A stretch of 64,000 nucleotides of DNA from an uncultured Verrucomicrobia subdivision 3 bacterium (GTDB lineage Bacteria; Verrucomicrobiota; Verrucomicrobiia; Limisphaerales; UBA11358): positions 1 through 64,000 of the forward strand of contig CAITTG010000072.1 of assembly GCA_903895255.1 (NCBI GenBank). The letters run 5' to 3'. This document shows, piece by piece, positions 1-64,000 of this stretch (the first letter of the stretch is position 1; every line of letters starts with the position of its first letter). The translations under genes and the position numbers were made by a program. Under the pieces are notes generated by a model. It was given only the letters and a program-made list of their open reading frames with translations, had not been told where the DNA came from and did no database searches.

Positions 1-358
1 AAGCCACCCGCAATTGGGTCCGGGTTTGCGGGCAACCGTTGATGAATTTAGCCTGGCTCATGAATTATGCAAACGCGGACCAGGGGTTCGCCGGCCGGTG
101 CCGGTGGCGTAGGACGGTCGCAAATTCGACGAGGGATTTCGCCGAGACTTGTTGGTCGAGGATGCGGTCATTGGGGAAATCAAATTCGGTGACCAGCATC
201 ATCCTCTCCACCCGAAACCATTACGCACCCATCTGGTGCTGGCCACATTACCGTTGGGACTGGTCCTTAACTTTGGTTTGGAACGGATGAAAGCTGGCAG
301 CACGCGGGTCGTTAAGGGGCGGCCGGCGGAGCCGGATACCTCCGGCCAAGGCACTTAA
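1..358 (+). pseudogene. GxxExxY-family protein remnant, copy 1
   Basis: The frame beginning at base 14 reads LGPGLRATVDEF, then continues as the conserved core of the GxxExxY family (PDDEXK-like small proteins): LLVEDAVIGEIK and LVLATLPLGLVLNFGLERM. The N-terminus lies beyond the window start. Relative to the second copy near 46.83-47.20 kb it has a 6-base deletion, and a TAC codon has become TAG at about base 110, which stops the frame; the frame is intact again up to the TAA at 356-358. It is therefore broken. The family is often found as short stand-alone genes with a nuclease-like fold of unknown job. The family call is confident; the idea that this copy is dead rests on the in-frame stop. 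Confidence 0.75.
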
Positions 359-446
359 AACGGCGCGCGCAGAGTCGCAGAGGACGCAGAGTTGAGGCCG
401 GGCAACACCTTCAACAGGCTCAAGGTTTATGGTTAATGCTTATGGG
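1..446. repeat. Dispersed repeat, copy 1 (right part; left end outside window)
   Basis: Bases 1 to about 446 are near-identical to 46833-47285, including non-coding bases after the GxxExxY frame (the agtcgcagag stretch and a gccgggcaa stretch). The right end here, GGTTAATGCTTATGGG at 431-446, is the exact reverse complement of CCCATAAGCATTAACC at 46676-46691, which lies at the left of the other copy. The repeat thus seems to have inverted ends. No transposase is seen, so I call it a repeat and not an insertion sequence. Confidence 0.7.
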
Positions 447-506
447 TCACCGGCCCGGGCGCAGGGAGGGGCTTTCTTTTGTGCATCAATGACGCAACCC
501 GCTAAG

Positions 507-519
507 GAGAACACCCCAT
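507..519 (+). promoter_or_regulatory. Weak copy of the CACCCCAT palindrome
   Basis: GAGAACACCCCAT matches the right half of the window's recurring operator; the left half is poor. A -10-like hexamer at the usual distance (near 541) is not convincing. It sits upstream of the MlaA-hydrolase gene. The stretch 359-694 otherwise holds only the end of the dispersed repeat and no recognisable gene. Confidence 0.35.
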
Positions 520-694
520 GGCGGCAGACCGCCGCTCTTGTTTTCCTGTACCAATGTCAGAACGACGCTTTTCTTGCCGGACACCCGACACCCACGCCCG
601 GCGGTTTCGCTGTCGCCCCGATCCGGCGGGGATTCCCATCCTCTGGATCGAGGTTTTGAGCCGTCCGGTTGACATCCATTATCGTCCGGTGGCC

Positions 695-2668
695 ATGGCG
701 AGAATGGCTGACACCCGCAGCCTCCGGGCTGGCCGTTGCCTGCGCTGGATCATGCTGGCAATTCTCTCGCTCGGCCTGGTGCGGATCGCCCACGGGCAGA
801 TTCCCGCCACCAACAACTTGCCGCCGGCGGTCCCGGGTGTGATGGTCCTGCCCCCCTCGGTGCCCGATCCGCTGGAACCTCTGAACCGGGTGTTCTGGGG
901 CTTTAACCGGGCCGTGCTGACGGCCGTGATCAAGCCTACCAGCGTGGTTTACCGGTTTGTGGTCGTGAAACCGGTGCGCACCGGCATCAACAATTTCGGC
1001 CGGAACCTTACCTACCCGGGGCGCTTGATTAACAATCTGCTCCAGGGCAAGTGGACGGGCGCGCGGGATGAATCCTGGCGCTTTGCGTGCAACACCACGG
1101 CCGGGGTGCTGGGCTTCTGGGATGTGGCCACCCGCTGGAAAATCCCCAAATCCGACGCCGATTTTGGCCAGACCTTCGGCCAATGGGGCTGGCAGCCAGT
1201 GTGTTATTTAATGCTGCCGATTTTTGGCCCCAGTAATGAACGCGACACCGTGGGCCTGGCTGCCGACACCGCCGCCAATCCGCTGCTCTACATCTCCCCC
1301 TACAAGTTTGTGGCCAGTCAACCCCTCACCTGGCTCGGTCCCTATACTTATTTCACGTACATCGACCTGTACAATCATGCGTCGGACACGGTGGATGAAT
1401 CCGTGCGGTTCAGCCGGGCGGAATGTGATCCTTATTCCGAGATTCAATATGCCTGGACCTTTGCCCGCGCGAACCGCGTGGCCAATTTCCAGGTGAAGGG
1501 CCAGTCGGACCCCGCCGCGCTGGAAACCATCCAGTCCATCTTCTTCACCTTTCAAGATCCCGCGTTTCCGGACCAGGGCCGCACCCGTTCCGCCCGCATT
1601 CCCACCACGGGCCGGCGGCTGGATTTCACTTACTGGTTGCAGCCCAAACCCGCGCCGGTGATTTATATCGTGCCCGGCCTGGGCGGCCACCGGCTCTCCC
1701 CCAACACGCTGGCGTTTGCGGAACTCGTGTATAAAAATGGGTATTCCGCGGTGTGTGTGAGCAGCCCGTTCAACTATGAGTTCATGGAGCACGCGGCCAC
1801 CGCGCATGTCCCCGCGTATCTGCCGGTGGACGGTCATGATTTGCACGTGGCGCTCACCGCCATTGACCACCGCCTGGCGGGCATGTATCCCGGGCGCCTG
1901 GGCGCCCGCGCCTTGCTGGGCGATTCCATGGGCGCTTTCGAAACTCTGTATCTCGCCGCCACCGCGGCCACCAACCAGGAGCCGCTGCTGAAATTCGACC
2001 GCTTCGTCGCCATTAATCCGCCAGTGCGGCTGCTCGCCGGGGTGGCCAAACTCGATGAGTATTACCGCGCCCCGCTGGCCTGGCCTGCCGCTGAGCGCGC
2101 CGGCAACCTGGAGAACACCTTGCTGAAGGTGGCCGCCATTAGCCAGACCACGCTCACCCCGCACACTTCCCTGCCGTTTGATGCCATCGAAGCCCAATTC
2201 CTCATCGGCCTGGACTTTCGCTTTGTCCTGCGCGATGTGATTTACACCAGCCAGCGGCGCCATAACCAGGGCGTCCTGCATCACTCGCTCCTGGATATCC
2301 GCCGGAATCCGGCGTATCAGGAAATCCTCCAATACTCCTATCAGGACTATTTCGATAAATTCGTCATCCCCTGGTATCAGACCCTCGGACTGGCCGCCCC
2401 GGTTCGGGAGACGCTGGCCCGGGCGGACGATTTGCGCACGTATGAACCGGGATTGCGCGCCAATCCGGACATCCGGATTTTTACCAATCATAATGATTTT
2501 CTGCTGTCTGAAGCGGACCTGGCGTGGCTCCAGGCCACGTTTGGTCCCGATTCGTTAAGGATCTTCCCGCAAGGTGGCCACCTGGGCAACCTGGTAAATC
2601 CCGTGGTGCAAAAAGCCATTCTTGGTGCCTTGCTCGGGTTGAAAGTTCCGCCCCACCAACCGCAATAA
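695..2668 (+). CDS. MlaA/VacJ-like protein fused to an alpha/beta hydrolase
   Basis: The protein has 657 residues from the ATG at 695. That start is chosen because it begins a signal peptide (hydrophobic IMLAILSLGLV, then AHG as a type I cleavage site); a longer frame from 518 would start inside the CACCCCATGG operator. Residues of about 55-290 are a clear MlaA (VacJ) domain: DPLEPLNRVFWGFNR, NNLLQGKW, then FGQTFGQWGW. In other bacteria MlaA is an outer-membrane lipoprotein that removes misplaced phospholipids, but here there is no lipobox cysteine. From about residue 330 an alpha/beta hydrolase follows, with IVPGLGGHRLS and a nucleophile elbow GDSMGA (Ser near 411). Substrate unknown; an envelope lipid or ester is a guess. 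The fusion is unusual and the frame is continuous. Confidence 0.85.
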   Translation: MARMADTRSLRAGRCLRWIMLAILSLGLVRIAHGQIPATNNLPPAVPGVMVLPPSVPDPLEPLNRVFWGFNRAVLTAVIKPTSVVYRFVVVKPVRTGINNFGRNLTYPGRLINNLLQGKWTGARDESWRFACNTTAGVLGFWDVATRWKIPKSDADFGQTFGQWGWQPVCYLMLPIFGPSNERDTVGLAADTAANPLLYISPYKFVASQPLTWLGPYTYFTYIDLYNHASDTVDESVRFSRAECDPYSEIQYAWTFARANRVANFQVKGQSDPAALETIQSIFFTFQDPAFPDQGRTRSARIPTTGRRLDFTYWLQPKPAPVIYIVPGLGGHRLSPNTLAFAELVYKNGYSAVCVSSPFNYEFMEHAATAHVPAYLPVDGHDLHVALTAIDHRLAGMYPGRLGARALLGDSMGAFETLYLAATAATNQEPLLKFDRFVAINPPVRLLAGVAKLDEYYRAPLAWPAAERAGNLENTLLKVAAISQTTLTPHTSLPFDAIEAQFLIGLDFRFVLRDVIYTSQRRHNQGVLHHSLLDIRRNPAYQEILQYSYQDYFDKFVIPWYQTLGLAAPVRETLARADDLRTYEPGLRANPDIRIFTNHNDFLLSEADLAWLQATFGPDSLRIFPQGGHLGNLVNPVVQKAILGALLGLKVPPHQPQ

Positions 2669-2698
2669 GGCGCTTTCCGGCCGGGTTTAACCCCATGG

Positions 2699-2726
2699 CC
2701 ACGCTGCCTGAACGGCGTTAGCGTGG
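2699..2726. terminator. Hairpin after the MlaA-hydrolase gene
   Basis: CCACGCT (2699-2705) pairs with AGCGTGG (2720-2726), with a further GCC/GGC inner stem. There is no T-run, so it may be a weak terminator or an RNA end-protecting stem. Confidence 0.35.
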
Positions 2727-2751
2727 GGCCACGTTCAATCATCCATTATAT

Positions 2752-2943
2752 ATGAAAATCATCCTCGGGTTCGTCTGCTTTAGTCTGCTCCTGGCCACCT
2801 CCGGTTGTTTGGTGGCGGACGAGGGCGGCCATGGCCATTACCACGACCGCGATCATTACCACGACCATTATGGGAATCGCGATGCCGTGATTGTTGGCCC
2901 GCCGGTGGTGGTCGTGCGGCCGCCGGTGGTCATCGTTCAGTAA
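2752..2943 (+). CDS. Small His-rich lipoprotein
   Basis: This is a 63-residue protein with a lipoprotein signal (hydrophobic stretch, then ATSGC as lipobox, Cys near 19). The mature part has a short His/Asp/Tyr-rich stretch (GHGHYHDRDHYHDHY) followed by a Val/Pro-rich tail (PPVVVVRPPVV). The His cluster could bind metal, which is inference only. Small proteins of this make-up are common and of unknown role in Verrucomicrobiota and Planctomycetota. No conserved family is recognised. Confidence 0.6.
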   Translation: MKIILGFVCFSLLLATSGCLVADEGGHGHYHDRDHYHDHYGNRDAVIVGPPVVVVRPPVVIVQ

Positions 2944-2959
2944 TTCACCGCCAGTGTCC

Positions 2960-3019
2960 ATGGGGTGAACACCCCATGGGGTAACACCCCATACCAGGCC
3001 GGGTTACACCTGGTTTAAT
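2960..3019 (+). promoter_or_regulatory. Tandem palindromic operator with -10 (repeat-protein gene)
   Basis: The perfect palindrome ATGGGGTGAACACCCCAT (2960-2977) is followed directly by a second site, ATGGGGTAACACCCCAT (2976-2992), 15 bp further on centre to centre. A partial third copy, GGGTTACACC, is at 3001-3010. TTTAAT at 3014-3019 begins 30.5 bp after the centre of the second site. The best-formed instance in the window; it would drive the gene at 3130 with a leader of about 100 bases. Confidence 0.6.
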
Positions 3020-3129
3020 CTCGTTCCGTGAAAAACGGAAAACCCTCCCTCACGGGAAAATTAACCAGCGCGGTGCCTCCGGCGCTATTCAGTGACTCAC
3101 ATATCAAACCAAATAATCAATAAAAAGCC

Positions 3130-6100
3130 ATGAATACCAACAAACCAACTCCGGAGGCCGCGGGCTTCCCGCACTTTTCACATTATCCGGCCCGGCCGGT
3201 CACCTGGGTGGCCCTGCTCGTGGCCCTGCTCGGCCTGTTGCTCGCCCCCCTCGCGGCCCGCGCCGACGTAAGCCCGCCCGGCTGCACCGGCAGCGGACTG
3301 GGGATTTTGCTTTATACGGCCGAGCCGGACGTGCATGTCGGAGACACCATTCATTACAGCGTGACCGTGTTTAACGGCACCGGCGTCGGGCCGGTGGTCT
3401 GCGATGCCAGCTCCATTATGGCGTATCTGGTCACGCCGGACGGGATCTCACACCAGATCACTTTGGTGCGCACCAATCTGTCCAACGGACAATCCGATTA
3501 TTATATGAACATTCTCGGCACAAATGCCTATGTCGTCCGGGCCCAGGATATTCAATCCGATGGCACCGTGCGGGCCACGGCCAGTGACACCGGCGTGATT
3601 CACCAGAACGACACCGACAGCCAGGGCGGCGGCAACCAGGGTGTTAATACCCAGGTGAGCCAGCCTTGCATCGGGCTTGTGGCCCAGTGTGCGGGCAGCG
3701 TCGGGGAAACCGGCGCGATCACCTTCAGCGGCACGGTCACCAATTGCGGCAATGACACCCTGGTGAATGTAACCGTCACCAATTACGTCAACGGCGGGGC
3801 CTTTCCCGTCACCTTCATCACTAACATCCTGTCCCATCAGTCGGCCTCGTTTAGCGGCAGTTATGTGCCGTTGAATCCGTGCAGTCCCAGCACCATTACG
3901 CTGGTGGCCGCCGGCACGGACCAGTACACCCTCAATCCCCGCACGGTGACCAGTTCCACCACCAATACTTGTTCGGACACTTTGACGGCGGGCATTCTGG
4001 TCACCAAAACCTGTCCGGCGCAGCCCGTGGCGCCCGGCCAGTTGCTCACCTTTTCCGGCACGGTCAGCAACACCGGCAATGTGACCCTGACCGGCATTGT
4101 GGTCATCAACAACCAGCCTTCGGCAAATACCACGGTCTTTACCGCCGCCGCGCTGGCGCCGGGGGCCGTCACCAATTTCACCGGCAGTTATCTCGCCCCG
4201 ACCAATTGCTCCGTCACTGACACCCTCGTCGCCACGGCCGCCAGCGTGTGCGGCATCCCGGTCACCAATTCCGCCAGCGCGACCTGCGCGCTCATCACGA
4301 CCCCGGCGATCAGCGTCTCCCTAAATTGCCCGGCCACTCCGCCGCTGGCGGGCACCGTCCTGACCTACACCGGCACGGTGGGCAACACCGGTAACATCCC
4401 GCTCACCAATGTGGTGGTTTTAAATAATCTCAGCGGTTCCACGCCGGTCTTCACCGCCGCCCTCCTCCAACCCGGGGCCACGGCTAATTTCTCCGGCAGC
4501 TACGTGGCGCCGGTTAACTGCGCCTCCACCAGCACCGCCACGGCCACCGGCCGCAGTGTCTGCGGGGTTGCGGTCACCAACTCGGCCACCGCCACCTGCG
4601 CGGTGGTCACCACGCCCGCGCTGAGCATCACCCAAACCTGCCCGGCCACCCCGGTCGCCCCTGGCGGCCTGTTGACCTACACCGGGACGGTGACCAATAC
4701 GGGTAACATTACTCTTACCAATCTCGTGATCCTGAACAACCTCAGTGGCGGCACGCCGGTCTTCACGGCAGTCTCGCTGAACGCCGGCGCCGGCGCCAGT
4801 TTCACGGGCAGCTACCTCGCCCCGACCAACTGCACCGCCGTGAGCATTTCGACGGTCACCGGGACCAGCATCTGTGGCGCCACCGTCACCAACGCGGTCA
4901 CTTCGACCTGTGCCATCACCACCACCCCGGTGCTGGCCATCACGCAAGCCTGCCCGGCCAGCCCCACGGCTCCGGGCGCGGTGTTCACTTACACCGGCAC
5001 CGTCACCAACGCCGGCAACATCACTCTCACCAATGTGGTGGTGCTGAATAATCTGAGTGGCAGCACCCCGGTCTTTATGGCGGCAACCCTCGCCCCGGGC
5101 ACCGGCGCGACCTTTACCGGCAGCTATTTGACCCCGACGAACTGCACCACCACCAGCACCTCGACGGCCTCCGGTCGCAGTGTGTGCGGGATTGCCATTA
5201 CCAATTCAGTGAGTTCCACCTGCGCCATCATCACCACGCCCGCGCTGGCGATGACCCAAAACTGTCCGGCGATTCCGACCGCGCCCGGCGCGCTCATGAC
5301 GTACACCGGCACCATTACCAATACGGGTGACATTACCCTCACCAATGTGGTGGTCCTGAATAACCTGAGCGGTGCCACGCCCCTCATCAAGGTGGCCGCC
5401 CTCGCGCCCGGCGCGGGCGCCAGCTTCTCCGGCAGCTTCCTGACGCCGACCAATTGTTCCGTCAGCAGCCTCTCCACCGGTTCCGCCCAAAGTGTGTGTG
5501 GGGTTACGGTGACCAACACAGTGAGCGCCACCTGTGCGATTGCCACCACGCCGGCCCTCAAGATCACCCAAGCCTGCCCGGCCATTCCCACGATGCCCGG
5601 CGCGTTGCTGACCTTCAGCGGCACGGTGACCAACACGGGTAACATCACCCTGACCAACATTGTGGTATTGAATGATCAAAGCGGCACCACGCCGATCTTC
5701 ACCGCCGTCTCCCTGGCCCCCGGGGTGGGCGCGAGTTACACCGGCAGCTATTTGACGCCGACCAACTGCTCCGTCACCAGCACCTCGACCGCCACCGGCC
5801 AGAGCCTGTGCGGCACCGGCATCACCAATGCGGTGAGTTCCACCTGTGCCATCAGCACCACCCCGCAACTGGTCATCACCCAGGCTTGCCCGCAAACTCC
5901 CGTCGCTCCGGGCGGTCTGTTCACCTATAGCGGCTCCGTGAGCAACGCCGGCAACATCACCCTCACCAACGTGGTGATTCTGAATAATCTCAGCGGCACC
6001 ACCCCGCTCCTCACGCTGGCCACCCTGGCTCCGAGTGCGGCAGCGGCCTTCACCGGCAGTTATCTCGCCCCGACCAATTGCTCCACCACCAGCAGCTCCA

Positions 6101-8583
6101 CGGTGACCGGCAAGAGCATTTGCGGGATCGGCGCCACCAACACCGTGACCACCACCTGTGCCATCAGCACGACGCCCGTGTTGAACGTCACCGAAAACTG
6201 TCCGGCCGTCCCGACCGTTCCCGGCGCGCTGCTAACGTATACCGGCACCGTGACCAATGCAGGTAACATCACGCTCACCAACATCGTGGTGGTGAACAGC
6301 CTGAGCGGGGCCACGCCGGTCTACACCGTGGCCGTCCTCGCCCCCGGGGCGGGCGCCAGTTACTTCGGGAGTTTTCTCACCCCGACCAACTGCTCCGTTA
6401 CCAGCGTCTCGACCGCCAGTGGCCAGAGCACCTGCGGCGTGACGGTCACCAATTCGGCGAGCGCGACCTGCGCCATCACCACCACCCCGGCACTCAAGGT
6501 CACCCAAGCCTGCCCGGCCACCCCGGTGGCTCCCGGCGGTTTGCTGACCTATAGCGGCACGATTACCAATATCGGCAACATCCCGCTCACGAACGTCGTG
6601 GTCTTGAACAACCTGAGCGGCACCACGCCGGTCTTCACCGCCGCCACCCTGGCTCCGGGTGTGGGCACCAGTTTCACCGGCAGTTATCTGGCCCCGACCA
6701 ATTGCTCGACCACGAGCACTTCCACCGCCACGGGCACGAGCATCTGCGGTGTGAGCGTCACGAACGCGGCCAGCTCCACGTGCGCGCTGGTCACCACCCC
6801 GGCGGTCATCATCACCCAGGCCTGCCCGGTGAACCCGGCCATCCCCGGTGGTCTGCTCACCTACAGTGGTTCCGTGAGCAACGCGGGCAACATCCTGCTC
6901 ACCAATGTCGTGGTGTTGAATAACCTCAGCGGATCGACGCCGGTCTTCATCGCCCTGGCGCTGGCCCCCGGGGTCGTCACCAACTTCACCGGCAGCTATC
7001 TGGCCCCGACCAACTGCGCGGTGACGAGTATCTCGACTGTCACCGGCAAGAGCATCTGCGGCATCGCGGTCACCAACGCCGTCACCTCGACCTGTTCGAT
7101 CCTGACCAGCCCGGCGATCGAAGTCAGTCACACCTGCCCCAACGGCCCGGTGCTGCCGGGAGGCATCCTGACCTACAGTGGTTCCGTCAGCAACGCGGGC
7201 AACATCACCCTGACCAACATCGTGGTGCTGAGTGACCGCCCGGTGGCGGGCACCGTGGTATTCACGCTGGCGTCGCTGGCCCCGGGGGCCACAGCTAAAT
7301 TCACGGGCAGTTATGTGACGCCCCTGGATTGCTGCGTTGTCTGGAGTTCGCTCACAGCCAGCGGCCAGGCCTGCTCCGGGGTCACGGTCACGGATCAGGA
7401 TACCAGTACCTGCACCATCTCCACGCAACCCGCGCTCGTCATCACCAAAGTCTGCAACGCCGGCATCCTGCGGCCCGGTGACCTCCTGACCTACAGCGGC
7501 TCCGTTAGCAACGCTGGCAACATCACGCTCATCGACGTCACGGTGACCGACAGCGCCGCCCCGGGCAATCCCCCGGTGACCGGCACCATTGACCTGGCCC
7601 CCGGTGAGTCGGTGGCCTTCTACGGCTCCTATATCGTACAGCCGGACTTCTGCGGCACGGACACCCTCACCGCCAGCGGTTTGGATGTCTGCAACTACCT
7701 GCCGGTGGACGCCACGGTCACCACGACCTGTCCGATCACCACGACCCCGCGGATCACGGTGGTGCAAAACTGCCCGCTCCTGCCCACCCCGCGCGGCGGC
7801 CTGTTCACCTACACCGGCTCCGTGAGCAACGCCGGCAACGTCTCGCTCATGAATGTGTACGTCGTCAATAATGCGCCGTCCAACAACACCCCGGTCCTCG
7901 GACCCATCACCCTCGCCCCGGGCATGGCCATGAACTTCACCAACAGCTACGTCGCCCCGACCTGCTGCTGTTTGATCATTGACACGCTGACCGCCCGCGG
8001 CCAGGACCACTGCACCGCCAGCAACGTGACCGCCACGGCCACCTCCGTCTGCCCGCTGCAATCCACCCCGGGCCTCGCGGTGATCGAGAACTGTCCGGCC
8101 ACGCCCATCCCCTTGGGCAGCCAGTTCATGTTCACCGGTTACGTTACCAATACCGGCGACGTGGTGCTGACCAATGTGGTGGTGTATGGCCCGTTGGGCA
8201 CCAATCAAACGGTGCTGGGACCGATTCAACTGGCGCCGGGTGAGTCCGAGACTTACTTCGGCACCTTCACCACGGTGTTTAACACCCGCGCCGTGACCAT
8301 CACCGCCATCGGCCAGGAAACATGTGGCGGCACCTCCGCGACCAACACGGCCAGTTGCCCGGTGGTCACCACCCCGGCCTTTACCACCACCAATGGCACC
8401 AGCAGTATCACGTTCCCGACCGCGAACGGCAAAACCTACACCGTGCAATACAAGAACCACCTGCTGGATCCGGCCTGGACCAACTTGCAGACGGTTCCCG
8501 GCACGGGCAGCAATGTGACGATCAATGACAGGACGGCTGTCGGCCAGCCGACCCGGTTCTATCGCGTCATGGTTGCCCCATAA
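3130..8583 (+). CDS. Giant secreted repeat protein (DUF11-like units)
   Basis: The protein has 1817 residues with an N-terminal signal region (VALLVALLGLLLAPLAARA) and no other membrane segment. From about residue 180 it is built of some 15 related beta-rich units with the pattern CPA...PGGLLTYTGTVTN, GNITLTNVVV, LAPG, GSYLAPTNC and C-x-VTN. Each unit carries about four cysteines, suggesting disulphide-stabilised Ig-like domains outside the cytoplasm. These resemble DUF11-type surface repeats. The last 65 or so residues form a separate domain (YTVQYKNHLLDPAWTNL...RFYRVMVAP) that many secreted verrucomicrobial proteins carry, and the gene at 9891 ends in the same way. Likely a surface or matrix protein; ligand unknown. 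It is preceded by a strong operator cluster and followed by a strong terminator. Confidence 0.8.
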   Translation: MNTNKPTPEAAGFPHFSHYPARPVTWVALLVALLGLLLAPLAARADVSPPGCTGSGLGILLYTAEPDVHVGDTIHYSVTVFNGTGVGPVVCDASSIMAYLVTPDGISHQITLVRTNLSNGQSDYYMNILGTNAYVVRAQDIQSDGTVRATASDTGVIHQNDTDSQGGGNQGVNTQVSQPCIGLVAQCAGSVGETGAITFSGTVTNCGNDTLVNVTVTNYVNGGAFPVTFITNILSHQSASFSGSYVPLNPCSPSTITLVAAGTDQYTLNPRTVTSSTTNTCSDTLTAGILVTKTCPAQPVAPGQLLTFSGTVSNTGNVTLTGIVVINNQPSANTTVFTAAALAPGAVTNFTGSYLAPTNCSVTDTLVATAASVCGIPVTNSASATCALITTPAISVSLNCPATPPLAGTVLTYTGTVGNTGNIPLTNVVVLNNLSGSTPVFTAALLQPGATANFSGSYVAPVNCASTSTATATGRSVCGVAVTNSATATCAVVTTPALSITQTCPATPVAPGGLLTYTGTVTNTGNITLTNLVILNNLSGGTPVFTAVSLNAGAGASFTGSYLAPTNCTAVSISTVTGTSICGATVTNAVTSTCAITTTPVLAITQACPASPTAPGAVFTYTGTVTNAGNITLTNVVVLNNLSGSTPVFMAATLAPGTGATFTGSYLTPTNCTTTSTSTASGRSVCGIAITNSVSSTCAIITTPALAMTQNCPAIPTAPGALMTYTGTITNTGDITLTNVVVLNNLSGATPLIKVAALAPGAGASFSGSFLTPTNCSVSSLSTGSAQSVCGVTVTNTVSATCAIATTPALKITQACPAIPTMPGALLTFSGTVTNTGNITLTNIVVLNDQSGTTPIFTAVSLAPGVGASYTGSYLTPTNCSVTSTSTATGQSLCGTGITNAVSSTCAISTTPQLVITQACPQTPVAPGGLFTYSGSVSNAGNITLTNVVILNNLSGTTPLLTLATLAPSAAAAFTGSYLAPTNCSTTSSSTVTGKSICGIGATNTVTTTCAISTTPVLNVTENCPAVPTVPGALLTYTGTVTNAGNITLTNIVVVNSLSGATPVYTVAVLAPGAGASYFGSFLTPTNCSVTSVSTASGQSTCGVTVTNSASATCAITTTPALKVTQACPATPVAPGGLLTYSGTITNIGNIPLTNVVVLNNLSGTTPVFTAATLAPGVGTSFTGSYLAPTNCSTTSTSTATGTSICGVSVTNAASSTCALVTTPAVIITQACPVNPAIPGGLLTYSGSVSNAGNILLTNVVVLNNLSGSTPVFIALALAPGVVTNFTGSYLAPTNCAVTSISTVTGKSICGIAVTNAVTSTCSILTSPAIEVSHTCPNGPVLPGGILTYSGSVSNAGNITLTNIVVLSDRPVAGTVVFTLASLAPGATAKFTGSYVTPLDCCVVWSSLTASGQACSGVTVTDQDTSTCTISTQPALVITKVCNAGILRPGDLLTYSGSVSNAGNITLIDVTVTDSAAPGNPPVTGTIDLAPGESVAFYGSYIVQPDFCGTDTLTASGLDVCNYLPVDATVTTTCPITTTPRITVVQNCPLLPTPRGGLFTYTGSVSNAGNVSLMNVYVVNNAPSNNTPVLGPITLAPGMAMNFTNSYVAPTCCCLIIDTLTARGQDHCTASNVTATATSVCPLQSTPGLAVIENCPATPIPLGSQFMFTGYVTNTGDVVLTNVVVYGPLGTNQTVLGPIQLAPGESETYFGTFTTVFNTRAVTITAIGQETCGGTSATNTASCPVVTTPAFTTTNGTSSITFPTANGKTYTVQYKNHLLDPAWTNLQTVPGTGSNVTINDRTAVGQPTRFYRVMVAP
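4000..8380 (+). repeat. 312-bp in-frame tandem repeats inside the repeat protein gene
   Basis: The TGC(C)CGG codons that open each unit lie near 4636, 4948, 5260, 5572, 5884, 6196, 6508, 6820 and 7132, which is an exact 312-bp (104-codon) spacing. Units before and after are slightly longer and more diverged. The DNA of neighbouring units is highly similar, implying expansion or gene conversion. Confidence 0.85.
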
Positions 8584-8607
8584 CTTAGTCAACCCTGCGG
8601 CCAGCAC

Positions 8608-8643
8608 CCCGGCCGGAGAAAAGTTTCTCCGGCCGGGTTTTTT
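8608..8643 (+). terminator. Intrinsic terminator
   Basis: A perfect 14-bp stem, CCCGGCCGGAGAAA (8608-8621) with TTTCTCCGGCCGGG (8624-8637), is followed by six T. It closes the repeat-protein gene. Confidence 0.92.
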
Positions 8644-8679
8644 GGATTCAACCTCAGGCACCACACCACCCATTTAGAT

Positions 8680-9723
8680 ATGAATAAAATACCAATGCTT
8701 ATGAAAAACCCCTCCCCCTGGCTGGCCGGTCTCTTATGGCTGGGCACCCTCGCCGTTTCCGCCCAGACCAATCTCAGCCCGAAAATCCAATTCGATGAAA
8801 CGATATATGATTTTGGCGCGACGTCCCAGGTCACCACGGTCTCCGGCATTTTCCATTTTAAAAACACCGGCGAAGGCATCCTCAAAGTCGACCCGCCCAA
8901 GCCCTCCTGCGGCTGCACCGCCGCGCAAGTGATGCCGGACACCCTGCCGCCCGGCACGGCCGGCATCATTCCGTTCACCCTCAACCTGGGCTTTAACCGT
9001 GGTACGCTGGTGAAACACATCACGGTTCATTCCAATGATCCGCTGACCCCCGAGGTCTCCCTCACCATCAAAGTGGATTACACCCCACTCTATAATCTGG
9101 ATCCCCTGGCGATCTCGCCCAACATCGCCTTCGGGATGAATGAAACGAATGCGGACACCACCTTGACGCGCACGGATGGCAAAGCGTTGCAGATTGTCCG
9201 GCTGGAACCCTCCCAACCCTGGATCAAGGCCACAGTGGAACCGGGAGGCAGCCCGGAGGCCACCAACGCCCGCATACATGTGATCGTTCAGCGCGACGGC
9301 CCGCCCCATCGTTTTAATGAGTATGTGCGCATCTACACCGCCAGCCAGTCCAACTCCCCGGCCTCCAGCATCTATCTCTACGGCGAAGTGCTGGGCGAGG
9401 TGTCCCTCACTCCGGAGGCGCTTTACTGGAGCGTCACCGACACCGGCAAATCCGGCGCGGAACATCCCCAGACCCAGGCCGTCCAGCGGGTGAGCATTCG
9501 CTCCGCCAGCGGCCAGACTCTTCAATTAAAGAATCCCCAAAGCACCATCAAAGGCCTCCAGGTGGAATTGCTGCCCCTCGAAGCCGGCAAGGCGTATGAA
9601 CTGGTGGCCAGCTTGAATGAGGTGCCGGCCAGCACTGTCAGCGGCAACGTCTCCTTCGAGACCTCCGTGGCGGCGCAGCCGCGCATCGAAGTGCCGGTGA
9701 TCGTCAACGTTTTCAAGCCATAA
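8680..9723 (+). CDS. Secreted DUF1573 protein
   Basis: The protein has 347 residues; the ATG at 8698 is an alternative start. A signal peptide is present (WLAGLLWLGTLAVSAQ). Residues of about 30-130 match DUF1573: FDETIYDFG, FHFKNTGEGILKV, then the conserved CGCT motif and HSNDPLTPEVSLTIK. DUF1573 is an Ig-like (ASPM/SPD-2/Hydin-like) domain found in secreted proteins of Bacteroidetes and Verrucomicrobiota, with no known reaction. The rest is beta-rich and not recognised. It stands alone between a terminator upstream and a hairpin downstream and lacks the palindromic operator of its neighbours. Confidence 0.8.
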   Translation: MNKIPMLMKNPSPWLAGLLWLGTLAVSAQTNLSPKIQFDETIYDFGATSQVTTVSGIFHFKNTGEGILKVDPPKPSCGCTAAQVMPDTLPPGTAGIIPFTLNLGFNRGTLVKHITVHSNDPLTPEVSLTIKVDYTPLYNLDPLAISPNIAFGMNETNADTTLTRTDGKALQIVRLEPSQPWIKATVEPGGSPEATNARIHVIVQRDGPPHRFNEYVRIYTASQSNSPASSIYLYGEVLGEVSLTPEALYWSVTDTGKSGAEHPQTQAVQRVSIRSASGQTLQLKNPQSTIKGLQVELLPLEAGKAYELVASLNEVPASTVSGNVSFETSVAAQPRIEVPVIVNVFKP

Positions 9724-9732
9724 TCCCAGGCA

Positions 9733-9763
9733 CCTCGCCTCCACGTCCTTCGTGGAGGTGAGG
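9733..9763 (+). terminator. Hairpin after the DUF1573 gene
   Basis: CCTCGCCTCCACG (9733-9745) pairs with CGTGGAGGTGAGG (9751-9763) across a 5-base loop with one G-T pair. No T-run follows, so termination is probable but not certain. Confidence 0.5.
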
Positions 9764-9833
9764 TTCGGGGCGCTCCGATAAAAGTCCGGTGATGACGCGC
9801 CGGGGTGGTGCGGCGCGGTTTAAAACGGTATTC

Positions 9834-9874
9834 GGGTTACACCCCATATATTTGTTTTGTGGCCCGGCTTACCT
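9834..9874 (+). promoter_or_regulatory. Palindromic operator and -10 (DUF3494 gene 1)
   Basis: GGGTTACACCCCAT (9834-9847) is followed by TTACCT (9869-9874), which begins 30.5 bp after the site centre. It lies just upstream of the ATG at 9891 and supports that start over the longer frame from 9789, which would cover the site. Confidence 0.45.
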
Positions 9875-9890
9875 TGGTTGGAATTCAATT

Positions 9891-10901
9891 ATGATTAAAC
9901 CCACGTTTCCCCGTATTATTAATTCCGGCCTCGCCCTCGCCGCCCTGGCCATTTTGGTCCCCGCCAGCACCCTGTTGGCGGCCGGTCCGGCGCCGGTCAA
10001 TCTCGGCTCCACCGCGCACTTCGGGATTCTGGCCGGGGCCGCCATCACCACCACCGGCGGCGGGGCCATTCATGGGGATGTCGGGGCCAGTCCCATCGCC
10101 GGCTCCGCCATTGGCATTCCGGCGGCGCAAGTCATCGGGACGATTTATGAAGTGGATGCCAGCGGTCCCGCCGGCGCGGTGATTGCCCCCGCCCTGTTAA
10201 CCGCGGCGAAGGGAGATCTGACGACGGCCTACAATGATGCCGCCGGCCGCGGCCCCGCCCCGTCCGGACCATTCTTGAATCCCGGCAACGGGAACATTGG
10301 CGGGCTGACCCTGGTCCCTGGCCTCTATAAATTCACCGGCACCGCATCGATCACCGGCGCGAATGTGACCCTCACCGGCGGGCCGGATGACGTCTGGATA
10401 TTTCAAATCGCGGCCGACTTGGAAGAGGCGAGTTCGATGCAGGTGATCCTGGCGGGTGGCGCCCAGGCCCGGAACATCTTCTGGCAGGTGGGCACTTCCG
10501 CGACCATTGGCACGTCCGCCGTGTTTCAGGGAACCATCATCGCCAATCAAGCCGTCACCATGAACAGCAGCAGCGCCATGACGGGCCGTTTGCTGGCCTT
10601 CAATGCCGGGGTCACCTTCAATGGCACCATTAATGCGCTGCCCGCCCCGGCCGCCCCCGTGTTCACCCGCGTCACCAAGGTCAGCTCCGCCCCGGCCAGC
10701 ACCAATTCCGTGACCCTGGTCCTCACCACCACCCCGTATTTTACCGTGACCCTGCAATCCAGCCCCCGCCTGAACCCCGCCACCTGGACGACCATCGCCA
10801 CCAATTACCCGGCCACCAGCCCGTGGACGTTCACCGACACAAACATCCTGACCACCCGGACGCAGAACTTCTACCGGGCCTTCGTCACCCTGCCGAATTG
10901 A
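9891..10901 (+). CDS. Ice-binding-like DUF3494 protein with C-terminal sorting-type domain
   Basis: The protein has 336 residues from the ATG at 9891, which begins a signal peptide (LALAALAILVPASTLLA). Residues of about 35-245 match the DUF3494 ice-binding-like fold: VNLGSTAHFGILAGAAIT, HGDVGASP, LTLVPGLYKF, VWIFQIA, FWQVGTSATIGTSAVFQGTI and ALAFNAGVTFNGT-like endings. Members bind ice or act as adhesins; binding cannot be judged from sequence alone. The last 80 or so residues (FTVTLQSSPRLNPATWTTI...NFYRAFVTLP) resemble the C-terminus of the giant repeat protein. Upstream is a copy of the palindromic operator and downstream a strong terminator. Confidence 0.85.
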   Translation: MIKPTFPRIINSGLALAALAILVPASTLLAAGPAPVNLGSTAHFGILAGAAITTTGGGAIHGDVGASPIAGSAIGIPAAQVIGTIYEVDASGPAGAVIAPALLTAAKGDLTTAYNDAAGRGPAPSGPFLNPGNGNIGGLTLVPGLYKFTGTASITGANVTLTGGPDDVWIFQIAADLEEASSMQVILAGGAQARNIFWQVGTSATIGTSAVFQGTIIANQAVTMNSSSAMTGRLLAFNAGVTFNGTINALPAPAAPVFTRVTKVSSAPASTNSVTLVLTTTPYFTVTLQSSPRLNPATWTTIATNYPATSPWTFTDTNILTTRTQNFYRAFVTLPN

Positions 10902-10953
10902 CGGGGGTTCCAACGTTCGGTCCGCTGGCGCGGCGAATGGCAATTTCAATTCT

Positions 10954-11001
10954 GCCCCGGTGGACAGACCGGGTGAATCCCTGGTCGCCACCGGGGCTTT
11001 T
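10954..11001 (+). terminator. Intrinsic terminator
   Basis: GCCCCGGTGG (10954-10963) pairs with CCACCGGGGC (10988-10997), with an inner GACC/GGTC stem, and TTTT follows. It closes the first DUF3494 gene. Confidence 0.85.
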
Positions 11002-11058
11002 GCATGTATTTTAAGAGTTGCTCTGGGTCGGCACCAGAATCTTGCCCAATTTTAGGGC

Positions 11059-11101
11059 GGAGGTAACACCCCATCGCCGGCCTGATTTTTAGGCGTATAA
11101 T
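11059..11101 (+). promoter_or_regulatory. Palindromic operator and -10 (DUF3494 gene 2)
   Basis: GGAGGTAACACCCCAT (11059-11074) is followed by a consensus TATAAT (11096-11101), exactly 30.5 bp from the site centre to its first base. There is no TTGACA-like -35 in between. This is the clearest -10 of the set; the ATG is at 11140. Confidence 0.6.
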
Positions 11102-11139
11102 CCATTTTGTATAAGATATTTATTAAATGAAATTGCCAT

Positions 11140-11919
11140 ATGAAATCAAATTATTCAATCCTGGCAGGGCTGGCCGCCCTGGCGGGTTTCCTGCCCGCCG
11201 CCCAGGCGGCCATAGACTTGGGCTCCGCAAATGACTTCGCGGTGCTGGGGGCGTCCACCGTGACCAGCACCGGCAATACCGTGGTCAATGGCGACCTGGG
11301 GATCTCCCCGGGCACGGCGATCACCGGCTTTGGCCCGGGTCTCGTCAATGGGCAGACTTATTACGGGGATACGATCGCCGCCCAGGCGCAAATTGATGCG
11401 CTGGCCGCTTACACTCAAATTCTTGCCCTGGCCCCAGCGCAAAGCCTGACCGGCGATGACCTCGGCGGATTAATCCTCACCCCCGGTATTTATGACTTCG
11501 CCTCCTCAGCCTTATTGACCGGCCGCCTGACACTTAATGGTCAGGGCAACCCGAACGCGCAATTTATCTTCCAGATTGGCAGCACCCTCACCACGGCCAG
11601 CAGTGCGTCAGTCGTCTTTGAAAATGGTGCCAGCGCTGGCGGCTTGGACTGGCAGGTCGGCTCTTCGGCCACCCTGGGCACCGGCACGGCCTTTGCGGGC
11701 AATCTGCTCGCCGATCAAAGCATCACCATGAACACCGGGGCCAGTCTAACCGGTCGGGCCCTGGCCCTCCACGGCGCTGTCTCCCTGGACAACAATGCCA
11801 TCACCATCACCGGCACGCCGGAACCCGGTTCCCTGCTGTCCGCCGGCCTCTGCGCCGCTCTGGGCCTCGGCTGGTGGTATCGGGCCCGGCGAGTTGCGCC
11901 CCGCGCCGCTGGCCATTAA
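11140..11919 (+). CDS. Ice-binding-like DUF3494 protein with PEP-CTERM tail
   Basis: The protein has 259 residues. A signal peptide (ILAGLAALAGFLPAAQA) is followed by a DUF3494 domain: IDLGSANDFAVLGASTVTS, VNGDLGISPG, LGGLILTPGIYDF, QFIFQIGSTL, DWQVGSSATLGTGTAFAGNLLA. The C-terminus TGTPEPGSLL, a hydrophobic stretch and WWYRARR make a PEP-CTERM sorting signal, which the exosortase system is known to remove and use for surface delivery. No exosortase gene is in the window. It is a paralogue of the protein at 9891 with a different anchoring tail, so the two may end up in different places. Confidence 0.87.
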   Translation: MKSNYSILAGLAALAGFLPAAQAAIDLGSANDFAVLGASTVTSTGNTVVNGDLGISPGTAITGFGPGLVNGQTYYGDTIAAQAQIDALAAYTQILALAPAQSLTGDDLGGLILTPGIYDFASSALLTGRLTLNGQGNPNAQFIFQIGSTLTTASSASVVFENGASAGGLDWQVGSSATLGTGTAFAGNLLADQSITMNTGASLTGRALALHGAVSLDNNAITITGTPEPGSLLSAGLCAALGLGWWYRARRVAPRAAGH

Positions 11920-11976
11920 TGGCCTTAAGCAAATGGTTTCTTCGTTCTGCCTTCCACCTTCCGCCTTCCCCGTTGT

Positions 11977-12019
11977 GGGGGTAACACCCCATCGCGGCTC
12001 CTCCGTCTGCCGGTTAAGC
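11977..12019 (+). promoter_or_regulatory. Palindromic operator and -10 (small membrane protein)
   Basis: GGGGGTAACACCCCAT (11977-11992) is followed by TTAAGC (12014-12019), 30.5 bp from the site centre. The gene starts at 12064. Confidence 0.5.
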
Positions 12020-12063
12020 TTCACAGGTTAATTTACATCCCTTAACCCAATCGAAAGCCATCT

Positions 12064-12261
12064 ATGTCACTCATTAATCTGCTCATTACCCTCATCGTCA
12101 TCGGCGTCCTGCTGTGGCTGGTCAACACCTACATCCCCATGGATGCCAAAATTAAACAAATTCTCAATGTGGTCGTGGTGATTTGCGTGGTGGTCTGGCT
12201 GCTCTCCGCCTTCGGTGTCCTCGGCCATGCCCATGACATCCAAGTGCCGCAAGTCCGTTAA
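12064..12261 (+). CDS. Small membrane protein, Thivi_2564-like
   Basis: The protein has 65 residues with two hydrophobic helices (LINLLITLIVIGVLLWLV and ILNVVVVICVVVWLLSAFGV) around a short turn NTYIPMDAKIKQ. This make-up matches the small Thivi_2564-type membrane proteins often encoded beside stress genes; function unknown. A GAAAG stretch lies upstream of the ATG as a possible ribosome site. It carries its own copy of the palindromic operator. Confidence 0.65.
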   Translation: MSLINLLITLIVIGVLLWLVNTYIPMDAKIKQILNVVVVICVVVWLLSAFGVLGHAHDIQVPQVR

Positions 12262-12303
12262 GCTTTCTTCTTTGATCATTCTGCCGGCTTCCTGCCCCCG
12301 GGT

Positions 12304-12348
12304 GGGGGAAACACCCCATAGGCGGCGGGAACGGCACTCGTCTATTGT
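12304..12348 (+). promoter_or_regulatory. Palindromic operator and -10 (receiver gene leader)
   Basis: GGGGGAAACACCCCAT (12304-12319) is followed by TATTGT (12343-12348), 32.5 bp from the centre. The ATG at 12355 is 12 bases after the first base of the -10, so the RNA would start at or next to it. Confidence 0.5.
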
Positions 12349-12354
12349 ATCGTC

Positions 12355-12414
12355 ATGAAATTGAAACGTTTCATCTTTCCCCCCGGACGCTTTTTATCAA
12401 GGCCCCGGGATTAA
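12355..12414 (+). CDS. Possible leaderless 19-residue leader peptide
   Basis: ATG at 12355 opens a frame reading MKLKRFIFPPGRFLSRPRD and stops at 12412-12414. The predicted RNA start coincides with the ATG. It is basic and without homology that I recognise. It ends 34 bases before the receiver gene, so it could be a regulatory leader or a chance frame. Confidence 0.3.
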   Translation: MKLKRFIFPPGRFLSRPRD

Positions 12415-12448
12415 ACCCCGAACCGGTTGCCGACGCTCCACCCTCCCT

Positions 12449-12895
12449 ATGAACCCCCTCTCCACCATGGTCCCGGTCACTGCCACTGCCCGTCTCGCCC
12501 CCCCCGGGGAGCGCGCGCCGCGCCGCCGTATTTTGGTGGTGGATGATGATGTTTACGTCCGGGAATTGAATGCCGGGGTGTTAATCCGCTCCGGCTATCA
12601 CGTGGACACCGCGGTGGATGGCGTGGATGCCTGGCGGGCCTTGCACGACGAACAGTACGATCTGCTCATCACCGATGAACAAATGCCTTGGGTGACCGGC
12701 TTGGAACTGATTCAGAAGTTGCGGGCGGAAGCCATGCTCCTGCCCGTCATCCTGGCCTCGGGCCTGCCGCCGCTGGAGGATCTGGCCCGCGATCCCGGAT
12801 TGCGCATTCAGGCGGTGGTCACCAAACCCTGTCCGCTGCTGGTGCTGCTGCAAACCGTCGAGTCGGTGTTGTCCGAGGCGCGCGGCACCCTCTAA
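12449..12895 (+). CDS. Single-domain response regulator
   Basis: The protein has 148 residues with one receiver domain at about 25-145 and no output domain. RRILVVDDDVYVREL holds the acidic pocket, LLITDEQMP the phosphorylated Asp, and VVTKPCP the conserved Lys. Such stand-alone receivers pass phosphoryl groups or bind partner proteins. The hybrid kinase at 14437 is the obvious nearby partner, but pairing is inference. The first 25 or so residues are a loosely conserved, Pro/Ala-rich lead. The VIT-type gene follows after 19 bases, so the two are probably co-transcribed. Confidence 0.85.
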   Translation: MNPLSTMVPVTATARLAPPGERAPRRRILVVDDDVYVRELNAGVLIRSGYHVDTAVDGVDAWRALHDEQYDLLITDEQMPWVTGLELIQKLRAEAMLLPVILASGLPPLEDLARDPGLRIQAVVTKPCPLLVLLQTVESVLSEARGTL

Positions 12896-12914
12896 ACGAT
12901 CAGCCCGGGAAGCC

Positions 12915-13640
12915 ATGAAGATTTTGGAACTGCCGCCCGCCGGTCCGCTCCCTTTGGGGGAACATCATCATAGCGACCGCATCGGCTGGTTGCGCGCCGC
13001 CGTGCTGGGCGCCGATGATGCCATCGTCTCCACCGCCAGCCTCATGATTGGCGTTGCCGCCTCGTCCGCGCCCCGGGCGGGGATTCTCGTGGCGGGTGTC
13101 GCTGGTCTGGTGGCCGGGGCCATGTCCATGGCGGTGGGAGAATATGTTTCGGTCAGTTCCCAACGTGATGCCGAGCGGGCGGACATCGGGCTGGAACAGT
13201 CGGAACTGGTGGCGGATCCCGCCGGTGAACTGGCGGAACTCACGCAAATTTACGTGCAACGCGGTCTGACTCCGGAGTTGGCGCGGTCGGTGGCGGAGCA
13301 ACTCAGCGCGCATGACCGCCTGGGGGCGCACCTGCGGGATGAACTCGGGATTGCCCCCACCGCGCTCGCCCAACCCTTTCAAGCGGCCTGGATTTCCGCC
13401 GCCAGCTTTGCCTCGTTCGCCCTCGTTCCCATTATCGCCTTGCTCGCCGCTCCCGCCGCCGGGCGCATCCCGTGCATTGCCGCGTTTTCGCTGGTCAGCC
13501 TGGCTGTCCTGGGCGCGTTTGGTGGTCACCTGGGTGGCGCACCCCGCGCCCGGGCCGCCTGGCGGGTCACGCTGGGCGGGGCGCTGGCCATGGCGGTCAC
13601 CGCCCTTATCGGGCGCGGTTTTGACATCCCGGCCGGGTGA
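12915..13640 (+). CDS. VIT1/CCC1-family metal transporter
   Basis: The protein has 241 residues. RAAVLGADDAIVSTASLMIGVA, GLVAGAMSMAVGEYVSVSSQRDAE and the C-terminal helices match the VIT1/CCC1 family, which moves Fe(II) or Mn(II) across membranes in plants, yeast and bacteria. Two helices lie at about 30-85 and three at 155-235. The central soluble part (ELAELTQIYVQRGLTPELARSVAEQL) holds the Glu-rich metal-binding segment of the family. It lies close behind the receiver gene and near Dps (21.2 kb), so iron handling in stress is a reasonable inference. Confidence 0.88.
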   Translation: MKILELPPAGPLPLGEHHHSDRIGWLRAAVLGADDAIVSTASLMIGVAASSAPRAGILVAGVAGLVAGAMSMAVGEYVSVSSQRDAERADIGLEQSELVADPAGELAELTQIYVQRGLTPELARSVAEQLSAHDRLGAHLRDELGIAPTALAQPFQAAWISAASFASFALVPIIALLAAPAAGRIPCIAAFSLVSLAVLGAFGGHLGGAPRARAAWRVTLGGALAMAVTALIGRGFDIPAG

Positions 13641-13666
13641 CCAGTTGGTCCGCGTCCAAAATAGTT

Positions 13667-14182
13667 CTAGTTTGGTCCCGCCGTCTGCTGGCGGACCAGG
13701 GCCGAATCCACCGCCCAATCATCCCCTGCGACCCGGCCAAAATCCACCGCCGGCGCCTGGTCGCCGCCGCTCGTAAAAAACGGAATGTTCCCGTACCCTG
13801 CCAGCTTTTCCAGATAGGCCGAAACGCATCCCGGTCCGCAAACTTTGGTCCGGCCATAATCAAAGGTCCCCACCAAGGCCTGCGGCACATCGTCCCGCCG
13901 CAACAGCCATTGCCCCAGCCAGTCCCGCACTTCCCGGGGCAATTCCCTGCCCTCGCAGGTGGCAATCACGATCAGGTCGGCCGCCCGGGCCTCGCCCACG
14001 GCCAGTTCAAAAAACGCGGCATCCGCCAGGAGATCAAAACGCACCATGACATGCGTCAAGTCATCGAGGGTGGCCGCGCCGCCCCCGAGGCGCTTCAGGA
14101 GCGCCATGACCCGGCAGCCCGAGCTAAAATTATCATAGGCGACCAGCACCTTGATATGGTTGCCGCAAAAATGCCTTTCCAT
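13667..14182 (-). CDS. Conserved hypothetical Rossmann-like protein
   Basis: The protein has 171 residues. It opens with a beta strand, IKVLVAYDNFSSG, then a helix, and later AADLIVIATCEGRELPREVRDWL, a pattern of a small nucleotide-binding or receiver-like alpha/beta fold. Four cysteines are present (two in KVCGPGC). I know related short proteins next to sensor kinases in Verrucomicrobiota but no assigned function. It faces away from the hybrid kinase; both promoters carry the palindromic operator, 89 bp apart centre to centre. Its predicted RNA start is within two bases of the ATG, so the message looks leaderless. The 3' end is 26 bases from the convergent VIT gene. Confidence 0.65.
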   Translation of the reverse strand: MERHFCGNHIKVLVAYDNFSSGCRVMALLKRLGGGAATLDDLTHVMVRFDLLADAAFFELAVGEARAADLIVIATCEGRELPREVRDWLGQWLLRRDDVPQALVGTFDYGRTKVCGPGCVSAYLEKLAGYGNIPFFTSGGDQAPAVDFGRVAGDDWAVDSALVRQQTAGPN

Positions 14183-14190
14183 GGCCGTCT

Positions 14191-14235
14191 GTTATACTCG
14201 CAAACCGCGCGCCAGCCATGGGGTCTTCACCCCAC
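14191..14235 (-). promoter_or_regulatory. Palindromic operator and -10, minus strand
   Basis: Read on the minus strand, GTGGGGTGAAGACCCCAT (14235 to 14218) is followed by TATAAC (14196 to 14191), exactly 30.5 bp from the centre. The ATG at 14182 is 14 bases after the first base of the -10. The same geometry on the opposite strand supports a directional promoter element. Confidence 0.6.
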
Positions 14236-14306
14236 CCGCGCGCCCGGCAGGCCGCGCGGGAGCGGCATGCCACGAGCTCGGTTCCCCGTCCGGGACCATC
14301 CGCGCA

Positions 14307-14352
14307 ATAGGGTGAACACCCCATGGACCCCGCCAGGCGGCGAGGGCATACT
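14307..14352 (+). promoter_or_regulatory. Palindromic operator and -10 (hybrid kinase)
   Basis: ATAGGGTGAACACCCCAT (14307-14324) is followed by CATACT (14347-14352), 31.5 bp from the centre. It would drive the kinase gene at 14437 with a leader of about 75 bases. Confidence 0.5.
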
Positions 14353-14436
14353 TGGCCAACATTCCTTCTGCTTGGAAGCTGGTGCTTTGTCCGCACCAAT
14401 CCGTTGCGAGGGCATGCCAATCGCACCAAGGCAACC

Positions 14437-16797
14437 ATGAGCAGCGACCCTAAAACCGCAACAGCACTTGTACCGCCCACCCCGGCCGAGCTGGCGCTCC
14501 AGACTTCCGAACTGAGCTACCGCCGGCTCTTTGAGGCCGCCCAGGACGGCATTCTAATTCTGGACTACGCCACCGGCCGGATCACCGATGTCAATCCGTT
14601 CATCGTTAAATTGCTGGGGTTCTCCCACGCGGAAATGATCGGTCACACCGTCGGCGAGCTGAGCCCCTTCCGGGACATTGTCTCCAACCAGGCCATGCTC
14701 GAGCGCTTGCAACGGGATGGTTATGTCCGTTACGAGGACCTGCCCTTGAAAACCCTGGATGGCCGGCATATCGCCGTGGAATTTGTCAGCAATGTTTACG
14801 AGGCCGGCGGCGTCAAGGTCATCCAATGCAACATCCGCGACATCACCGCCCGGAAACAATCCGAACAGCAATTAAATTTGTTGCATACCTGCGTGGCCCA
14901 GCTTAACGAAATGGTGGTGATCACGGACGCGGATCCGGCGGCCGGATCCGGTCCGCGCATTGTGTTTGTGAATGCCAGCTTCGAACGCATCACCGGCTAC
15001 ACCAGTGCCGAGGCGGTCGGGCGGAGTCCACGTTTTCTCCAGGGCCCCAACACGGACGCGCGCATCGTGGCCGAAATGCACCATGCCCTCGAGCAATCGC
15101 AGCCCATCCGGCGGCAGCTCATCAATTACCACAAGAACGGCACCGAATATTGGGTGGACATGGACATTGTGCCCATTTTCGACCGGTCCGGAAAATGCAC
15201 GCACTTTGTCGCGGTTGAGCGGGACATCACGGCGGAGAAAAAAAACGACGCGCAACTGCACTATAAAAACACCCTGTTGGAGGCTCAATTAGAATCATCC
15301 ATTGACGGCATTCTCGTGGTGGACAATCACCAAAACCGGGTGTTGCAAAACGCCCGGGTCGGCGAATTGTGGAAAATCCCGCCCGCCATCAGCCTGCACG
15401 AGAACTATGCCGCGCAATTGCAATTTGCCGCCGCCCAGACCAAGGATCCCCCCAAATTTACCGAAAAAGTGTCCTGGTTGTACGCCCACCCGGAGGAGAC
15501 CAGCCAGGATGAGATCGAATTAATCGACGGCACCATTCTGGACCGCTATTCCGCCCCTGTCCGGGATCGGAGCGGCCAGCATCACGGCCGCATCTGGTCC
15601 TTTCGCGACGTCACCGAGCGCCGCAAAATGGAAGGCCAGCTCCAGCAGATGCAAAAAATGGAGTCCATCGGCCAGTTGGCCGGGGGCATCGCCCATGATT
15701 TTAACAATATTCTCACTGCCATGGTGGGCAACCTCTACCTCGCGCGGACCGACGCATCCGTCACGCCGGATATTCTTGGGTATCTGGACAACATGGACAC
15801 GGCGACCCAGCGGGCCGCCGACCTGGTCAATCAGATTCTCACCTTTAGCCGGCAGAAAAAGACGGAGCGCGAGCCCATCCACCTCAACCACACGGTCCTG
15901 GAGGCGCTGAAATTATTGCGCGCCAGCCTGCCCGCCGGCATTCGCATTCAAACCGAATTGACCGAGACCCCGGCGGTGCTGGCGAACACCACGGCCGTTC
16001 ACCAGGTGATCATGAATCTGGGCACCAACGCCTGGCACGCCATGCGCCCGCATCCCGGGGTGCTCAAGGTGGACATGCGGACCATGGAGGCCGACGCCGA
16101 TTTCGTGAAATTGCATCCCGACCTGCGGCCTGGTGGCTATGTGATGCTCTCGGTGAGCGACTCGGGTTGCGGCATGGACCGGGTCACGCAGGAACGGATT
16201 TTTGATCCCTTCTTCACCACCAAACCCATCGGGGAGGGGACCGGGCTGGGCCTGGCGGTGGTGCATGGCATCATGCGCAGCCATGACGGAGGCATTACTG
16301 TTTATAGTCATCCGGGCGAAGGCACGACCTTCCATTTGTATTTCCCGGCGCTCACGGCCGAACCGGCGGTGTGGGAAAACGTGGAGACGCCCGTGCCCCG
16401 CGGCCACGGCGAGCACATTCTCTATGTGGACGATGAACCGGCCCTGGCCAGGCTCGGCCGGCTGATGCTGGAGCGCCTGGGCTATCAAGTGACAATGACG
16501 ACCAGTCCGCAGGAGGCCCTGGCGGCCGTGCGCGACCACCCCGGCACGTTCGACCTGATGATCACCGACCTGACCATGCCCGTCATGGATGGCACCAGCC
16601 TTGGCCGGCAGGTGCGCCGGTTGGAGCCTTCGCTCAGGATGGTTTTAACCACCGGTTACAGCGGGCTGCTGACGGTCGCCAAAGTGCGCGAAATCGGCTT
16701 TCAGGAACTTCTGAAAAAGCCCATGAATGCCCGCGCGCTGGGCGAATTGGTGGCGCGCGTGCTGGGGCAAACCGCCCTCCCGGGGCCGCTCCTTTGA
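14437..16797 (+). CDS. Soluble hybrid sensor histidine kinase, three PAS domains
   Basis: The protein has 786 residues from the ATG at 14437, chosen because the frame from 14323 runs through the operator region. PAS1 (about 25-140: [23 protein letters not shown]), PAS2 with PAC (150-270) and PAS3 (280-390) are followed by the dimerisation helix with the phospho-His ([11 protein letters not shown]), an ATPase domain ([19 protein letters not shown]) and a C-terminal receiver ([23 protein letters not shown]). No membrane segment is seen, so it senses a cytoplasmic cue. PAS2 looks like a LOV domain (GRSPRFLQG), but the flavin-binding Cys of GRNCRFLQ is Pro, so light sensing by a Cys adduct is not expected. 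Likely partner: the lone receiver at 12449 (inference). Confidence 0.9.
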
Positions 16798-16821
16798 CCA
16801 TCGGACCCGGTGGGTGCGGCT

Positions 16822-16856
16822 GGGGTGAACACCCCATGGCGGGGGCGGGGTATACG
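16822..16856 (+). promoter_or_regulatory. Palindromic operator with -10 at shorter spacing
   Basis: GGGGTGAACACCCCAT (16822-16837) is followed by TATACG (16851-16856), only 22.5 bp from the centre, which is 8-10 bp (about one helical turn) shorter than in the other copies. The ATG at 16864 is 13 bases after the first base of the -10. Confidence 0.45.
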
Positions 16857-16863
16857 GTGCATC

Positions 16864-16935
16864 ATGTCCCCACTAAACCCCGGCGGCTGCCGGTTTTTAC
16901 CACGCCATATTTCCGACCAATCCCCCACCCCATGA
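16864..16935 (+). CDS. Possible 23-residue leader peptide coupled to the CBM48 gene
   Basis: ATG at 16864 opens a 23-codon frame (MSPLNPGGCRFLPRH...) whose TGA at 16933-16935 overlaps the next ATG at 16932 as ATGA. The predicted RNA start lies at or near the ATG, so it may be read leaderless and hand ribosomes to the CBM48 gene, which has no good ribosome site of its own. No homology is recognised; a chance frame is possible. Confidence 0.4.
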   Translation: MSPLNPGGCRFLPRHISDQSPTP

Positions 16936-17327
16936 AACACAATCACCAGCATGACAACGCTCCCGCCCCGGGGCCGCAACTCGTCCCCGTGCGTTTTGAA
17001 TTCGCCCATCCCACCGCCACCAGCGTCTGCGTGGCGGGTACTTTCAACCACTGGCTGCCGGAAAAGAAAACCCTGCATTCCTCCGGCGCCGGCAATTGGT
17101 GGAAGGAAACCGCCCTGGCCCCCGGCACCTACGAATATTGCCTCGTCGTGGATGGCCATTGGATCCCCGATCCCCTGGCCTTGGAATCCGTGCCGAATCC
17201 GTTTGGCGGCCGCAATTCAGTGCTGCACGTCGCCAGTTCCCCGGCCGCCGGGCATCTCGCCGATGCCGCCAGCCTGCCGCTTTTACCTTTGCAAAACGCA
17301 AAACCTAACCAAACCAAGAAACTATGA
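16932..17327 (+). CDS. Small CBM48 (glycogen-binding) protein
   Basis: The protein has 131 residues. After a His-rich start (MKHNHQHDN), residues of about 18-110 form a CBM48/AMPK-beta-like module: VRFEFAHPTATSVCVAGTFNHW, then WWKETALAPGTYEYCLVVDGHWIPDP and NPFGGRNSVL. Such modules bind alpha-glucans and are found in glycogen branching enzymes and AMPK beta; here there is no catalytic domain. It may link carbon-store status to the stress operon, which is inference. Its stop overlaps the ATG of the DUF883 gene (ATGA at 17324), so the two are translationally coupled. Confidence 0.82.
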   Translation: MKHNHQHDNAPAPGPQLVPVRFEFAHPTATSVCVAGTFNHWLPEKKTLHSSGAGNWWKETALAPGTYEYCLVVDGHWIPDPLALESVPNPFGGRNSVLHVASSPAAGHLADAASLPLLPLQNAKPNQTKKL

Positions 17328-17629
17328 ACGAACCCACCCCCATCATTACGGACGAAGTCAACCATCTGGCCGCCGATGCCCGCGCCCTGCTCGCCGCCAC
17401 CGCTGATGTCGCCGGTGAAAAAGTCTCCGAAGCCCGCAAGCGCCTGTCCGCCGCCCTCGCCAGTGGCAAACACCTGGCCGGCCAGGTGCGGGACAAGGCG
17501 GTCGCCGGGGCCAAGGTGGCGGATGAAGCAGTGCATGCCCACCCCTATCAGGCCATCGCCATCGGTGTCGGCGTCGGGGCGCTGGTGGGTTACCTCCTGG
17601 CCCGCAAATGCTCCGGCAAGTGTAATTAA
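17324..17629 (+). CDS. DUF883 (YqjD/ElaB-like) inner-membrane protein
   Basis: The protein has 101 residues. It has an Ala-rich amphipathic helix (ADARALLAATADVAGEKVSEARKRLSAAL) and a C-terminal membrane helix (HPYQAIAIGVGVGALVGYLLARK), the DUF883 pattern. In E. coli, YqjD and ElaB are stationary-phase membrane proteins that associate with ribosomes. The two following genes complete a yqjD-yqjE-yqjK-like order. It overlaps the CBM48 gene by 4 bases. Confidence 0.85.
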   Translation: MNEPTPIITDEVNHLAADARALLAATADVAGEKVSEARKRLSAALASGKHLAGQVRDKAVAGAKVADEAVHAHPYQAIAIGVGVGALVGYLLARKCSGKCN

Positions 17630-17636
17630 TCCCGTC

Positions 17637-18023
17637 ATGGAACCCGCCCCCGTCAGTTTCTCGCACCTGGCAGCCACCTCCCGCCATCTGGCACGGCGGT
17701 TGTTGACCCTGGGCGAGAACCGGCTCGAATTGCTGGCGGTGGAGGTGCAGGAGGAGCGCGAGCGGCTCCTGCACGCCTTCCTGCTGGCGCTGGCGGTGGC
17801 CGTGTTTGGCCTGCTCGCCGGCCTTACCCTGACCGCCGCCATTGTTCTGTGCTGGCCGGGCTCACCCCTGGTGGCCCTGCTGACACTGACGGGGCTCTAC
17901 GGTCTCACCGCCCTCCTCCTCTGCCGCCGGGTGCTCGGCCTCCTGCGGGACTGGCAGACCTTTGCCGCCTCGCTCGATCAACTTCGTAAAGACCGTGTAT
18001 GTTTGGAAAAAATCCTCCACTGA
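17637..18023 (+). CDS. YqjE / phage-holin-superfamily-III-like membrane protein
   Basis: The protein has 128 residues from the ATG at 17637. An N-terminal helix (LARRLLTLGENRLELLAVEVQEERERL) precedes two membrane helices (LLALAVAVFGLLAGLTLTAAIVL and LVALLTLTGLYGLTALLLC). This is the YqjE pattern, sometimes named phage holin family, although nothing viral is nearby. It lies 7 bases after the DUF883 gene and overlaps the next gene by 25 bases. Confidence 0.8.
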   Translation: MEPAPVSFSHLAATSRHLARRLLTLGENRLELLAVEVQEERERLLHAFLLALAVAVFGLLAGLTLTAAIVLCWPGSPLVALLTLTGLYGLTALLLCRRVLGLLRDWQTFAASLDQLRKDRVCLEKILH

Positions 18024-18319
18024 CACCCCTGCAATTGCGCAAGCAACTGCTCGTGGCCGAAAGCGACCTCAACCGCGCCCAACTGGAGCGGGAATGCCTG
18101 GCCCTGCGGCTGGAAGCGCACGCCTGCGCCCACCGGCTTCGCACCGTGGGCTGGGTGGTCTCCGCCGGGGCCGCCCTGGCGGGATTGCTGGCCGCCTGGC
18201 GCCGGCCCGCCGCCACACCCGCCGCCGCCGCAAAAACCTCCTGGTGGCACACCCTGCTGCAAGGCGCGGGACTGGTCTCCACCCTCTGGGCCGCCCGCCG
18301 GCCGCCGTCGGCGGAATGA
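17999..18319 (+). CDS. YqjK-like protein
   Basis: The protein has 106 residues. A charged helix (LTPLQLRKQLLVAESDLNRAQLERE) precedes a membrane helix (VGWVVSAGAALAGLLAAW) and an Ala/Pro-rich tail. Size, order and layout match yqjK behind yqjD and yqjE, though similarity in such short helical proteins is weak. Start is inside the preceding gene (25-base overlap). Confidence 0.6.
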   Translation: MFGKNPPLTPLQLRKQLLVAESDLNRAQLERECLALRLEAHACAHRLRTVGWVVSAGAALAGLLAAWRRPAATPAAAAKTSWWHTLLQGAGLVSTLWAARRPPSAE

Positions 18320-18334
18320 TGCTGGCCGCCCGCC

Positions 18335-18375
18335 GGGTAACACCCCATGGCGTAATAGTATCCTGGAACTATGCT
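18335..18375 (+). promoter_or_regulatory. Palindromic operator and -10 (lipoprotein gene)
   Basis: GGGTAACACCCCAT (18335-18348) is followed by TATGCT (18370-18375), 30.5 bp from the site centre. The ATG at 18382 is 12 bases after the first base of the -10, so a leaderless message is predicted. Confidence 0.55.
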
Positions 18376-18381
18376 ATGGTC

Positions 18382-18822
18382 ATGAATCCACCCCGTCTTA
18401 ACCTCCCCTGCCTGGCCGGCACCGGCGCGACCGCCCTGCTGCTGGCCTTGTTCACCGGCTGTGCCACCACCACGACCATCGACGGATCGTCCACCGTCAA
18501 CGTGATGCCGACGGCGGACACCATTTTTGTGATTGATGGCGATTACGATTATTTTCCCGGCTACAATGTCTATTACAACCGGGACAATCACCAGTATGCC
18601 TATCTCGAAGGCGGCTACTGGGTGTCGCGACCGGCGCCGTATGGCGTCGCCACCAATGTGCTCCGCGCTTCCCCCTCCGTGCGCATGGGTTTCCGGGACT
18701 CCCCGGCCAACCACAACGCCGAGATGGTGCGCAAGTACCCCCATAACTGGGTGCCACCGGGCGCCCCTAAAAAGCTGCCCGTTCCCGCGCCGGACCAACC
18801 GGCGGCCCAAGACCACCTTTGA
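18382..18822 (+). CDS. Hypothetical lipoprotein
   Basis: The protein has 146 residues from the ATG at 18382 (18376 is an in-frame alternative). Lipoprotein signal: LLLALFTGC. The mature part is rich in Tyr and Asp (DGDYDYFPGYNVYYNRDNHQ), followed by YLEGGYWVSRPAP, and it ends in a Pro-rich tail. Similar YXXY-rich lipoproteins of unknown role occur widely. No Shine-Dalgarno sequence precedes the ATG, in line with the leaderless promoter. Confidence 0.65.
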   Translation: MNPPRLNLPCLAGTGATALLLALFTGCATTTTIDGSSTVNVMPTADTIFVIDGDYDYFPGYNVYYNRDNHQYAYLEGGYWVSRPAPYGVATNVLRASPSVRMGFRDSPANHNAEMVRKYPHNWVPPGAPKKLPVPAPDQPAAQDHL

Positions 18823-18855
18823 TTTCCCCCGCCACCAACCAACCAAACTAAAATT

Positions 18856-19011
18856 ATGCTCGGCACCATTTTACTCGTTTTTCTCATCATCATGCTCCTC
18901 GGTGCGCTGCCGACCTGGCCGCACAGCCGTAATTGGGGCTATTACCCCAGTGGCGGCCTCGGCCTGGTCGCCGCCATCCTGTTGATCCTGCTGCTGCTGG
19001 GTCGCATTTAG
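18856..19011 (+). CDS. DUF3309 small membrane protein
   Basis: This is a 51-residue protein. MLGTILLVFLIIMLLGALPTW, then PHSRNWGYYPSGGLGL and a second hydrophobic helix ending LLLLGRI match DUF3309, a tiny two-helix membrane protein common in soil bacteria beside stress genes. Function unknown. It lies 33 bases after the lipoprotein gene and 33 before the PRC-barrel gene, so co-transcription is likely. Confidence 0.85.
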   Translation: MLGTILLVFLIIMLLGALPTWPHSRNWGYYPSGGLGLVAAILLILLLLGRI

Positions 19012-19044
19012 TTCCAATCAACCATCATCCCCACCCCTACGATT

Positions 19045-19755
19045 ATGATACGCAGCCTCAAACAACTCTACGGCCACCACCTCGGCGCCTCGGATGGCCA
19101 GCTCGGCACGGTGAAAGACTTTTATTTTGACGACCGCCAGTGGGCCGTGCGTTACCTGGTGGCGGAAACCGGCTCGTGGCTGACCGGCCGGCAGGTGCTC
19201 CTCTCCCCCCACGCGCTCCGCGAGGTTTATCAGCCGGGCAAGTTGCTGTTGGTGAACCTCACCCGCCAGCAGATTCAGGACAGTCCCGGGTTGGAAGCCC
19301 ATAAACCGGTCTCCCGCCAGTTTGAAGAAAGTTATTACCAATACTACGGCTGGCCCAATTACTGGGTGGGTGACGGCCTCTGGGGCACCTCGGGCTTTCC
19401 CACCGTCGTGAATCCGGTCACCCCCAAGGCCCGGCCCGCCATCGAAGGCGGTCCCCATCCCGAACGCGCTGCCGCCCACCTGCGCAGCACCCTCGCCGTC
19501 GCGGGTTACCAGATCCGCGGTATCGACGGCGTGGATGGCCATGTGAATGATTTTATGATGGATGACGCGAGCTGGACCATTCAGCAACTCGTGGTCCAGA
19601 CCGGCCACCGGCTCACCGGCCGCGAGATCTTGATTCCCACCCACGCCGTGGACCACATCAGTTATGAGGAATCCACCATCTTTGTGAAATTGACCGTGGC
19701 GGAACTCGCCGCTCTGCCGGGCCCTTTGCCGGCCGGACTCAGCGTGGCAGTTTAA
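19045..19755 (+). CDS. Protein with two PRC-barrel domains
   Basis: The protein has 236 residues. PRC-barrel 1 is at about 1-80 (MIRSLKQLYGHHLGASDGQL, VKDFYFDDRQWAVRYLVAETG, LLSPHAL). PRC-barrel 2 is at about 150-225 (IRGIDGVDGHVNDFMMDDASW, QLVVQTGHRLTGREILIP). The linker is Tyr/Trp-rich. PRC-barrel domains are small binding modules known from photosynthetic reaction centre subunit H and RimM. Stand-alone double forms like this one go with Dps and general stress genes. Partner unknown. Confidence 0.87.
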   Translation: MIRSLKQLYGHHLGASDGQLGTVKDFYFDDRQWAVRYLVAETGSWLTGRQVLLSPHALREVYQPGKLLLVNLTRQQIQDSPGLEAHKPVSRQFEESYYQYYGWPNYWVGDGLWGTSGFPTVVNPVTPKARPAIEGGPHPERAAAHLRSTLAVAGYQIRGIDGVDGHVNDFMMDDASWTIQQLVVQTGHRLTGREILIPTHAVDHISYEESTIFVKLTVAELAALPGPLPAGLSVAV

Positions 19756-19773
19756 CGAGCAACCAACTTTATT

Positions 19774-20814
19774 ATGCAAGCCCTTGTTTATCGCGGTCCC
19801 GGCCAAAAAGCCTTGGAAGAAATGCCCAAACCAGTGGTGCGGCTGCCCACCGACGCCGTGGTCCGCGTCACCCGGACCACGATTTGCGGCACCGATCTGC
19901 ACATTATGAAGGGCGATCTGCCCACCGTCGCGGCCGGTCGCATTCTGGGGCATGAGGGCATCGGCACGATTGACGCCGTCGGGGCGGGGGTCACCCGCTT
20001 TCACCCCGGCGATCGCGTACTCATCTCCTGCATCACCGCCTGCGGCAAATGTGAATACTGTCGGCGGGCCATGCCCTCGCATTGCACGGATGGTGGCTGG
20101 ATTTTGGGCAACACCATTGATGGCACCCAGGCCGAGTTCGTGCGCATTCCCCACGCCGATACCAGCCTGTATCCCCTGCCGCCGGGCGCGGATGAGGATG
20201 CCATGGTCATGCTTAGCGACATCCTGCCCACGGGTTACGAGTGTGGCGTTTTGAATGGCCACGTGCAACCGGGTGACACGGTGGCGATAGTCGGGGCGGG
20301 CCCGGTCGGGCTGGCGGCCCTGCTCACCGCCCAGTTTTACACCCCGGCCCGCATCATCGTCATTGATCTGGATGACAACCGCCTGCGGGTCGCCCAACAA
20401 TTCGGCGCGACGGAGGTCGTGAACAGCACCGATGGCCATGCCGTGGAGCGGGTCATGCGCTTGACGGCCGGACAAGGCGTGGACGTCGCCATTGAAGCGG
20501 TCGGCCTGGCCGGCACCTTTGCCTTGTGCCAGGATATTATCGGCGTCGGCGGCCATCTGGCCAACATCGGCGTGCACGGCACCAGCGTCACCCTGCACCT
20601 GGAAAAACTCTGGTCGCAAAACATCACCATTACCACCCGGCTCGTGGATGCCGTCACCACCCCGCTGCTGCTCAAAACCGTCCTGGCCGGCAAAATCGCC
20701 CCCCAAAAACTCGTCACTCACCATTTTAAACTGGCGGATATTCTCCAAGCCTACGACACCTTCGGCAACGCCGGCCGCGAGCAGGCCCTGAAAGTGATTC
20801 TCACCAATCCCTGA
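19774..20814 (+). CDS. Zinc-dependent alcohol dehydrogenase
   Basis: The protein has 346 residues, typical for the medium-chain dehydrogenase family. Catalytic zinc ligands: C near 38 in TICGTDLH and GHEGIG near 62. Structural zinc: four Cys in CITACGKCEYCRRAMPSHC. Cofactor fold: VAIVGAGPVGLAAL, then VIDLDDNRL, which with Asp after the strand favours NAD(H). It oxidises alcohols or reduces aldehydes; the substrate is unclear. It follows the PRC-barrel gene by 18 bases. Confidence 0.92.
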   Translation: MQALVYRGPGQKALEEMPKPVVRLPTDAVVRVTRTTICGTDLHIMKGDLPTVAAGRILGHEGIGTIDAVGAGVTRFHPGDRVLISCITACGKCEYCRRAMPSHCTDGGWILGNTIDGTQAEFVRIPHADTSLYPLPPGADEDAMVMLSDILPTGYECGVLNGHVQPGDTVAIVGAGPVGLAALLTAQFYTPARIIVIDLDDNRLRVAQQFGATEVVNSTDGHAVERVMRLTAGQGVDVAIEAVGLAGTFALCQDIIGVGGHLANIGVHGTSVTLHLEKLWSQNITITTRLVDAVTTPLLLKTVLAGKIAPQKLVTHHFKLADILQAYDTFGNAGREQALKVILTNP

Positions 20815-20825
20815 TACTTTTGGCC

Positions 20826-20872
20826 ATGGGGAGAAGACCCCATGGCTCATCGCCCGCCAACCATTCTATTCT
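20826..20872 (+). promoter_or_regulatory. Palindromic operator and -10 (DUF2934/Dps unit)
   Basis: ATGGGGAGAAGACCCCAT (20826-20843) keeps both arms but has a changed centre. TATTCT (20867-20872) begins 32.5 bp after the centre, and the ATG at 20879 is 12 bases after the first base of the -10, so a leaderless message is predicted. This is the last copy of the site seen in the window. Confidence 0.55.
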
Positions 20873-20878
20873 GCTGGT

Positions 20879-21133
20879 ATGAAACACCCCAACTCCCCCC
20901 TGACCAAGCCGTCCGCCGCCCCCCCGAATCCCGAACCCTCCGCCGCCGAGTTGGCCGCCGGCGCCCTGACCTTTGTCCCCAACCCGGACGAGGTCGCGCG
21001 CAAAGCCTATTTCGCCTATGTCAACCAGGGTTCCCGCCCGGGCCATGAGGTCCAGCACTGGTTGCAAGCCGAGTCGGAGTTGATCTCGGAACGCAACCGC
21101 ACCCGCACCCACGGTTTTCACAACCCCACCTGA
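20879..21133 (+). CDS. DUF2934 protein
   Basis: The protein has 84 residues. A Pro/Ala-rich lead is followed by the DUF2934 core (PDEVARKAYFAYVNQGSRPG, HEVQHWLQAESELI). The family is small and helical, of unknown function, and often encoded near Dps and similar stress genes. The ATG has no Shine-Dalgarno sequence and coincides with the predicted RNA start. It is the first gene of a run that includes dps. Confidence 0.8.
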   Translation: MKHPNSPLTKPSAAPPNPEPSAAELAAGALTFVPNPDEVARKAYFAYVNQGSRPGHEVQHWLQAESELISERNRTRTHGFHNPT

Positions 21134-21169
21134 CTCCGGATTTTCCACCCACCTATCAACCCCCCTAAA

Positions 21170-21694
21170 ATGATGACCACTGCCATGAATAATCTCACCG
21201 AAGCCCCCAAACTGTACGAAACCGAGAACGACATCTCCGCCGCGAATCGTTTGGAACTCAACGCGCTCCTCAACCAGCGCCTCGCCTCCGCCGTGGATCT
21301 GCAATCCCAGATGAAGCAGGCGCATTGGAATGTGAAAGGTCCGAGTTTCATCGCCTTGCACGAACTTTTCGACCAGGTCGATGAAGCCGTGGAGGCCTAC
21401 GTGGATCTAATCGCGGAACGCGTGGTGCAACTCGGCGGCATCGCCGAAGGCACCGTCCGCGTGGCCGCCGCCCGTTCCCGGCTGCCGGAGTATCCGATGG
21501 CCATTGCCGAGGGCATGGCGCATGTCGAAGGCGTGGCCCGCGCGCTCTCCACCTTTGGCCAGGAAATCCGGAGCTCCATTGACCAGGCGAACGAACTGGA
21601 TGACGCCGATACCGCCGACCTCCTCACCGAAGTGTCCCGGGGCATTGACAAATGGCTCTGGTTTGTCGAGGCGCATTCCCAGGCGGCGAAATAA
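21170..21694 (+). CDS. dps: Dps-type DNA-binding ferritin
   Basis: The protein has 174 residues. It oxidises Fe(II) with hydrogen peroxide, stores iron as a 12-mer and protects DNA. The ferroxidase residues of the Dps family fit His52 (AHWNVKG), His64 and Asp68 (LHELFDQVDE), Asp79 and Glu83 (DLIAER). The N-terminal tail is short and only weakly basic, so DNA binding may be weak. Several Met codons (21170, 21173, 21185) could be the start. It lies 36 bases after the DUF2934 gene in the same probable transcript. Confidence 0.95.
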   Translation: MMTTAMNNLTEAPKLYETENDISAANRLELNALLNQRLASAVDLQSQMKQAHWNVKGPSFIALHELFDQVDEAVEAYVDLIAERVVQLGGIAEGTVRVAAARSRLPEYPMAIAEGMAHVEGVARALSTFGQEIRSSIDQANELDDADTADLLTEVSRGIDKWLWFVEAHSQAAK

Positions 21695-21736
21695 CCCTCG
21701 CTCCCCACTGCCTCCGCCCCCACACTACCTGACCTA

Positions 21737-22243
21737 ATGAATACAACTACTCCCATCACCCCTCGTGACCTCACTCAGCAAGCGCCGCACAGCCCGCGTT
21801 ACCGGATCGCCGGCTTCGTGATCGCCGCGCGCGCGGTGGACAAATGCCGCGCCAGTCTCGCCGGCACACTCGGTGAATATCACTACGATTGTCCGCTGGA
21901 CAATATGCTCTTCACCTTCAAGGGCATCACCAGCGCGGAGTTCACCACCGCCGTGCAGGCCGCCAAAAACTATGAGGACATCGGCGCCTGGCTCCTTCAC
22001 AACGGCACGCCCAAAACCCCGGCGGAAATCAAAACCTGGTCCGATGAGGTGGAAGCCAGCAGCCCGATGAAAAACCCGGAACGCCGCGGTTACTTCATTG
22101 AGAACTGTCATAAAATCGGGTTGAACCCGGAAATGAACTCCATGTTCGACTGGCTCGAAGCCGACGACCGCCATACCTTTAGCAGCCGCAAACTCGCCCA
22201 ACCCACCCCGGTAATTGTCCACCCCGCCTACGCCCCCAAATAA
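21737..22243 (+). CDS. DUF5069 protein
   Basis: The protein has 168 residues. PRDLTQQAPHSPRYRIAGFVIAARAVDKCRASLAG and GEYHYDCPLDNMLFTFKGI match DUF5069, a family best known from Verrucomicrobiota and Planctomycetota. The conserved His, Tyr, Asp and Cys in EYHYDCPLD may be functional, but no reaction is known. No signal peptide, so cytoplasmic. It is 42 bases behind dps, in line with a shared stress operon. Confidence 0.85.
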   Translation: MNTTTPITPRDLTQQAPHSPRYRIAGFVIAARAVDKCRASLAGTLGEYHYDCPLDNMLFTFKGITSAEFTTAVQAAKNYEDIGAWLLHNGTPKTPAEIKTWSDEVEASSPMKNPERRGYFIENCHKIGLNPEMNSMFDWLEADDRHTFSSRKLAQPTPVIVHPAYAPK

Positions 22244-22247
22244 ACCC

Positions 22248-22469
22248 ATGAGCACCAAATCCAACCAGCCCGCGCACATCACGCCCGAGACCCCTGTTTT
22301 CCCGAAGGAAATCCACCATCCGCACCCCCCGGTCGCGGCCGTGCTGCCCCATAAAAAGCACAAGGAAGAGAATGTCTTTTCCCGTTCCAAAGACCTGCGC
22401 GAAGACCGCGATGCCCGGCAGGTCAAAACCTCGCAGAACCCCCAAACCCTCCCGCACGGCGGGCATTAG
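22248..22469 (+). CDS. Small hypothetical protein, His/Pro/Lys-rich
   Basis: The protein has 73 residues from the ATG at 22248. It is hydrophilic with EIHHPHPPVAAVLPHKKHKEE and a charged middle, and likely disordered. No family is recognised. Four bases separate it from the DUF5069 stop, which supports a real gene in the operon. Confidence 0.5.
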   Translation: MSTKSNQPAHITPETPVFPKEIHHPHPPVAAVLPHKKHKEENVFSRSKDLREDRDARQVKTSQNPQTLPHGGH

Positions 22470-22479
22470 GCCATTGCGT

Positions 22480-22875
22480 ATGAATACCAATCCATTAAAA
22501 ACCGGCGTGCTGACCGAAAATTCCTCCGGCATCGGTACCGTGACCCGGAAAATGGTGCGGGAGCGCGCCGTGGAACTGGCCGTGCTGCAGGGGCATACCG
22601 CCCACGAAGTTTCCAAAACCGACTGGGAACAGGCCAAACGGGAATTGACGGGCGTGGACCAGCCGGACCTGGACCCCAAGGAACTGGCGCTGGATTCCGC
22701 CACCGAGGCCGAGCGGTGGGACCCGGTGCCCGGTTCCACCGGCCGGTCGGCGCCCGTTTCCGGCAGCGAGGATGAGGACTCCGAAGGCCGCAGCGACAAC
22801 ACCCGGCTCACTGAGGAAGGCATCGCGGGGGCCGAGCATGACCAGATGCGCCAGGCCAGCCGGTCCGGTAATTAA
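22480..22875 (+). CDS. Small stress-linked hypothetical (DUF2934-like helix)
   Basis: The protein has 131 residues from the ATG at 22480. The part VTRKMVRERAVELAVLQGHTAHEVSKTDWEQAKRELTG is a helical module that recurs in verrucomicrobial genes near Dps and resembles DUF2934. The second half is acidic and Ser/Asp/Glu-rich, likely disordered. No reaction is known. It is the last gene of the 20.9-22.9 kb run. Confidence 0.6.
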   Translation: MNTNPLKTGVLTENSSGIGTVTRKMVRERAVELAVLQGHTAHEVSKTDWEQAKRELTGVDQPDLDPKELALDSATEAERWDPVPGSTGRSAPVSGSEDEDSEGRSDNTRLTEEGIAGAEHDQMRQASRSGN

Positions 22876-22901
22876 TCAGCCCGCCGGGCTGCTCCACCAT
22901 C

Positions 22902-23786
22902 ATGGATGCCAACCAAAAAATGGTGGAGACCCTGGCCCATTCGGTATTGTACCAGCGCTACACCCGCGCCTTCAATGAGACCACCGGCCTGCCGCTGAGT
23001 TTGCGGCCGGTGGAGACCTGGCAGCTTCCCTTTCACGGCAAACCCCGGGAAAACGCCTTTTGCGCCCTGATTGCCGCCAAAAGCAGTACGTGCTGCGCCT
23101 GTCTGCGGTTGCAGGATGAACTCTCCCACGCCGCCCTGGCGGAGCCGTCCACCCTCACCTGTGAGTATGGCCTGTGTGAAACGGCCGTCGCCGTGAAACT
23201 GGGTGGGCACACCATCGGTTTTTTGCAGACCGGTCAGGTGCTCCGCCACCCGCCCACGGCGGCGGGTTTTCAGCGCGCCGTGGCCCGGGCCCGCCTTTTG
23301 GGCCTGGATCTCAGCGGCCCGGCGGCCCGCCAGGCCTGGTTTGCCACCCCGGTGGCGTCGCCGAAAAAGCTGGATTCCGTCGCTGATTTACTCGCCATCT
23401 TTGCCGACCACTTGTCCGCGCAAGGCAACCAGCTCGCCCTGCAAAGCATCAATGCCGAGCCGCCCATCATCACCCGGGCCAAACTCTTCATCCAGGAACA
23501 CTACCGGGAGGAACTCTCCCTGCTCGTGGTTTCCCGCAGCGTGAACACCAGCTTGTTTTACTTCTGCAAACAATTCCGCAAAGCCACCGGCCTGAGCTTC
23601 ACTGAATTCGTCACCCGCACCCGGATCGAAAAAGCCAAAAACCTGCTCCTCAACCCCAACCTGCGCGTCAGCGAAATCGCCTACGACATTGGATTCCATT
23701 CCCTCACCCATTTCAATCGCGCCTTCAAAAAAATCCTCCACCAGTCCCCCTCCGAATATCGCGCCACCCTCTCCGCCACGCCCTGA
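22902..23786 (+). CDS. PocR-domain AraC-family regulator
   Basis: The protein has 294 residues. The N-terminal half is a PocR sensory domain (YTRAFNETTGLPLSLRPVE, CALIAAKSSTCCACLRLQ, LCETAVAVKLGGHTIGFLQTGQVL), whose Cys pattern suggests metal or redox/ligand sensing. The C-terminal 100 residues are an AraC double helix-turn-helix (RAKLFIQEHYREELSLLVVSRSV, FYFCKQFRKATGLSFTEFVTRTRIEKAK, VSEIAYDIGFHSLTHFNRAFKKILHQSPSEYR). It is the only recognisable DNA-binding regulator near the stress island, but AraC sites are usually direct repeats, so it is not a good candidate for the palindromic operator. Confidence 0.9.
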   Translation: MDANQKMVETLAHSVLYQRYTRAFNETTGLPLSLRPVETWQLPFHGKPRENAFCALIAAKSSTCCACLRLQDELSHAALAEPSTLTCEYGLCETAVAVKLGGHTIGFLQTGQVLRHPPTAAGFQRAVARARLLGLDLSGPAARQAWFATPVASPKKLDSVADLLAIFADHLSAQGNQLALQSINAEPPIITRAKLFIQEHYREELSLLVVSRSVNTSLFYFCKQFRKATGLSFTEFVTRTRIEKAKNLLLNPNLRVSEIAYDIGFHSLTHFNRAFKKILHQSPSEYRATLSATP

Positions 23787-23882
23787 GCCGCCTGCTGCCG
23801 TGGCCTCCGCCATTCCTGTCCATGCTCGTCCACCCCAGGCCGGCCTGGCTGGCCGCAGTTGATCGATTTTTCTGCTTTCGCT

Positions 23883-23910
23883 TTGACAACCCGCCCAGAA
23901 AGGCTACTAT
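23883..23910 (+). promoter_or_regulatory. Sigma-70-type promoter
   Basis: TTGACA (23883-23888), a 16-bp spacer, then TACTAT (23905-23910). It is the best housekeeping-type promoter seen in the window and has no coding frame directly after it. Confidence 0.6.
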
Positions 23911-23916
23911 TACGAG

Positions 23917-24130
23917 TAGCTAAGACCGTTGGGTCCAGGTTCCGATTGGCGGAGGCCCCTACCAGGCCTGCTCCGTCATAGTGTTAGCGACACAGGATCT
24001 TTGACATAACCCACCCGACCGGTGGCCTTTGGCGCCTTGCAGGCCATGCGCCAATGATTGAGGCAGAGGCTAGGCACCTGTCCAGCGGCGCCCGTCAACC
24101 CGGCAAAAAATGCTGTAAATGGTTTTCTGA
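23917..24130 (+). other. Non-coding, probably structured leader or RNA
   Basis: No gene is seen between 23787 and 24357. After the promoter near 23883, the stretch holds several hairpins: a perfect TTGGCGC/GCGCCAA stem with a 12-base loop near 24029-24055, GTGT/ACAC near 23982-23994, and GGAG/CTCC near 23956-23979. I compared it by eye with 6S RNA, SRP RNA, tmRNA and the c-di-GMP-I riboswitch and could not assign it. It may be a stand-alone RNA or the long leader of the secretion genes. Confidence 0.4.
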
Positions 24131-24357
24131 TAATGTGTTAAGTGCCAAATCATGAAAAATCCATCAAGGCCCGTCAACCCCCTCCCGGTGGCCAATCCCG
24201 CCCCCGGGCCGGGGACCGGTTCCCGTGGCGATCTTCAAGATTCCAGAACTTTCCCGCCCGCCCCGCCCCCGCCCCCAAATTCCTTTGCGGTTGCGGTTGT
24301 ATAATTCCAAGAAATCTGCAACTTTTGACGGCTCTGGTTGTTAAACCAGCAGCACAA

Positions 24358-26109
24358 ATGGCCTTTAGTTCTGTAAAAAAACTGGTCGCGACCGTCGCCG
24401 AGGCGACGCCGGGACAATTTGACACCTGGCACAAAGCCTGGCGCGCCGCCACCGAAAGCGGCGGCACCGAGTCGCTGCTGGGCTTTATCGCCCGCGAACG
24501 CGGCGTGGCCGAGGACGTTTTTATCCAAAATTTGGCCAAGTCCCTGGACTGGAGCTACCTGGACCTCCCCAAGCTCATCGTCCCCGCCGAGGCCCGCAAC
24601 AAGATTTCCACCAAGATCGCCTTTCAGTACTCGATCCTCCCCACCGGCCTCACCGACGGCACCCTGCAGGTGGCCGTCAGCGATCCGTTCGACGCCGCGA
24701 TGATGAACGCCGTCCGTTTTAATGCCCGGATGCCGGTTCAGTTTGTCCTGGCCACCAAGGTGGATATTGAGAAGGCCCTCAAGAAATATTACGGCGTCGG
24801 CGCCGAAACCCTGGATGAAATGGGTGAGAGTGACGCCATGGACCTGGACATCACCAGCGACAAAGAGATCACCGAGGGCGATCAGGAGGCCAGCGTCATC
24901 AAATTTGTCAACCAGATCATCTGGGAAGCCTTCAAGGACCGCGCGACGGATATTCATTTTGAGCCCGCCGAGGACGAGTTGCGCATCCGCAACCGCATCG
25001 ACGGCATCCTGCACCAAATTCCCCTGCCGCCCCAGTTGAAGCGGTTTCAATCGGCCCTCATTTCGCGGATCAAGGTCATGAGCGGCATGAACATTTCCGA
25101 GAAGCGCCTGCCGCAGGACGGCCGCATCAACGTGCGCATCAAGGGCGAGGAAATCGACATCCGCGTTTCCACGGTGCCCACCGTCTATGGCGAGAGCGTT
25201 TCCCTGCGTTTGCTGACGCGCGGCAAAATCTTCCTAAGCCTGGACAAGCTGGGGTTCTCCAAAAAAGAGGAGGACGCCATCCGCGAGATTATCGTCAAGC
25301 CGCACGGCATTTTCCTGGTGACGGGTCCCACGGGTTCCGGCAAATCCACCTCGCTCTACGCCTTTCTCAGCTCCATCAACTCGGTGACCAAGCGGATCAT
25401 CACCATTGAGGAACCGGTGGAATACGAGCTCAAAGGGATCAATCAAATCGCCGTGCGCTCGGACATCGGGCTGACCTTCGCGATGGGCTTGCGCCACATT
25501 CTGCGGCAGGACCCGAATGTGATCATGGTCGGGGAAATTCGCGATTTGGAGACGGCGGAAATTGCCATTCGCGCCTCGCTCACCGGGCATTTGGTGTTCT
25601 CCACCCTCCACACCAACGACGCGCCCAGCGCCTTCACCCGCTTGATCGACATGGGCATTGAACCCTTTCTGGTGGCGTCCTCGGTGGAGGCCGTGATGGC
25701 CCAGCGCCTTATCCGCACGATTTGCCCGCATTGCAAAACTGAGCAACCCGTCTCGCGCGAATATCTGGAGCGCATCGGTTTCCCGGCGGCGGACATCGCC
25801 ACCGCCAAGGTCTGGCACGGCGTGGGGTGTGAGAAGTGCCGCATGCTGGGGTATCAGGGCCGGAAAGGCATTTATGAATTATTACTCGTCACCGAGGCCG
25901 TGCGCCCGTTGATTTTGAGCCGCGCGCCAGCCACCACCATTGCCCAGCGCGCCATGGATGCAGGGATGCGCACCCTGCGCACGGACGGCTGGAACAAGGT
26001 CAAGGCCGGCGAAACCACCATCGAGGAGATTTTGCGCGTCACGCAAATCGAGGAGTTTATTGACACCCTCGGCGACCTCGACAAAGTGCCGGTGCTGCCC
26101 AAACGCTAA
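24358..26109 (+). CDS. gspE: Type II secretion ATPase GspE / PilB-like
   Basis: The protein has 583 residues from the ATG at 24358, chosen since the upstream frame looks non-coding. N-terminal GspE_N domain at about 40-170 (TESLLGFIARERGVAEDVFIQNLAKSL). ATPase domain: Walker A GPTGSGKSTSLYAF, Asp box ITIEEPVEYE, Walker B RQDPNVIMVGEIRDLETAE, His box TLHTNDAPSAFTRL. Zinc motif: CPHCK and, after a gap, CEKCR. It powers pseudopilus assembly at the inner membrane. It leads a tight run with L-like, M-like and D genes; no GspF or major pseudopilin is nearby. Confidence 0.93.
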   Translation: MAFSSVKKLVATVAEATPGQFDTWHKAWRAATESGGTESLLGFIARERGVAEDVFIQNLAKSLDWSYLDLPKLIVPAEARNKISTKIAFQYSILPTGLTDGTLQVAVSDPFDAAMMNAVRFNARMPVQFVLATKVDIEKALKKYYGVGAETLDEMGESDAMDLDITSDKEITEGDQEASVIKFVNQIIWEAFKDRATDIHFEPAEDELRIRNRIDGILHQIPLPPQLKRFQSALISRIKVMSGMNISEKRLPQDGRINVRIKGEEIDIRVSTVPTVYGESVSLRLLTRGKIFLSLDKLGFSKKEEDAIREIIVKPHGIFLVTGPTGSGKSTSLYAFLSSINSVTKRIITIEEPVEYELKGINQIAVRSDIGLTFAMGLRHILRQDPNVIMVGEIRDLETAEIAIRASLTGHLVFSTLHTNDAPSAFTRLIDMGIEPFLVASSVEAVMAQRLIRTICPHCKTEQPVSREYLERIGFPAADIATAKVWHGVGCEKCRMLGYQGRKGIYELLLVTEAVRPLILSRAPATTIAQRAMDAGMRTLRTDGWNKVKAGETTIEEILRVTQIEEFIDTLGDLDKVPVLPKR

Positions 26110-26115
26110 CCACCC

Positions 26116-27531
26116 ATGCCTCGCTGGAATTCCTGCAACATCCTTGATGCCCTGACCGGCACCCACCGGTTGTGGCATTTCACGGCCAAAGGCGACGGCT
26201 TTGCGCTCGAGCGCGAGCATCCCGCCAAGCCGGAAGAATCCCTGCCCGGCCGGCTGACCGCCAAAAGCTGGAGCTCGCTCTGGCGGAAAAAGCTTAACAT
26301 CGCCTGGCTCCCGCCCGAAAATGTGTTTCTGCGCGTGGTCGAACTGCCCCAAAGTAATTTCGAGGAAACCCTCGCGATGGTGGAGTTGCAGTTGGAGAAG
26401 ATTTCACCCATCCCCGTCGCCCAGGTCGTCTGGACGCTGCACACCCTGCCGCGCCGCGCGGCCACGCAAGCCGATGGCGCCACCGAGGCGCTGCAAACCG
26501 TGGTGGTGGTCATCGTGGAACGCAATGTGGTGGAGGAATTTCTCGGCCGTTTGGAAAACCGGGGCTACCTGGCCGACCGCCTGGAGATGCCCGTGCTCGA
26601 CCAGTTGGAAACGGCGGAAGCCGGCACCGACGGCGTCTGGATTTATCCCTCGGTGATCGCCGGTCAGAATGCCGCGCTGGTGGCTTGGTGGCTGGGCGGC
26701 GCGTTGCGCGACCTGAGCCTGGTCACCCTCCCGCCCGCCGGCAGCACCGGGGAATCTCTGAAAGGCCAGTTTGCCCGGCTGGCCTGGGCCGGGGAACTGG
26801 AAGGCTGGCTGACGTCCCACCCCCCCTGGCACCTCGTGGCGGATGCCGTGCAGGCCAGCCTCTGGCAGGGTGCCTTGCGCGAACAATTGGGCGAGGACGT
26901 TGTCGTGGAGTCACCCCTGCCGGCGGTGGAGCTGGCCGGCCGGACCGCCCGCCGCGCCGCGGCGGCCAGCGAACGGACCAACCTCCTCCCCGCCGAGTAC
27001 GCCGCGCGCTATCACGTCCAATTTGTGGACCGTCTGTGGCTGCGCGGCTTGCTGGCGGTGGGCGTCCTTTATCTGGTGGTGGTGGCCATTTATTTCGGCC
27101 TCGTGTTCTGCCCGGTGTTGGGTCTGCAGAGCAAAACGCTCGCGGCGGAAAGCCAGGTTGTGGCCGAGGGCGGCAGTTTCACCAATGCCCTGCAATTAAA
27201 GGCGCGCTATGAAGTGCTGAAGGAACGCGAGGATTTGAAATACGCCGCGCTGGATTGCTGGCAGTTGATCGCCGACCGCCTCCCAGCCGGGGTCACCCTG
27301 CAGCGCCTGAGTTTCGCGGACGGCAAAAAGCTCTCGCTCAATGGGGTGGTGCCGGCTGCGGACATTAACAAAATCATTGATTTTGACGATTCCCTGCGCA
27401 AGGCCACCGACAAGGGCGATTCCATGTTTGACCCCACGGCGGGGGATCCGTTCTCAGAACGCCAGACCGGCAGCGACGTTACCTGGAATTTCGGACTGGT
27501 CCTCAAACACACGGAGGAAAACCAGAAATGA
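26116..27531 (+). CDS. GspL/PilM-like secretion platform protein
   Basis: The protein has 471 residues. The N-terminal 300 or so residues have an actin-like PilM/GspL pattern (NIAWLPPENVFLRVVELPQSNFEETLAMVELQLEKISP). One membrane helix at about residue 312-338 (LWLRGLLAVGVLYLVVVAIYFGLVF) is followed by a periplasmic ferredoxin-like part (LQRLSFADGKKLSLNGVV). In type II secretion GspL links the ATPase to GspM. It lies 6 bases after gspE and overlaps the next gene by 4. Confidence 0.75.
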   Translation: MPRWNSCNILDALTGTHRLWHFTAKGDGFALEREHPAKPEESLPGRLTAKSWSSLWRKKLNIAWLPPENVFLRVVELPQSNFEETLAMVELQLEKISPIPVAQVVWTLHTLPRRAATQADGATEALQTVVVVIVERNVVEEFLGRLENRGYLADRLEMPVLDQLETAEAGTDGVWIYPSVIAGQNAALVAWWLGGALRDLSLVTLPPAGSTGESLKGQFARLAWAGELEGWLTSHPPWHLVADAVQASLWQGALREQLGEDVVVESPLPAVELAGRTARRAAAASERTNLLPAEYAARYHVQFVDRLWLRGLLAVGVLYLVVVAIYFGLVFCPVLGLQSKTLAAESQVVAEGGSFTNALQLKARYEVLKEREDLKYAALDCWQLIADRLPAGVTLQRLSFADGKKLSLNGVVPAADINKIIDFDDSLRKATDKGDSMFDPTAGDPFSERQTGSDVTWNFGLVLKHTEENQK

Positions 27532-28112
27532 ACAAGTACTTCGCCCAATTGCGCCCCTTGGAACGCCGCCTGGCCGTGGCGGTGCTGGTGGTCGTATTTT
27601 TGGTGGTGAACTGGTGGTTCATCTGGCCGCATTTTTCCGACTGGGATGAGCTCCAACTCCGCCAGGCGGCGGCGGAGAGCAAGCTCCGGGTTTACCAAAC
27701 CGCCATTTCCCAGTCGCCCGCGTATCAAAAGCTGGTGAATGAGCTGGAAAGCACCGGCGACGTCGTCGCCCCCGAGGACCAGGGCATCAACTTCACCCGC
27801 ACCATCCAAACCCAGTCCTATGCCAGCGGCGTGGCCATTTTAAACACTTCGCGGCAGATCACGCGGACGAACGACCAGTTCTTTGTGGAGCAGGTGCTGA
27901 ACATCAATGTGCAGGCCACGGACGAGCAACTCGTGGATTTCCTTTACAAGCTGGGCTCGGGGGCCTCGATGATCCGCGTGCGCGACCTCGAGTTGCAACC
28001 CGACCCGCCCCACCAGCATTTAAACGCCAACATCCGGCTCGTCGCCAGTTACCAGAAAAACCCGCCGGCGAAACCCGGTTCGACTGCTGCCAAATCTCCC
28101 AACGCCAAATGA
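27528..28112 (+). CDS. GspM/PilO-like secretion platform protein
   Basis: The protein has 194 residues. Short cytoplasmic start (FAQLRPLERRLAV), one membrane helix (VAVLVVVFLVVNWWFIWPHF), a coiled-coil-like stretch and a periplasmic ferredoxin-like domain (FVEQVLNINVQATDEQLVDFLYKLG). The order after an L-like gene and before the secretin fits GspM or PilO. Both ends overlap neighbours by 4 bases (ATGA). Confidence 0.75.
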   Translation: MNKYFAQLRPLERRLAVAVLVVVFLVVNWWFIWPHFSDWDELQLRQAAAESKLRVYQTAISQSPAYQKLVNELESTGDVVAPEDQGINFTRTIQTQSYASGVAILNTSRQITRTNDQFFVEQVLNINVQATDEQLVDFLYKLGSGASMIRVRDLELQPDPPHQHLNANIRLVASYQKNPPAKPGSTAAKSPNAK

Positions 28113-30526
28113 AAACGCTCACGCTTGTCCTGCTTTTAGTGCTCGCCGGCCTGGATCTCCGGGCGCAAATCCCCGCGCTGTCCCCGGAGGCCCAGGCCGT
28201 GGCCGCCGCCCGCCGCCTGGCCCGCCGCCAGGCCATGATGACCAACAACCCGGCCGCCGCCGCCCCCGCCGCCCTCGGCTCACTGCCATCCACCTCCCCC
28301 ATCCTTCCCGGTGTCCATGCGAGTGCTCCGCCGGACGCCAATGGTGCCGGCGGCAACCCGGGAAGCACCGACACCACCGCCAATACAGGTGTCGCCGACA
28401 ACGTCCCCTCCCCGGAGGAAATCATTCCGGCGAACACGATTAATTTTCAAGGCGTGGATGTGAACCAGGTACTGGAGGTCTATGCCAAACTGGTTGGCCG
28501 CACCCTGCTGCGCGGGCAGGTGCCCCAGGCCTCGATCATTCTGAAAACCGAAACCGCGCTGACCAAGGCCGAGGTCATCCAGGCCCTGCAAGCCGTGCTC
28601 TCCCTGAACGGGGTCGCGCTCATTGACGTCGGCGACAAATTTGTCAAAGTGCTGCCCATCACCGAGGCCGGCACTGCGGGTGGAAAATTCAATTCGGCGG
28701 ACGCCGCCCACCTACCCGAACTGGGCACTTATGTCACCCACATTGTCCAATTGAAGTATCTCAAACCCAGCGTGGTGGTGCCCTTGATCACCCCCTTCTC
28801 CAAACTGGCCAACGCGGTGGTGCCGATTGAGGACAACGGCATTCTAGTGCTGCGGGATAACGCCGAAAACGTCAAACGCATGCTCGAAATGATCGACCGC
28901 ATCGACGTCAGTGTTCCCGCCGAATACATCTCCGAAGTCATCCCCATCAAATACGCCCAAGCCTCGGACATCGCCAACGCCTTGAACAGCCTCGGCGGCA
29001 GCGGCGGCAGCAGCACCGTCAGCATCGGCAGCTCCTCGAGCAGTCGCGTCAATGGCATCAGCGGGAACCACTCCGGCGGCTTTGGCGGTTCCTCGGGCGG
29101 CTTCGGTGGTTCGGGTGGTTACGGCGGCACGGGCGGCGGCCTCAATGGCATCAGCGGCGGGGGCGGCATCGGTGGTTCCACGTTTGGCTCCCAGGGCCAG
29201 ACCAGCGCCTTCGGCTCGACGGGCAGCACGGCCAACGGCACCCCGGCCACGGGCAGCAGCTTTCAGCAGCGCTTGAATTCCATCATTTCCCGCGCTAGCG
29301 CCGATGGCGGCAAGCAGGACGCCATCCAGGTGTTTGGCCAGACCAAGATCATTGCCGACCAGCGCAGCAACGCCCTCCTCGTCTTCGCCACGCGCGCCGA
29401 CATGGAAAACATCAAACACGTCATCAACCAGCTCGACGTGCTGCTCGCGCAGGTCTTGATCGAGGCCGTCATCATGGATGTGAACCTGGGCAGCACTCTG
29501 AATTACGGCGTCTCGGTCGCCCAAGGACCGCAAAATTATGGTAACACCCAGGGCGGTCCCATTACCGGAGCGGGTGGGGCCGTGAATGGACCATCCCTGC
29601 AAGGCCTGGTCAACGGCTTGAAAAACGGGCTCACCAACTCCTACTCGGGCAATAATTTGGGCGCGGGCATCAGCTATTTCGGCAACATCGGCCCCAACTG
29701 GGACGTGGCCATGTCGGCGGTGGCCAACGACAACAACGCCACCGTCATCCAGCGCCCCCGCATCCAAACCTCCCAAGCCAAACCTGCCACCTTCTTCGTC
29801 GGCAACACCGTGCCCTATGTCACGGGCACTTATTATGGCGGCGGTTACGCCGGCGGCAACAGTTCGCAGTACTCTCAGCTCTCCGTCGGTGTCGAACTGG
29901 ATGTCACCCCGTTCATCAATCCGGACGGCCTGGTGGTCATGGACATCAACCAGGAAATTGATGACATCCAGGGCTACACGTCAATTGATGGGAACCAGGT
30001 GCCGAACACCGACAAGCGCACCCTCTCCTCGGAAATCGCCGTCCGCAGTCTCGACACCATCATGATGGGCGGCTTCATTCGCACCGACAAATCCAAGACT
30101 CTCTCCGGGGTTCCGATCCTGATGGACATCCCCATTCTGGGCGCCCTGTTCAGCAACCATGCCAGCAGCAAGTCCCGCGAAGAACTCCTCGTATTAATGC
30201 GCCCAACGGTCATGACCACCCCGGAGGCTGCCGCAGCCCAGACCCTGCGTGAGGAACGCCGCCTGCCCGGTATTTCCGCCGCCGCCGCCGACGACACCGC
30301 TTATGAACGTTCAATGGTCGCCGCCGAGCGCAAGGCCGAGATGGAACGCGCCAAGGCCAAGGGCCAGAGTGACGGCTTCTACAGCGACACCAACACGCTG
30401 CTGGAAACCGACCGCCTGAATGTCACCACCAACACCCCGCCCCCGGTTTATCAATTCACCCCGGTGATCCCCAACCAGCCCGGGACGCCGGCGGTTCCCG
30501 GCCAGCCGGTGACGCCCAACCCATAA
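28109..30526 (+). CDS. gspD: Type II secretion secretin GspD
   Basis: The protein has 805 residues with a signal peptide (LTLVLLLVLAGLDLRA). N0 domain at about 110-185 (INFQGVDVNQVLEVYAKL), N1 at 200-265 (VQLKYLKPSVVVPLITPF, NAENVKRMLEMIDRID), and N2 (VIPIKYAQASDIANALNSL), interrupted by a Gly/Ser-rich insert at about 292-390. The secretin channel follows (VLLAQVLIEAVIMDVNLGS, VELDVTPFINPDGLVVMDINQE, VPILMDIPILGALF). After about residue 700 comes a charged and Pro-rich tail. It forms the outer-membrane pore. The Gly-rich insert is much longer than the usual N2-N3 loop. Confidence 0.93.
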   Translation: MKTLTLVLLLVLAGLDLRAQIPALSPEAQAVAAARRLARRQAMMTNNPAAAAPAALGSLPSTSPILPGVHASAPPDANGAGGNPGSTDTTANTGVADNVPSPEEIIPANTINFQGVDVNQVLEVYAKLVGRTLLRGQVPQASIILKTETALTKAEVIQALQAVLSLNGVALIDVGDKFVKVLPITEAGTAGGKFNSADAAHLPELGTYVTHIVQLKYLKPSVVVPLITPFSKLANAVVPIEDNGILVLRDNAENVKRMLEMIDRIDVSVPAEYISEVIPIKYAQASDIANALNSLGGSGGSSTVSIGSSSSSRVNGISGNHSGGFGGSSGGFGGSGGYGGTGGGLNGISGGGGIGGSTFGSQGQTSAFGSTGSTANGTPATGSSFQQRLNSIISRASADGGKQDAIQVFGQTKIIADQRSNALLVFATRADMENIKHVINQLDVLLAQVLIEAVIMDVNLGSTLNYGVSVAQGPQNYGNTQGGPITGAGGAVNGPSLQGLVNGLKNGLTNSYSGNNLGAGISYFGNIGPNWDVAMSAVANDNNATVIQRPRIQTSQAKPATFFVGNTVPYVTGTYYGGGYAGGNSSQYSQLSVGVELDVTPFINPDGLVVMDINQEIDDIQGYTSIDGNQVPNTDKRTLSSEIAVRSLDTIMMGGFIRTDKSKTLSGVPILMDIPILGALFSNHASSKSREELLVLMRPTVMTTPEAAAAQTLREERRLPGISAAAADDTAYERSMVAAERKAEMERAKAKGQSDGFYSDTNTLLETDRLNVTTNTPPPVYQFTPVIPNQPGTPAVPGQPVTPNP

Positions 30527-30711
30527 TCATCCAGCGGCGAACGGCGAGGCAACCGATCCGCGGCTTTGGCGTGGATCAACGCCAGTTGCTGCAGACGCGA
30601 ACCCCACCTCGCCGGGCAGCATTTCCGAGGGTCCCCGTGTGCCGGTTTTCACCCCGCGAAGCCCGAATCAGTCCGCCCCTTTCGCGAGCCGCGATGGACT
30701 CCCCCCCCCGC

Positions 30712-33645
30712 TCACTTCCGCGCCGGTGAGTTGGTAAACACCGTTGGGTTGTTGGTGTTGGCTGCGGGAATCAGGTTCTCCAGGGTTTTAAAAGGGTGCA
30801 GCGGTGCCATGATCAATTTGGCCACATCATTTAGCGGCGCCATTTTTGGATCCCCGAGGGTGCCCGTCACCTTGTATTCAAACAACTTGCTGACGGGCCA
30901 GGAAATGACATGGATGATCTCGCCCAGACCAGGCGTATCCCGCAAGATCTGGGTCGTGGCGCGGGCGTTTAAGTTTTCGTGCAAATCCACCGTGCCGGCA
31001 TACCGCAGGCGCATCATGGTGGAATGAATTTCCAGGTCGCTGGAAAAAATCACCCCGTTGGTCATGGTGAATATGCCCGCGGCATCCGTGGCCCGGCTGC
31101 TGCCCAGCCCGGGGCTCAGGGCATTCAGGGCGGGCGAGAGGATGCCGAACATGGGCGCATCCCAAATCAAACCATCCTGCAAGGTGGCATTGCCATAACC
31201 ACTCATGGCCTGCCAGTTGGTGGAGTTGCCGCTGGTTACCACCAGCCGGCCGCCCACCAAACCTTCAAGCTGGTTGGTGGGGGAGGCCAGCCCCGCAATC
31301 AGCCGGTGCAGGTTCGCATTCGTGATGTCAAAGGCAAATTGGAAATCCGTCCCGGCCCGCGGTCGGAAATCAAAAAGCGCCCAGCCACTGGCCCGTCCCT
31401 GATAAAATTCCGCGCTCAAATTCGTCAACAAGAGCGTGGGGCCAAACCAGTGGGCGGAACCTTCGATCCGCTGGCTCTCAAACCGCAACCAGCGGAAGGG
31501 GGCGCCGCGCAGGATGTCCACCTGCAAATCCTCCGCCTCGATTTGCTGGTTGTCCTCGGAGGATTTCAACGAGACAAAACCATTGACCCGGGCCGTGGGT
31601 GGCGTCAAAAACTGGTAAGGCTCCAGGGTGTGACCGGTCTTGGGGCCGATGGCGTTCGCGATGGCTTGCGGCTCCGCGGTGCTGTAACCGTTGACAAAAT
31701 AAATCCGGTGCTCATTTAAATCCACCCGGATCTGATCCGCGCTCAGTTTCTGGCTGCCCTGGCGGCGGTCGGCCTGCGGGTGGTTAAAGGCGATGACGAG
31801 GTTGGAATAAGTGATCCCGGTGGTCAGATGATCCAGTTCCCCGCCCCGCGCGGCAAAGTTGGTCAGGGCCAGTTGGCCCGCCACCGCCAGGGTTTCCGCC
31901 TGGTGCAACTGGCCATCAATCGTGAGATCCAGCGCCAGGGGTTCATGAAAGGTCAGCCGGCCCACTTCGCGGATGGCCCCCTTGGTTTTTAAAAACGGGC
32001 GGATTTGGTTCACATCAAACGCACCCTGAACGCGGGCCGTGAACCGCTTGGTCGATTCATCCTCGGCGGCATTCAGGCGGAGGCGGGTGAGCTGCCGGGC
32101 CACCTGCAAATCGGCCACCTGCCACACATGGTTCGAATAAGCGAAGCGGGTTTGCACCGTGTCCAAATCCACCCCGCTCACGGTGGGATGGGTTGCCGCC
32201 ACGCTGCCCGCAACCGCGACCGGAATCTCGCGCCGCCCCGGCCATGCGGATAAATCCAGCGTGCCGGCGGCCTGGACGGCGGGGAAATCCTGCCAGGTGA
32301 ACCAACCCAGCCGCTCCCGGGTCAGCGGCGGCAGCCAGGGTGCCACGATGCTGGGATCGAAATTCGAGGCATTGGTAAACCACAGCCGCTGCCGGGCGGC
32401 ATCAAAGTCCAGCGCCGCCGCGAGCCGGCCCCCGCCCAGATTCATGACGAGGTTGGTCACCACCAGCTTCGGGGCCCGCCAGAAGCCGTTGGCGGAGGCG
32501 GTTGCCACCTGCAATGGCTCGGCCACGAACCGGCTGAAGCTGGCCGACCAGTCAAGCTCGCAGGGCGGCAGATTGCTCCCCACACCCGGCCAGCTCACCG
32601 GGCGGGCCGGCATGCCCAAAGCCGTCACGTGCGCGCCCAGTTGCAAGGTCGCCACCGAAAATTCCGGCCCGGGCGCCCGCATCCGCGCCGTTTGCAAGTG
32701 GAGGCTCAGCGCCAGTTCTGGAGCATGCCAAAAACCGCCGGCCGTCACCGCTGCCGCGCTCACATTCGCCGCCCGCATTTGGGTGAAATGCGCCGACCAT
32801 GCCAGCCGGTAGGGTTGCAGATTGGTCCAGATTCCCGGCACCAGCGGGTTGGTCGGATAATTAGCCAGGGCGGCCAGGCTGGCATTCAATTGGAGTTGCC
32901 GCGCGCTGAACCACGGCGTGTGGGCGGCCGGGGCCGTGATATTCAATCGGATGGCAAAGGAATTAATCTCCCGCGCATCACCCTCGATATTCAAGGTCAG
33001 CCGCGGCGCTCCCTCCAGCCGAATCTTTCCGACGATTTCGGAAAGCGTTTGCAACCGCTGCTGCCAGTTCGCCGGCGTGCCGTTGGTGCTGGGGCGAAAG
33101 ATGTCCCAATTCCGCAACTCGCTGGCGTGGGCCACATCCCCGGAAAGCGCCAGCGTCGCGCCTTTGAAACCGGCCTGAAAATTATCCAGCGACCAGGTGT
33201 CACTGCCCGGAAACCGCACATCGGTTTGGATGTTGGTCAGTTCCAAGGTCGTGGCGGCCCCGCCGGCGGCCACCACGGGCACCGCCAGACACCCCCCGCG
33301 CACGACCAGACCCTGCACTTCCCAACGACCGTGCAGCAGTCGCTCAAAATCGAGCAGCAACTGCACTTCCCCAAGCGTCAGCGTCGGGCTGTTGGCATTG
33401 CCCGCCGCGCCCACCCGCACTCGCTCCACCACAATTCCCCGCGTCATCCGCATGCGCATCCGGTCAAATTCCAGGTGCACGCCGCGTTGCTCCAGGCTGG
33501 CCAGCAGGGGATCCTTGAGAAAAGCGGGCAGGCCGATTTGATTGAAGTACAGCAGCACGCAGGCAGCCACGAGGAGGACCAGCAGCACGGCGATCCGCAA
33601 ACAGCGGAAACCAATTCGACACCCGCGCCAGAAACGGGAAGCCAT
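30712..33645 (-). CDS. AsmA-like envelope protein
   Basis: The protein has 977 residues. One N-terminal membrane helix (LRIAVLLVLLVAACVLLYF) anchors a very long beta-rich periplasmic part. Its C-terminal 250 residues match the AsmA/YhdP type (VTSGNSTNWQAMSGYGNATLQDG, MTNGVIFSSDLEIHSTMMRLRYAGTVDL, SKLFEYKVTGTLGDPKMAPL). AsmA-like proteins of this size act as bridges that carry phospholipids between membranes. It is the last gene of a tight five-gene operon, one base after the DUF4340 gene, which suggests a joint envelope role. Confidence 0.75.
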   Translation of the reverse strand: MASRFWRGCRIGFRCLRIAVLLVLLVAACVLLYFNQIGLPAFLKDPLLASLEQRGVHLEFDRMRMRMTRGIVVERVRVGAAGNANSPTLTLGEVQLLLDFERLLHGRWEVQGLVVRGGCLAVPVVAAGGAATTLELTNIQTDVRFPGSDTWSLDNFQAGFKGATLALSGDVAHASELRNWDIFRPSTNGTPANWQQRLQTLSEIVGKIRLEGAPRLTLNIEGDAREINSFAIRLNITAPAAHTPWFSARQLQLNASLAALANYPTNPLVPGIWTNLQPYRLAWSAHFTQMRAANVSAAAVTAGGFWHAPELALSLHLQTARMRAPGPEFSVATLQLGAHVTALGMPARPVSWPGVGSNLPPCELDWSASFSRFVAEPLQVATASANGFWRAPKLVVTNLVMNLGGGRLAAALDFDAARQRLWFTNASNFDPSIVAPWLPPLTRERLGWFTWQDFPAVQAAGTLDLSAWPGRREIPVAVAGSVAATHPTVSGVDLDTVQTRFAYSNHVWQVADLQVARQLTRLRLNAAEDESTKRFTARVQGAFDVNQIRPFLKTKGAIREVGRLTFHEPLALDLTIDGQLHQAETLAVAGQLALTNFAARGGELDHLTTGITYSNLVIAFNHPQADRRQGSQKLSADQIRVDLNEHRIYFVNGYSTAEPQAIANAIGPKTGHTLEPYQFLTPPTARVNGFVSLKSSEDNQQIEAEDLQVDILRGAPFRWLRFESQRIEGSAHWFGPTLLLTNLSAEFYQGRASGWALFDFRPRAGTDFQFAFDITNANLHRLIAGLASPTNQLEGLVGGRLVVTSGNSTNWQAMSGYGNATLQDGLIWDAPMFGILSPALNALSPGLGSSRATDAAGIFTMTNGVIFSSDLEIHSTMMRLRYAGTVDLHENLNARATTQILRDTPGLGEIIHVISWPVSKLFEYKVTGTLGDPKMAPLNDVAKLIMAPLHPFKTLENLIPAANTNNPTVFTNSPARK

Positions 33646-33646
33646 A

Positions 33647-35434
33647 TCAGGGGCCGTTGGCGGGAATGGTGAGATAATTCAGCACCAACTCGTAAAGGGT
33701 GGCCGAGGCGATGAAAGCCCAGCGTTCGCCATCCAGGGTCACCAGGGCCAGCGGCTGGTTTGCAATCGGATTGCCAAAATCCAGGGTCCGCTTCTGGCCA
33801 TTTTTGAGCTCGAGCACCAGCTGCAGACTGTTGGTCGTGACCCCGAACAACTCGGGCTTGGTGATTTTGCGCGCCACCCAGCCAATGGCCGCCAGATCGC
33901 CCAGTTGGTGGGCCGTTTCCTCAATGGTGGGCGGATACACCTGCCCGGGGGAACCGGCGGCCAGGGACCACAGGTTGCGGCCGCTGTGGAGCAATTGCCG
34001 GGTCTGGCCGTTTTGATGCACGGTGATGCCGGTGATATCCTGCTCCGGAAAATTCCAGATCCGGCGGGCGCGAAACTCCCAGCCGGATTCGGGAATCCGG
34101 TTCAAATCAGTGGGATCCAGCGCATAGATGAAATCCTCATCGGACCGTCGCACAAAAACACCGTTGGTTTGCGGTGCGCTGAAGGCGAGTTGCACGAGCG
34201 CATGGTTCGTGTCCCCGGCGGTGGGGCGAAGCGTGATTTGGATGAATGGTTTGGCCAGCCCGTAATGTTGCAAATCCGGCGCGGTCGCCACATCACTCAC
34301 AAAATCGGTCGCCTTCAGCCCGGCCAGCAGCTTGATAAACGTTTGCACGTTCTCCGCATCCACCGGAAACGTTTCCCCGGCCACCTGCCAGCCACCGGCG
34401 GCGCGTTGCTGCAGGATGAAGTGATTGGGGCTGTCCGCAACCACGATTTCCAATTCATTGACGGGTGACGTCAGGTCCACCAGGTGGGTGTCCCGGAAAT
34501 CATTCACGGAGCCGTGCCAGGGATTGAAGGAATCCTTCGCCGTGGTCACCACCCCGCTCCAGCCTTCCCGCCGGGCAAATACCAGGGCGGGGTTGTTCGT
34601 CGCGACATTGCCGGTATGAATTCCCTCCGGCAGCGCGCCCGCGTGCCCCACCCACAAGTCAAGACTGGCCGGCTGCAATCCATAGGCGCTCAAATCCGCC
34701 CGCGGATCATCCGTCACAAAATCGGCCACGCGGGTGGTGCGCAGTTGCTGCAGCGCCCGGTTGATCCGGTCGCTGTCCGCGCGGGCCAGCAGCGGCCGCG
34801 TCATCCGCCACAAATGATTCGTGGCGTCGAGCTGCAGTTCAATGACCTTGGCCCCGTTGGTCAGCACGATGCTGTCGTAATTGCCGCTGGCATTGACCAG
34901 GGTGGTTTCGCGCCACTCGGCGGCGCTCGCGGGCAGGTATTTCAGCCAGCCGGCGTCGGTGACAAACGCGCCATCCACCCCCACGACCCGGAGGAACACT
35001 TGGTCGCCCGGCGCGGTGAGCCGGCCGATTTGGAGTTGCCACTGCTGGTCGGGAGCGTCAATGACCAGCGACATGCTCGGATGATCAAAACCATAATCCT
35101 GCTCGCTGGCGGGCAACTGGCGCAATTCAGCCGCCGAGATGCGCGTGACCGGGGTTAGCTTGGCCAGCGCGTCCAGCAGCGCTTGAATGCCCGCCGTCTG
35201 CGCGGGATAAATCAGCGGCTTGGACAAAATCCAGCCGGCATTGGTCCGGTCCGCGCGGATCTCCAGCGCCTTCAAGGGAATCACCTGGACACTCGTGGCC
35301 GCGGCAAAAGGAAAGGCCGGCCAGCCCCGCGTGGCAGCCGGCGGTTCCGGCTGGAAATGGCGGTTGAGCAGGCAGATGGTGGCAAACAAACCCGCCGCCA
35401 GCACCAACCATAGCCAGGTGTTTTTTGAGTTCAT
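33647..35434 (-). CDS. DUF4340 membrane-anchored protein
   Basis: The protein has 595 residues with one N-terminal membrane helix (LWLVLAAGLFATICLL). The rest consists of repeated DUF4340 units (SKPLIYPAQTAGIQALLDALAKL, DYGFDHPSMSLVIDAPD, then similar stretches near 230 and 400). DUF4340 proteins stand next to Gld-like ABC exporters in many bacteria; the cargo is unknown. Its ATG overlaps the last base of the GldG-like gene. Confidence 0.8.
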   Translation of the reverse strand: MNSKNTWLWLVLAAGLFATICLLNRHFQPEPPAATRGWPAFPFAAATSVQVIPLKALEIRADRTNAGWILSKPLIYPAQTAGIQALLDALAKLTPVTRISAAELRQLPASEQDYGFDHPSMSLVIDAPDQQWQLQIGRLTAPGDQVFLRVVGVDGAFVTDAGWLKYLPASAAEWRETTLVNASGNYDSIVLTNGAKVIELQLDATNHLWRMTRPLLARADSDRINRALQQLRTTRVADFVTDDPRADLSAYGLQPASLDLWVGHAGALPEGIHTGNVATNNPALVFARREGWSGVVTTAKDSFNPWHGSVNDFRDTHLVDLTSPVNELEIVVADSPNHFILQQRAAGGWQVAGETFPVDAENVQTFIKLLAGLKATDFVSDVATAPDLQHYGLAKPFIQITLRPTAGDTNHALVQLAFSAPQTNGVFVRRSDEDFIYALDPTDLNRIPESGWEFRARRIWNFPEQDITGITVHQNGQTRQLLHSGRNLWSLAAGSPGQVYPPTIEETAHQLGDLAAIGWVARKITKPELFGVTTNSLQLVLELKNGQKRTLDFGNPIANQPLALVTLDGERWAFIASATLYELVLNYLTIPANGP

Positions 35435-36912
35435 TATTTCCTCCGCACGAGCCAGACCAACCCGCCCAGCATCAGGACCGCGCCCGGCAGGGCCCCCAGC
35501 AATATCCAGCGTGACTGGCGCTGCCGGGCCTCGGTCATCAACAATCGGTATTCCGTGACTTTTTGCGGGGCGATTCCCATCACCAGCGCGTTGCGATCCA
35601 GCAGCCAGTTGATGGCTGAATCCAGGAAATCGCGGTCACCGACATCCTCAATGTAATAATTGCCCAGAAAAATGGAGTCGCCGGCCACCACCATCCGGGT
35701 GATGCCCCGGGGGGTGGCCACGCCCGCCATGGATTTTTGCTCCACCGCCACCATCAAGGGATAGCTCCGCGGCGGTTCAGATTTGTCGATGCCCAGGGTG
35801 CTGGTGGCCCCGGAAAACGCCAGTTCCCGCACGTCAGGTGGATTGGCCGGCGGGGTGGCCCAGGCCACCTTCGCGACCGGCCGGGGCAGCACCATGTGCA
35901 GGGAACGCTGCGCCAGCGGCGCGACGATGGGGTGCTTGCTGAAATCCAACACTTGAATATCCAGTCCTTTGTTGGGGGAGTTTTCCAGATCCTTGACATA
36001 ATCCGCCATCACATTGACACCCCATTTTTGCAAAATCGGTTCCAAGCCGGTGGGATGGTCGATGGACAGGTAGTCAAACAAGGCAAAGAGTCGTCCGCCC
36101 TGCGCGAGATACTGGTCAATCTTCTGCAATTCGCTTTCCGCCAGGGGTTGCGTGGGGGCGGCAATAATTAGCAGGTTGCAATCCGCCGGCACGTCCTGGT
36201 CGCCCAGCAATTTCAGATTCGCCACCGTCAAATTATTTTGCGCCAGCACGAGGCCAAACGTCAGATAGCCGCGCTGCTTGTCCGCGTCCTTCAATGAGGG
36301 TTCGCCGTGACCCTGCAAAAAGTAGGCCTTCAGCGGCTGGGGATTGGCGAGCGCCAGCAACCGCGAGGTGAAGAGCATTTCCCCGCTGAAGGTCACGGGC
36401 TTCTTGAGAAACTCCAGCTCCTTCTCCCCGCTGGTCTGTTTGACACTGTTCAGGACGTATTGGGTCAGCGCGTCTCCGTCCACAAACCCCAGCCGGCCGC
36501 CCTCGTCAAAGATCACCATGTCCTTGTCCGAGCTTAATTTGTATTGTTGTTTGGTCTTTTCCGCCTCGCCGGGATCGCGCACATAATCCACCGTGCGCAC
36601 GACGATGTTGCCATTCACGTTCTGGTACTCATGGAGCAACGCCAGAATGGCCGGGTAAAATTCTTCCGTCCGGTCGTAATACAGCGTCACCGTCACCTGG
36701 TTGGTGATGGCTTGCAGCACATTGACCGTGCGCGTGGAAAGCTGGATGCGGGTTTGGGAGCTCAGATAAAACCGCGTGAAAAATTGCGACCCCAGGTAGT
36801 TGAGCATCACCACCACCGCCACCACCAGCAAGGTGCGCAGTGTCAGGTCAAAGCCCACGCGCCACCGGCGGAACGGCGTGAAGCTGGGTGGCGGTTGGGG
36901 TTGGTCAGCCAT
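35434..36912 (-). CDS. GldG-like ABC auxiliary protein
   Basis: The protein has 492 residues. An N-terminal membrane helix (LRTLLVVAVVVMLNYLGSQFF) and a C-terminal one (ILLGALPGAVLMLGGLVWLVRRK) enclose a large periplasmic domain of the ABC_transp_aux/GldG type (YYDRTEEFYPAILALLHEYQ, PTQPLAESELQKIDQYLAQGGRLFALFDY). In Bacteroidetes GldG works with GldA and GldF in gliding; elsewhere its cargo is unknown. One base separates it from the permease gene. Confidence 0.85.
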   Translation of the reverse strand: MADQPQPPPSFTPFRRWRVGFDLTLRTLLVVAVVVMLNYLGSQFFTRFYLSSQTRIQLSTRTVNVLQAITNQVTVTLYYDRTEEFYPAILALLHEYQNVNGNIVVRTVDYVRDPGEAEKTKQQYKLSSDKDMVIFDEGGRLGFVDGDALTQYVLNSVKQTSGEKELEFLKKPVTFSGEMLFTSRLLALANPQPLKAYFLQGHGEPSLKDADKQRGYLTFGLVLAQNNLTVANLKLLGDQDVPADCNLLIIAAPTQPLAESELQKIDQYLAQGGRLFALFDYLSIDHPTGLEPILQKWGVNVMADYVKDLENSPNKGLDIQVLDFSKHPIVAPLAQRSLHMVLPRPVAKVAWATPPANPPDVRELAFSGATSTLGIDKSEPPRSYPLMVAVEQKSMAGVATPRGITRMVVAGDSIFLGNYYIEDVGDRDFLDSAINWLLDRNALVMGIAPQKVTEYRLLMTEARQRQSRWILLGALPGAVLMLGGLVWLVRRK

Positions 36913-36913
36913 G

Positions 36914-37666
36914 TTATTTCCAGCGCCGGCTTTCCACCACGCGCAAAGTGAGAAACAAAAAAACCAAGGTCAGGGAGGTGTAAAAAATCACCGCCCGCGT
37001 ATCCACCACCCCGCGGGCAAAATCCCGCATTTGCCCGAACAAACCGAAATATGACACCACGCTCGTCTGCCACTGCGCCGTCACGGGAATCCGCTCCGCC
37101 AAAAATCCCAGCGCGAAAAGGCTCATGCCCAGGACAAAACTAATAATGGCAGCGGTCATCTGGGTGCGCGACAGAGCGGAGGCAAAGCAGCCAAGCGAGA
37201 GAAAAAGCGCGCCCACCAGAAATATCCCCAGATAGGTCCCCACAACCGTGCCCGGATCCATCGCCCCGGGCTGGTTCGTAAAATGTCCCACCACAAACAG
37301 GCAGGCCAGCAGCGGCAACCACATGATCAGGTAGAAGATGAGCGCCGCCGTAAACTTCGAGGCCACCACTTCCAGGTCACTGACCGGCGTCGTCATCAAC
37401 GTCTCATAGGTGCCGGCGGATTTTTCCAGGGCAAACAAGCGCATGGTGATTACCGGACCGGCCACCAGTACGATCAGCCAGAAGAAATACGTGCCATAAA
37501 ACATTTCCGTAACCGGCACGGGCGAGGGGTCCGATCCCAGGTTCGTCAGCAGCACCACAAAGCCCAAGCCGATCAACAGGGTCACGGCCGCAATGATGAT
37601 GTAGCCCGTGACCGATAGAAACAAGGCGGCCAGTTCACGGCGGGCGAGCGTCAGGTAAATATTCAT
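36914..37666 (-). CDS. ABC-2 type permease (GldF-like)
   Basis: The protein has 250 residues with six predicted membrane helices. The first lines (LARRELAALFLSVTGYIIIAAVTLLIGLGF), then TMRLFALEKSAGTYETLMTTPVSD, fit ABC-2 permeases of the GldF type. It overlaps the ATPase gene by 4 bases (ATGA) and would form the membrane pore of the exporter. Confidence 0.88.
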   Translation of the reverse strand: MNIYLTLARRELAALFLSVTGYIIIAAVTLLIGLGFVVLLTNLGSDPSPVPVTEMFYGTYFFWLIVLVAGPVITMRLFALEKSAGTYETLMTTPVSDLEVVASKFTAALIFYLIMWLPLLACLFVVGHFTNQPGAMDPGTVVGTYLGIFLVGALFLSLGCFASALSRTQMTAAIISFVLGMSLFALGFLAERIPVTAQWQTSVVSYFGLFGQMRDFARGVVDTRAVIFYTSLTLVFLFLTLRVVESRRWK

Positions 37667-38613
37667 GCGCCCTCCTCCTCCTCGTTCTGCTTCGTGACTT
37701 GCACGTAAATATCCTCCAGCGAATGGCGGCTGCGGGTCAACTCGCGCAAAGGCCAGCCGCGCGCGCGCGCCAGCTCAAAGATCTGCGGCCGCAAATCATG
37801 CCCGTCGCGCGGCGTGAGGGCGCAGCGTTGAAAGGCCCCCTCCGCCGCCGAGACGTCAAACTGCTCTACTTCCGGCATGTCCAGCCAGGCATTGCGCAAC
37901 TCGTCAACGGGAGCGGCGATTTCCGCAATCACCTGGCTGCTGCCTGCCATCAGGCTTTGCAAGTTTTCCGGCGTGTCGGCCGCCAGAATTTTGCCCTCGA
38001 ACATGATCAGCATCCGGCTGCACATCATCTCCGCCTCGGGCAGGATGTGCGTGGAAATCAAAACCGTGTGCTTGCCGGCGAGGCTTTTAATGAGCTGCCG
38101 CACCGAGCGAATTTGGTTGGGATCCAGCCCGATGGTGGGCTCGTCCAAAATGATCAACTCGGGCTCATGCACCAGGGCATCGGCCAGGCCCACGCGCTGG
38201 CGGTAGCCTTTGGAGAGCTGGCCAATGATCCGGCGGTGCACATCCGTGAGCCCGCATTGCTCCATGACGATGTCCACGCGCTGGCGGGAACGGGTCCAGC
38301 CGAGGCCCTTGAGACGGGCGCGAAACTTTAAATACTCGCGAACCCGCATTTCCAGGTAGAGCGGGTTGTTTTCCGGCATGAAGCCAATGCGCCGGCGGAC
38401 CTCCACGGAATCATGAAACACATCAAACCCGGCCACCCGCACCGTGCCGCTGGTGGCCGGCATGAAGGTGGAGAGAATGCGCATCGTTGTGCTCTTGCCC
38501 GCGCCATTGGGACCGAGCAAACCGACGATTTCCCCCCGGTTCACGGCAAAGGAAATGCCCGCCACCGCCGTGCGGCCGGCGTAGCGTTTCGTCAAATCTT
38601 TTACTTCGATCAT
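37663..38613 (-). CDS. ABC transporter ATPase (GldA-like)
   Basis: The protein has 316 residues from the ATG at 38613; a longer frame to 38724 adds a non-conserved lead. Walker A: LLGPNGAGKSTTMRIL. Signature: LSKGYRQRVGLADAL. Walker B: LIILDEPTIGLD. Switch His: ISTHILPEAE. The C-terminal 90 residues are a regulatory tail. It is the first gene of the operon 38.6 to 30.7 kb on the minus strand. Confidence 0.92.
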   Translation of the reverse strand: MIEVKDLTKRYAGRTAVAGISFAVNRGEIVGLLGPNGAGKSTTMRILSTFMPATSGTVRVAGFDVFHDSVEVRRRIGFMPENNPLYLEMRVREYLKFRARLKGLGWTRSRQRVDIVMEQCGLTDVHRRIIGQLSKGYRQRVGLADALVHEPELIILDEPTIGLDPNQIRSVRQLIKSLAGKHTVLISTHILPEAEMMCSRMLIMFEGKILAADTPENLQSLMAGSSQVIAEIAAPVDELRNAWLDMPEVEQFDVSAAEGAFQRCALTPRDGHDLRPQIFELARARGWPLRELTRSRHSLEDIYVQVTKQNEEEEGA

Positions 38614-38754
38614 CACTAGCAGTTCGTCAAATTCCCCGGCATGGTAGCTGAAAAATCCCGGAGCGGGCCAACAAAAACATCCAGAGGCATTACTATAAAC
38701 AATTTCCAGCGGCTTTCGATGCAAAATATTTCCGCCCCAGGGCTTTCCACGTGG

Positions 38755-39110
38755 CCATCGGTTAATGGGTTAAAGTGTTAATTGGTTAATTTGTTAACAA
38801 TGTCCGGATCAATGACGAACATTCGAAGATTCCAAAATCCTGGCCGGAGGGGGCGCGGGAACTTCTGGAAACTTCAAGATAGGGGCGAGCTTCGGGTTGT
38901 GACGGGCAGTGACGATCAGCGGCTGAACCGCCGCCACGGCCCGCCCGGCCCCTCCGAAAAAATGCCAGATTGTCAAAGAACCCCGCCGCCCGGGCGATGG
39001 CCCCCCCGGGCAGGGCCCAGGTTGCGCCCACAGTTTAACCGGGGACCCTGGACATCCGCTGTCCAGGGTCCAAAATAATTAAATTATTTTGGGGAGGGCC
39101 AATCCCTTTA
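38755..39110. other. AT-rich repeats and hairpins between divergent genes
   Basis: The 624 bases between 38614 and 39237 hold no convincing gene. GTTAAT-type words recur about six times in 38759-38800. ACCCTGGACA (39045-39054) pairs with TGTCCAGGGT (39060-39069). A 23-base perfect palindrome, CCAAAATAATT and its complement, spans 39070-39092. These could be regulator sites or a terminator-like block ahead of the DUF4410 gene; T-runs are absent. Confidence 0.45.
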
Positions 39111-39237
39111 AAAGGGGGTCATCAGAGTGGTGACGGTCGTACCGAAAAAATGGCCGACCGCAGTAATCGATTTACAGAAACGGAGGTCCGGGTTAGTTTT
39201 ACGGGACGGATCAATTCAGATAAACATCCATCCAATT

Positions 39238-39993
39238 ATGAATGCTCAGAACACCATTCACAGCCCACGTTTCACCCCGGCGTTTTGGCACCAGCTTGCG
39301 CTCTCGTTGCTGGGCATCGTCGCCCTGCTCGGACTCAACGGTTGCGCCTCCACCAAGGTTAGTGACCGCGAGGAACTGGTGACGGGGTCCATCCCCCGTC
39401 CGGGGACCATCTGGGTCTATGATTTTGCCGCGACCGCGGCCGACGTGCCGGCGAATTCCGCGCTGGCCGGCGAGGACTTGGATACCACGCCCCAGACGCC
39501 GCAACAAATCGCCCTCGGACGGCAGTTGGGCTATCAGATCGCGGCGGAACTGGTGGTGGAGATTAACGGCATGGGCATGCGGGCCGAGCAGGCCTCCGCG
39601 CTGACCCGGCCGGGAATGAATGACATCGTCATCCGGGGTTATTTGCTCTCCGTCAACAAGGGCAATGCGGCCGAACGGGTCGCCATCGGCTTTGGGGCCG
39701 GCGCCTCTTCCTTGAACACCATGGTGGAAGGATTTCAAATGACCTCCCAGGGCCTGCGCAAACTTGGCTATGGGGATATTCAGGCGGGCGGCAACAAGAG
39801 CCCCGGCATGGCGCTGGGGGTGGCCACCTTTCTCGCCACGAAAAATCCGGCGGGCTTGATCATTAATGCCGGGGTGGAGACTTACGGCGAGGCCAGTGGC
39901 AATGACGAGGTGACCGGCCGGGCCAAGGCAACGGCCAAGAAAATTGCGGATGTGATCAAGAAGCGTTTTCAGGAACAGGGCTGGATTTATTAA
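39238..39993 (+). CDS. DUF4410 lipoprotein
   Basis: The protein has 251 residues from the ATG at 39238, which begins a lipoprotein signal (LSLLGIVALLGLNGC). The mature part matches DUF4410: RPGTIWVYDFAATAADVPANS, LGRQLGYQIAAELVVEINGMGM, NDIVIRGYLLSVNKGNAAERVAIGFGAG, then a glycine-rich stretch and KATAKKIADVIKKRFQEQGWI. The family is outer-membrane or periplasmic and uncharacterised. Frames from 39127 add no conserved sequence. Confidence 0.85.
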   Translation: MNAQNTIHSPRFTPAFWHQLALSLLGIVALLGLNGCASTKVSDREELVTGSIPRPGTIWVYDFAATAADVPANSALAGEDLDTTPQTPQQIALGRQLGYQIAAELVVEINGMGMRAEQASALTRPGMNDIVIRGYLLSVNKGNAAERVAIGFGAGASSLNTMVEGFQMTSQGLRKLGYGDIQAGGNKSPGMALGVATFLATKNPAGLIINAGVETYGEASGNDEVTGRAKATAKKIADVIKKRFQEQGWIY

Positions 39994-40044
39994 AATGATG
40001 TCATCCCATGCCTCCACTGATGCGGCTGCCCGGGGACTGGTGCC

Positions 40045-40491
40045 ATGACTAAAATTTTAATCATCCTCGTCATTGCTTTTACCTTTCAAGCCATCGGCAT
40101 CGTCACGCTGAAACAGGGGCTGAATGAAATTGGCCCGCGCTACACCGAAAGGCAGTCCACCACAACGCTTCCGGCCAACCTCCTCCGGCTCGTGGGCGAC
40201 TGGTTTACCAATAAGAACGTATTGGTGGGGATGTTGTTCGAAACCATCTTTTTCGCCCAATTGCAATATCTGCTGGGACAGCGTGACGTGAGCTTCGTCT
40301 GGCCGCTGACCTCCGTGAGCTTTGTGCTGACCGCCCTGGCGGCCCAATTTATTTTGCATGAGCACGTGAACCCGGCGCGCTGGGCCGGGGTGATATTCAT
40401 CATTCTGGGGGCGGGCCTGATTGGTTACAGCGAGCAGGCAAAAGCCAAAGCCGCGCCCCGGCCTGCCGATCCGAAGGTTGACCGGCAATAA
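40045..40491 (+). CDS. EamA/SMR-like membrane carrier
   Basis: The protein has 148 residues with four membrane helices: ILIILVIAFTFQAIGIVTL, a second near 55-75, VWPLTSVSFVLTALAAQFIL, and WAGVIFIILGAGLIGYSE. This half-size EamA/SMR layout is shared by ArnE/ArnF-type flippases that move lipid-linked sugars. Its stop is 4 bases from the stop of the convergent GT21 gene. A role with that enzyme in glycolipid transport is plausible but inferred. Confidence 0.75.
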   Translation: MTKILIILVIAFTFQAIGIVTLKQGLNEIGPRYTERQSTTTLPANLLRLVGDWFTNKNVLVGMLFETIFFAQLQYLLGQRDVSFVWPLTSVSFVLTALAAQFILHEHVNPARWAGVIFIILGAGLIGYSEQAKAKAAPRPADPKVDRQ

Positions 40492-40495
40492 CACT

Positions 40496-41701
40496 CTAAT
40501 TTTCCGGGATGGCCACCGACCGGCTTTTATCCAACGGCGATTTCAATACGGCCGGCTCCAGCGTGCCGTCGCGGTGCAGGGTGTATTGGCGGCCGGCCCA
40601 GGAAACGTTGCAGCCGCAATAGGCGCCGAAAAAGGAAATTCCTTCCACGATATCCACAATGGGCAGCAACCACCAGGCGCGCGGCCAGTCGGGCATCCGG
40701 AGGGCGGCCTGCCAGCCGGTGGCCAGCAGCCAGCGGAGCGCCACCACCATCCCCAGCAGGCTCCACGACCACCCACTCAGCGGATGCAGCAAAGCCAGCA
40801 CCAAGGCCCAAAACACGGGGTAGGTGATGATCACCCCGGCAAACTGCGGACCACGCGAGCGCCGGATGGTGCGTTTCCAGCGCTGCATCCGGGTAAAGGC
40901 CGCCGTAAAGCATTCATCCGGCATCGCGCAATCCATGAGCAGCGGCGCCACCACCACCTGGTAGCCCATTTTGGCAATCCGGTTGCCGACTTCATAATCA
41001 TCCGCCAGGTGATTCGGAAATTGCTGGAAGCCCTGCATTTCCTCCAGCACGGCACGCGGGATGGCCATGGTGTGCCCAATGGCCCATTGAATTCCCGTGG
41101 TCCGCAGCGCCAGCATCCATTGCGGCACGTAATTAAACCCGTAATGCAAGGCAATCATCCGGCCGCCCAGGGTATCCGCCCGAACGCCGCGCGGCAGGCA
41201 CGTCAGGCAGCCCACCCCCGGAGCTGCCAGTTGCGGGACCAGTTGCCGGAGGTAATCCACGGGAGCGAAAACATCCGCGTCCGAAAAAAACAGAAATTGT
41301 CCGGAGGCGTTCCGCCAGAGGGTTTCCATGATGCTGGTTTTGCGATTTGTGCCTTGCACCCGGGCCAGCACCAGCCGGATGTCCCGGTCCGGAAATTCCT
41401 GCTGCAGTCGTTGGACTAAGGCAACGACCGGGTCGTCCGGACGAATGGTACCCACCAGCATTTCCATTTCACCGGGATAATCCAGGCGGCAAAAGGAGGC
41501 GAAAGCCTCATAGGTCTCGGGGCCGGCACCTTCGACCGGTTTGAGAATGCTCACCTTGGGCCAGGACTTCAGCGGTGCGGGGCGGGTGGCTTGGGAAAAA
41601 TGGTGTCGGGCGGCGAGCAAACTAAAGCCCGCCAGCACCAGTCCGGTCAGGACCAGCAGCCCAATCAGCAAGGTCGCACCTTGATAAAGCCACATCATCA
41701 T
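40496..41701 (-). CDS. GT21 ceramide-glucosyltransferase-like enzyme (HpnI-type)
   Basis: The protein has 401 residues. An N-terminal helix and three C-terminal helices flank a GT21 domain with the D1-D2-D3-RXXRW set: KPVEG, FFSDADVFAP, LADDYEVGNRI and MQRWKR. GT21 enzymes make glucosylceramide; the bacterial HpnI acts in hopanoid synthesis. No other hopanoid or sphingolipid gene is in the window, so the acceptor lipid is open. Confidence 0.87.
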   Translation of the reverse strand: MMMWLYQGATLLIGLLVLTGLVLAGFSLLAARHHFSQATRPAPLKSWPKVSILKPVEGAGPETYEAFASFCRLDYPGEMEMLVGTIRPDDPVVALVQRLQQEFPDRDIRLVLARVQGTNRKTSIMETLWRNASGQFLFFSDADVFAPVDYLRQLVPQLAAPGVGCLTCLPRGVRADTLGGRMIALHYGFNYVPQWMLALRTTGIQWAIGHTMAIPRAVLEEMQGFQQFPNHLADDYEVGNRIAKMGYQVVVAPLLMDCAMPDECFTAAFTRMQRWKRTIRRSRGPQFAGVIITYPVFWALVLALLHPLSGWSWSLLGMVVALRWLLATGWQAALRMPDWPRAWWLLPIVDIVEGISFFGAYCGCNVSWAGRQYTLHRDGTLEPAVLKSPLDKSRSVAIPEN

Positions 41702-41799
41702 ATGAGAACCAGATCCAGAGCGCCAGCCACTCTGAAGGTGGCCGGCCTCGTCTCGTCACAGGTTTTGCCTGCCGTCGCGCTTGGCAGCGCGGGCGGGGC

Positions 41800-43359
41800 G
41801 TGCGAAACATTAACACCATAATTAACGTTTTGGCCAACCAGCGCAAGGCCTTCGTGTTTAACCCCAACCATATTCTTGACTTTGGCCATGGCTCGGGCAA
41901 AAAGCTGGGCGTCGTGATTGCCGGGGAAGACAATTTTTATGCCCGACGCCGGGTGGCCATCGCCCGGGCGGCCGCCTTGCGCGAACGCGCCGGCCAGCCC
42001 GACACCCCCACCGAGCGGATGTTGCAATCCATCTGGCAGCACCAGCGGTTGCGACGGGACCAGCTCAAGACGGCGGCGGGCTTGCCGGTGCGGGTGCTGC
42101 ATCCGGGGTTCATCAGTGTGGAAGGCGGACCGGATTTTCGCGGGGCCGTGGTGCAACTGGGCGACGGTCCGCCGCGCACCGGGGATGTGGAGATCGATCT
42201 GCGCACGAGCGGCTGGCAGGCGCATGGACATGAACGGAATCCGGCGTTTCAAAACGTGATTTTGCAGGTGTTGTGGGAGGAGTCGCCGCCCACCACCAGC
42301 AACCCGCCGGGGCTGGCGCTCAAGGGATTTTTGGATGCGCCGCTGGAGGATTTGACGCTGTCCCTGGAACAACTATCGCTGCGCTCCCTGCCGGAGGAAT
42401 TACGCGGGCAATGCTGCGCGCCGCTGCGCGCCCTGGAGGAGGACCAGCTCACCGCGTTGTTGCGCGACGCGGCGCGGGTGCGCTGGCAGGCAAAAGCGGC
42501 ACAACTCCGAACGCGGTCGCAAGCGGCGGGCTGGGAGCAGGCGCTATGGGAGGGACTGTTTCGGGGGCTGGGTTACAAGCACAATGCCTGGCCAATGCAT
42601 TGTCTCGCCGAGTTGCGGGCACGCTGGCAGGAAACAGCGGCGGACGGGCTTGCCTTGCAAGCGCGGTTGCTGGGGATCAGCGGACTGCTGCCCGCGGAAC
42701 TGACGCGCGCGAAACAGAGCACGGACACGTATTTGCGCCGGGTCTGGGACCAATGGTGGCGCGAGCGGGACCGCTTTCAGGACTGCGCGTTGCCACGGTC
42801 GCTCTGGCGGTTTCACGGGCTGCGGCCGGCGAATCATCCGGAACGCCGGCTCGCGCTGGCGGCGCAGTGGGTATCCAGCGGGAATCTGCCGGCCCGGCTG
42901 GAGCATTGGTGCGTGGCGGAGGTCGCTGACACGGAATTGGTGACTTCTCTGCGGGCGGAGCTGGCGGGTGGGATGGATGATTTCTGGTCGCAGCACTGGA
43001 CGTTGCGGTCCCCGACACTGAAGAGTCCGCAGCCGTTGCTGGGCGAGGCGAGGGTGACAGATCTGGCGGTGAATGTGATTTTGCCGTGGCTCTGGGTGCG
43101 GGCGGTGGAGGGGAAAAATGCCGTGCTCCGCGAGCGTCTGGAACAGCGTTATTTTGCCTGGCCGGCGGCGGAAGACAACGCAGTTCTCAAGCTGGCGCGG
43201 CAGCGGTTGCTGGGGGTGGGCGGCGTGAAATTTATGCGCCGGGCATTTGCGCAGCAAGGGCTGCTGCAAATCGTGCGGGATTTTTGCGGGAACTCGGATG
43301 CGCTGTGCACGGAGTGCCGGTTTCCAGAGTTGGTAAGGGAGTGGGGAAGCCCCAGATAA
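41800..43359 (+). CDS. DUF2851 protein
   Basis: The frame gives 519 residues, but the true start is uncertain. Conserved sequence begins near FYARRRVAIARAAALRER, so a GTG near 41914 is possible. Core motifs: TERMLQSIWQHQRL, VLHPGFISVEGGPDFRGAVVQLG, GDVEIDLRTSGWQAHGHERNPAFQNVILQV. This is the DUF2851 family of Verrucomicrobiota and Bacteroidetes, about 420-500 residues long; the Glu/Asp/His set resembles a nuclease-like site, which is only a suggestion. It is divergent from the GT21 gene. Confidence 0.85.
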   Translation: MRNINTIINVLANQRKAFVFNPNHILDFGHGSGKKLGVVIAGEDNFYARRRVAIARAAALRERAGQPDTPTERMLQSIWQHQRLRRDQLKTAAGLPVRVLHPGFISVEGGPDFRGAVVQLGDGPPRTGDVEIDLRTSGWQAHGHERNPAFQNVILQVLWEESPPTTSNPPGLALKGFLDAPLEDLTLSLEQLSLRSLPEELRGQCCAPLRALEEDQLTALLRDAARVRWQAKAAQLRTRSQAAGWEQALWEGLFRGLGYKHNAWPMHCLAELRARWQETAADGLALQARLLGISGLLPAELTRAKQSTDTYLRRVWDQWWRERDRFQDCALPRSLWRFHGLRPANHPERRLALAAQWVSSGNLPARLEHWCVAEVADTELVTSLRAELAGGMDDFWSQHWTLRSPTLKSPQPLLGEARVTDLAVNVILPWLWVRAVEGKNAVLRERLEQRYFAWPAAEDNAVLKLARQRLLGVGGVKFMRRAFAQQGLLQIVRDFCGNSDALCTECRFPELVREWGSPR

Positions 43360-43386
43360 AATTAAGGTCAGAGGGAAAATAAAAAA

Positions 43387-43406
43387 CGGCGAACGTCCGT
43401 TCGCCG
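43387..43406 (-). terminator. Intrinsic terminator of infC
   Basis: CGGCGAACG (43387-43395) pairs with CGTTCGCCG (43398-43406). On the minus strand the stem is followed by TTTTTTATTTT. It closes infC; the convergent DUF2851 gene ends at 43359. Confidence 0.88.
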
Positions 43407-43441
43407 CCAGTAAATCCAACCATCCGCCGCCGGGGCGGGAA

Positions 43442-44212
43442 TCAAGCCTTGATGTCGAGGGCGTTGAAAGGGGTGTTGCCAAATCCTTCCGCCGGTTTTT
43501 CGGCAGTCGGGGCGACCACGACTTTCACCGGTTTCCCGTTGGTGGCTTCGACGGCGACTTCGGCTTCGTCGTCCTCGTCTTCATCCACTTCGTCGGGCAC
43601 CTTGACTTTGTTCGGGTTGACGGGGACGGAACCATCGGCAAGCTGACGCGGGTTCTTGGCGCGCTTGTTGCGCGGGAGGGGGCTGATCATGACGTTGATG
43701 CCGCGCCCGATGAGTTTGGGCGGGAAATCCTCGTGACCAAAGGGGGCAATTTCCTCCAGAAATTTCTTAATGACCGCAAAGCCAACCTCGGTGTGGGCCA
43801 TTTCGCGGCCGCGGAACTTGAGGGCCACCTTGACCTTCATGTCTTCGCAGAGGAAATCGATGGCGTGCGTAACCTTGATGCCCAGATCATGGGGATCAAT
43901 GCGGGGGCTCAACTGCACTTCCTTGACGGTGGAGGCGTGCTGATGCTTCTTGGATTCCTTCTCTTTTTTGGCCTGTTCGTAGCGGTATTTGCCAAAATCG
44001 ACCAGCCGGCAGACCGGCGGATTGGCGGTGGCGGCAATTTCGACCAAGTCCACCCCGTGTTGACGCGCCTGGTTCAGCGCCTCAGTCAGGGGAATGACAC
44101 CCAGTTGTTTGCCGTCAACTCCAATAACACGCACTTCACGTGCGCGGATTTTGCCATTGACCCGGACGAACGAGGCAGGAGAGGAATTGCGTGGAGAGAA
44201 AGGGCGGCTCAA
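43442..44212 (-). CDS. infC: Translation initiation factor IF-3
   Basis: The protein has 256 residues starting at a TTG (44212-44210). IF-3 binds the 30S subunit and checks start codon pairing. N-domain at about 15-90 (RVNGKIRAREVRVIGVDGKQLGVI, VDLVEIAATANPPVCRLVDFGKYRYEQAKKEKE). C-domain at about 95-180 (VKEVQLSPRIDPHDLGIKV, LKFRGREMAH, INVMISPL). After 185 an acidic tail (DEVDEDEDDEAEV) adds some 70 residues to the usual size of about 180. A rare start codon is typical of infC and underlies its autoregulation in E. coli. No rpmI or rplT follows; the gene is single with its own terminator. Confidence 0.95.
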   Translation of the reverse strand: MSRPFSPRNSSPASFVRVNGKIRAREVRVIGVDGKQLGVIPLTEALNQARQHGVDLVEIAATANPPVCRLVDFGKYRYEQAKKEKESKKHQHASTVKEVQLSPRIDPHDLGIKVTHAIDFLCEDMKVKVALKFRGREMAHTEVGFAVIKKFLEEIAPFGHEDFPPKLIGRGINVMISPLPRNKRAKNPRQLADGSVPVNPNKVKVPDEVDEDEDDEAEVAVEATNGKPVKVVVAPTAEKPAEGFGNTPFNALDIKA

Positions 44213-44235
44213 GACACCCTCTTCGGTTGTAACAT
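44209..44235 (-). other. 8-codon upstream frame overlapping the infC TTG
   Basis: ATG at 44235 reads MLQPKRVS and stops with a TGA that overlaps the infC start as TTGA. Ribosomes ending here could restart at the TTG. It may be part of infC control or a coincidence. Confidence 0.4.
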
Positions 44236-44292
44236 ATCGATAATTTTAAGCATCAAGCAAATTGGCCCATGGCCAACCGTAATTGTCCAATA

Positions 44293-44321
44293 TTTATAAG
44301 GAGTTGCTGCGCGGTAAGCAA
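44293..44321 (-). promoter_or_regulatory. Promoter of infC
   Basis: On the minus strand TTGCTT (44321 to 44316), a 17-bp spacer, then TATAAA (44298 to 44293). The leader of about 70 bases holds a TTGGCC/GGCCAA hairpin near 44260-44274. Confidence 0.6.
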
Positions 44322-44335
44322 GCAAAAATTATCGT

Positions 44336-45742
44336 TCATTTGGCGGCCTTGAATTCCCGGCGGGCGGCGTCATAGACCCGGGTCAGGGGTACTTTGGCCG
44401 CGAGGGCCAGTTTCTTGCAGGCTTCAAACTCCGGCGCGATCTGCACGATCTCGCCGTCCAGCCGCCCCAATTTAACGGTGACTTTGCCAAACTTGGTTTT
44501 AACCTCGGTAAATTCCCGGCGCAGTTTCCGGCGCTCGGCCACCGTCCGGCGCACCCCAAAGACGCTGGTTTCCCGCAGCATGAGGGCGGCAAACTTGTCC
44601 GCCTCGGCCTCGGCGCACAAAACCGTCAGCAACACCCCGGGCCGGTTCTTTTTCATCTGGATGGGGGTGTGGAATACGTCCAGCGCCCCCGCCGCGAGGG
44701 CGGTTTCCACAAAATTCCCGAGGATCTCCGCGTTGATGTCGTCACAATTGGTTTCGAGCACGGCGACGCGGTCGGTTTCCCAGTCATGCGGCACTTTGGC
44801 GCTGGCCTGCCCGAGAATGGCGCGGAGAACATTTGGACGGGTCAGATTGTCGCGGGTGCCGACGCCAAACCCAATTTTTTCGGCCACCAAGTTGTCCATG
44901 GGCGCGAAGCCCTCGGCAAACTCGGCCAGCAAGGCGGCCCCGGTGGGGGTGACCAGTTCATGGGGCTCGGAACATTGGGTGACGGGGATGCCGCGCGCGC
45001 CCAGCAGGGCCAGGGTGGCGGGGGCCGGCAGGGGGAAGCGGCCGTGGGCGCATTTGATCCAGCCGGTGCCCTCGACCACCGGCGCGGCGAGCACACGCGG
45101 TTTGCCGAGCAGCTCCAAGCCGATGCAGACACCGACGATATCCACGATGGAATCGACCGCGCCGACTTCATGAAAATGAACCGATTCCACCGGCTGACCG
45201 TGAATACGGCCCTCCACTTCGGCGAGCCGCTGAAAGACAGCGGTGGATTTTTGCTTCACCCACGGGGAGAGTTTGCTGGCGGCAATCAGCTTTTTAATTT
45301 CGGCAAAGTTACGGGAGTCCTCGTGGTGGTGTGCGTGGTCATGCTCATGCTCGTGGTCATGAGCGTGGGCAGGTTCATGATCCACCCCGGGTTGGTGGGG
45401 GTGTTCATGGGTGTGCTGATGATGCCCATGCGCGTGCGGATGGCTGTGGCTATGACCATGCTCATGCTCATGCTCGTGAACGTGTTCGTGACCATGGGAA
45501 TGGCCAGACTCGTGACCATGCTCATGGCCATGGTCGTCGTGGTCATCTTCGAGATGGACATCGACCTTGATGCCGGCGATGCCGTTTTTTTCCTGCTCAT
45601 TCACATGCAGGTGGTAGCCATCGAGCTTGAGCTTGCCGAGTTCACGGCCAAGTTTTTGGGGGTTCACACCCAAATCGATAAGCGCGCCCAGGAACATGTC
45701 GCCACTGATGCCGCTGAAGATGTCGAGGTAGAGAGTTTTCAT
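44336..45742 (-). CDS. larC: Nickel-pincer cofactor protein LarC
   Basis: The protein has 468 residues. LarC inserts nickel into the pincer nucleotide cofactor of lactate racemase-type enzymes, using CTP. Conserved parts: LYLDIFSGISGDMFLGALIDLG at the start, VHFHEVGAVDSIVDIVG, EGTGWIKCAHGRFPLPAPATLALL, ELVTPTGAALL and ETNCDDINAEILG. A very His-rich insert (about residues 66-145, repeated HGHEH/HSHPH words) likely stores or captures nickel. It overlaps larB by 4 bases. larA and larE are not in the window. Confidence 0.95.
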   Translation of the reverse strand: MKTLYLDIFSGISGDMFLGALIDLGVNPQKLGRELGKLKLDGYHLHVNEQEKNGIAGIKVDVHLEDDHDDHGHEHGHESGHSHGHEHVHEHEHEHGHSHSHPHAHGHHQHTHEHPHQPGVDHEPAHAHDHEHEHDHAHHHEDSRNFAEIKKLIAASKLSPWVKQKSTAVFQRLAEVEGRIHGQPVESVHFHEVGAVDSIVDIVGVCIGLELLGKPRVLAAPVVEGTGWIKCAHGRFPLPAPATLALLGARGIPVTQCSEPHELVTPTGAALLAEFAEGFAPMDNLVAEKIGFGVGTRDNLTRPNVLRAILGQASAKVPHDWETDRVAVLETNCDDINAEILGNFVETALAAGALDVFHTPIQMKKNRPGVLLTVLCAEAEADKFAALMLRETSVFGVRRTVAERRKLRREFTEVKTKFGKVTVKLGRLDGEIVQIAPEFEACKKLALAAKVPLTRVYDAARREFKAAK

Positions 45743-46509
45743 GGAGTTGCCAAACGGTTGATCTGGCTGGCGGCGTAGCCGGCGCCGAAGCCGTTATCGA
45801 TATTGACGACGGTCACGCCGCTGCCGCAGGAGTTCAACATGCCCAGCAAGGCGGCCACGCCGCCGAAACTGGCGCCATACCCAACGCTGGTGGGCACGGC
45901 GATGACGGGTTTGGAGACAAGCCCGGCCACGACGCTGGGGAGCGCGCCCTCCATGCCGGCGACGACGACGAGGACGTTGGCGGTTTGCAGGGTTTCCAAC
46001 CGCGCGAGAATCCGGTGCAGGCCAGCCACGCCGGCATCCGAGATGCGTTCGACGTGGTTGCCCATGACTTCGGCGGTGACGGCCGCCTCCTCGAACACGG
46101 GCAAATCGCTGGTGCCGGCGCAGATGACCGCGATGACACCCGGGCGCTTGGGCAGGGGCTTTTTCTCGATGGTCACGCAGCGGGCGGCGGCGTGATGGAC
46201 GGCGATTTTAAATTTGCGGCGCAGGGCGCGGGCGTGTTCGGGGGTCACGCGGGTAATGAGCACGGCCGATTCGCGCTCCAAGAGTTTGGCCGCGATTTTG
46301 ACGACCTGGTCGGGGGTTTTGCCGGCGCCGTAAATGACCTCGGGAAAACCCTGGCGCAGGGCGCGGTGAGTGTCCACCTGGGCGAATCCGAGGTTTTCGG
46401 TGGGGGCGGCCTGGAAAGCCTGCAGGACTCGTTCGCGCGGGAGCTTTCCGGCGCGCCAGGCTTCCAGCAATTCAATGGCTTCGGAGGTTGTCACGGGCAC
46501 ATGATACAA
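45739..46509 (-). CDS. larB: Nickel-pincer cofactor protein LarB
   Basis: The protein has 256 residues. LarB carboxylates and hydrolyses nicotinic acid adenine dinucleotide, the first step to the pincer cofactor. The C-terminal half is an AIR-carboxylase-like (PurE-like) fold: VICAGTSDLPVFEEAAVTAEVMG, RISDAGVAGLHRILARLE, VVVAGMEGALPSVVAGL, VPTSVGYGASFGGVAALLGMLNSC. Stop overlaps the larC start (ATGA). Confidence 0.93.
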   Translation of the reverse strand: MYHVPVTTSEAIELLEAWRAGKLPRERVLQAFQAAPTENLGFAQVDTHRALRQGFPEVIYGAGKTPDQVVKIAAKLLERESAVLITRVTPEHARALRRKFKIAVHHAAARCVTIEKKPLPKRPGVIAVICAGTSDLPVFEEAAVTAEVMGNHVERISDAGVAGLHRILARLETLQTANVLVVVAGMEGALPSVVAGLVSKPVIAVPTSVGYGASFGGVAALLGMLNSCGSGVTVVNIDNGFGAGYAASQINRLATP

Positions 46510-46675
46510 AGGAAGTTGCCGGGGTCACGGGAAATAAATGGCGCACGGACGGCCCGGCGCACGCGGGCACAGCCACCGCAGTGATGCCCGGCAAGCCGCC
46601 AGTACCCCTGGACCGGGTGCGTTGGCAGTTTAATGCGGACGCTGGTCCGCAAGGCAAAGTGCTGCGGGTCCCAGC

Positions 46676-47285
46676 CCCATAAGCATTAACCTAAATTTTA
46701 AAAGGAATCGTCAGGTTAACTTGGTGTTTAAAATGAGGTTTGATTTGTCTGCGGCCTTTGCGACTCGGCGCGAAAATTTCCGCCGATGCGACGCCATGAC
46801 GTGACCGCCCCAATCGTGGCTGCCGCTTAGCAAAGCCACCCGCAATTGGGTCCGGGTTTGCGGGCAACCGTTGATGAATTTATCCTGGCTCATGAATTAA
46901 GCAAACGCGGACCAGGGGCTCGCCGGCCGGTGTCGGTGCCGGTGACGTACGACGGTCTCCAATTCGACGAGGGATTTCGCCTGGACTTTTTGGTCGAGGA
47001 TGCGGTCCTTGGGGAAATCAAATCCGTGGAGAAGCATCATCCTGTCCACCCGAAACCATTACGCACCCTTCTGGTACTGGCCACATTACCGTTGGGACTT
47101 GTGCTTAACTTGGGTTTGGAACGCATGCAAGCTGGCATCACCCGGATCATTAAGGGGCGGCCGGCGGAGACGGATGCCCCCGGCCAAGGCACCTAAAATG
47201 GAGCGCGCAGAGTCGCAGAGAACGCAGAGTTGATGCCGGGCAATACCTTAAAACAGGCTCAAGGTTTAAGATTAACGCCTATGGG
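46676..47285. repeat. Dispersed repeat, copy 2 (complete, with inverted ends)
   Basis: The left end CCCATAAGCATTAACC (46676-46691) and the right end GATTAACGCCTATGGG (47270-47285) are inverted repeats (13 of 16 matching). The body from 46833 on matches bases 1-446. It carries a truncated GxxExxY gene and no transposase. The larB upstream region 46510-46675 shows nothing else. Confidence 0.65.
46831..47196 (+). pseudogene. GxxExxY-family protein, N-terminally truncated, copy 2
   Basis: The frame reads HPQLGPGLRATVDEFILAHELSKRG, PVTYDGLQFDEGFRLDFLVEDAVLGEIKSVEKHHPVHPKP and LVLATLPLGLVLNLGLERMQAGITRIIKG, nearly the whole GxxExxY family core. A TAG at 46828-46830 sits directly upstream, where the family normally has about 15 more residues ending in an EVHR-type motif. 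Translation could only begin at the TTG of 46846, so it is probably inactive. It is better preserved than copy 1. Confidence 0.75.
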
Positions 47286-47292
47286 TCCGTGA

Positions 47293-47322
47293 CCCGCGCG
47301 CCGGGACCTTCGGCGGCGCGGG
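47293..47322 (-). terminator. GC-rich hairpin after the GH2 gene
   Basis: CCCGCGC (47293-47299) pairs with GCGCGGG (47316-47322), just after the stop of the minus-strand GH2 gene. There is no T-run. Confidence 0.35.
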
Positions 47323-47334
47323 TGCTTAAACGCC

Positions 47335-50238
47335 TCAAGGCACGCTTGGCCGGGGGGTGGCGGGCTGGGTCGTGACGGTGGCGGTGGCGGGTTGGAGCCC
47401 GTCAGCGGTGGCAGTGAGGGTGATTTGGCCGGGGTCCCGGGTGGACTGCACCATGATTTGCGCCAGGCCGTTAAAGGCACTGCGAGACCAGGCCAGCTTG
47501 ACGGGCTCGCCGGTGAGCACCAGGTTCACATCCGGGTTGAGGCCGCCGGAGCCGGAGGCATTCAAGACGCCGACAGCGATGAGATTGTCGCCGACGTGCA
47601 GGGCGGATTTGACTTCATAGGCGGGTTGCGCGGACCAGTCGGTGGATTCGCCCACGCGTTGATTGTTCACGAAAATCCAGCCGTGGTCATCGATGCCGCC
47701 AAAAACGAGCTGGAGGCTTTTCTCGGCGAGCTGTTCCGCGGTGACATTCACATGCGCGCGGTAAATGGCGGTCTGCCCCTCCCGCAAGAACAGGCTGCCG
47801 GTGTCGCCATCGGTCTTCGTCCGGATCCGGTTCCAGGCGGAGTCATCCACCCCGGGGGCGTATTCCGGAGCCAGCTCCCCGTGAGACGGGACCGGGGCCA
47901 GTTTCCAGCGCCAGTCATTGACGGGCAGGGAATTGAAGGGCGTTGGGGCGACAAAGGTATCCGGCTCGTGACAGCTCGGATCCCCGTTGCCGACGCCCAG
48001 GATTTTACCAGCGCCGGCCGCGGCAAAATTAATTTTGTTCCCGGCGGTGGGGACGACCCGGCCCTGGGCATCGATGACGGAGACGGTGAAGACGCTGACA
48101 TCCTCGCCATCGGCGTTAATGGTGGCCCGGTCCGGGGTGAGTTGCACGGCGTACGGCTCGGTGGTGGTTTCCACTTTCGTCTCGGCAATCACCACCCCGC
48201 CCGAGTAACCCCGGGCCTCCAGGGTGCCCGGCGTGTAATTCACCAGCCAGGAGAGCTTGGAATTTTTCTTCAAGGTGCGCTGGCCCAGGGGCTGGCCGTT
48301 GAGCACGAGTTCCACCTGGTCACAGTTGCCCAGCACATCCACCCGCACCGGCCGGCCCTCGTGACCGGACCAGTTCCAGTGGGGCAGAATATGCAGGACC
48401 ACATTGGTGGTCCACCACGCCTGATAATAATAGAAATTGTCCTTGGGAAAACCACACGTGTCGAGCACGCCAAAATGGGAATTGATGCAGGGCCATTCGT
48501 AGGGGGTGGGTTCGCCGCGATAGTCAAAACCGGTCCAGACGAAGCCACCGCTCAACCAGGGACGGTCGGCGAAATAACTCCACCAGCGCTCGGTGGTGGT
48601 GGCCCAGGAGGGGGCGTTGTCGTCATAGGCGCTGACATAGCCGCGCTTGGGGTCATTGGCGTAAATACCGCGGGTGGAGACAGTGCTGGCCTGTTCGGTG
48701 CCCACGTTGGGCTGGTCGGGATGCTCGGCGTGGTAGCGGTCCATTTCGTCGCCCACGTGATAATTCCAGCCGCGAACCTGAATCACGCTGTTGACGCCGG
48801 CGAAGACGTCGCCTTCCGGGGCGGCATACGTTTCGGGCCGGGTCGGATCCAATTGTTTTGCCAGATTCTGCATGGTGCGGGCGACATTGGCGCCCTGGGG
48901 GGTGTCCTGCACGTAAAACTCCTCATTGGCAATGCTCCAGATGCCCACGCTGGCGTGGTTGCGGTCGCGGCGGATTTGGAGTTCCCAGCGGCGGAGGTTT
49001 TCCGGGTCGCTGCCGAGGAGCCGGCTTTCATCCATGACCAGCATGCCCAGATGGTCACAGGCCGTGAGCAATTCGGGGGTGGGCGGATTGTGCGAGGTGC
49101 GGTAGGCATTGCAGCCAAACGTCTTCAGTTTGGCGATGCGGAAGTATTGGAGCGCATCCGGCAGGGCGGCGCCGACCCCGGCCATGTCCTGGTGATTGCA
49201 GGTGCCTTTCAATTCATAGTGCTGGCCGTTGAGGAGAAAGCCGTTGTCGGCATCGAACCCCACGGTGCGAATGCCGAACTCGGTGGTCTGACTGTCCACG
49301 GGCCGGCCATCGACCTCCACGGTGGTCACCAGTTGGTACAGCTTGGGGTTTTCCGGGGACCAGAGCTGGTACTGCGGCAGGGAAAAGGACAGACCGTCGG
49401 CGTCCGTGGAGGCTTCTTTGCGGGAACGGGCATCCAGCGGAACGGTGTCCCGGAGTTCGCCAAGAATGGAGCCATCCGTGTCTTTGAAGGCATAAACCAC
49501 GCGCGCGGTCACGGGGACATCCTGGGAATTGATCAGCGTCACGGCCGCGTGCAAATTGGCGGGGCCCACGGGGACGTTGTTGGTGAACTGGGAATAAACA
49601 AACACACCGTCCGGGGCGATGGCGACCGGCGCGGTTTTATCGAGCCAGACATGGCGGTAAATGCCGGCACCCTCGTAGAACCAGCCTTCAAATTTGCTGG
49701 CATCCACTTTCACCGCGATGCTGTTGTGGCCGCCCAGGTGAACGACATCGGTGATATCCGCGCGAAAAGGGTAGTAGCCGCTTTCGTTGCGGGCGACGAT
49801 CCAGCCGTTGACCCAGACAGTGGTGTCGCGGAACGCGCCGTCGAACTTGAGCCAGATGCGCTTGCCGGCATCCGTCTCGGGCAGGTCAAAGGTGCGGCGG
49901 TACCAGCCAACGCTGTTTTGGTGGAAGCCCGGACCGACGGGTTTAAAACCGTGGCTGCCGTCGGCGGTGGCATCGAAGGGCAGCTCAATGGCCCAGTCGT
50001 GGGGCAGATTCAAGGAGCGCCAGTTGCCGTCGCTGAATTTTTCGCCGGCGGGGCCGTCGCTGGACCCCGCCTTGTCCAGGCGCAGGGCGTTGGGCCAGTC
50101 GTCGCCGAGGTGAAATTTCCAATTGGCGTCGAGGGAAAGATGTTCCCGCAACGCTTCCTGGGCGCGGACCGGGGTCAGACCGCCAAGCAGCGCCACCAGC
50201 AGCACCAGCCGGGGGGCAAGAGTACTAATCAATTTCAT
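47335..50238 (-). CDS. Secreted GH2 beta-galactosidase-like enzyme
   Basis: The protein has 967 residues with a signal peptide (LVLLVALLGGLTPVRA). Sugar-binding domain (WRSLNLPHDWAIELPF, GWYRRTFDLPE), Ig-like domain, then the barrel (LNGQHYELKGTCNHQDMAGVGAALP, TFGCNAYRTSHNPPTPELL). The acid/base Glu lies in WSIANEE, and the nucleophile is probably the Glu of VGTEQAST. C-terminal Ig-like (DUF4982-type) domains follow, plus an inserted module (GIDDHGWIFVNNQRVGESTDW) and a final Ig-like tail. It removes a terminal beta-linked sugar; galactose is the family default, not proven. Probably periplasmic or surface-bound. Confidence 0.9.
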   Translation of the reverse strand: MKLISTLAPRLVLLVALLGGLTPVRAQEALREHLSLDANWKFHLGDDWPNALRLDKAGSSDGPAGEKFSDGNWRSLNLPHDWAIELPFDATADGSHGFKPVGPGFHQNSVGWYRRTFDLPETDAGKRIWLKFDGAFRDTTVWVNGWIVARNESGYYPFRADITDVVHLGGHNSIAVKVDASKFEGWFYEGAGIYRHVWLDKTAPVAIAPDGVFVYSQFTNNVPVGPANLHAAVTLINSQDVPVTARVVYAFKDTDGSILGELRDTVPLDARSRKEASTDADGLSFSLPQYQLWSPENPKLYQLVTTVEVDGRPVDSQTTEFGIRTVGFDADNGFLLNGQHYELKGTCNHQDMAGVGAALPDALQYFRIAKLKTFGCNAYRTSHNPPTPELLTACDHLGMLVMDESRLLGSDPENLRRWELQIRRDRNHASVGIWSIANEEFYVQDTPQGANVARTMQNLAKQLDPTRPETYAAPEGDVFAGVNSVIQVRGWNYHVGDEMDRYHAEHPDQPNVGTEQASTVSTRGIYANDPKRGYVSAYDDNAPSWATTTERWWSYFADRPWLSGGFVWTGFDYRGEPTPYEWPCINSHFGVLDTCGFPKDNFYYYQAWWTTNVVLHILPHWNWSGHEGRPVRVDVLGNCDQVELVLNGQPLGQRTLKKNSKLSWLVNYTPGTLEARGYSGGVVIAETKVETTTEPYAVQLTPDRATINADGEDVSVFTVSVIDAQGRVVPTAGNKINFAAAGAGKILGVGNGDPSCHEPDTFVAPTPFNSLPVNDWRWKLAPVPSHGELAPEYAPGVDDSAWNRIRTKTDGDTGSLFLREGQTAIYRAHVNVTAEQLAEKSLQLVFGGIDDHGWIFVNNQRVGESTDWSAQPAYEVKSALHVGDNLIAVGVLNASGSGGLNPDVNLVLTGEPVKLAWSRSAFNGLAQIMVQSTRDPGQITLTATADGLQPATATVTTQPATPRPSVP

Positions 50239-50494
50239 GACAATAATTTGGGAGAGGCGGCGGCGGCTGGCAATGCCATTTCTTAGAATATTGTTGGGCC
50301 GGAATCCGACCGGCGCCCCCCCGACCTGAATTCTAGAAACTCGGGCCTCGTTGCCCAGGTCGTTAAATTTTCAGCCGGATGGCTGGTCGCCAATCCCCGG
50401 TGGACTTTGCGGTCGATTTCCCTAAAATCTCCCGGCAAACAACCAACATTTTGAGGAAACGAGCCGTCCGCCAAACGCGACTCACGAGCAACGA

Positions 50495-53400
50495 ATGACC
50501 ATGCATGCGACCTTTCACCACCGGCTGCTGGCCGGAGCCCTGCTCTGGCTGGCCACCCTGCCCGCCGGGGGCGAGGCGGTGCTGACCTACCACAATAACA
50601 ATGCCCGCACGGGCGCGAACACCAACGAGACCCAGCTCACCCGGGCGAATGTCAAGCCCAAGACCTTCGGCTTGTTAATGCACTATGACGTGGATGCGTA
50701 TGTCTATACCCAGCCGCTGGTGGTGCCCGGGGTGCTGATTCCGGGGCGCGGCCGGCATGACGTCGTGTACATCGCGACGGAGAATGACACGGTTTACGCG
50801 CTCGATGCGGTCAGCCAGGCCGGTACCGGTGGGGGCGTCCTCTGGCAGCGAAGCCTGGGCGAGGGCGTCAACGTGGTGACGAATCATGAATTTGGCGGCC
50901 GTTACCACAACAACGTGCTGCAAGACATGCTGCCCCGGGTGGGCATCACCGGCACGCCGGTGATTGACGCGGACGCGGGAACGATTTACGTGGTGGCATT
51001 GAACCGGGAGGTGACCGCCACCACGAATTATTACCACCGCCTGCATGCGCTGGACATTGCCACCGGCGCGGAGCGGCCGAACAGTCCCGTGAACATCACG
51101 GCCACTTACCCCGGCCACGGGAACACCAGCGTCAACGGCGTGCTCACCTTCAACCCGCGCCAGCAAAACCAGCGCTGCGCGCTGACGCTGGCCGGCGGCG
51201 TTTTGTATATTGCCTACAGCAGTTATGCGGACACCGACCCGTACCAGGGCTGGATCATCGGCTATGACGCGCACACGCTGCAACCCCTGCCCAAACAGGT
51301 CTTCAACACCGCGCCCGACGCCACCGTCGCGGTGTTCGGCTCGCACGCGGGCGAGGGGGCCTTGTGGATGGGCGGCAACGGTCTGTGCGTGGACGAGCAC
51401 TCCAACCTGTTTTTCGAGGTGGCCAATGGCAGCTTCGACGCGGACCAGGGCGGGGACGATTACGGGGACAGTTTCATGCGCCTAGCCACGACCGGCGGCA
51501 TCACGGTGATCGATTATTTCACGCCCTTCAACCAGGCCGCCTTGCAGGCGGCGGACGCCGACCTGGGCTCGGGCGGGCCGGTGCTGCTGCCGGATGAGGC
51601 CGGCAGCCCGGAGCATCCGCACCTGATTGTGGGCGCGGGCAAGGAAGGCAAGGTGTATCTGGTGGACCGCGACGGGATGGGCCATTACAACCCCACGAAC
51701 GACGACCAGATTGTGCAATCCTTCCAGATGAACTCCGGCCGGATCTTCAGCACGCCGGCCTACTTCAACCACACGCTGTATTACCAGGGCATCGGCGGGG
51801 TCATGCGGGCCTACGCGATTCAGCACGCCCACCTGGACCCCACGCCCACCTCGATGTCGCGCACGAGCTTCAGCGGGTTTGGCACCACGCCCTCCGTGTC
51901 GGCCAACGGCACGAACGACGGCATCGTGTGGGCCATCCAGACCGATGGCGCGACGCGTGGCGGGCCGGCGGTGCTGCACGCGTATAATTCCGACGACCTG
52001 GCGGATGAACTTTACAACAGCCGCCAGGCGGGCGAGCGCGACAACCCGGGGATCGCCGTGAAAATGACCGTGCCCACGGTGGTGAACGGGCGGGTGTATG
52101 TGGGCGTGCAAGGGGGGCTGGCGGTGTTTGGCAATGGCGAGTTTCTGCCGCCGCCGGTCATCACGCCAGCGGGCGGTGATTTCGTCAATTCCGTGGTGGT
52201 AAGCCTGGCGGATGCCGCGTCCGGCGCGGGGATTTATTACACCCTTGATGACTCCGCGCCCACGGCGGCGGCCACCCTCTACACCGGGCCGTTTGCCGTG
52301 ACCAACACGGCGAAGCTCCGGGTGCGGGCCATCAAGCCCGGGGCGGTGAGCAGCCGGGAGGCCGGCGCGAGCTATGTGAACACCGCCTCGGCCGGTCACG
52401 GCACGGGCCTGACCGCGCAATTCTGGCCCGGGGACGCCAACCCGGACGCGCCGGCGCTCGTGACGCGCACGGACCCGGCGGTGGCTTTCGACTGGACGAC
52501 CACCGCCCCCGCCCCCGGGATTGATCCGGGCCATTTCACCGCGCGCTGGACCGGCGCGGTGCAGGCCCAGTATGGAGAACCTTACACCTTGACCACGGTG
52601 GCGGGCGGCGGGGTGCGCCTGTGGGTCAACGACCAGTTGGTCATCAACGATCCCCTGCCCCACCCCACCCCGGCGACCAACTCGGCCCGCCTCAGCCTCC
52701 GGGCGCAGCAATTATACAATGTCCGCCTGGAGTATAACCATGCCGGCGGCAGCGGCGGGGTGAAGTTGTGGTGGAGCAGTCCCTCGACTCCGCCGGGCGC
52801 GCCGCCCACGGCCCAGCTCTATCCGGACAGCAATCCCGCGCCCACCGTCACCCTCGTGCGTCCGCTTGACGGGGCCACCTATGCCGGCCAGGCCAGCGTG
52901 ACCATGGGCGCCCAGGTGGCCACGGTGCGCAACACCATCGCCAGTGTGGATTTTTATGCCAACGGCACTTTGCTTGGCACCCTGCACGACAGCGTGTACG
53001 CGCCGGTGTTCGCCCTCACCGCCACCGGACTGGCCGCCGGGGCTTATACGATCACCGCCGTGGCGACCGATGGCAGCGGCCTGGCCAGCACCTCGGCGCC
53101 GGTGAACATCACGGTCACCGCCGGCAGCGGGCGGCCCTACGGGTTGACCACCAACGCCCCGGTGCCAGCCTATCTCAACCTGCCGGCCACCTTCAACGGC
53201 GCCCTGCCGCCCCTGCTCTCCGGCACCGGCGTGTTTGCCGACACCGCCGCGCGCACCCCGGCCCCCGGCCTGATTCCCTACACGCTCAACCAGCCCATGT
53301 GGACCGATGGCGCGACCGCCCGCAATTACCTGGCGGTTCCCCGTCGCGACGGGCCGCTCACGCCGGACGAGCAGATCCGCCTGCGCCCCACCAACGCCTG

Positions 53401-54181
53401 GGTGTTCCCCGCCGGCACGGTGTTGGTGAAAAATCTTGATCTCACGGTGGATGAGCGCAACCCCGCCGTGCCCGCGCGCCGGCTGGAAACCCAGATCCTT
53501 GTGCGCGATGCCAATGGCGCGGTTTATGGCATGACCTACAAATGGCGCCCCGACCAGAGCGACGCCGACTTGCAACCCGTCGGTTCCGCCGAGGACATTC
53601 TGATTACCAACGCCACCGGCGTGCGCACCCAGACATGGACTTACAGCAGCCCGGCGGACTGCCTGACCTGCCACACCCCCGTGGCGAATTACGTCCTTGG
53701 CGTGAACACCCGCCAGCTCAATGGCGACCTCACCTATCCCGCGACCGGCGTCACTGACAACCAGATCCGCACCCTCAACCGGCTGGGCATGTTCAGTCCC
53801 GCGATTAGTGAAACGACGATCGCCAGTTACCGCAAGCTCAGCGCCCTGGCGGATGCCAAAGCCCCGCTGGCCGAGCGCGCCCGCTCCTGGCTGGACGCGA
53901 ATTGCGCGGAATGCCACCGCCCCGGTGGCGTGGCCAATTTCGACGTGCGTTACGACACCGCTTTGGCGAGCCAGCACCTTACTAATTTCCCGGCCGGCGT
54001 CTCGCTGGGCTTCACCAACCCGGAAATCATCGCCCCCGGGGACCTCAGCCGGTCCGTGTTGTTCGCGCGCATGAACACCAACGCCCCCACCATCAAGATG
54101 CCCCCCCTCGGGCGCAACCGGATTGACGCGACGGCGGTGCAAGTCATGGCGGACTGGATTAATGGTCTGCCGACGCCCTGA
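50495..54181 (+). CDS. Propeller / PA14 / diheme cytochrome c chimera
   Basis: The protein has 1228 residues with a signal peptide (LLAGALLWLATLPAGGEA). Residues of about 30-545 form a PQQ-like beta-propeller (YIATENDTVYALDA, LAGGVLYIAYSSY, VNGRVYVGVQGGLAVFG). At 550-630 lies a chitobiase C-terminal-like module (GIYYTLDDSAPTAAATLYTGP), at 640-780 a PA14 module (LTAQFWPGD, VRLWVNDQLVINDP), and at 785-880 an Ig-like module (ASVDFYANGTLLGTLHD). The last 340 residues resemble SO2930-type diheme cytochromes, with CLTCH near 1056 and CAECH near 1137. It may take electrons from an unknown periplasmic substrate. A few bases past its stop begin two small membrane proteins. Confidence 0.85.
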   Translation: MTMHATFHHRLLAGALLWLATLPAGGEAVLTYHNNNARTGANTNETQLTRANVKPKTFGLLMHYDVDAYVYTQPLVVPGVLIPGRGRHDVVYIATENDTVYALDAVSQAGTGGGVLWQRSLGEGVNVVTNHEFGGRYHNNVLQDMLPRVGITGTPVIDADAGTIYVVALNREVTATTNYYHRLHALDIATGAERPNSPVNITATYPGHGNTSVNGVLTFNPRQQNQRCALTLAGGVLYIAYSSYADTDPYQGWIIGYDAHTLQPLPKQVFNTAPDATVAVFGSHAGEGALWMGGNGLCVDEHSNLFFEVANGSFDADQGGDDYGDSFMRLATTGGITVIDYFTPFNQAALQAADADLGSGGPVLLPDEAGSPEHPHLIVGAGKEGKVYLVDRDGMGHYNPTNDDQIVQSFQMNSGRIFSTPAYFNHTLYYQGIGGVMRAYAIQHAHLDPTPTSMSRTSFSGFGTTPSVSANGTNDGIVWAIQTDGATRGGPAVLHAYNSDDLADELYNSRQAGERDNPGIAVKMTVPTVVNGRVYVGVQGGLAVFGNGEFLPPPVITPAGGDFVNSVVVSLADAASGAGIYYTLDDSAPTAAATLYTGPFAVTNTAKLRVRAIKPGAVSSREAGASYVNTASAGHGTGLTAQFWPGDANPDAPALVTRTDPAVAFDWTTTAPAPGIDPGHFTARWTGAVQAQYGEPYTLTTVAGGGVRLWVNDQLVINDPLPHPTPATNSARLSLRAQQLYNVRLEYNHAGGSGGVKLWWSSPSTPPGAPPTAQLYPDSNPAPTVTLVRPLDGATYAGQASVTMGAQVATVRNTIASVDFYANGTLLGTLHDSVYAPVFALTATGLAAGAYTITAVATDGSGLASTSAPVNITVTAGSGRPYGLTTNAPVPAYLNLPATFNGALPPLLSGTGVFADTAARTPAPGLIPYTLNQPMWTDGATARNYLAVPRRDGPLTPDEQIRLRPTNAWVFPAGTVLVKNLDLTVDERNPAVPARRLETQILVRDANGAVYGMTYKWRPDQSDADLQPVGSAEDILITNATGVRTQTWTYSSPADCLTCHTPVANYVLGVNTRQLNGDLTYPATGVTDNQIRTLNRLGMFSPAISETTIASYRKLSALADAKAPLAERARSWLDANCAECHRPGGVANFDVRYDTALASQHLTNFPAGVSLGFTNPEIIAPGDLSRSVLFARMNTNAPTIKMPPLGRNRIDATAVQVMADWINGLPTP

Positions 54182-54260
54182 AGTTCCAATCCGCTTGACC
54201 TGACCGGATACGTTGGCGGAGAATCGTTGCCAGCGTGAACCAACCACCAGCAACCAAATC

Positions 54261-54716
54261 ATGAGTGAAGTCATCCTGATGGTCCATGTGCTGTTTGGCG
54301 TTGGTTGTCTGCTGGCGACCCTCTGGGTGCTGGTGGACACGCTGAATGCCTCGCCCAAAAACCTGGCCCGGATTCACGCGTTCAGCAAAGTCGCCGCGGC
54401 GTGCATGTGGGTGGCGTTCGTGGTTGGTGGTTACTGGTACGTGACGTTTTACAAGGCGGACAAGGCGGTCATTTTGAAGGGGCCGTGGCCTTTCGCCCAT
54501 AATTTCTTCATGGAAACCAAGGAGCATCTGGTAATCCTGCTGTTGTTGCTGGCCACGTACCTGCCCATCGCGGCGGCGGCCAATCTCGCGGCGAGCCGCG
54601 ATGCCCGGCGCGTGGTGCTGGCGGTCGCCGCCCTGATGATCGGGCTGGCCCTGACGGCGGAAGGTGACGGGGCCATCATCGCCATGGGCGTCAAAATGGG
54701 CTTGCTGGCGCGATGA
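54261..54716 (+). CDS. Four-helix membrane protein
   Basis: The protein has 151 residues from the ATG at 54261. Helices: VILMVHVLFGVGCLLATLWVLVDTL, VAAACMWVAFVVGGYWYVTFY, HLVILLLLLATYLPIAAAANL and VVLAVAALMIGLALTAEG. No family is recognised; conserved His residues in helix 1 and before helix 3 could bind heme. Placed 79 bases behind the cytochrome chimera and one base ahead of another membrane gene, so it may be its membrane partner (inference). Confidence 0.65.
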   Translation: MSEVILMVHVLFGVGCLLATLWVLVDTLNASPKNLARIHAFSKVAAACMWVAFVVGGYWYVTFYKADKAVILKGPWPFAHNFFMETKEHLVILLLLLATYLPIAAAANLAASRDARRVVLAVAALMIGLALTAEGDGAIIAMGVKMGLLAR

Positions 54717-54717
54717 T

Positions 54718-55059
54718 ATGAAAACCCCCAAAGCACATCACGAAAACCCCGGGCTTTCACCCGCCACCCGCTCTTTCGGGGTGGCGCTGGCCCTGGCCAG
54801 CGTGGTAAACGGCCTGCTGGTGGTGGCGAAGGAAAGCAGCCCGGCGGTGCAAGCCGGCATGCAAAAGCTCACGGGCCACCATTGGATTACCCACAGCCTG
54901 ATTATTCTGGGGTTGTTTTTTGTGACAGGCGGAATTTTGGGCCGGCTGAATGGGGGCCGGGGCATCCGGCTTTCTTTTGGTCAACTGCTGGGCACCGTCC
55001 TGTCCGGCGTGGCACTGGGCGGGCTGATTATCGTGGGATTTTATTTGGTGGGAGACTGA
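54718..55059 (+). CDS. Three-helix membrane protein
   Basis: The protein has 113 residues from the ATG at 54718. Helices: SFGVALALASVVNGLLVV, THSLIILGLFFVTGGILG and LLGTVLSGVALGGLIIVGFYLVG. No family is recognised. It is one base after the preceding gene and ends 11 bases before the convergent gene at 55071. Confidence 0.6.
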   Translation: MKTPKAHHENPGLSPATRSFGVALALASVVNGLLVVAKESSPAVQAGMQKLTGHHWITHSLIILGLFFVTGGILGRLNGGRGIRLSFGQLLGTVLSGVALGGLIIVGFYLVGD

Positions 55060-55070
55060 GAGGTAACGGT

Positions 55071-55769
55071 TCAATGGTGCGGAACCACGGTGGGATTGCC
55101 ACCGAAACCGCCGCCGTAGCTGCCATGATAGCCGGGGTTGGTGCCAACGTAATTTCCCCCGCCATGGTTGCCCCCATGATTGCCATTATAAACGCCATGG
55201 TTGTAGCCATAGACATTTACGGAGTAAAAGGCCGGGGGATAGTACCCGTAATTCTGATAGAAGGTCTGATAGTAAACGACGGTGGGGTCCGCCGGCGGGG
55301 TCTCAATATAAGTCTCCTCGGGCACCACCACCACGGTGGTATCGGGGGTTTGCGGCGGGGGGCTGGGTGACGGCGGGGCGGCAGGCACAACGGCCATGGG
55401 TGGCGGGTTGGTGGCCACCAGCGTGGCCGGCGGGGTCAACATCGCCGTGAGGACAGCATCCGAAACGCCTTGCGAGCGCAAAAATATAATCGCGGGAGCG
55501 TTCAGGTGGTAATCCTCACGGGAGCCTTTGATGAATGCCAGAATGGGACCATCGCCGACTTTGGCCTGGGCGAGCTGGAGCACTTGGAGCGCGGGCGGGG
55601 ACAACGGTGGCGTGGGCGTGAGCGCGGCCAGCGGTGCGGGAGCGTTGGTGGCCACCGCGCCCCGGGCGGGCAGCGTGGCCACCGGGGTCAACAAACTGGC
55701 CGCCAGCAAACCGGCCAGGCCAGCCGCCACGAGCGCGGCCAGAGTCTTGGTTAAAATGCCGATATTCAT
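55071..55769 (-). CDS. Secreted Tyr/Gly-rich hypothetical protein
   Basis: The protein has 232 residues. N-terminal hydrophobic signal (LAALVAAGLAGLLAASLL). At about 60-110 is a helical module, VLQLAQAKVGDGPILAFIKGSREDYHL...FLRSQGVSDAVLTAML, that recurs in verrucomicrobial envelope proteins. A Pro-rich linker and a Tyr/Gly/His-rich tail (YYQTFYQNYGYYPPAFYSVN, then Gly/Asn/His repeats) follow. Function unknown; the tail suggests a surface or matrix role. Confidence 0.65.
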   Translation of the reverse strand: MNIGILTKTLAALVAAGLAGLLAASLLTPVATLPARGAVATNAPAPLAALTPTPPLSPPALQVLQLAQAKVGDGPILAFIKGSREDYHLNAPAIIFLRSQGVSDAVLTAMLTPPATLVATNPPPMAVVPAAPPSPSPPPQTPDTTVVVVPEETYIETPPADPTVVYYQTFYQNYGYYPPAFYSVNVYGYNHGVYNGNHGGNHGGGNYVGTNPGYHGSYGGGFGGNPTVVPHH

Positions 55770-55837
55770 ACCGTCTCCCGCATGACTTAACCATGAAACC
55801 TAATCCCAGCCCCGGGCGGTGTCAACCCGTCCCCGGT

Positions 55838-56020
55838 GGGCGCATCCTGACACTGCCCCGGAGTGCGCCCGTCCTCGGGCGCAGCAACGGAGAATCGGTT
55901 GAGCCGTGGGGATTAACCGTGGACTTGCCTGCCTGTCTGCATTGCTGTGCCCGGGACGGGCGCACTCCGCAGACTCGGCTTTTGCTCACGCTCAATCGAG
56001 GGCTGTGTCAGGCTGCGCCC
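55838..56020. repeat. Nested inverted repeats upstream of the pseudopilin
   Basis: Two arms pair with two others in nested order: 55838-55855 with 56003-56020 (16 of 18 bases) and CGGAGTGCGCCCGTCC (55859-55874) with its exact complement at 55954-55969. The 330-base gap 55770-56098 has no convincing gene. The block may be a small non-autonomous repeat or a large RNA hairpin. Confidence 0.55.
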
Positions 56021-56098
56021 ATCCCGGATGTGCCCGTGCCAGTTCGCCTTGCCAAATGGCGCGGACAGGTTTAAGACAATGGCCGACAGGATTATAAG

Positions 56099-56929
<831 letters not shown>

Positions 56930-57008
56930 CGGCAGCGGCAAAAAAATTAAAAACTTCAGTTTTTTTGTAATAAATCCCTGTCGGCGGTCACTATTTAACT
57001 GATAAGGC

Positions 57009-57533
57009 ATGACCGCGCACGAACAAGCAACGATTTTCCGCCGCTGGCTGGATGAGCATTTGGGATTAATGCTCAAGGTGGTGCGCGGCTGCGCCTCCAC
57101 CCCGCCGGACCAGGAGGATCTTTTCCAGGAGGTTTCGCTGGCACTCTGGTCCTCCCTCCCGGCCTTTCGCGGGGAGGCAAAGGAGACGGCGTGGATTTAC
57201 CGCGTGGCCTTCAACACCGCGCTGGCCTGGCAGCGCGGCGAGCGGCGGCGGCGGGTCGGCCACGAAACCTATTTAAAATTCGACGTCGTACCGCAGGCCC
57301 AGCCCAGTCACGCCGACTCGTTGCCGGAGCAGGAAATCATTGACCAGCTCTACGCGGCGATCCGCCGGTTGCCCCCGGTGGATGCCTCGCTGGCCTTGAT
57401 GCATCTGGACGGGGTGAGCTACCAGGAAATGGCCGAGGTACTGGGGATTTCGGAGAATTATATCGGCGTGAAATTAAACCGGCTCCGCAAACAATTGGCG
57501 GAGCAATTAAAAGGAGTGGCCCATGAACTTTGA
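57009..57533 (+). CDS. ECF-type sigma factor
   Basis: The protein has 174 residues. Region 2: MLKVVRGCASTPPDQEDLFQEVSLALWSSL and FRGEAKETAWIYRVAFNTAL. Region 4: AIRRLPPVDASLALMHLDGVSYQEMAEVLGISENYIGVKLNRLRKQL. This is a short sigma-70-family factor. Its gene overlaps the next one by 11 bases, which suggests that the next product is its membrane-bound controller. Confidence 0.9.
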   Translation: MTAHEQATIFRRWLDEHLGLMLKVVRGCASTPPDQEDLFQEVSLALWSSLPAFRGEAKETAWIYRVAFNTALAWQRGERRRRVGHETYLKFDVVPQAQPSHADSLPEQEIIDQLYAAIRRLPPVDASLALMHLDGVSYQEMAEVLGISENYIGVKLNRLRKQLAEQLKGVAHEL

Positions 57534-58149
57534 AGCCTTGCAAAAGACGTGGCAGGCCCAACCGGCGGGCGCCCGGGTGACGATTGCCACCGAGACGCTG
57601 CTGCGCGAAGTGCGCCGCAATGAACGCAACTTCCAGCTCACCATCTTCTGGCGCGATGTCCGGGAGGTGGGGATTGCCGCGGTGATGACGGTGCTTTTTG
57701 GCTGGCAGGGCTGGCACCACGCACAATGGACTGACGGCCTGCTGGCGCTGACCTGTGCTGGCATTGGGGCGTTCATGCTCGTGGACCGCTGGCGGCAGCA
57801 CCAGCAGCGCCCCGTGGCGAACGACCCGCTCAAGGCGTGCGTGCTCAACTCGCTGCGTGAGGTGACCCATCAAATCAAGCTCTTGAAAAATGTCTTCTGG
57901 TGGTACTTGCTGCCCTTTGATGTGGCCCTGGTCATTTACATACTGGCTCCCCTGGCACCCGGCTGGCGCCGTGGGTTTGATGTGTTGATGGCCACCGGCT
58001 TTGTGATGGCTTTCTGCGGGCTGGTCTCCTGGTTCCTCTATTGGGTAAACCAATATGCGGTGCGCCATGAGCTGGAACCGCGGCGGCGCGAACTGGCCGC
58101 GCTGCTGGCGGGACTGGAAGGAAATTCTGCGCCGGACCAAAAACCCTGA
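57523..58149 (+). CDS. Membrane protein, putative anti-sigma partner
   Basis: The protein has 208 residues. A cytoplasmic N-terminal part of some 50 residues (ALQKTWQAQPAG...LLREVRRNERNFQL) is followed by four membrane helices (VGIAAVMTVLFGW, LLALTCAGIGAFMLV, WWYLLPFDVALVIYILAPL, VLMATGFVMAFCGLVSWFLYW). No zinc-binding HxxxCxxC anti-sigma motif is seen. The assignment rests on coupling to the sigma gene. Confidence 0.65.
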   Translation: MNFEALQKTWQAQPAGARVTIATETLLREVRRNERNFQLTIFWRDVREVGIAAVMTVLFGWQGWHHAQWTDGLLALTCAGIGAFMLVDRWRQHQQRPVANDPLKACVLNSLREVTHQIKLLKNVFWWYLLPFDVALVIYILAPLAPGWRRGFDVLMATGFVMAFCGLVSWFLYWVNQYAVRHELEPRRRELAALLAGLEGNSAPDQKP

Positions 58150-58185
58150 TTTGACGCCCGCGCCCGGCGGGTGGATGATGCCGTC

Positions 58186-58605
58186 ATGAAAAGTTTGACG
58201 GAATATCTCTGGATGGAAGTCCCGGGCCGCCGGGGATTTGTCAACCTCACCAGCACGGTTGAAGGTTTGGTGGCGCGGAGTGGCGTGCGGGAGGGCCTGT
58301 GCCTGGTCAACGCCATGCACATCAGCGCCTCGGTGTTCATTAATGATGCCGAGGACGGCCTGCTGCATGATTACGAGGCGTGGCTGGAACGGCTGGCCCC
58401 GCATGCGCCCACCGGCCAGTACGAGCACAATCGCACCGGCGAGGACAACGCCGATGCCCATCTCAAACGGCAGGTCATGGGCCGGGAGGTGGTGGTGGCC
58501 ATCACGGGTGGCCGGCTGGATTTCGGCCCCTGGGAACAAATTTTTTACGGCGAATTTGACGGGCTCCGCCGCAAGCGCGTGCTGGTGAAAATCATTGGCG
58601 AATGA
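58186..58605 (+). CDS. YjbQ-family protein
   Basis: The protein has 139 residues from the ATG at 58186 (58171 is in frame, but family members begin like MKSLTEYLW). Core: [77 protein letters not shown]. The UPF0047/YjbQ family shows weak thiamine-phosphate synthase activity; its true job is open. The stop overlaps the next ATG (ATGA). Confidence 0.9.
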
Positions 58606-59615
58606 ACCGGCGGCGTATTGGGCATTGGTTGCTGTTGATCCTGCTGGCCGGGCAAACCACAGGCTGCGGCACTTTCGTGGCCCGACGCATCACTCAGGCG
58701 CCCAATACCTATCCCACTTGGTTTGCCCCAACGGCCCCGGTGACCCTGGCGTTCGCGCCGAAGTTCCTGACCAATTTTCCCAAACGCTATGTGACCGTCG
58801 GACCGCCGGCGGCGACTTTATGTTATCGCGTGATCGAACCGGGCGATTACCGGCTGAGCGTGACCGCCAGCAACTGGCTGGACGGCGACCGACCGCAATT
58901 TGAATTCCGCTTCCAAGCCACCGTGCCGGCTCCCACCAACAACTGGACGACGGCTCCCCGGGGCACGGTCTTTCTCCTGCATGGTTACGGCCTGGCACAA
59001 TTTTCCCTCGCGCCGTGGGCCTTGCGACTGGCGGAGGACGGCTGGCGCTGTGTGCTGGTGGATTTGCGGGGGCATGGGAAGTCCACCGGCAAACAGATTT
59101 TCTTCGGACTGCACGAGACGAATGATTTGAGCCAGCTATTGGATCAACTGGCGGCCACCGGTCCGGTGGCCCGCCCGGTGGCGGCCGTGGGCGAATCCTA
59201 TGGCGCGGCGCTGGCCCTGCGCTGGGCCACGGTGGAACCCCGGTTGCAGACCGTGGTGGCCCTCGCGCCTTACAACAGTTTATCCAATGCAGTACTCAAC
59301 ATCTGCCACGACTACGCCGACTGGCTGCCCACCGGTTTCGCCAAAGCCGGCTTGCGGCAATTGCCCGTCACCCTGGGGGTTTCCGCGGCGGAATTGGACA
59401 TGGCCACCGTGCTGCGGCGGCATCCCGTGCGGGCCTTGTTTGTGGCGGGGGCGGAGGACACCATCGCCCCGGCGGCAGACGTGCTGGCATTGCGGCAACT
59501 CGGGGCCCCCGGCAGCCGCTGGCTGGTGGTGCCCGCGGCCACTCATGAGGCGCTCACGTATTATTTTGAGGATCTGACCGGGCCGGTGCTGGAGTGGCTG
59601 GACCAGAAAAATTAA
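58602..59615 (+). CDS. Lipoprotein-type alpha/beta hydrolase
   Basis: The protein has 337 residues. Signal with lipobox-like cysteine ([13 protein letters not shown]). Hydrolase fold from about residue 120: [13 protein letters not shown] (oxyanion region), [12 protein letters not shown], nucleophile elbow [11 protein letters not shown], an acid near [13 protein letters not shown] and a His in [13 protein letters not shown]. An envelope esterase or lipase-like enzyme; substrate unknown. Confidence 0.85.
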
Positions 59616-59780
59616 AAGGCCGGACAACTTGTCCGGCCTTTGGTGATAAGGTTTACACGCCCTCACCGGGACGTTCAGAAGTGTGGCGGGCCAACACAGT
59701 CGCTGTTCGGACCGCGCCACGAGCAAAACCTCTCTGCCAACCCTGAAACGAACAGCGAAATTGATTACTGTTAATGAGAC
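59612..59780 (-). ncRNA. Tandem structured RNA candidate, copy 1
   Basis: On the minus strand the element ends in the hairpin GGCCGGAC/GTCCGGCC (59618-59638) followed by TTTTAATTTTT, an intrinsic terminator. Upstream, TCGCTGTTCG (59700-59709) pairs with CGAACAGCGA (59749-59758), and GTGGCG (59683-59688) with CGCCAC (59715-59720). The U-A pair at 59704/59754 replaces the C-G pair of copies 2 and 3, a compensatory change. A conserved TTGAAC lies upstream on the minus strand. No coding frame with a standard start fits. Also acts as the 3' end of the hydrolase gene on the plus strand. Confidence 0.6.
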
Positions 59781-59865
59781 GCGCCAGTTTAAGAACTGTT
59801 CAAAGTTTGTAACAATAATTCAAAAAGGCCGGCGGGATTCCCCGGGTGGCCTGGCCCGGGGCAAA

Positions 59866-60036
59866 AATAAAAGGCCGGACAACTTTGTCCGGCCCGTGGT
59901 GATAAGGTTTATACGCCCTCACCCGGACGCTCAGAAGTGTGGCGGGCCAACACAGTCGCCGTTCGAACCGCGCCACGAGCAAAACCTCTCTGCCAACCCT
60001 GAAACGAACGGCGAAATTGTTCGTTATTTATGAGAC
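59866..60036 (-). ncRNA. Tandem structured RNA candidate, copy 2
   Basis: About 165 bases nearly identical to copy 3. Terminator stem GGCCGGACA/TGTCCGGCC, then TTTTATTTTT on the minus strand. Helix one: TCGCCGTTCG (59956-59965) with CGAACGGCGA (60005-60014). Helix two: GTGGCG (59939-59944) with CGCCAC (59971-59976). The two helices are interleaved, so they form a pseudoknot or alternate. Confidence 0.6.
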
Positions 60037-60107
60037 GCGTGGGTTTGAAAACTGTTCAATATTTTTATGAATATTGCAAAAAAGCCCAAACTCGCCCGTT
60101 CCGGAAA

Positions 60108-60280
60108 AAATAAAGGGCCGGACAACTTTGTCCGGCCCGTGGTGATAAGGTTTATACGCCCTCACCCGGACGTTCAGAAGTGTGGCGGGCCAACACAGTC
60201 GCCGTTCGGACCGCGCCACGAGCAAAACCTCTCTGCCAACCCTGAAACGAACGGCGAAATTGTTCGTTATTTATGAGACG
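60108..60280 (-). ncRNA. Tandem structured RNA candidate, copy 3
   Basis: Helix one: 60199-60208 with 60248-60257. Helix two: 60182-60187 with 60214-60219. The terminator on the minus strand ends in TTTATTTTTT. The start-to-start distance to copy 2 is about 242 bases; between the elements the sequence is AT-rich and differs from copy to copy. Confidence 0.6.
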
Positions 60281-60349
60281 CTCGGTTTGGGGAAACGTTC
60301 AATGATGATTAAATTATTTTAAAAACCGGAAATGTCAATGCGCTCCGGC

Positions 60350-60895
60350 TTATTTTTCCGCGAGGGCGGCGGCAATGGCCTGCTGGATCTCCGGGGCGTC
60401 CGGTTTGACCTGGGAGGGCCAGCGATGGAGGATGCGACCGTCGCGGCTGATCAGGAACTTGGTGAAATTCCAGCCAATATTGCCCGGGAACGGCGAGGTG
60501 GGGCCGGCTAATTGAACGTAAAGCGGGTGCCGGCCGGGACCGTTGACCTCGATTTTTTCAAACAACGGGAACGTGATGAAATACTTGCTCGTGCAAAACT
60601 GTTTGATCACTTCGTCCGAGCCGGGTTCCTGGCCGCCGAATTGGTTGCAGGGGAACCCTAAAATCACCAAACCATTGGCCTGGTTGGTCTGGTAAACGGC
60701 TTCCAAAGCCTTGTACTGGGGGGTAAAGCCACAATGGGAGGCGACGTTAACAATCAGCAAAACCTTGCCTTTGTAAGGTGCGAGAGTGGTATCCTTGCCA
60801 TCAATGTCCTTGACCGGGATGTCGTAAAGCGATTCCGCCCGGGTGAGAATAACGGGCAGCATGGCCAGGGTGGCAAACAGGGCGAATAATTTCAT
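60350..60895 (-). CDS. Secreted glutathione peroxidase-family protein
   Basis: The protein has 181 residues from the ATG at 60895, which begins a signal peptide (LFALFATLAMLPVILTRA). Peroxidatic Cys55 in NVASHCGFT, then GFPCNQFGGQEPG and WNFTKFLISRDG give the catalytic Cys, Gln and Trp. It reduces hydrogen or lipid peroxides, most likely with a thioredoxin-like donor, in the periplasm. Single gene. Confidence 0.93.
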   Translation of the reverse strand: MKLFALFATLAMLPVILTRAESLYDIPVKDIDGKDTTLAPYKGKVLLIVNVASHCGFTPQYKALEAVYQTNQANGLVILGFPCNQFGGQEPGSDEVIKQFCTSKYFITFPLFEKIEVNGPGRHPLYVQLAGPTSPFPGNIGWNFTKFLISRDGRILHRWPSQVKPDAPEIQQAIAAALAEK

Positions 60896-60973
60896 GCGAG
60901 TACCTTTGGCCAAAAAAGGTCATTTGTCAAATTTTGGCGGCAGCCGGCCAGATTTTGCATCGTTAGCGCGCGC

Positions 60974-61972
60974 TTACCACTGATAAAGCCAGGTGTAGGT
61001 GGTGTAAACCGCCGGCGGGCAGTTATGCATCATCTGGCCGTCCTTGGTTTCGCCGCAACGGGCGGTCAACCGCAGCCCCTTGTGGAAAAAAACCGGGTCA
61101 ACATCGTGAAACCGATAGGCGGAAAACTCATTCCGGGCGACATCCAAATGGGTCACTCCGGCCACCTCGGTGGTGTAACGGCCAAGATTAAAATAATAAG
61201 TGCCGAGGAAATAATCCTCCAGGCCCGAGGAGAGCATAAGCGGGGACTTCGCCCCATCCAGGTAGGCGCGCATGCAGCCTTCCATGAAGCTCAAATCCTG
61301 CCAGCGCTCCTTTTCATCCGGGAGGGTGCGCAGGCCTTTGCCTGCCATGGTGACTTCATACAACGCCCCCGCGCCGGGCACGTTGCACAGATTGAATTCC
61401 TCGAGGGGTTTGGCCTGATAATGATCCACCCGGTAGAGTTTCAGCCGGGCGCGCTCGGGTAATTTTACCCCGCCCAGCTCCACCCGGAGTCCCTCAGTGC
61501 CGCGCACAATCCACCAGAAGAGCGGATGCGGCGGCGCGCCGGGCGCCAGTTGGGCGGTCACGCGCACGCTTTTGCCAAAGGGAATGCGGTAGGTGTCATA
61601 AACGTTGGCACCGCCACCGGTGCGGCCGAAGGTGGAGATTCCCCACGGCGCGGACTCGTCGCCAAACCCAATGCCATGGCCCAGAAAGAGTTCCATGTCG
61701 ATGGAGGCATTGGTCTCGCCATCCACGTAAATGCGAATCCGGGTTTGCTGGCAATTGGGCCAGCCGCCACCGAACCACATGTGCGTGAGACAGCCCTGGC
61801 CCTCGTGGTGAAACAGCTCGGCCTCGTGGTCGAGACTGAGCGGAGTGACCTCCTTGCCCACGGTGCCAAAGGTTTTGTATTCGGCCAGGTCGGAGGCCAC
61901 GGCCCGGTTAATAAGCATGCCTGACAGCGCAAACGCCACGCCAAGCCGGAGGATGAATTTGAAGTTGATCAT
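60974..61972 (-). CDS. GH172 (DUF2961) enzyme
   Basis: The protein has 332 residues with a signal peptide (LRLGVAFALSGMLINRAVA). DUF2961/GH172 core: GCLTHMWFGGGWPNCQQTRIRIYVDGE, SIDMELFLGHGIG, LMLSSGLEDYFLGTYYFNLGRY, then RFHDVDPVFFHKGLRLT. Known members form hexamers and cut difructose anhydride or arabinan. Eleven bases behind the GH2 gene on the same strand, so probably one glycan-degrading operon. Confidence 0.87.
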   Translation of the reverse strand: MINFKFILRLGVAFALSGMLINRAVASDLAEYKTFGTVGKEVTPLSLDHEAELFHHEGQGCLTHMWFGGGWPNCQQTRIRIYVDGETNASIDMELFLGHGIGFGDESAPWGISTFGRTGGGANVYDTYRIPFGKSVRVTAQLAPGAPPHPLFWWIVRGTEGLRVELGGVKLPERARLKLYRVDHYQAKPLEEFNLCNVPGAGALYEVTMAGKGLRTLPDEKERWQDLSFMEGCMRAYLDGAKSPLMLSSGLEDYFLGTYYFNLGRYTTEVAGVTHLDVARNEFSAYRFHDVDPVFFHKGLRLTARCGETKDGQMMHNCPPAVYTTYTWLYQW

Positions 61973-61983
61973 AAAATTATTAA

Positions 61984-64000
61984 TTAAGGGTTGCCCACTT
62001 GAAATTGGATTTTGTCTTCGTGGAACCGTTCACGCCCATCCTTGCGCACGGTCAAAACCAGCGCGACTTCGCCGCTGGCCGGGGTGTGGAAGCTGATGGA
62101 GGGCGTGCGAAATTCACCGGGGGGAATGGTGAGGCTGATATCCGCATGTTGCAACACCCGGCCCCGGGCATCCCCCTGCCGGAGTTCCCAGGCCAGGGTG
62201 ATTGCCTCACCAGCGAATTCGTCATTAAAGACCGCCACCTGGCGGGTCACATCGGTGTTGGGCGCCAGCAGGGGTTTTACAGTGGGCCATTCGCCCCGGT
62301 TGTTGCTGCGGGCGTTGGTCCGGTCAAACTCCACATCACAGGCGGCGAGGGGATGGTAGCACTGTTGCAACAATTGAATATTGGGGTTCTGCCAGGGGTG
62401 GGCAATGTCCGGCAGGATGGTCTGGGTCTTTTTACCGGAGTAAAAATGCTTCACTTCCTTTTCCAGAATTTCGGTGGCATTGCTTTCGCCGGGGACGTAA
62501 TTGGGCCAGGCATTGTTGAGCACATAATTGCGCAGGTCGGCATCGCCGGCGAGGCGGCGGGTGCGGATGCTCGTCCCCATCCAGGCGAAGCCCTGCAGGC
62601 TGTTGTCATTCGCCCAAATGGCCTCGGTCTCCCCGTAGGGCCGGTCGGTGCGGGGCTTGCCGCCCTTGACCGGCAGTTTGCTGATGCCACTCACGTAGTG
62701 TTCCATGTTGATAACATCCGGCCCCATCTCGCCCACGCCATCGGCAATGATAACCCGCGTGGGGTCCACGGAGTGGATGACTACCGAGGCATCGCGAATG
62801 GGGTCCTTCCATTCATTGGCGGCGCTCCAGATGACCACGGCGGGGTGGTTGCGGTCCCGCAGCACGAGTTCGCGATCCATGTTGAGCATGTTGGTTTTGC
62901 CGTCAACGTAGCTCTCGCCGCCTTCGGAGCCGCGCAGGGGTGACTCCTCAACAATCATCAAGCCTTGTTCGTCGCAGACCTCCAGCATATAGGGCGTGGG
63001 CGGAATTTGGTGGATGCGCATGACGTTGAAATTGAGGCGCTGCCAGTTGTCCACGGCCTGGGGCCATCCGGGGTGGCCGGCGGTGGGGCGTCCGAAGCCG
63101 GGTTTGCGGCCGTAGGCATCGGTGCCAAAATCGGCCTCCTGCTGGTTGTCGCCGCGCAGGTTGACATGCACGCCATTCAGTTCGTAGTGATTGCCCACGG
63201 CGGCGAACTGCCGGAACCCAAAGCGCTGGCGGAAGCAATTCACGGTTTTGCCGTCCATTTGCACGGCCAGCTCGAGCTGATGCAATTGCGCCTGGTAGCC
63301 CGGGCGATACGGCACATTCGGCCACCAGTAGCTGCCAGACCCGAGGGTCCAGGCCACGGCGGGCAGTTCAACGAGCTGCTGGCTGTGCGCCGGGATCGTG
63401 ACGGCAACCGGAGCCAGGGCGGGATAATTAAATGAGGCCGGACCAGCCGAGCTAAGCCGGGGCACCAACGTGACCGCCGCCGGTTCGTCCGTGTCGTTCA
63501 TCAACGTTACGCCCGCAGACAGGGTGTCCGGGGCCAGCGTGGTTTGCACGAAAACATCCGCCACCCGCACGGGGGGCAGCAACTGCAAATGGACCCCGCG
63601 AAGAATCCCCTCCTCCAGGCCTTTATACCAGGTGGCTCCCTCGGGCACGGTGTACTTGCCTTTCACCATGAATTTTTTACGTCCGGCCACTTCCACCTGC
63701 ACGAGCAACCGGCCACCCGGGGTGGCCAGGGAGGTGAGGTCGGCGGTCACGGGCAACCAGCCATCCACGTGGTGGGCCACCGGAACGAGATTATTCGTGT
63801 CCGGACCGGCAAAAATATCCGCGCCAAAGTTGATGGCATCAAAGGCCAGGTGCACGCGCTGTCCGCGGACCTCCTCCGGAATCATGATCCAGGTCCGATA
63901 GGTGCCCGCGTCACACGTGTAACCCTGGGCGCGCCAGCCGCCGGCGGGCACTTGCATGGGCTGCCAGTCGCCACCCTCGGGTTTAAATTGCCAGACCGTT
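61984..64000 (-). CDS. GH2-family enzyme, 5' end outside window
   Basis: The frame runs from 61984 through base 64000 (about 672 residues), with the start beyond the window edge. An internal ATG at 63957 is not the start, since the frame upstream reads VWQFKPEGGDWQP, typical of a GH2 jelly-roll. Ig-like domain, then the barrel (LNGVHVNLRGDNQQEADFGTDAYG, NFNVMRIHQIPPTPYMLEVCDEQG). The acid/base Glu is in WSAANEW; the nucleophile is likely Glu in PYGETEAIW. It acts on a beta-linked sugar, specificity unknown. Partner of the GH172 gene. Confidence 0.88.
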   Translation of the reverse strand, partial: TVWQFKPEGGDWQPMQVPAGGWRAQGYTCDAGTYRTWIMIPEEVRGQRVHLAFDAINFGADIFAGPDTNNLVPVAHHVDGWLPVTADLTSLATPGGRLLVQVEVAGRKKFMVKGKYTVPEGATWYKGLEEGILRGVHLQLLPPVRVADVFVQTTLAPDTLSAGVTLMNDTDEPAAVTLVPRLSSAGPASFNYPALAPVAVTIPAHSQQLVELPAVAWTLGSGSYWWPNVPYRPGYQAQLHQLELAVQMDGKTVNCFRQRFGFRQFAAVGNHYELNGVHVNLRGDNQQEADFGTDAYGRKPGFGRPTAGHPGWPQAVDNWQRLNFNVMRIHQIPPTPYMLEVCDEQGLMIVEESPLRGSEGGESYVDGKTNMLNMDRELVLRDRNHPAVVIWSAANEWKDPIRDASVVIHSVDPTRVIIADGVGEMGPDVINMEHYVSGISKLPVKGGKPRTDRPYGETEAIWANDNSLQGFAWMGTSIRTRRLAGDADLRNYVLNNAWPNYVPGESNATEILEKEVKHFYSGKKTQTILPDIAHPWQNPNIQLLQQCYHPLAACDVEFDRTNARSNNRGEWPTVKPLLAPNTDVTRQVAVFNDEFAGEAITLAWELRQGDARGRVLQHADISLTIPPGEFRTPSISFHTPASGEVALVLTVRKDGRERFHEDKIQFQVGNP

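Follow-up and report, generated by a model that had tools for sequence, protein, structure and literature searches.

A candidate glycan-bound quinohemoprotein: a secreted propeller, carbohydrate-module and diheme cytochrome chimera in Verrucomicrobiota

The PQQ-like propeller superfamily includes non-enzymes, such as BamB, and enzymes that work free of PQQ, such as tetrathionate hydrolase. The membrane quinoprotein glucose dehydrogenase Gcd, which is anchored in the membrane by its N-terminus and lacks heme, is used by bacteria that import PQQ. In fungi, the secreted pyranose dehydrogenase CcPDH, a PQQ enzyme of family AA12, carries an AA8 cytochrome b and a CBM1 module on one chain (PMC4332668), while Cbp2D of Cellvibrio japonicus is a secreted multidomain protein of polysaccharide breakdown that combines a carbohydrate-binding module with c-type heme domains (PMC8981238). 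Our literature searches found no report of the fusion of propeller, glycan-type modules and diheme cytochrome described here, and no functional study of SO2930/TIGR03806, the family to which its cytochrome module is related.

The window, i.e. the whole stretch of 64,000 nucleotides analysed from an uncultured Verrucomicrobia subdivision 3 bacterium, contains an open reading frame of 1228 aa with a strong coding signal, which encodes this chimera. The features of the locus, with the evidence for each, are as follows.

47335..50238 (-): divergent neighbour, secreted GH2 beta-galactosidase-like hydrolase, 967 aa (Pfam; GH2 also beside relatives)
50495..54181 (+): whole chimeric gene, secreted propeller-CHB-PA14-Ig-diheme cytochrome (ORF, domains, orthologs and paralogs of the same order)
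50495..50575 (+): putative signal peptide, residues about 1-27, without lipobox (read by eye)
50576..52141 (+): quinoprotein-like beta-propeller, residues 28-549 (AF2 model, Foldseek, hhalign)
51230..51232 (+): D246, aligned with Gcd D354 and adjoining the column of MDH Glu177 on the metal side; D in 108/116 propellers
51365..51367 (+): W291, aligned with MDH Trp243 and Gcd W404 (floor of the PQQ pocket); W in 115/116
51425..51427 (+): N311, aligned with MDH Asn261 (metal ligand), unmatched in Gcd; N in 112/116
51554..51562 (+): D354-A-D356, aligned with the catalytic Asp motif (MxaF Asp303; Gcd D466-x-D468)
51641..51643 (+): K383, aligned with MDH Arg331 and Gcd K493; K in 114/116
52166..52354 (+): CHB_HEX_C_1 / Fn3-associated module, residues 558-620 (Pfam, E 2.7e-13)
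52403..52786 (+): PA14 module, residues 637-764 (Pfam, E 4e-21)
52841..53059 (+): bacterial Ig (Big_7) module, residues 783-855 (Pfam, E 1.8e-9)
53207..54166 (+): SO2930/HNE_0200-type (TIGR03806) diheme cytochrome module, residues 905-1224 (NCBIfam, AF2)
53288..53722 (+): region around heme 1, residues 932-1076 (weak but concordant matches to a P460 / cytochrome c'-beta-like fold)
53660..53674 (+): heme c site 1, CLTCH, residues 1056-1060 (Cys/Cys/His invariant in 32/32 relatives)
53903..53917 (+): heme c site 2, CAECH, residues 1137-1141 (Cys/Cys/His invariant in 32/32 relatives)
54098..54100 (+): Met1202 in an MPP motif (invariant in 32/32 relatives)
54261..54716 (+): M1, small membrane protein, 151 aa, bystander (in 16/49 genomes, beside a chimera relative only in this window)
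54718..55059 (+): M2, small membrane protein, 113 aa, bystander (adjoins M1 in 13/15 other loci)

The reading frame and its domain matches far exceed what chance would give, and the CHB_HEX_C_1, PA14 and Big_7 matches all exceed the Pfam cut-offs. A full-length ortholog, 76% identical, was found in a related genome, and the host genome holds three further full-length paralogs, i.e. four full copies; all keep the identical domain order. The sequence-only reading, which saw a single secreted protein of 1228 residues joining a propeller, carbohydrate-type modules and a diheme cytochrome and called for domain search and structure prediction, was borne out by the Pfam and NCBIfam modules and by an AF2 model in which the N-terminal region is propeller-like (mean pLDDT 86, pTM 0.90).

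Structural comparison related this propeller to quinoproteins: the top PDB match in Foldseek was 1kv9 (E 3.4e-13), and the quinohemoprotein or membrane alcohol dehydrogenases (ADHs) 1kv9, 8gy2 and 1kb0 were the best three of 541 matches at E<=0.001. In single-sequence and family searches the propeller fell below the threshold of every PQQ family model, PQQ_2 matching only at sub-threshold level; TIGR03075 had no match in the chimera or in the host genome, GSDH none in the propeller (Pfam search), and phmmer found no match for the propeller among PDB sequences. Profile comparison with five near-identical XoxF sequences gave an unusable alignment, which became usable after adding diverse PQQ dehydrogenases and propellers: 116 propellers aligned with 12 PQQ dehydrogenases over 417 collinear columns (hhalign prob 97.5, E 8e-12). 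Thirteen columns were identical and conserved in both families, three of them pocket residues and the others fitting structural positions, and the A/W/G tryptophan-docking positions were common to the chimera propeller and the eight-bladed quinoprotein propellers. The named propeller relatives come from a contig scan; in a phylum search with the propeller profile, 195 sampled genomes yielded one weak match outside the genus-level group.

The ADH alignment placed W243, N261, D303 and R331 of methanol dehydrogenase (MDH) on W291, N311, D356 and K383, and the alignment with E. coli Gcd, weak overall (hhalign prob 28) and leaving N311 unmatched, placed Gcd D354, W404, D466, D468 and K493 on D246, W291, D354, D356 and K383; the two differ by 2 in their register at D354-A-D356. 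All six of these residues are kept, each in 108-115 of the 116 propellers and across several phyla (D354 in 115/116, D356 in 113/116). The MDH metal ligand Glu177 aligns with T247, which is not an exact match, next to the widely kept D246. Where PQQ alcohol dehydrogenases have a vicinal Cys-Cys disulfide, the propeller lacks it and carries Leu142 and Gln143 (positions 115 and 116 of the propeller segment, A1). A search for PQQ-binding residues, proposed with the initial description, thus points to a putative pocket whose Trp, Asn, Asp and Lys positions are kept in 112-115/116 propellers.

The cytochrome module, modelled by AF2 at pLDDT 90, aligns with TIGR03806 over the full length of the model (positions 2-313 of 314, E 3.4e-61), at a score below the curated cut-off (207.1 vs 313.3 bits). 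Non-conservation of the heme motifs would have spoken against the initial description; both CxxCH motifs are invariant in the 32 relatives compared, and Met1202 is likely the sixth ligand of heme 2. The region around heme 1 possibly has a P460 / cytochrome c'-beta-like fold, since hhalign matched it to two P460 sequences (prob 75), Cytochrome P460 (PF16694) hit it below cut-off (E 0.0034, 18.2 vs 27 bits), and P460-type structures ranked 2, 13 and 26 in the Foldseek search with the module, none of them significantly. Matches of the module to PDB sequences in phmmer were discarded as chance leucine-rich-repeat matches. Elsewhere in the host genome, this heme module also occurs joined to a GSDH propeller of the PQQ type.

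Because nearly all catalytic residues of PQQ dehydrogenases are kept on the same chain as three glycan-associated modules and a two-heme cytochrome, we consider the chimera to be probably a secreted quinohemoprotein. It would act at the polymer, oxidising sugars derived from the glycan and sending the electrons through two c hemes. The propeller would bind PQQ along with a metal, either Ca2+ or a lanthanide ion, with D354 and D356 as base and metal site, W291 as the floor of the pocket and K383 in contact with the cofactor. The substrate oxidised by the propeller may be a sugar or another alcohol freed from a polysaccharide; its release is probably due to the adjacent GH2 enzyme at this locus and to GH32 in a fused paralog. 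The CHB, PA14 and Ig modules would either keep the enzyme attached to the glycan or serve as spacers between its domains. From PQQH2, electrons would pass to the fused SO2930-type module, whose two c hemes would hand them to an acceptor.

Gene context is consistent with this function. The divergent GH2 gene is likely a context partner of the chimera: a homologous GH2 gene lies divergently beside the chimera relatives of loci L081 and L082, a different GH2 lies beside that of L091, one paralog carries a fused GH32, and genes of GH78, GH95, GH43, GH76 and GH92 types occur near other relatives. The notion of an extracytoplasmic oxidoreductase holding a polymer, raised at the outset, accordingly gains sequence-level support from the kept pocket residues, the invariant hemes and these hydrolase neighbours and fusions. 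As for the cofactor, pqqA-E adjoin a chimera relative in genome G022 (JAGWNY010000054.1), with PqqC, PqqD and PqqE over their cut-offs, and G025, a second PqqE-bearing genome, has the same pqq gene order on a contig that ends inside pqqE; in two closely related Acidobacteria, pqqBCDE adjoin a heme-free propeller gene, with no other quinoprotein seen in the locus. Independent adjacencies of this kind number two lineages only. Neither PqqE nor a PqqU-like receptor was detected in the host genome at the thresholds used, and no PQQ synthesis genes were found there or in most of its genus, so that PQQ would be scavenged, unless its genes belong to the 5% of the genome that the assembly misses. A distant match to a PqqU-type importer in G019 (157 vs 1200 bits), located in a paralog cluster, was too weak to retain, and a relation to hydrazine synthase, suggested by a weak match of a TIGR03866 neighbour to HzsB, was dropped because that match reflects propeller repeats.

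The same data could be read as a glycan-bound electron-transfer or scaffold protein, in which a BamB-like propeller is non-catalytic and PQQ-free and the diheme module alone is redox-active, relaying electrons between extracellular enzymes. BamB structures scored nearly as high as the top Foldseek matches, the propeller is sub-threshold in HMM searches, PQQ synthesis genes are missing as described, and standalone copies of the heme module occur in the chimera-bearing genomes. We nevertheless regard this as unlikely, given that six polar or aromatic pocket residues persist in at least 93% of 116 propellers from several phyla, for which a scaffold offers no reason, that nearly all of them are absent from the E. 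coli BamB control, where only D356 aligns with an Asp, and that pqq genes adjoin propeller genes in two lineages. It is quite improbable that the propeller performs another chemistry, e.g. as an Asp-based, PQQ-free hydrolase or lyase acting on a polymer or a sulfur compound with the heme module as an accessory: although tetrathionate hydrolase (7cqy) is the fourth-best PDB match (E 3e-11) and, outside Verrucomicrobiota, most propeller relatives in the loci examined are without the heme module, the Trp, Asn and Lys positions fit a PQQ pocket specifically, a pqq operon adjoins the gene in some relatives, and the diheme cytochrome on the same chain speaks for redox chemistry.

A role mainly in feeding electrons to lytic polysaccharide monooxygenases (LPMOs), as a bacterial counterpart of fungal AA12 or CDH, is suggested by the resemblance to AA12 pyranose dehydrogenase with its cytochrome and CBM (PMC4332668, PMC5960967) and by the ability of a c-type cytochrome domain of bacterial Cbp2D to reduce LPMOs (PMC8981238); it appears very improbable here, as AA10 LPMOs were found in 0/49 genomes of the genus-level group, host included, by a search that was positive in one control genome. 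The proposal that two small membrane proteins are partners of the chimera, anchoring it or accepting its electrons, is scarcely credible. The three genes lie on the same strand with gaps of 79 bp (chimera-M1) and 1 bp (M1-M2), but gene order is not kept in relatives, and we therefore reject the partnership: M1 and M2 form their own unit, the M1 loci of 15 other genomes are without a chimera relative, M1, M2 and the downstream genes are syntenic in the closest relative, whose 76% ortholog lies on another contig, and neither gene was present at any other full-length chimera locus fetched.

The chimera is thus a candidate for a single-chain union of sugar oxidase, cytochrome and glycan modules, secreted by common soil bacteria and present in four full copies in the host genome. 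If its propeller binds PQQ, it would show a use for PQQ among those Verrucomicrobiota and Acidobacteria that have no classical PQQ dehydrogenases, and would supply a residue set for annotating a propeller family unnamed in the profile libraries used. More tentatively, it may represent an undescribed bacterial class of glycan-anchored quinohemoprotein, a functional counterpart of fungal CDH/AA12, in which an unnamed PQQ propeller family, possibly lanthanide-dependent (Asp-x-Asp as in XoxF), is linked to a diheme module of P460-like and class I parts and is either combined with glycoside hydrolases or fused with them. Limisphaerales would thereby have several sugar-oxidising enzymes, bound to polymers and working in parallel on scavenged PQQ.

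Among known systems, type II quinohemoprotein ADHs (1kv9, 1kb0), taken with the PQQ dehydrogenases for methanol and ethanol (TIGR03075), have in common with the chimera the 8-bladed-type propeller fold, the PQQ-pocket residues Trp, Asn, Asp and Lys/Arg, and a propeller at the N-terminus with heme c at the C-terminus of one chain. The chimera differs from this group in lacking the Cys-Cys disulfide, in its inexact Glu177 position, in scoring below the family models, in its two hemes, which belong to a module of a different family, and in the three glycan-type modules in between. With Gcd, to which similarity is weak overall, it shares the five pocket residues aligned above. Its cytochrome module resembles the SO2930/HNE_0200 diheme c-type cytochrome in its full-length match and two CxxCH motifs, and differs in falling below the cut-off and in being fused behind a propeller and glycan modules. 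Cbp2D has a similar secreted layout of carbohydrate-binding and c-type heme domains, with no quinoprotein propeller reported for it. In its proposed function, the chimera would work like CcPDH, as a sugar dehydrogenase with cytochrome and carbohydrate modules on one chain; homology is not claimed, AA12 being a different, sGDH-like propeller family with a cytochrome b, and the chimera carries a c-type diheme module and CHB, PA14 and Big_7 modules instead of AA8 cytochrome b and CBM1. We regard it as a variant of a known design, resembling the fungal AA12 layout.

The chimera's open reading frame in the window is best read as encoding a secreted quinohemoprotein dehydrogenase that would act on glycan-derived sugars and be held in place by its glycan modules; PQQ binding, substrate and polymer are all predicted. 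The domain list of the sequence-only reading (propeller, CHB, PA14, Ig and diheme cytochrome) proved correct, since all of these were found in order along the reading frame.

Features of the chimera gene and of the two genes 3' of it
50495-54181, plus strand: chimera open reading frame, 1228 residues
Chimera N-terminus: signal peptide, read by eye
Chimera residues 28-549: propeller
Chimera residues 558-620: CHB_HEX_C_1
Chimera residues 637-764: PA14
Chimera residues 783-855: Big_7
Chimera residues 905-1224: diheme c-type cytochrome module of SO2930/HNE_0200 type (TIGR03806, E 3e-61; score under the curated cut-off)
54261-54716: M1, small membrane protein, 3' of the chimera gene
54718-55059: M2, small membrane protein, 3' of the chimera gene

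PQQ family models gave only sub-threshold matches to the propeller. Quinohemoprotein and membrane-bound alcohol dehydrogenases are the three best PDB matches of its predicted structure (pLDDT 86, pTM 0.90), but the fold alone is not decisive because BamB and tetrathionate hydrolase rank close behind, and the propeller was therefore compared at the residue level. A profile of 116 chimera-type propellers could be aligned collinearly to 12 PQQ dehydrogenases across 417 columns (prob 97.5, E 8e-12), which puts methanol dehydrogenase Trp243 (the floor of the pocket), Asn261, Asp303 and Arg331 on W291, N311, D356 and K383. The two families share 13 conserved columns with the same residue, three of them in the pocket (W291, N311 and D356). 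The proposed check for PQQ-binding residues was borne out at these four positions; Glu177 falls on T247, the neighbour of D246, and the Cys-Cys pair is not kept. For MxaF and XoxF, the residues that bind the metal and those of the second shell follow PMC8028316. Conservation among the 116 propellers is high (D246 in 108, W291 in 115, N311 in 112, D354 in 115, D356 in 113 and K383 in 114), and E. coli BamB, which shares the fold but is not an enzyme, has none of the pocket residues apart from one Asp at D356. An independent, weaker alignment (prob 28) to glucose dehydrogenases, E. coli Gcd among them, pairs D246, W291, D354, D356 and K383 with Gcd D354, W404, D466, D468 and K493, most of which are functional residues of Gcd. 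Because the two alignments disagree by two positions, the catalytic Asp would be either D354 or D356.

Electrons from sugar oxidation would pass through the two fused c hemes. Both heme motifs (C168xxC171H172 and C249xxC252H253, numbered as in the alignment) are invariant in 32 of 32 aligned modules, as their conservation check had asked, and so is the Met of the C-terminal MPP motif. The module is confidently modelled (pLDDT 90), with no significant match in the PDB. As leads rather than results, the region around heme 1 resembles cytochrome P460 or cytochrome c'-beta, since three weak signs concur (Pfam, E 0.0034; hhalign, prob 75, aligned as far as the CxxCHT motif; Foldseek, ranks 2, 13 and 26, not significant), and that around heme 2 is reminiscent of a class I cytochrome c whose sixth ligand is Met.

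Genes for PQQ synthesis adjoin chimera-type propeller genes in two independent associations. A full-length relative (62% identity) in genome G022, on contig C71, which corresponds to the public JAGWNY010000054.1 (L116; Verrucomicrobiota REEB243), is convergent with a complete pqqABCDE cluster (L080 6846-10024), its stop codon lying about 7 bases from the end of pqqE; PqqC (331 bits), PqqD (84) and PqqE (510) exceed their cut-offs, and the cluster goes on with pqqB, recognised by its sequence, and pqqA, of 25 residues. The second association, in two closely related Acidobacteria, is that of a heme-free propeller gene with pqqCDE and a pqqB-like gene lying divergently beside it; the stretch seen there encodes no further quinoprotein. 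Convincing PqqE occurs in two of the 49 genomes of the genus-level group (G022 and G025). Neither PqqE, a classical PQQ alcohol dehydrogenase nor a PqqU-like receptor (at E<=1e-30) was found in the window's genome; PQQ import by bacteria unable to make it is known (PMC12124388). At L082 3385-8028 (G019), a standalone SO2930-type cytochrome, a TonB receptor (best NCBIfam match PqqU, falling well short of the cut-off) and a TIGR03866 'PQQ-dependent catabolism' propeller adjoin a 2228-residue chimera.

A secreted GH2 enzyme gene is divergent to the window chimera gene, as are its homologs to chimera relatives at L081, where GH92, GH43 and GH76 also occur, and L082; at L091 the relative has a different GH2 gene 120 bp upstream. 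The 2625-residue paralog on contig C92 of the same genome (L073 6545-14422) joins a fructosidase-type GH32 and Ig-like regions to propeller, glycan modules and diheme cytochrome, and is flanked by a second GH32 gene and an alpha-L-rhamnosidase gene; GH95 lies near the C5 paralog. Several chimera loci have no glycoside hydrolase neighbour. None of the 49 genomes has an AA10 LPMO, which is evidence against a main role in feeding LPMOs. Upstream in the window (44336-46509, minus strand) are genes resembling larC and larB, presumably for nickel pincer cofactor synthesis.

The two small membrane proteins, previously taken for partners, are bystanders to the chimera. Neither matched a family model above cut-off; M1 is present in 16 of the 49 genomes, no chimera relative lies near it in the examined stretches of the other 15, and M2 adjoins it in 13 of these. 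In G039, the closest relative, the order of M1-M2 and the downstream genes is as in the window, but a 76%-identical chimera sits on another contig, so the expected gene-order conservation of the trio does not hold. The M1-M2 pair (54261-55059) is itself conserved, and a gene encoding a secreted protein of about 260 residues with an AGPPFLTDDP motif often comes after it. Further along, near-identical peptide stretches common to two short ORFs (about 59680-60030) suggest duplicated intergenic sequence.

The chimera occurs, in part or whole, in 36 of the 49 genomes. Its copies vary in length between about 1200 and 2900 residues, owing to different N-terminal additions (GH32 in the C92 paralog, LamG and Ig domains in others). 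Besides the window copy, its genome has three others that are full-length (identity 57, 55 and 50%), and the heme module occurs apart from these twice, once after a GSDH-type propeller and once by itself with a CHB module. On contig C49 of this genome, the GSDH-type fusion (L076 6078-9032) is 984 residues long and joins an sGDH-like PQQ propeller to the SO2930-type diheme module, so that propeller and heme are paired there independently. A scan of public genomes placed the propeller in Verrucomicrobiota (Limisphaerales, Pedosphaera), Acidobacteriota, Burkholderiaceae, Planctomycetota, Armatimonadota and Thermogemmatispora, and the fused heme module, among its 80 loci, in Verrucomicrobiota only; the tree of 116 propellers requires the fusion to have been gained or lost five times, against a mean of 23 with shuffled labels. 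Directly 3' of several paralogs, on the same strand, is a gene with a prepilin-type start (L074 5081-5806, L086 2357-3082, L089 13005-13772).

Because their defining features are missing, the chimera is not assigned to type II ADH, Gcd or AA12: it would work like type II ADH but without the disulfide and model score that define that type, like Gcd but without its defining membrane anchor, and like AA12 but with a propeller of another type.
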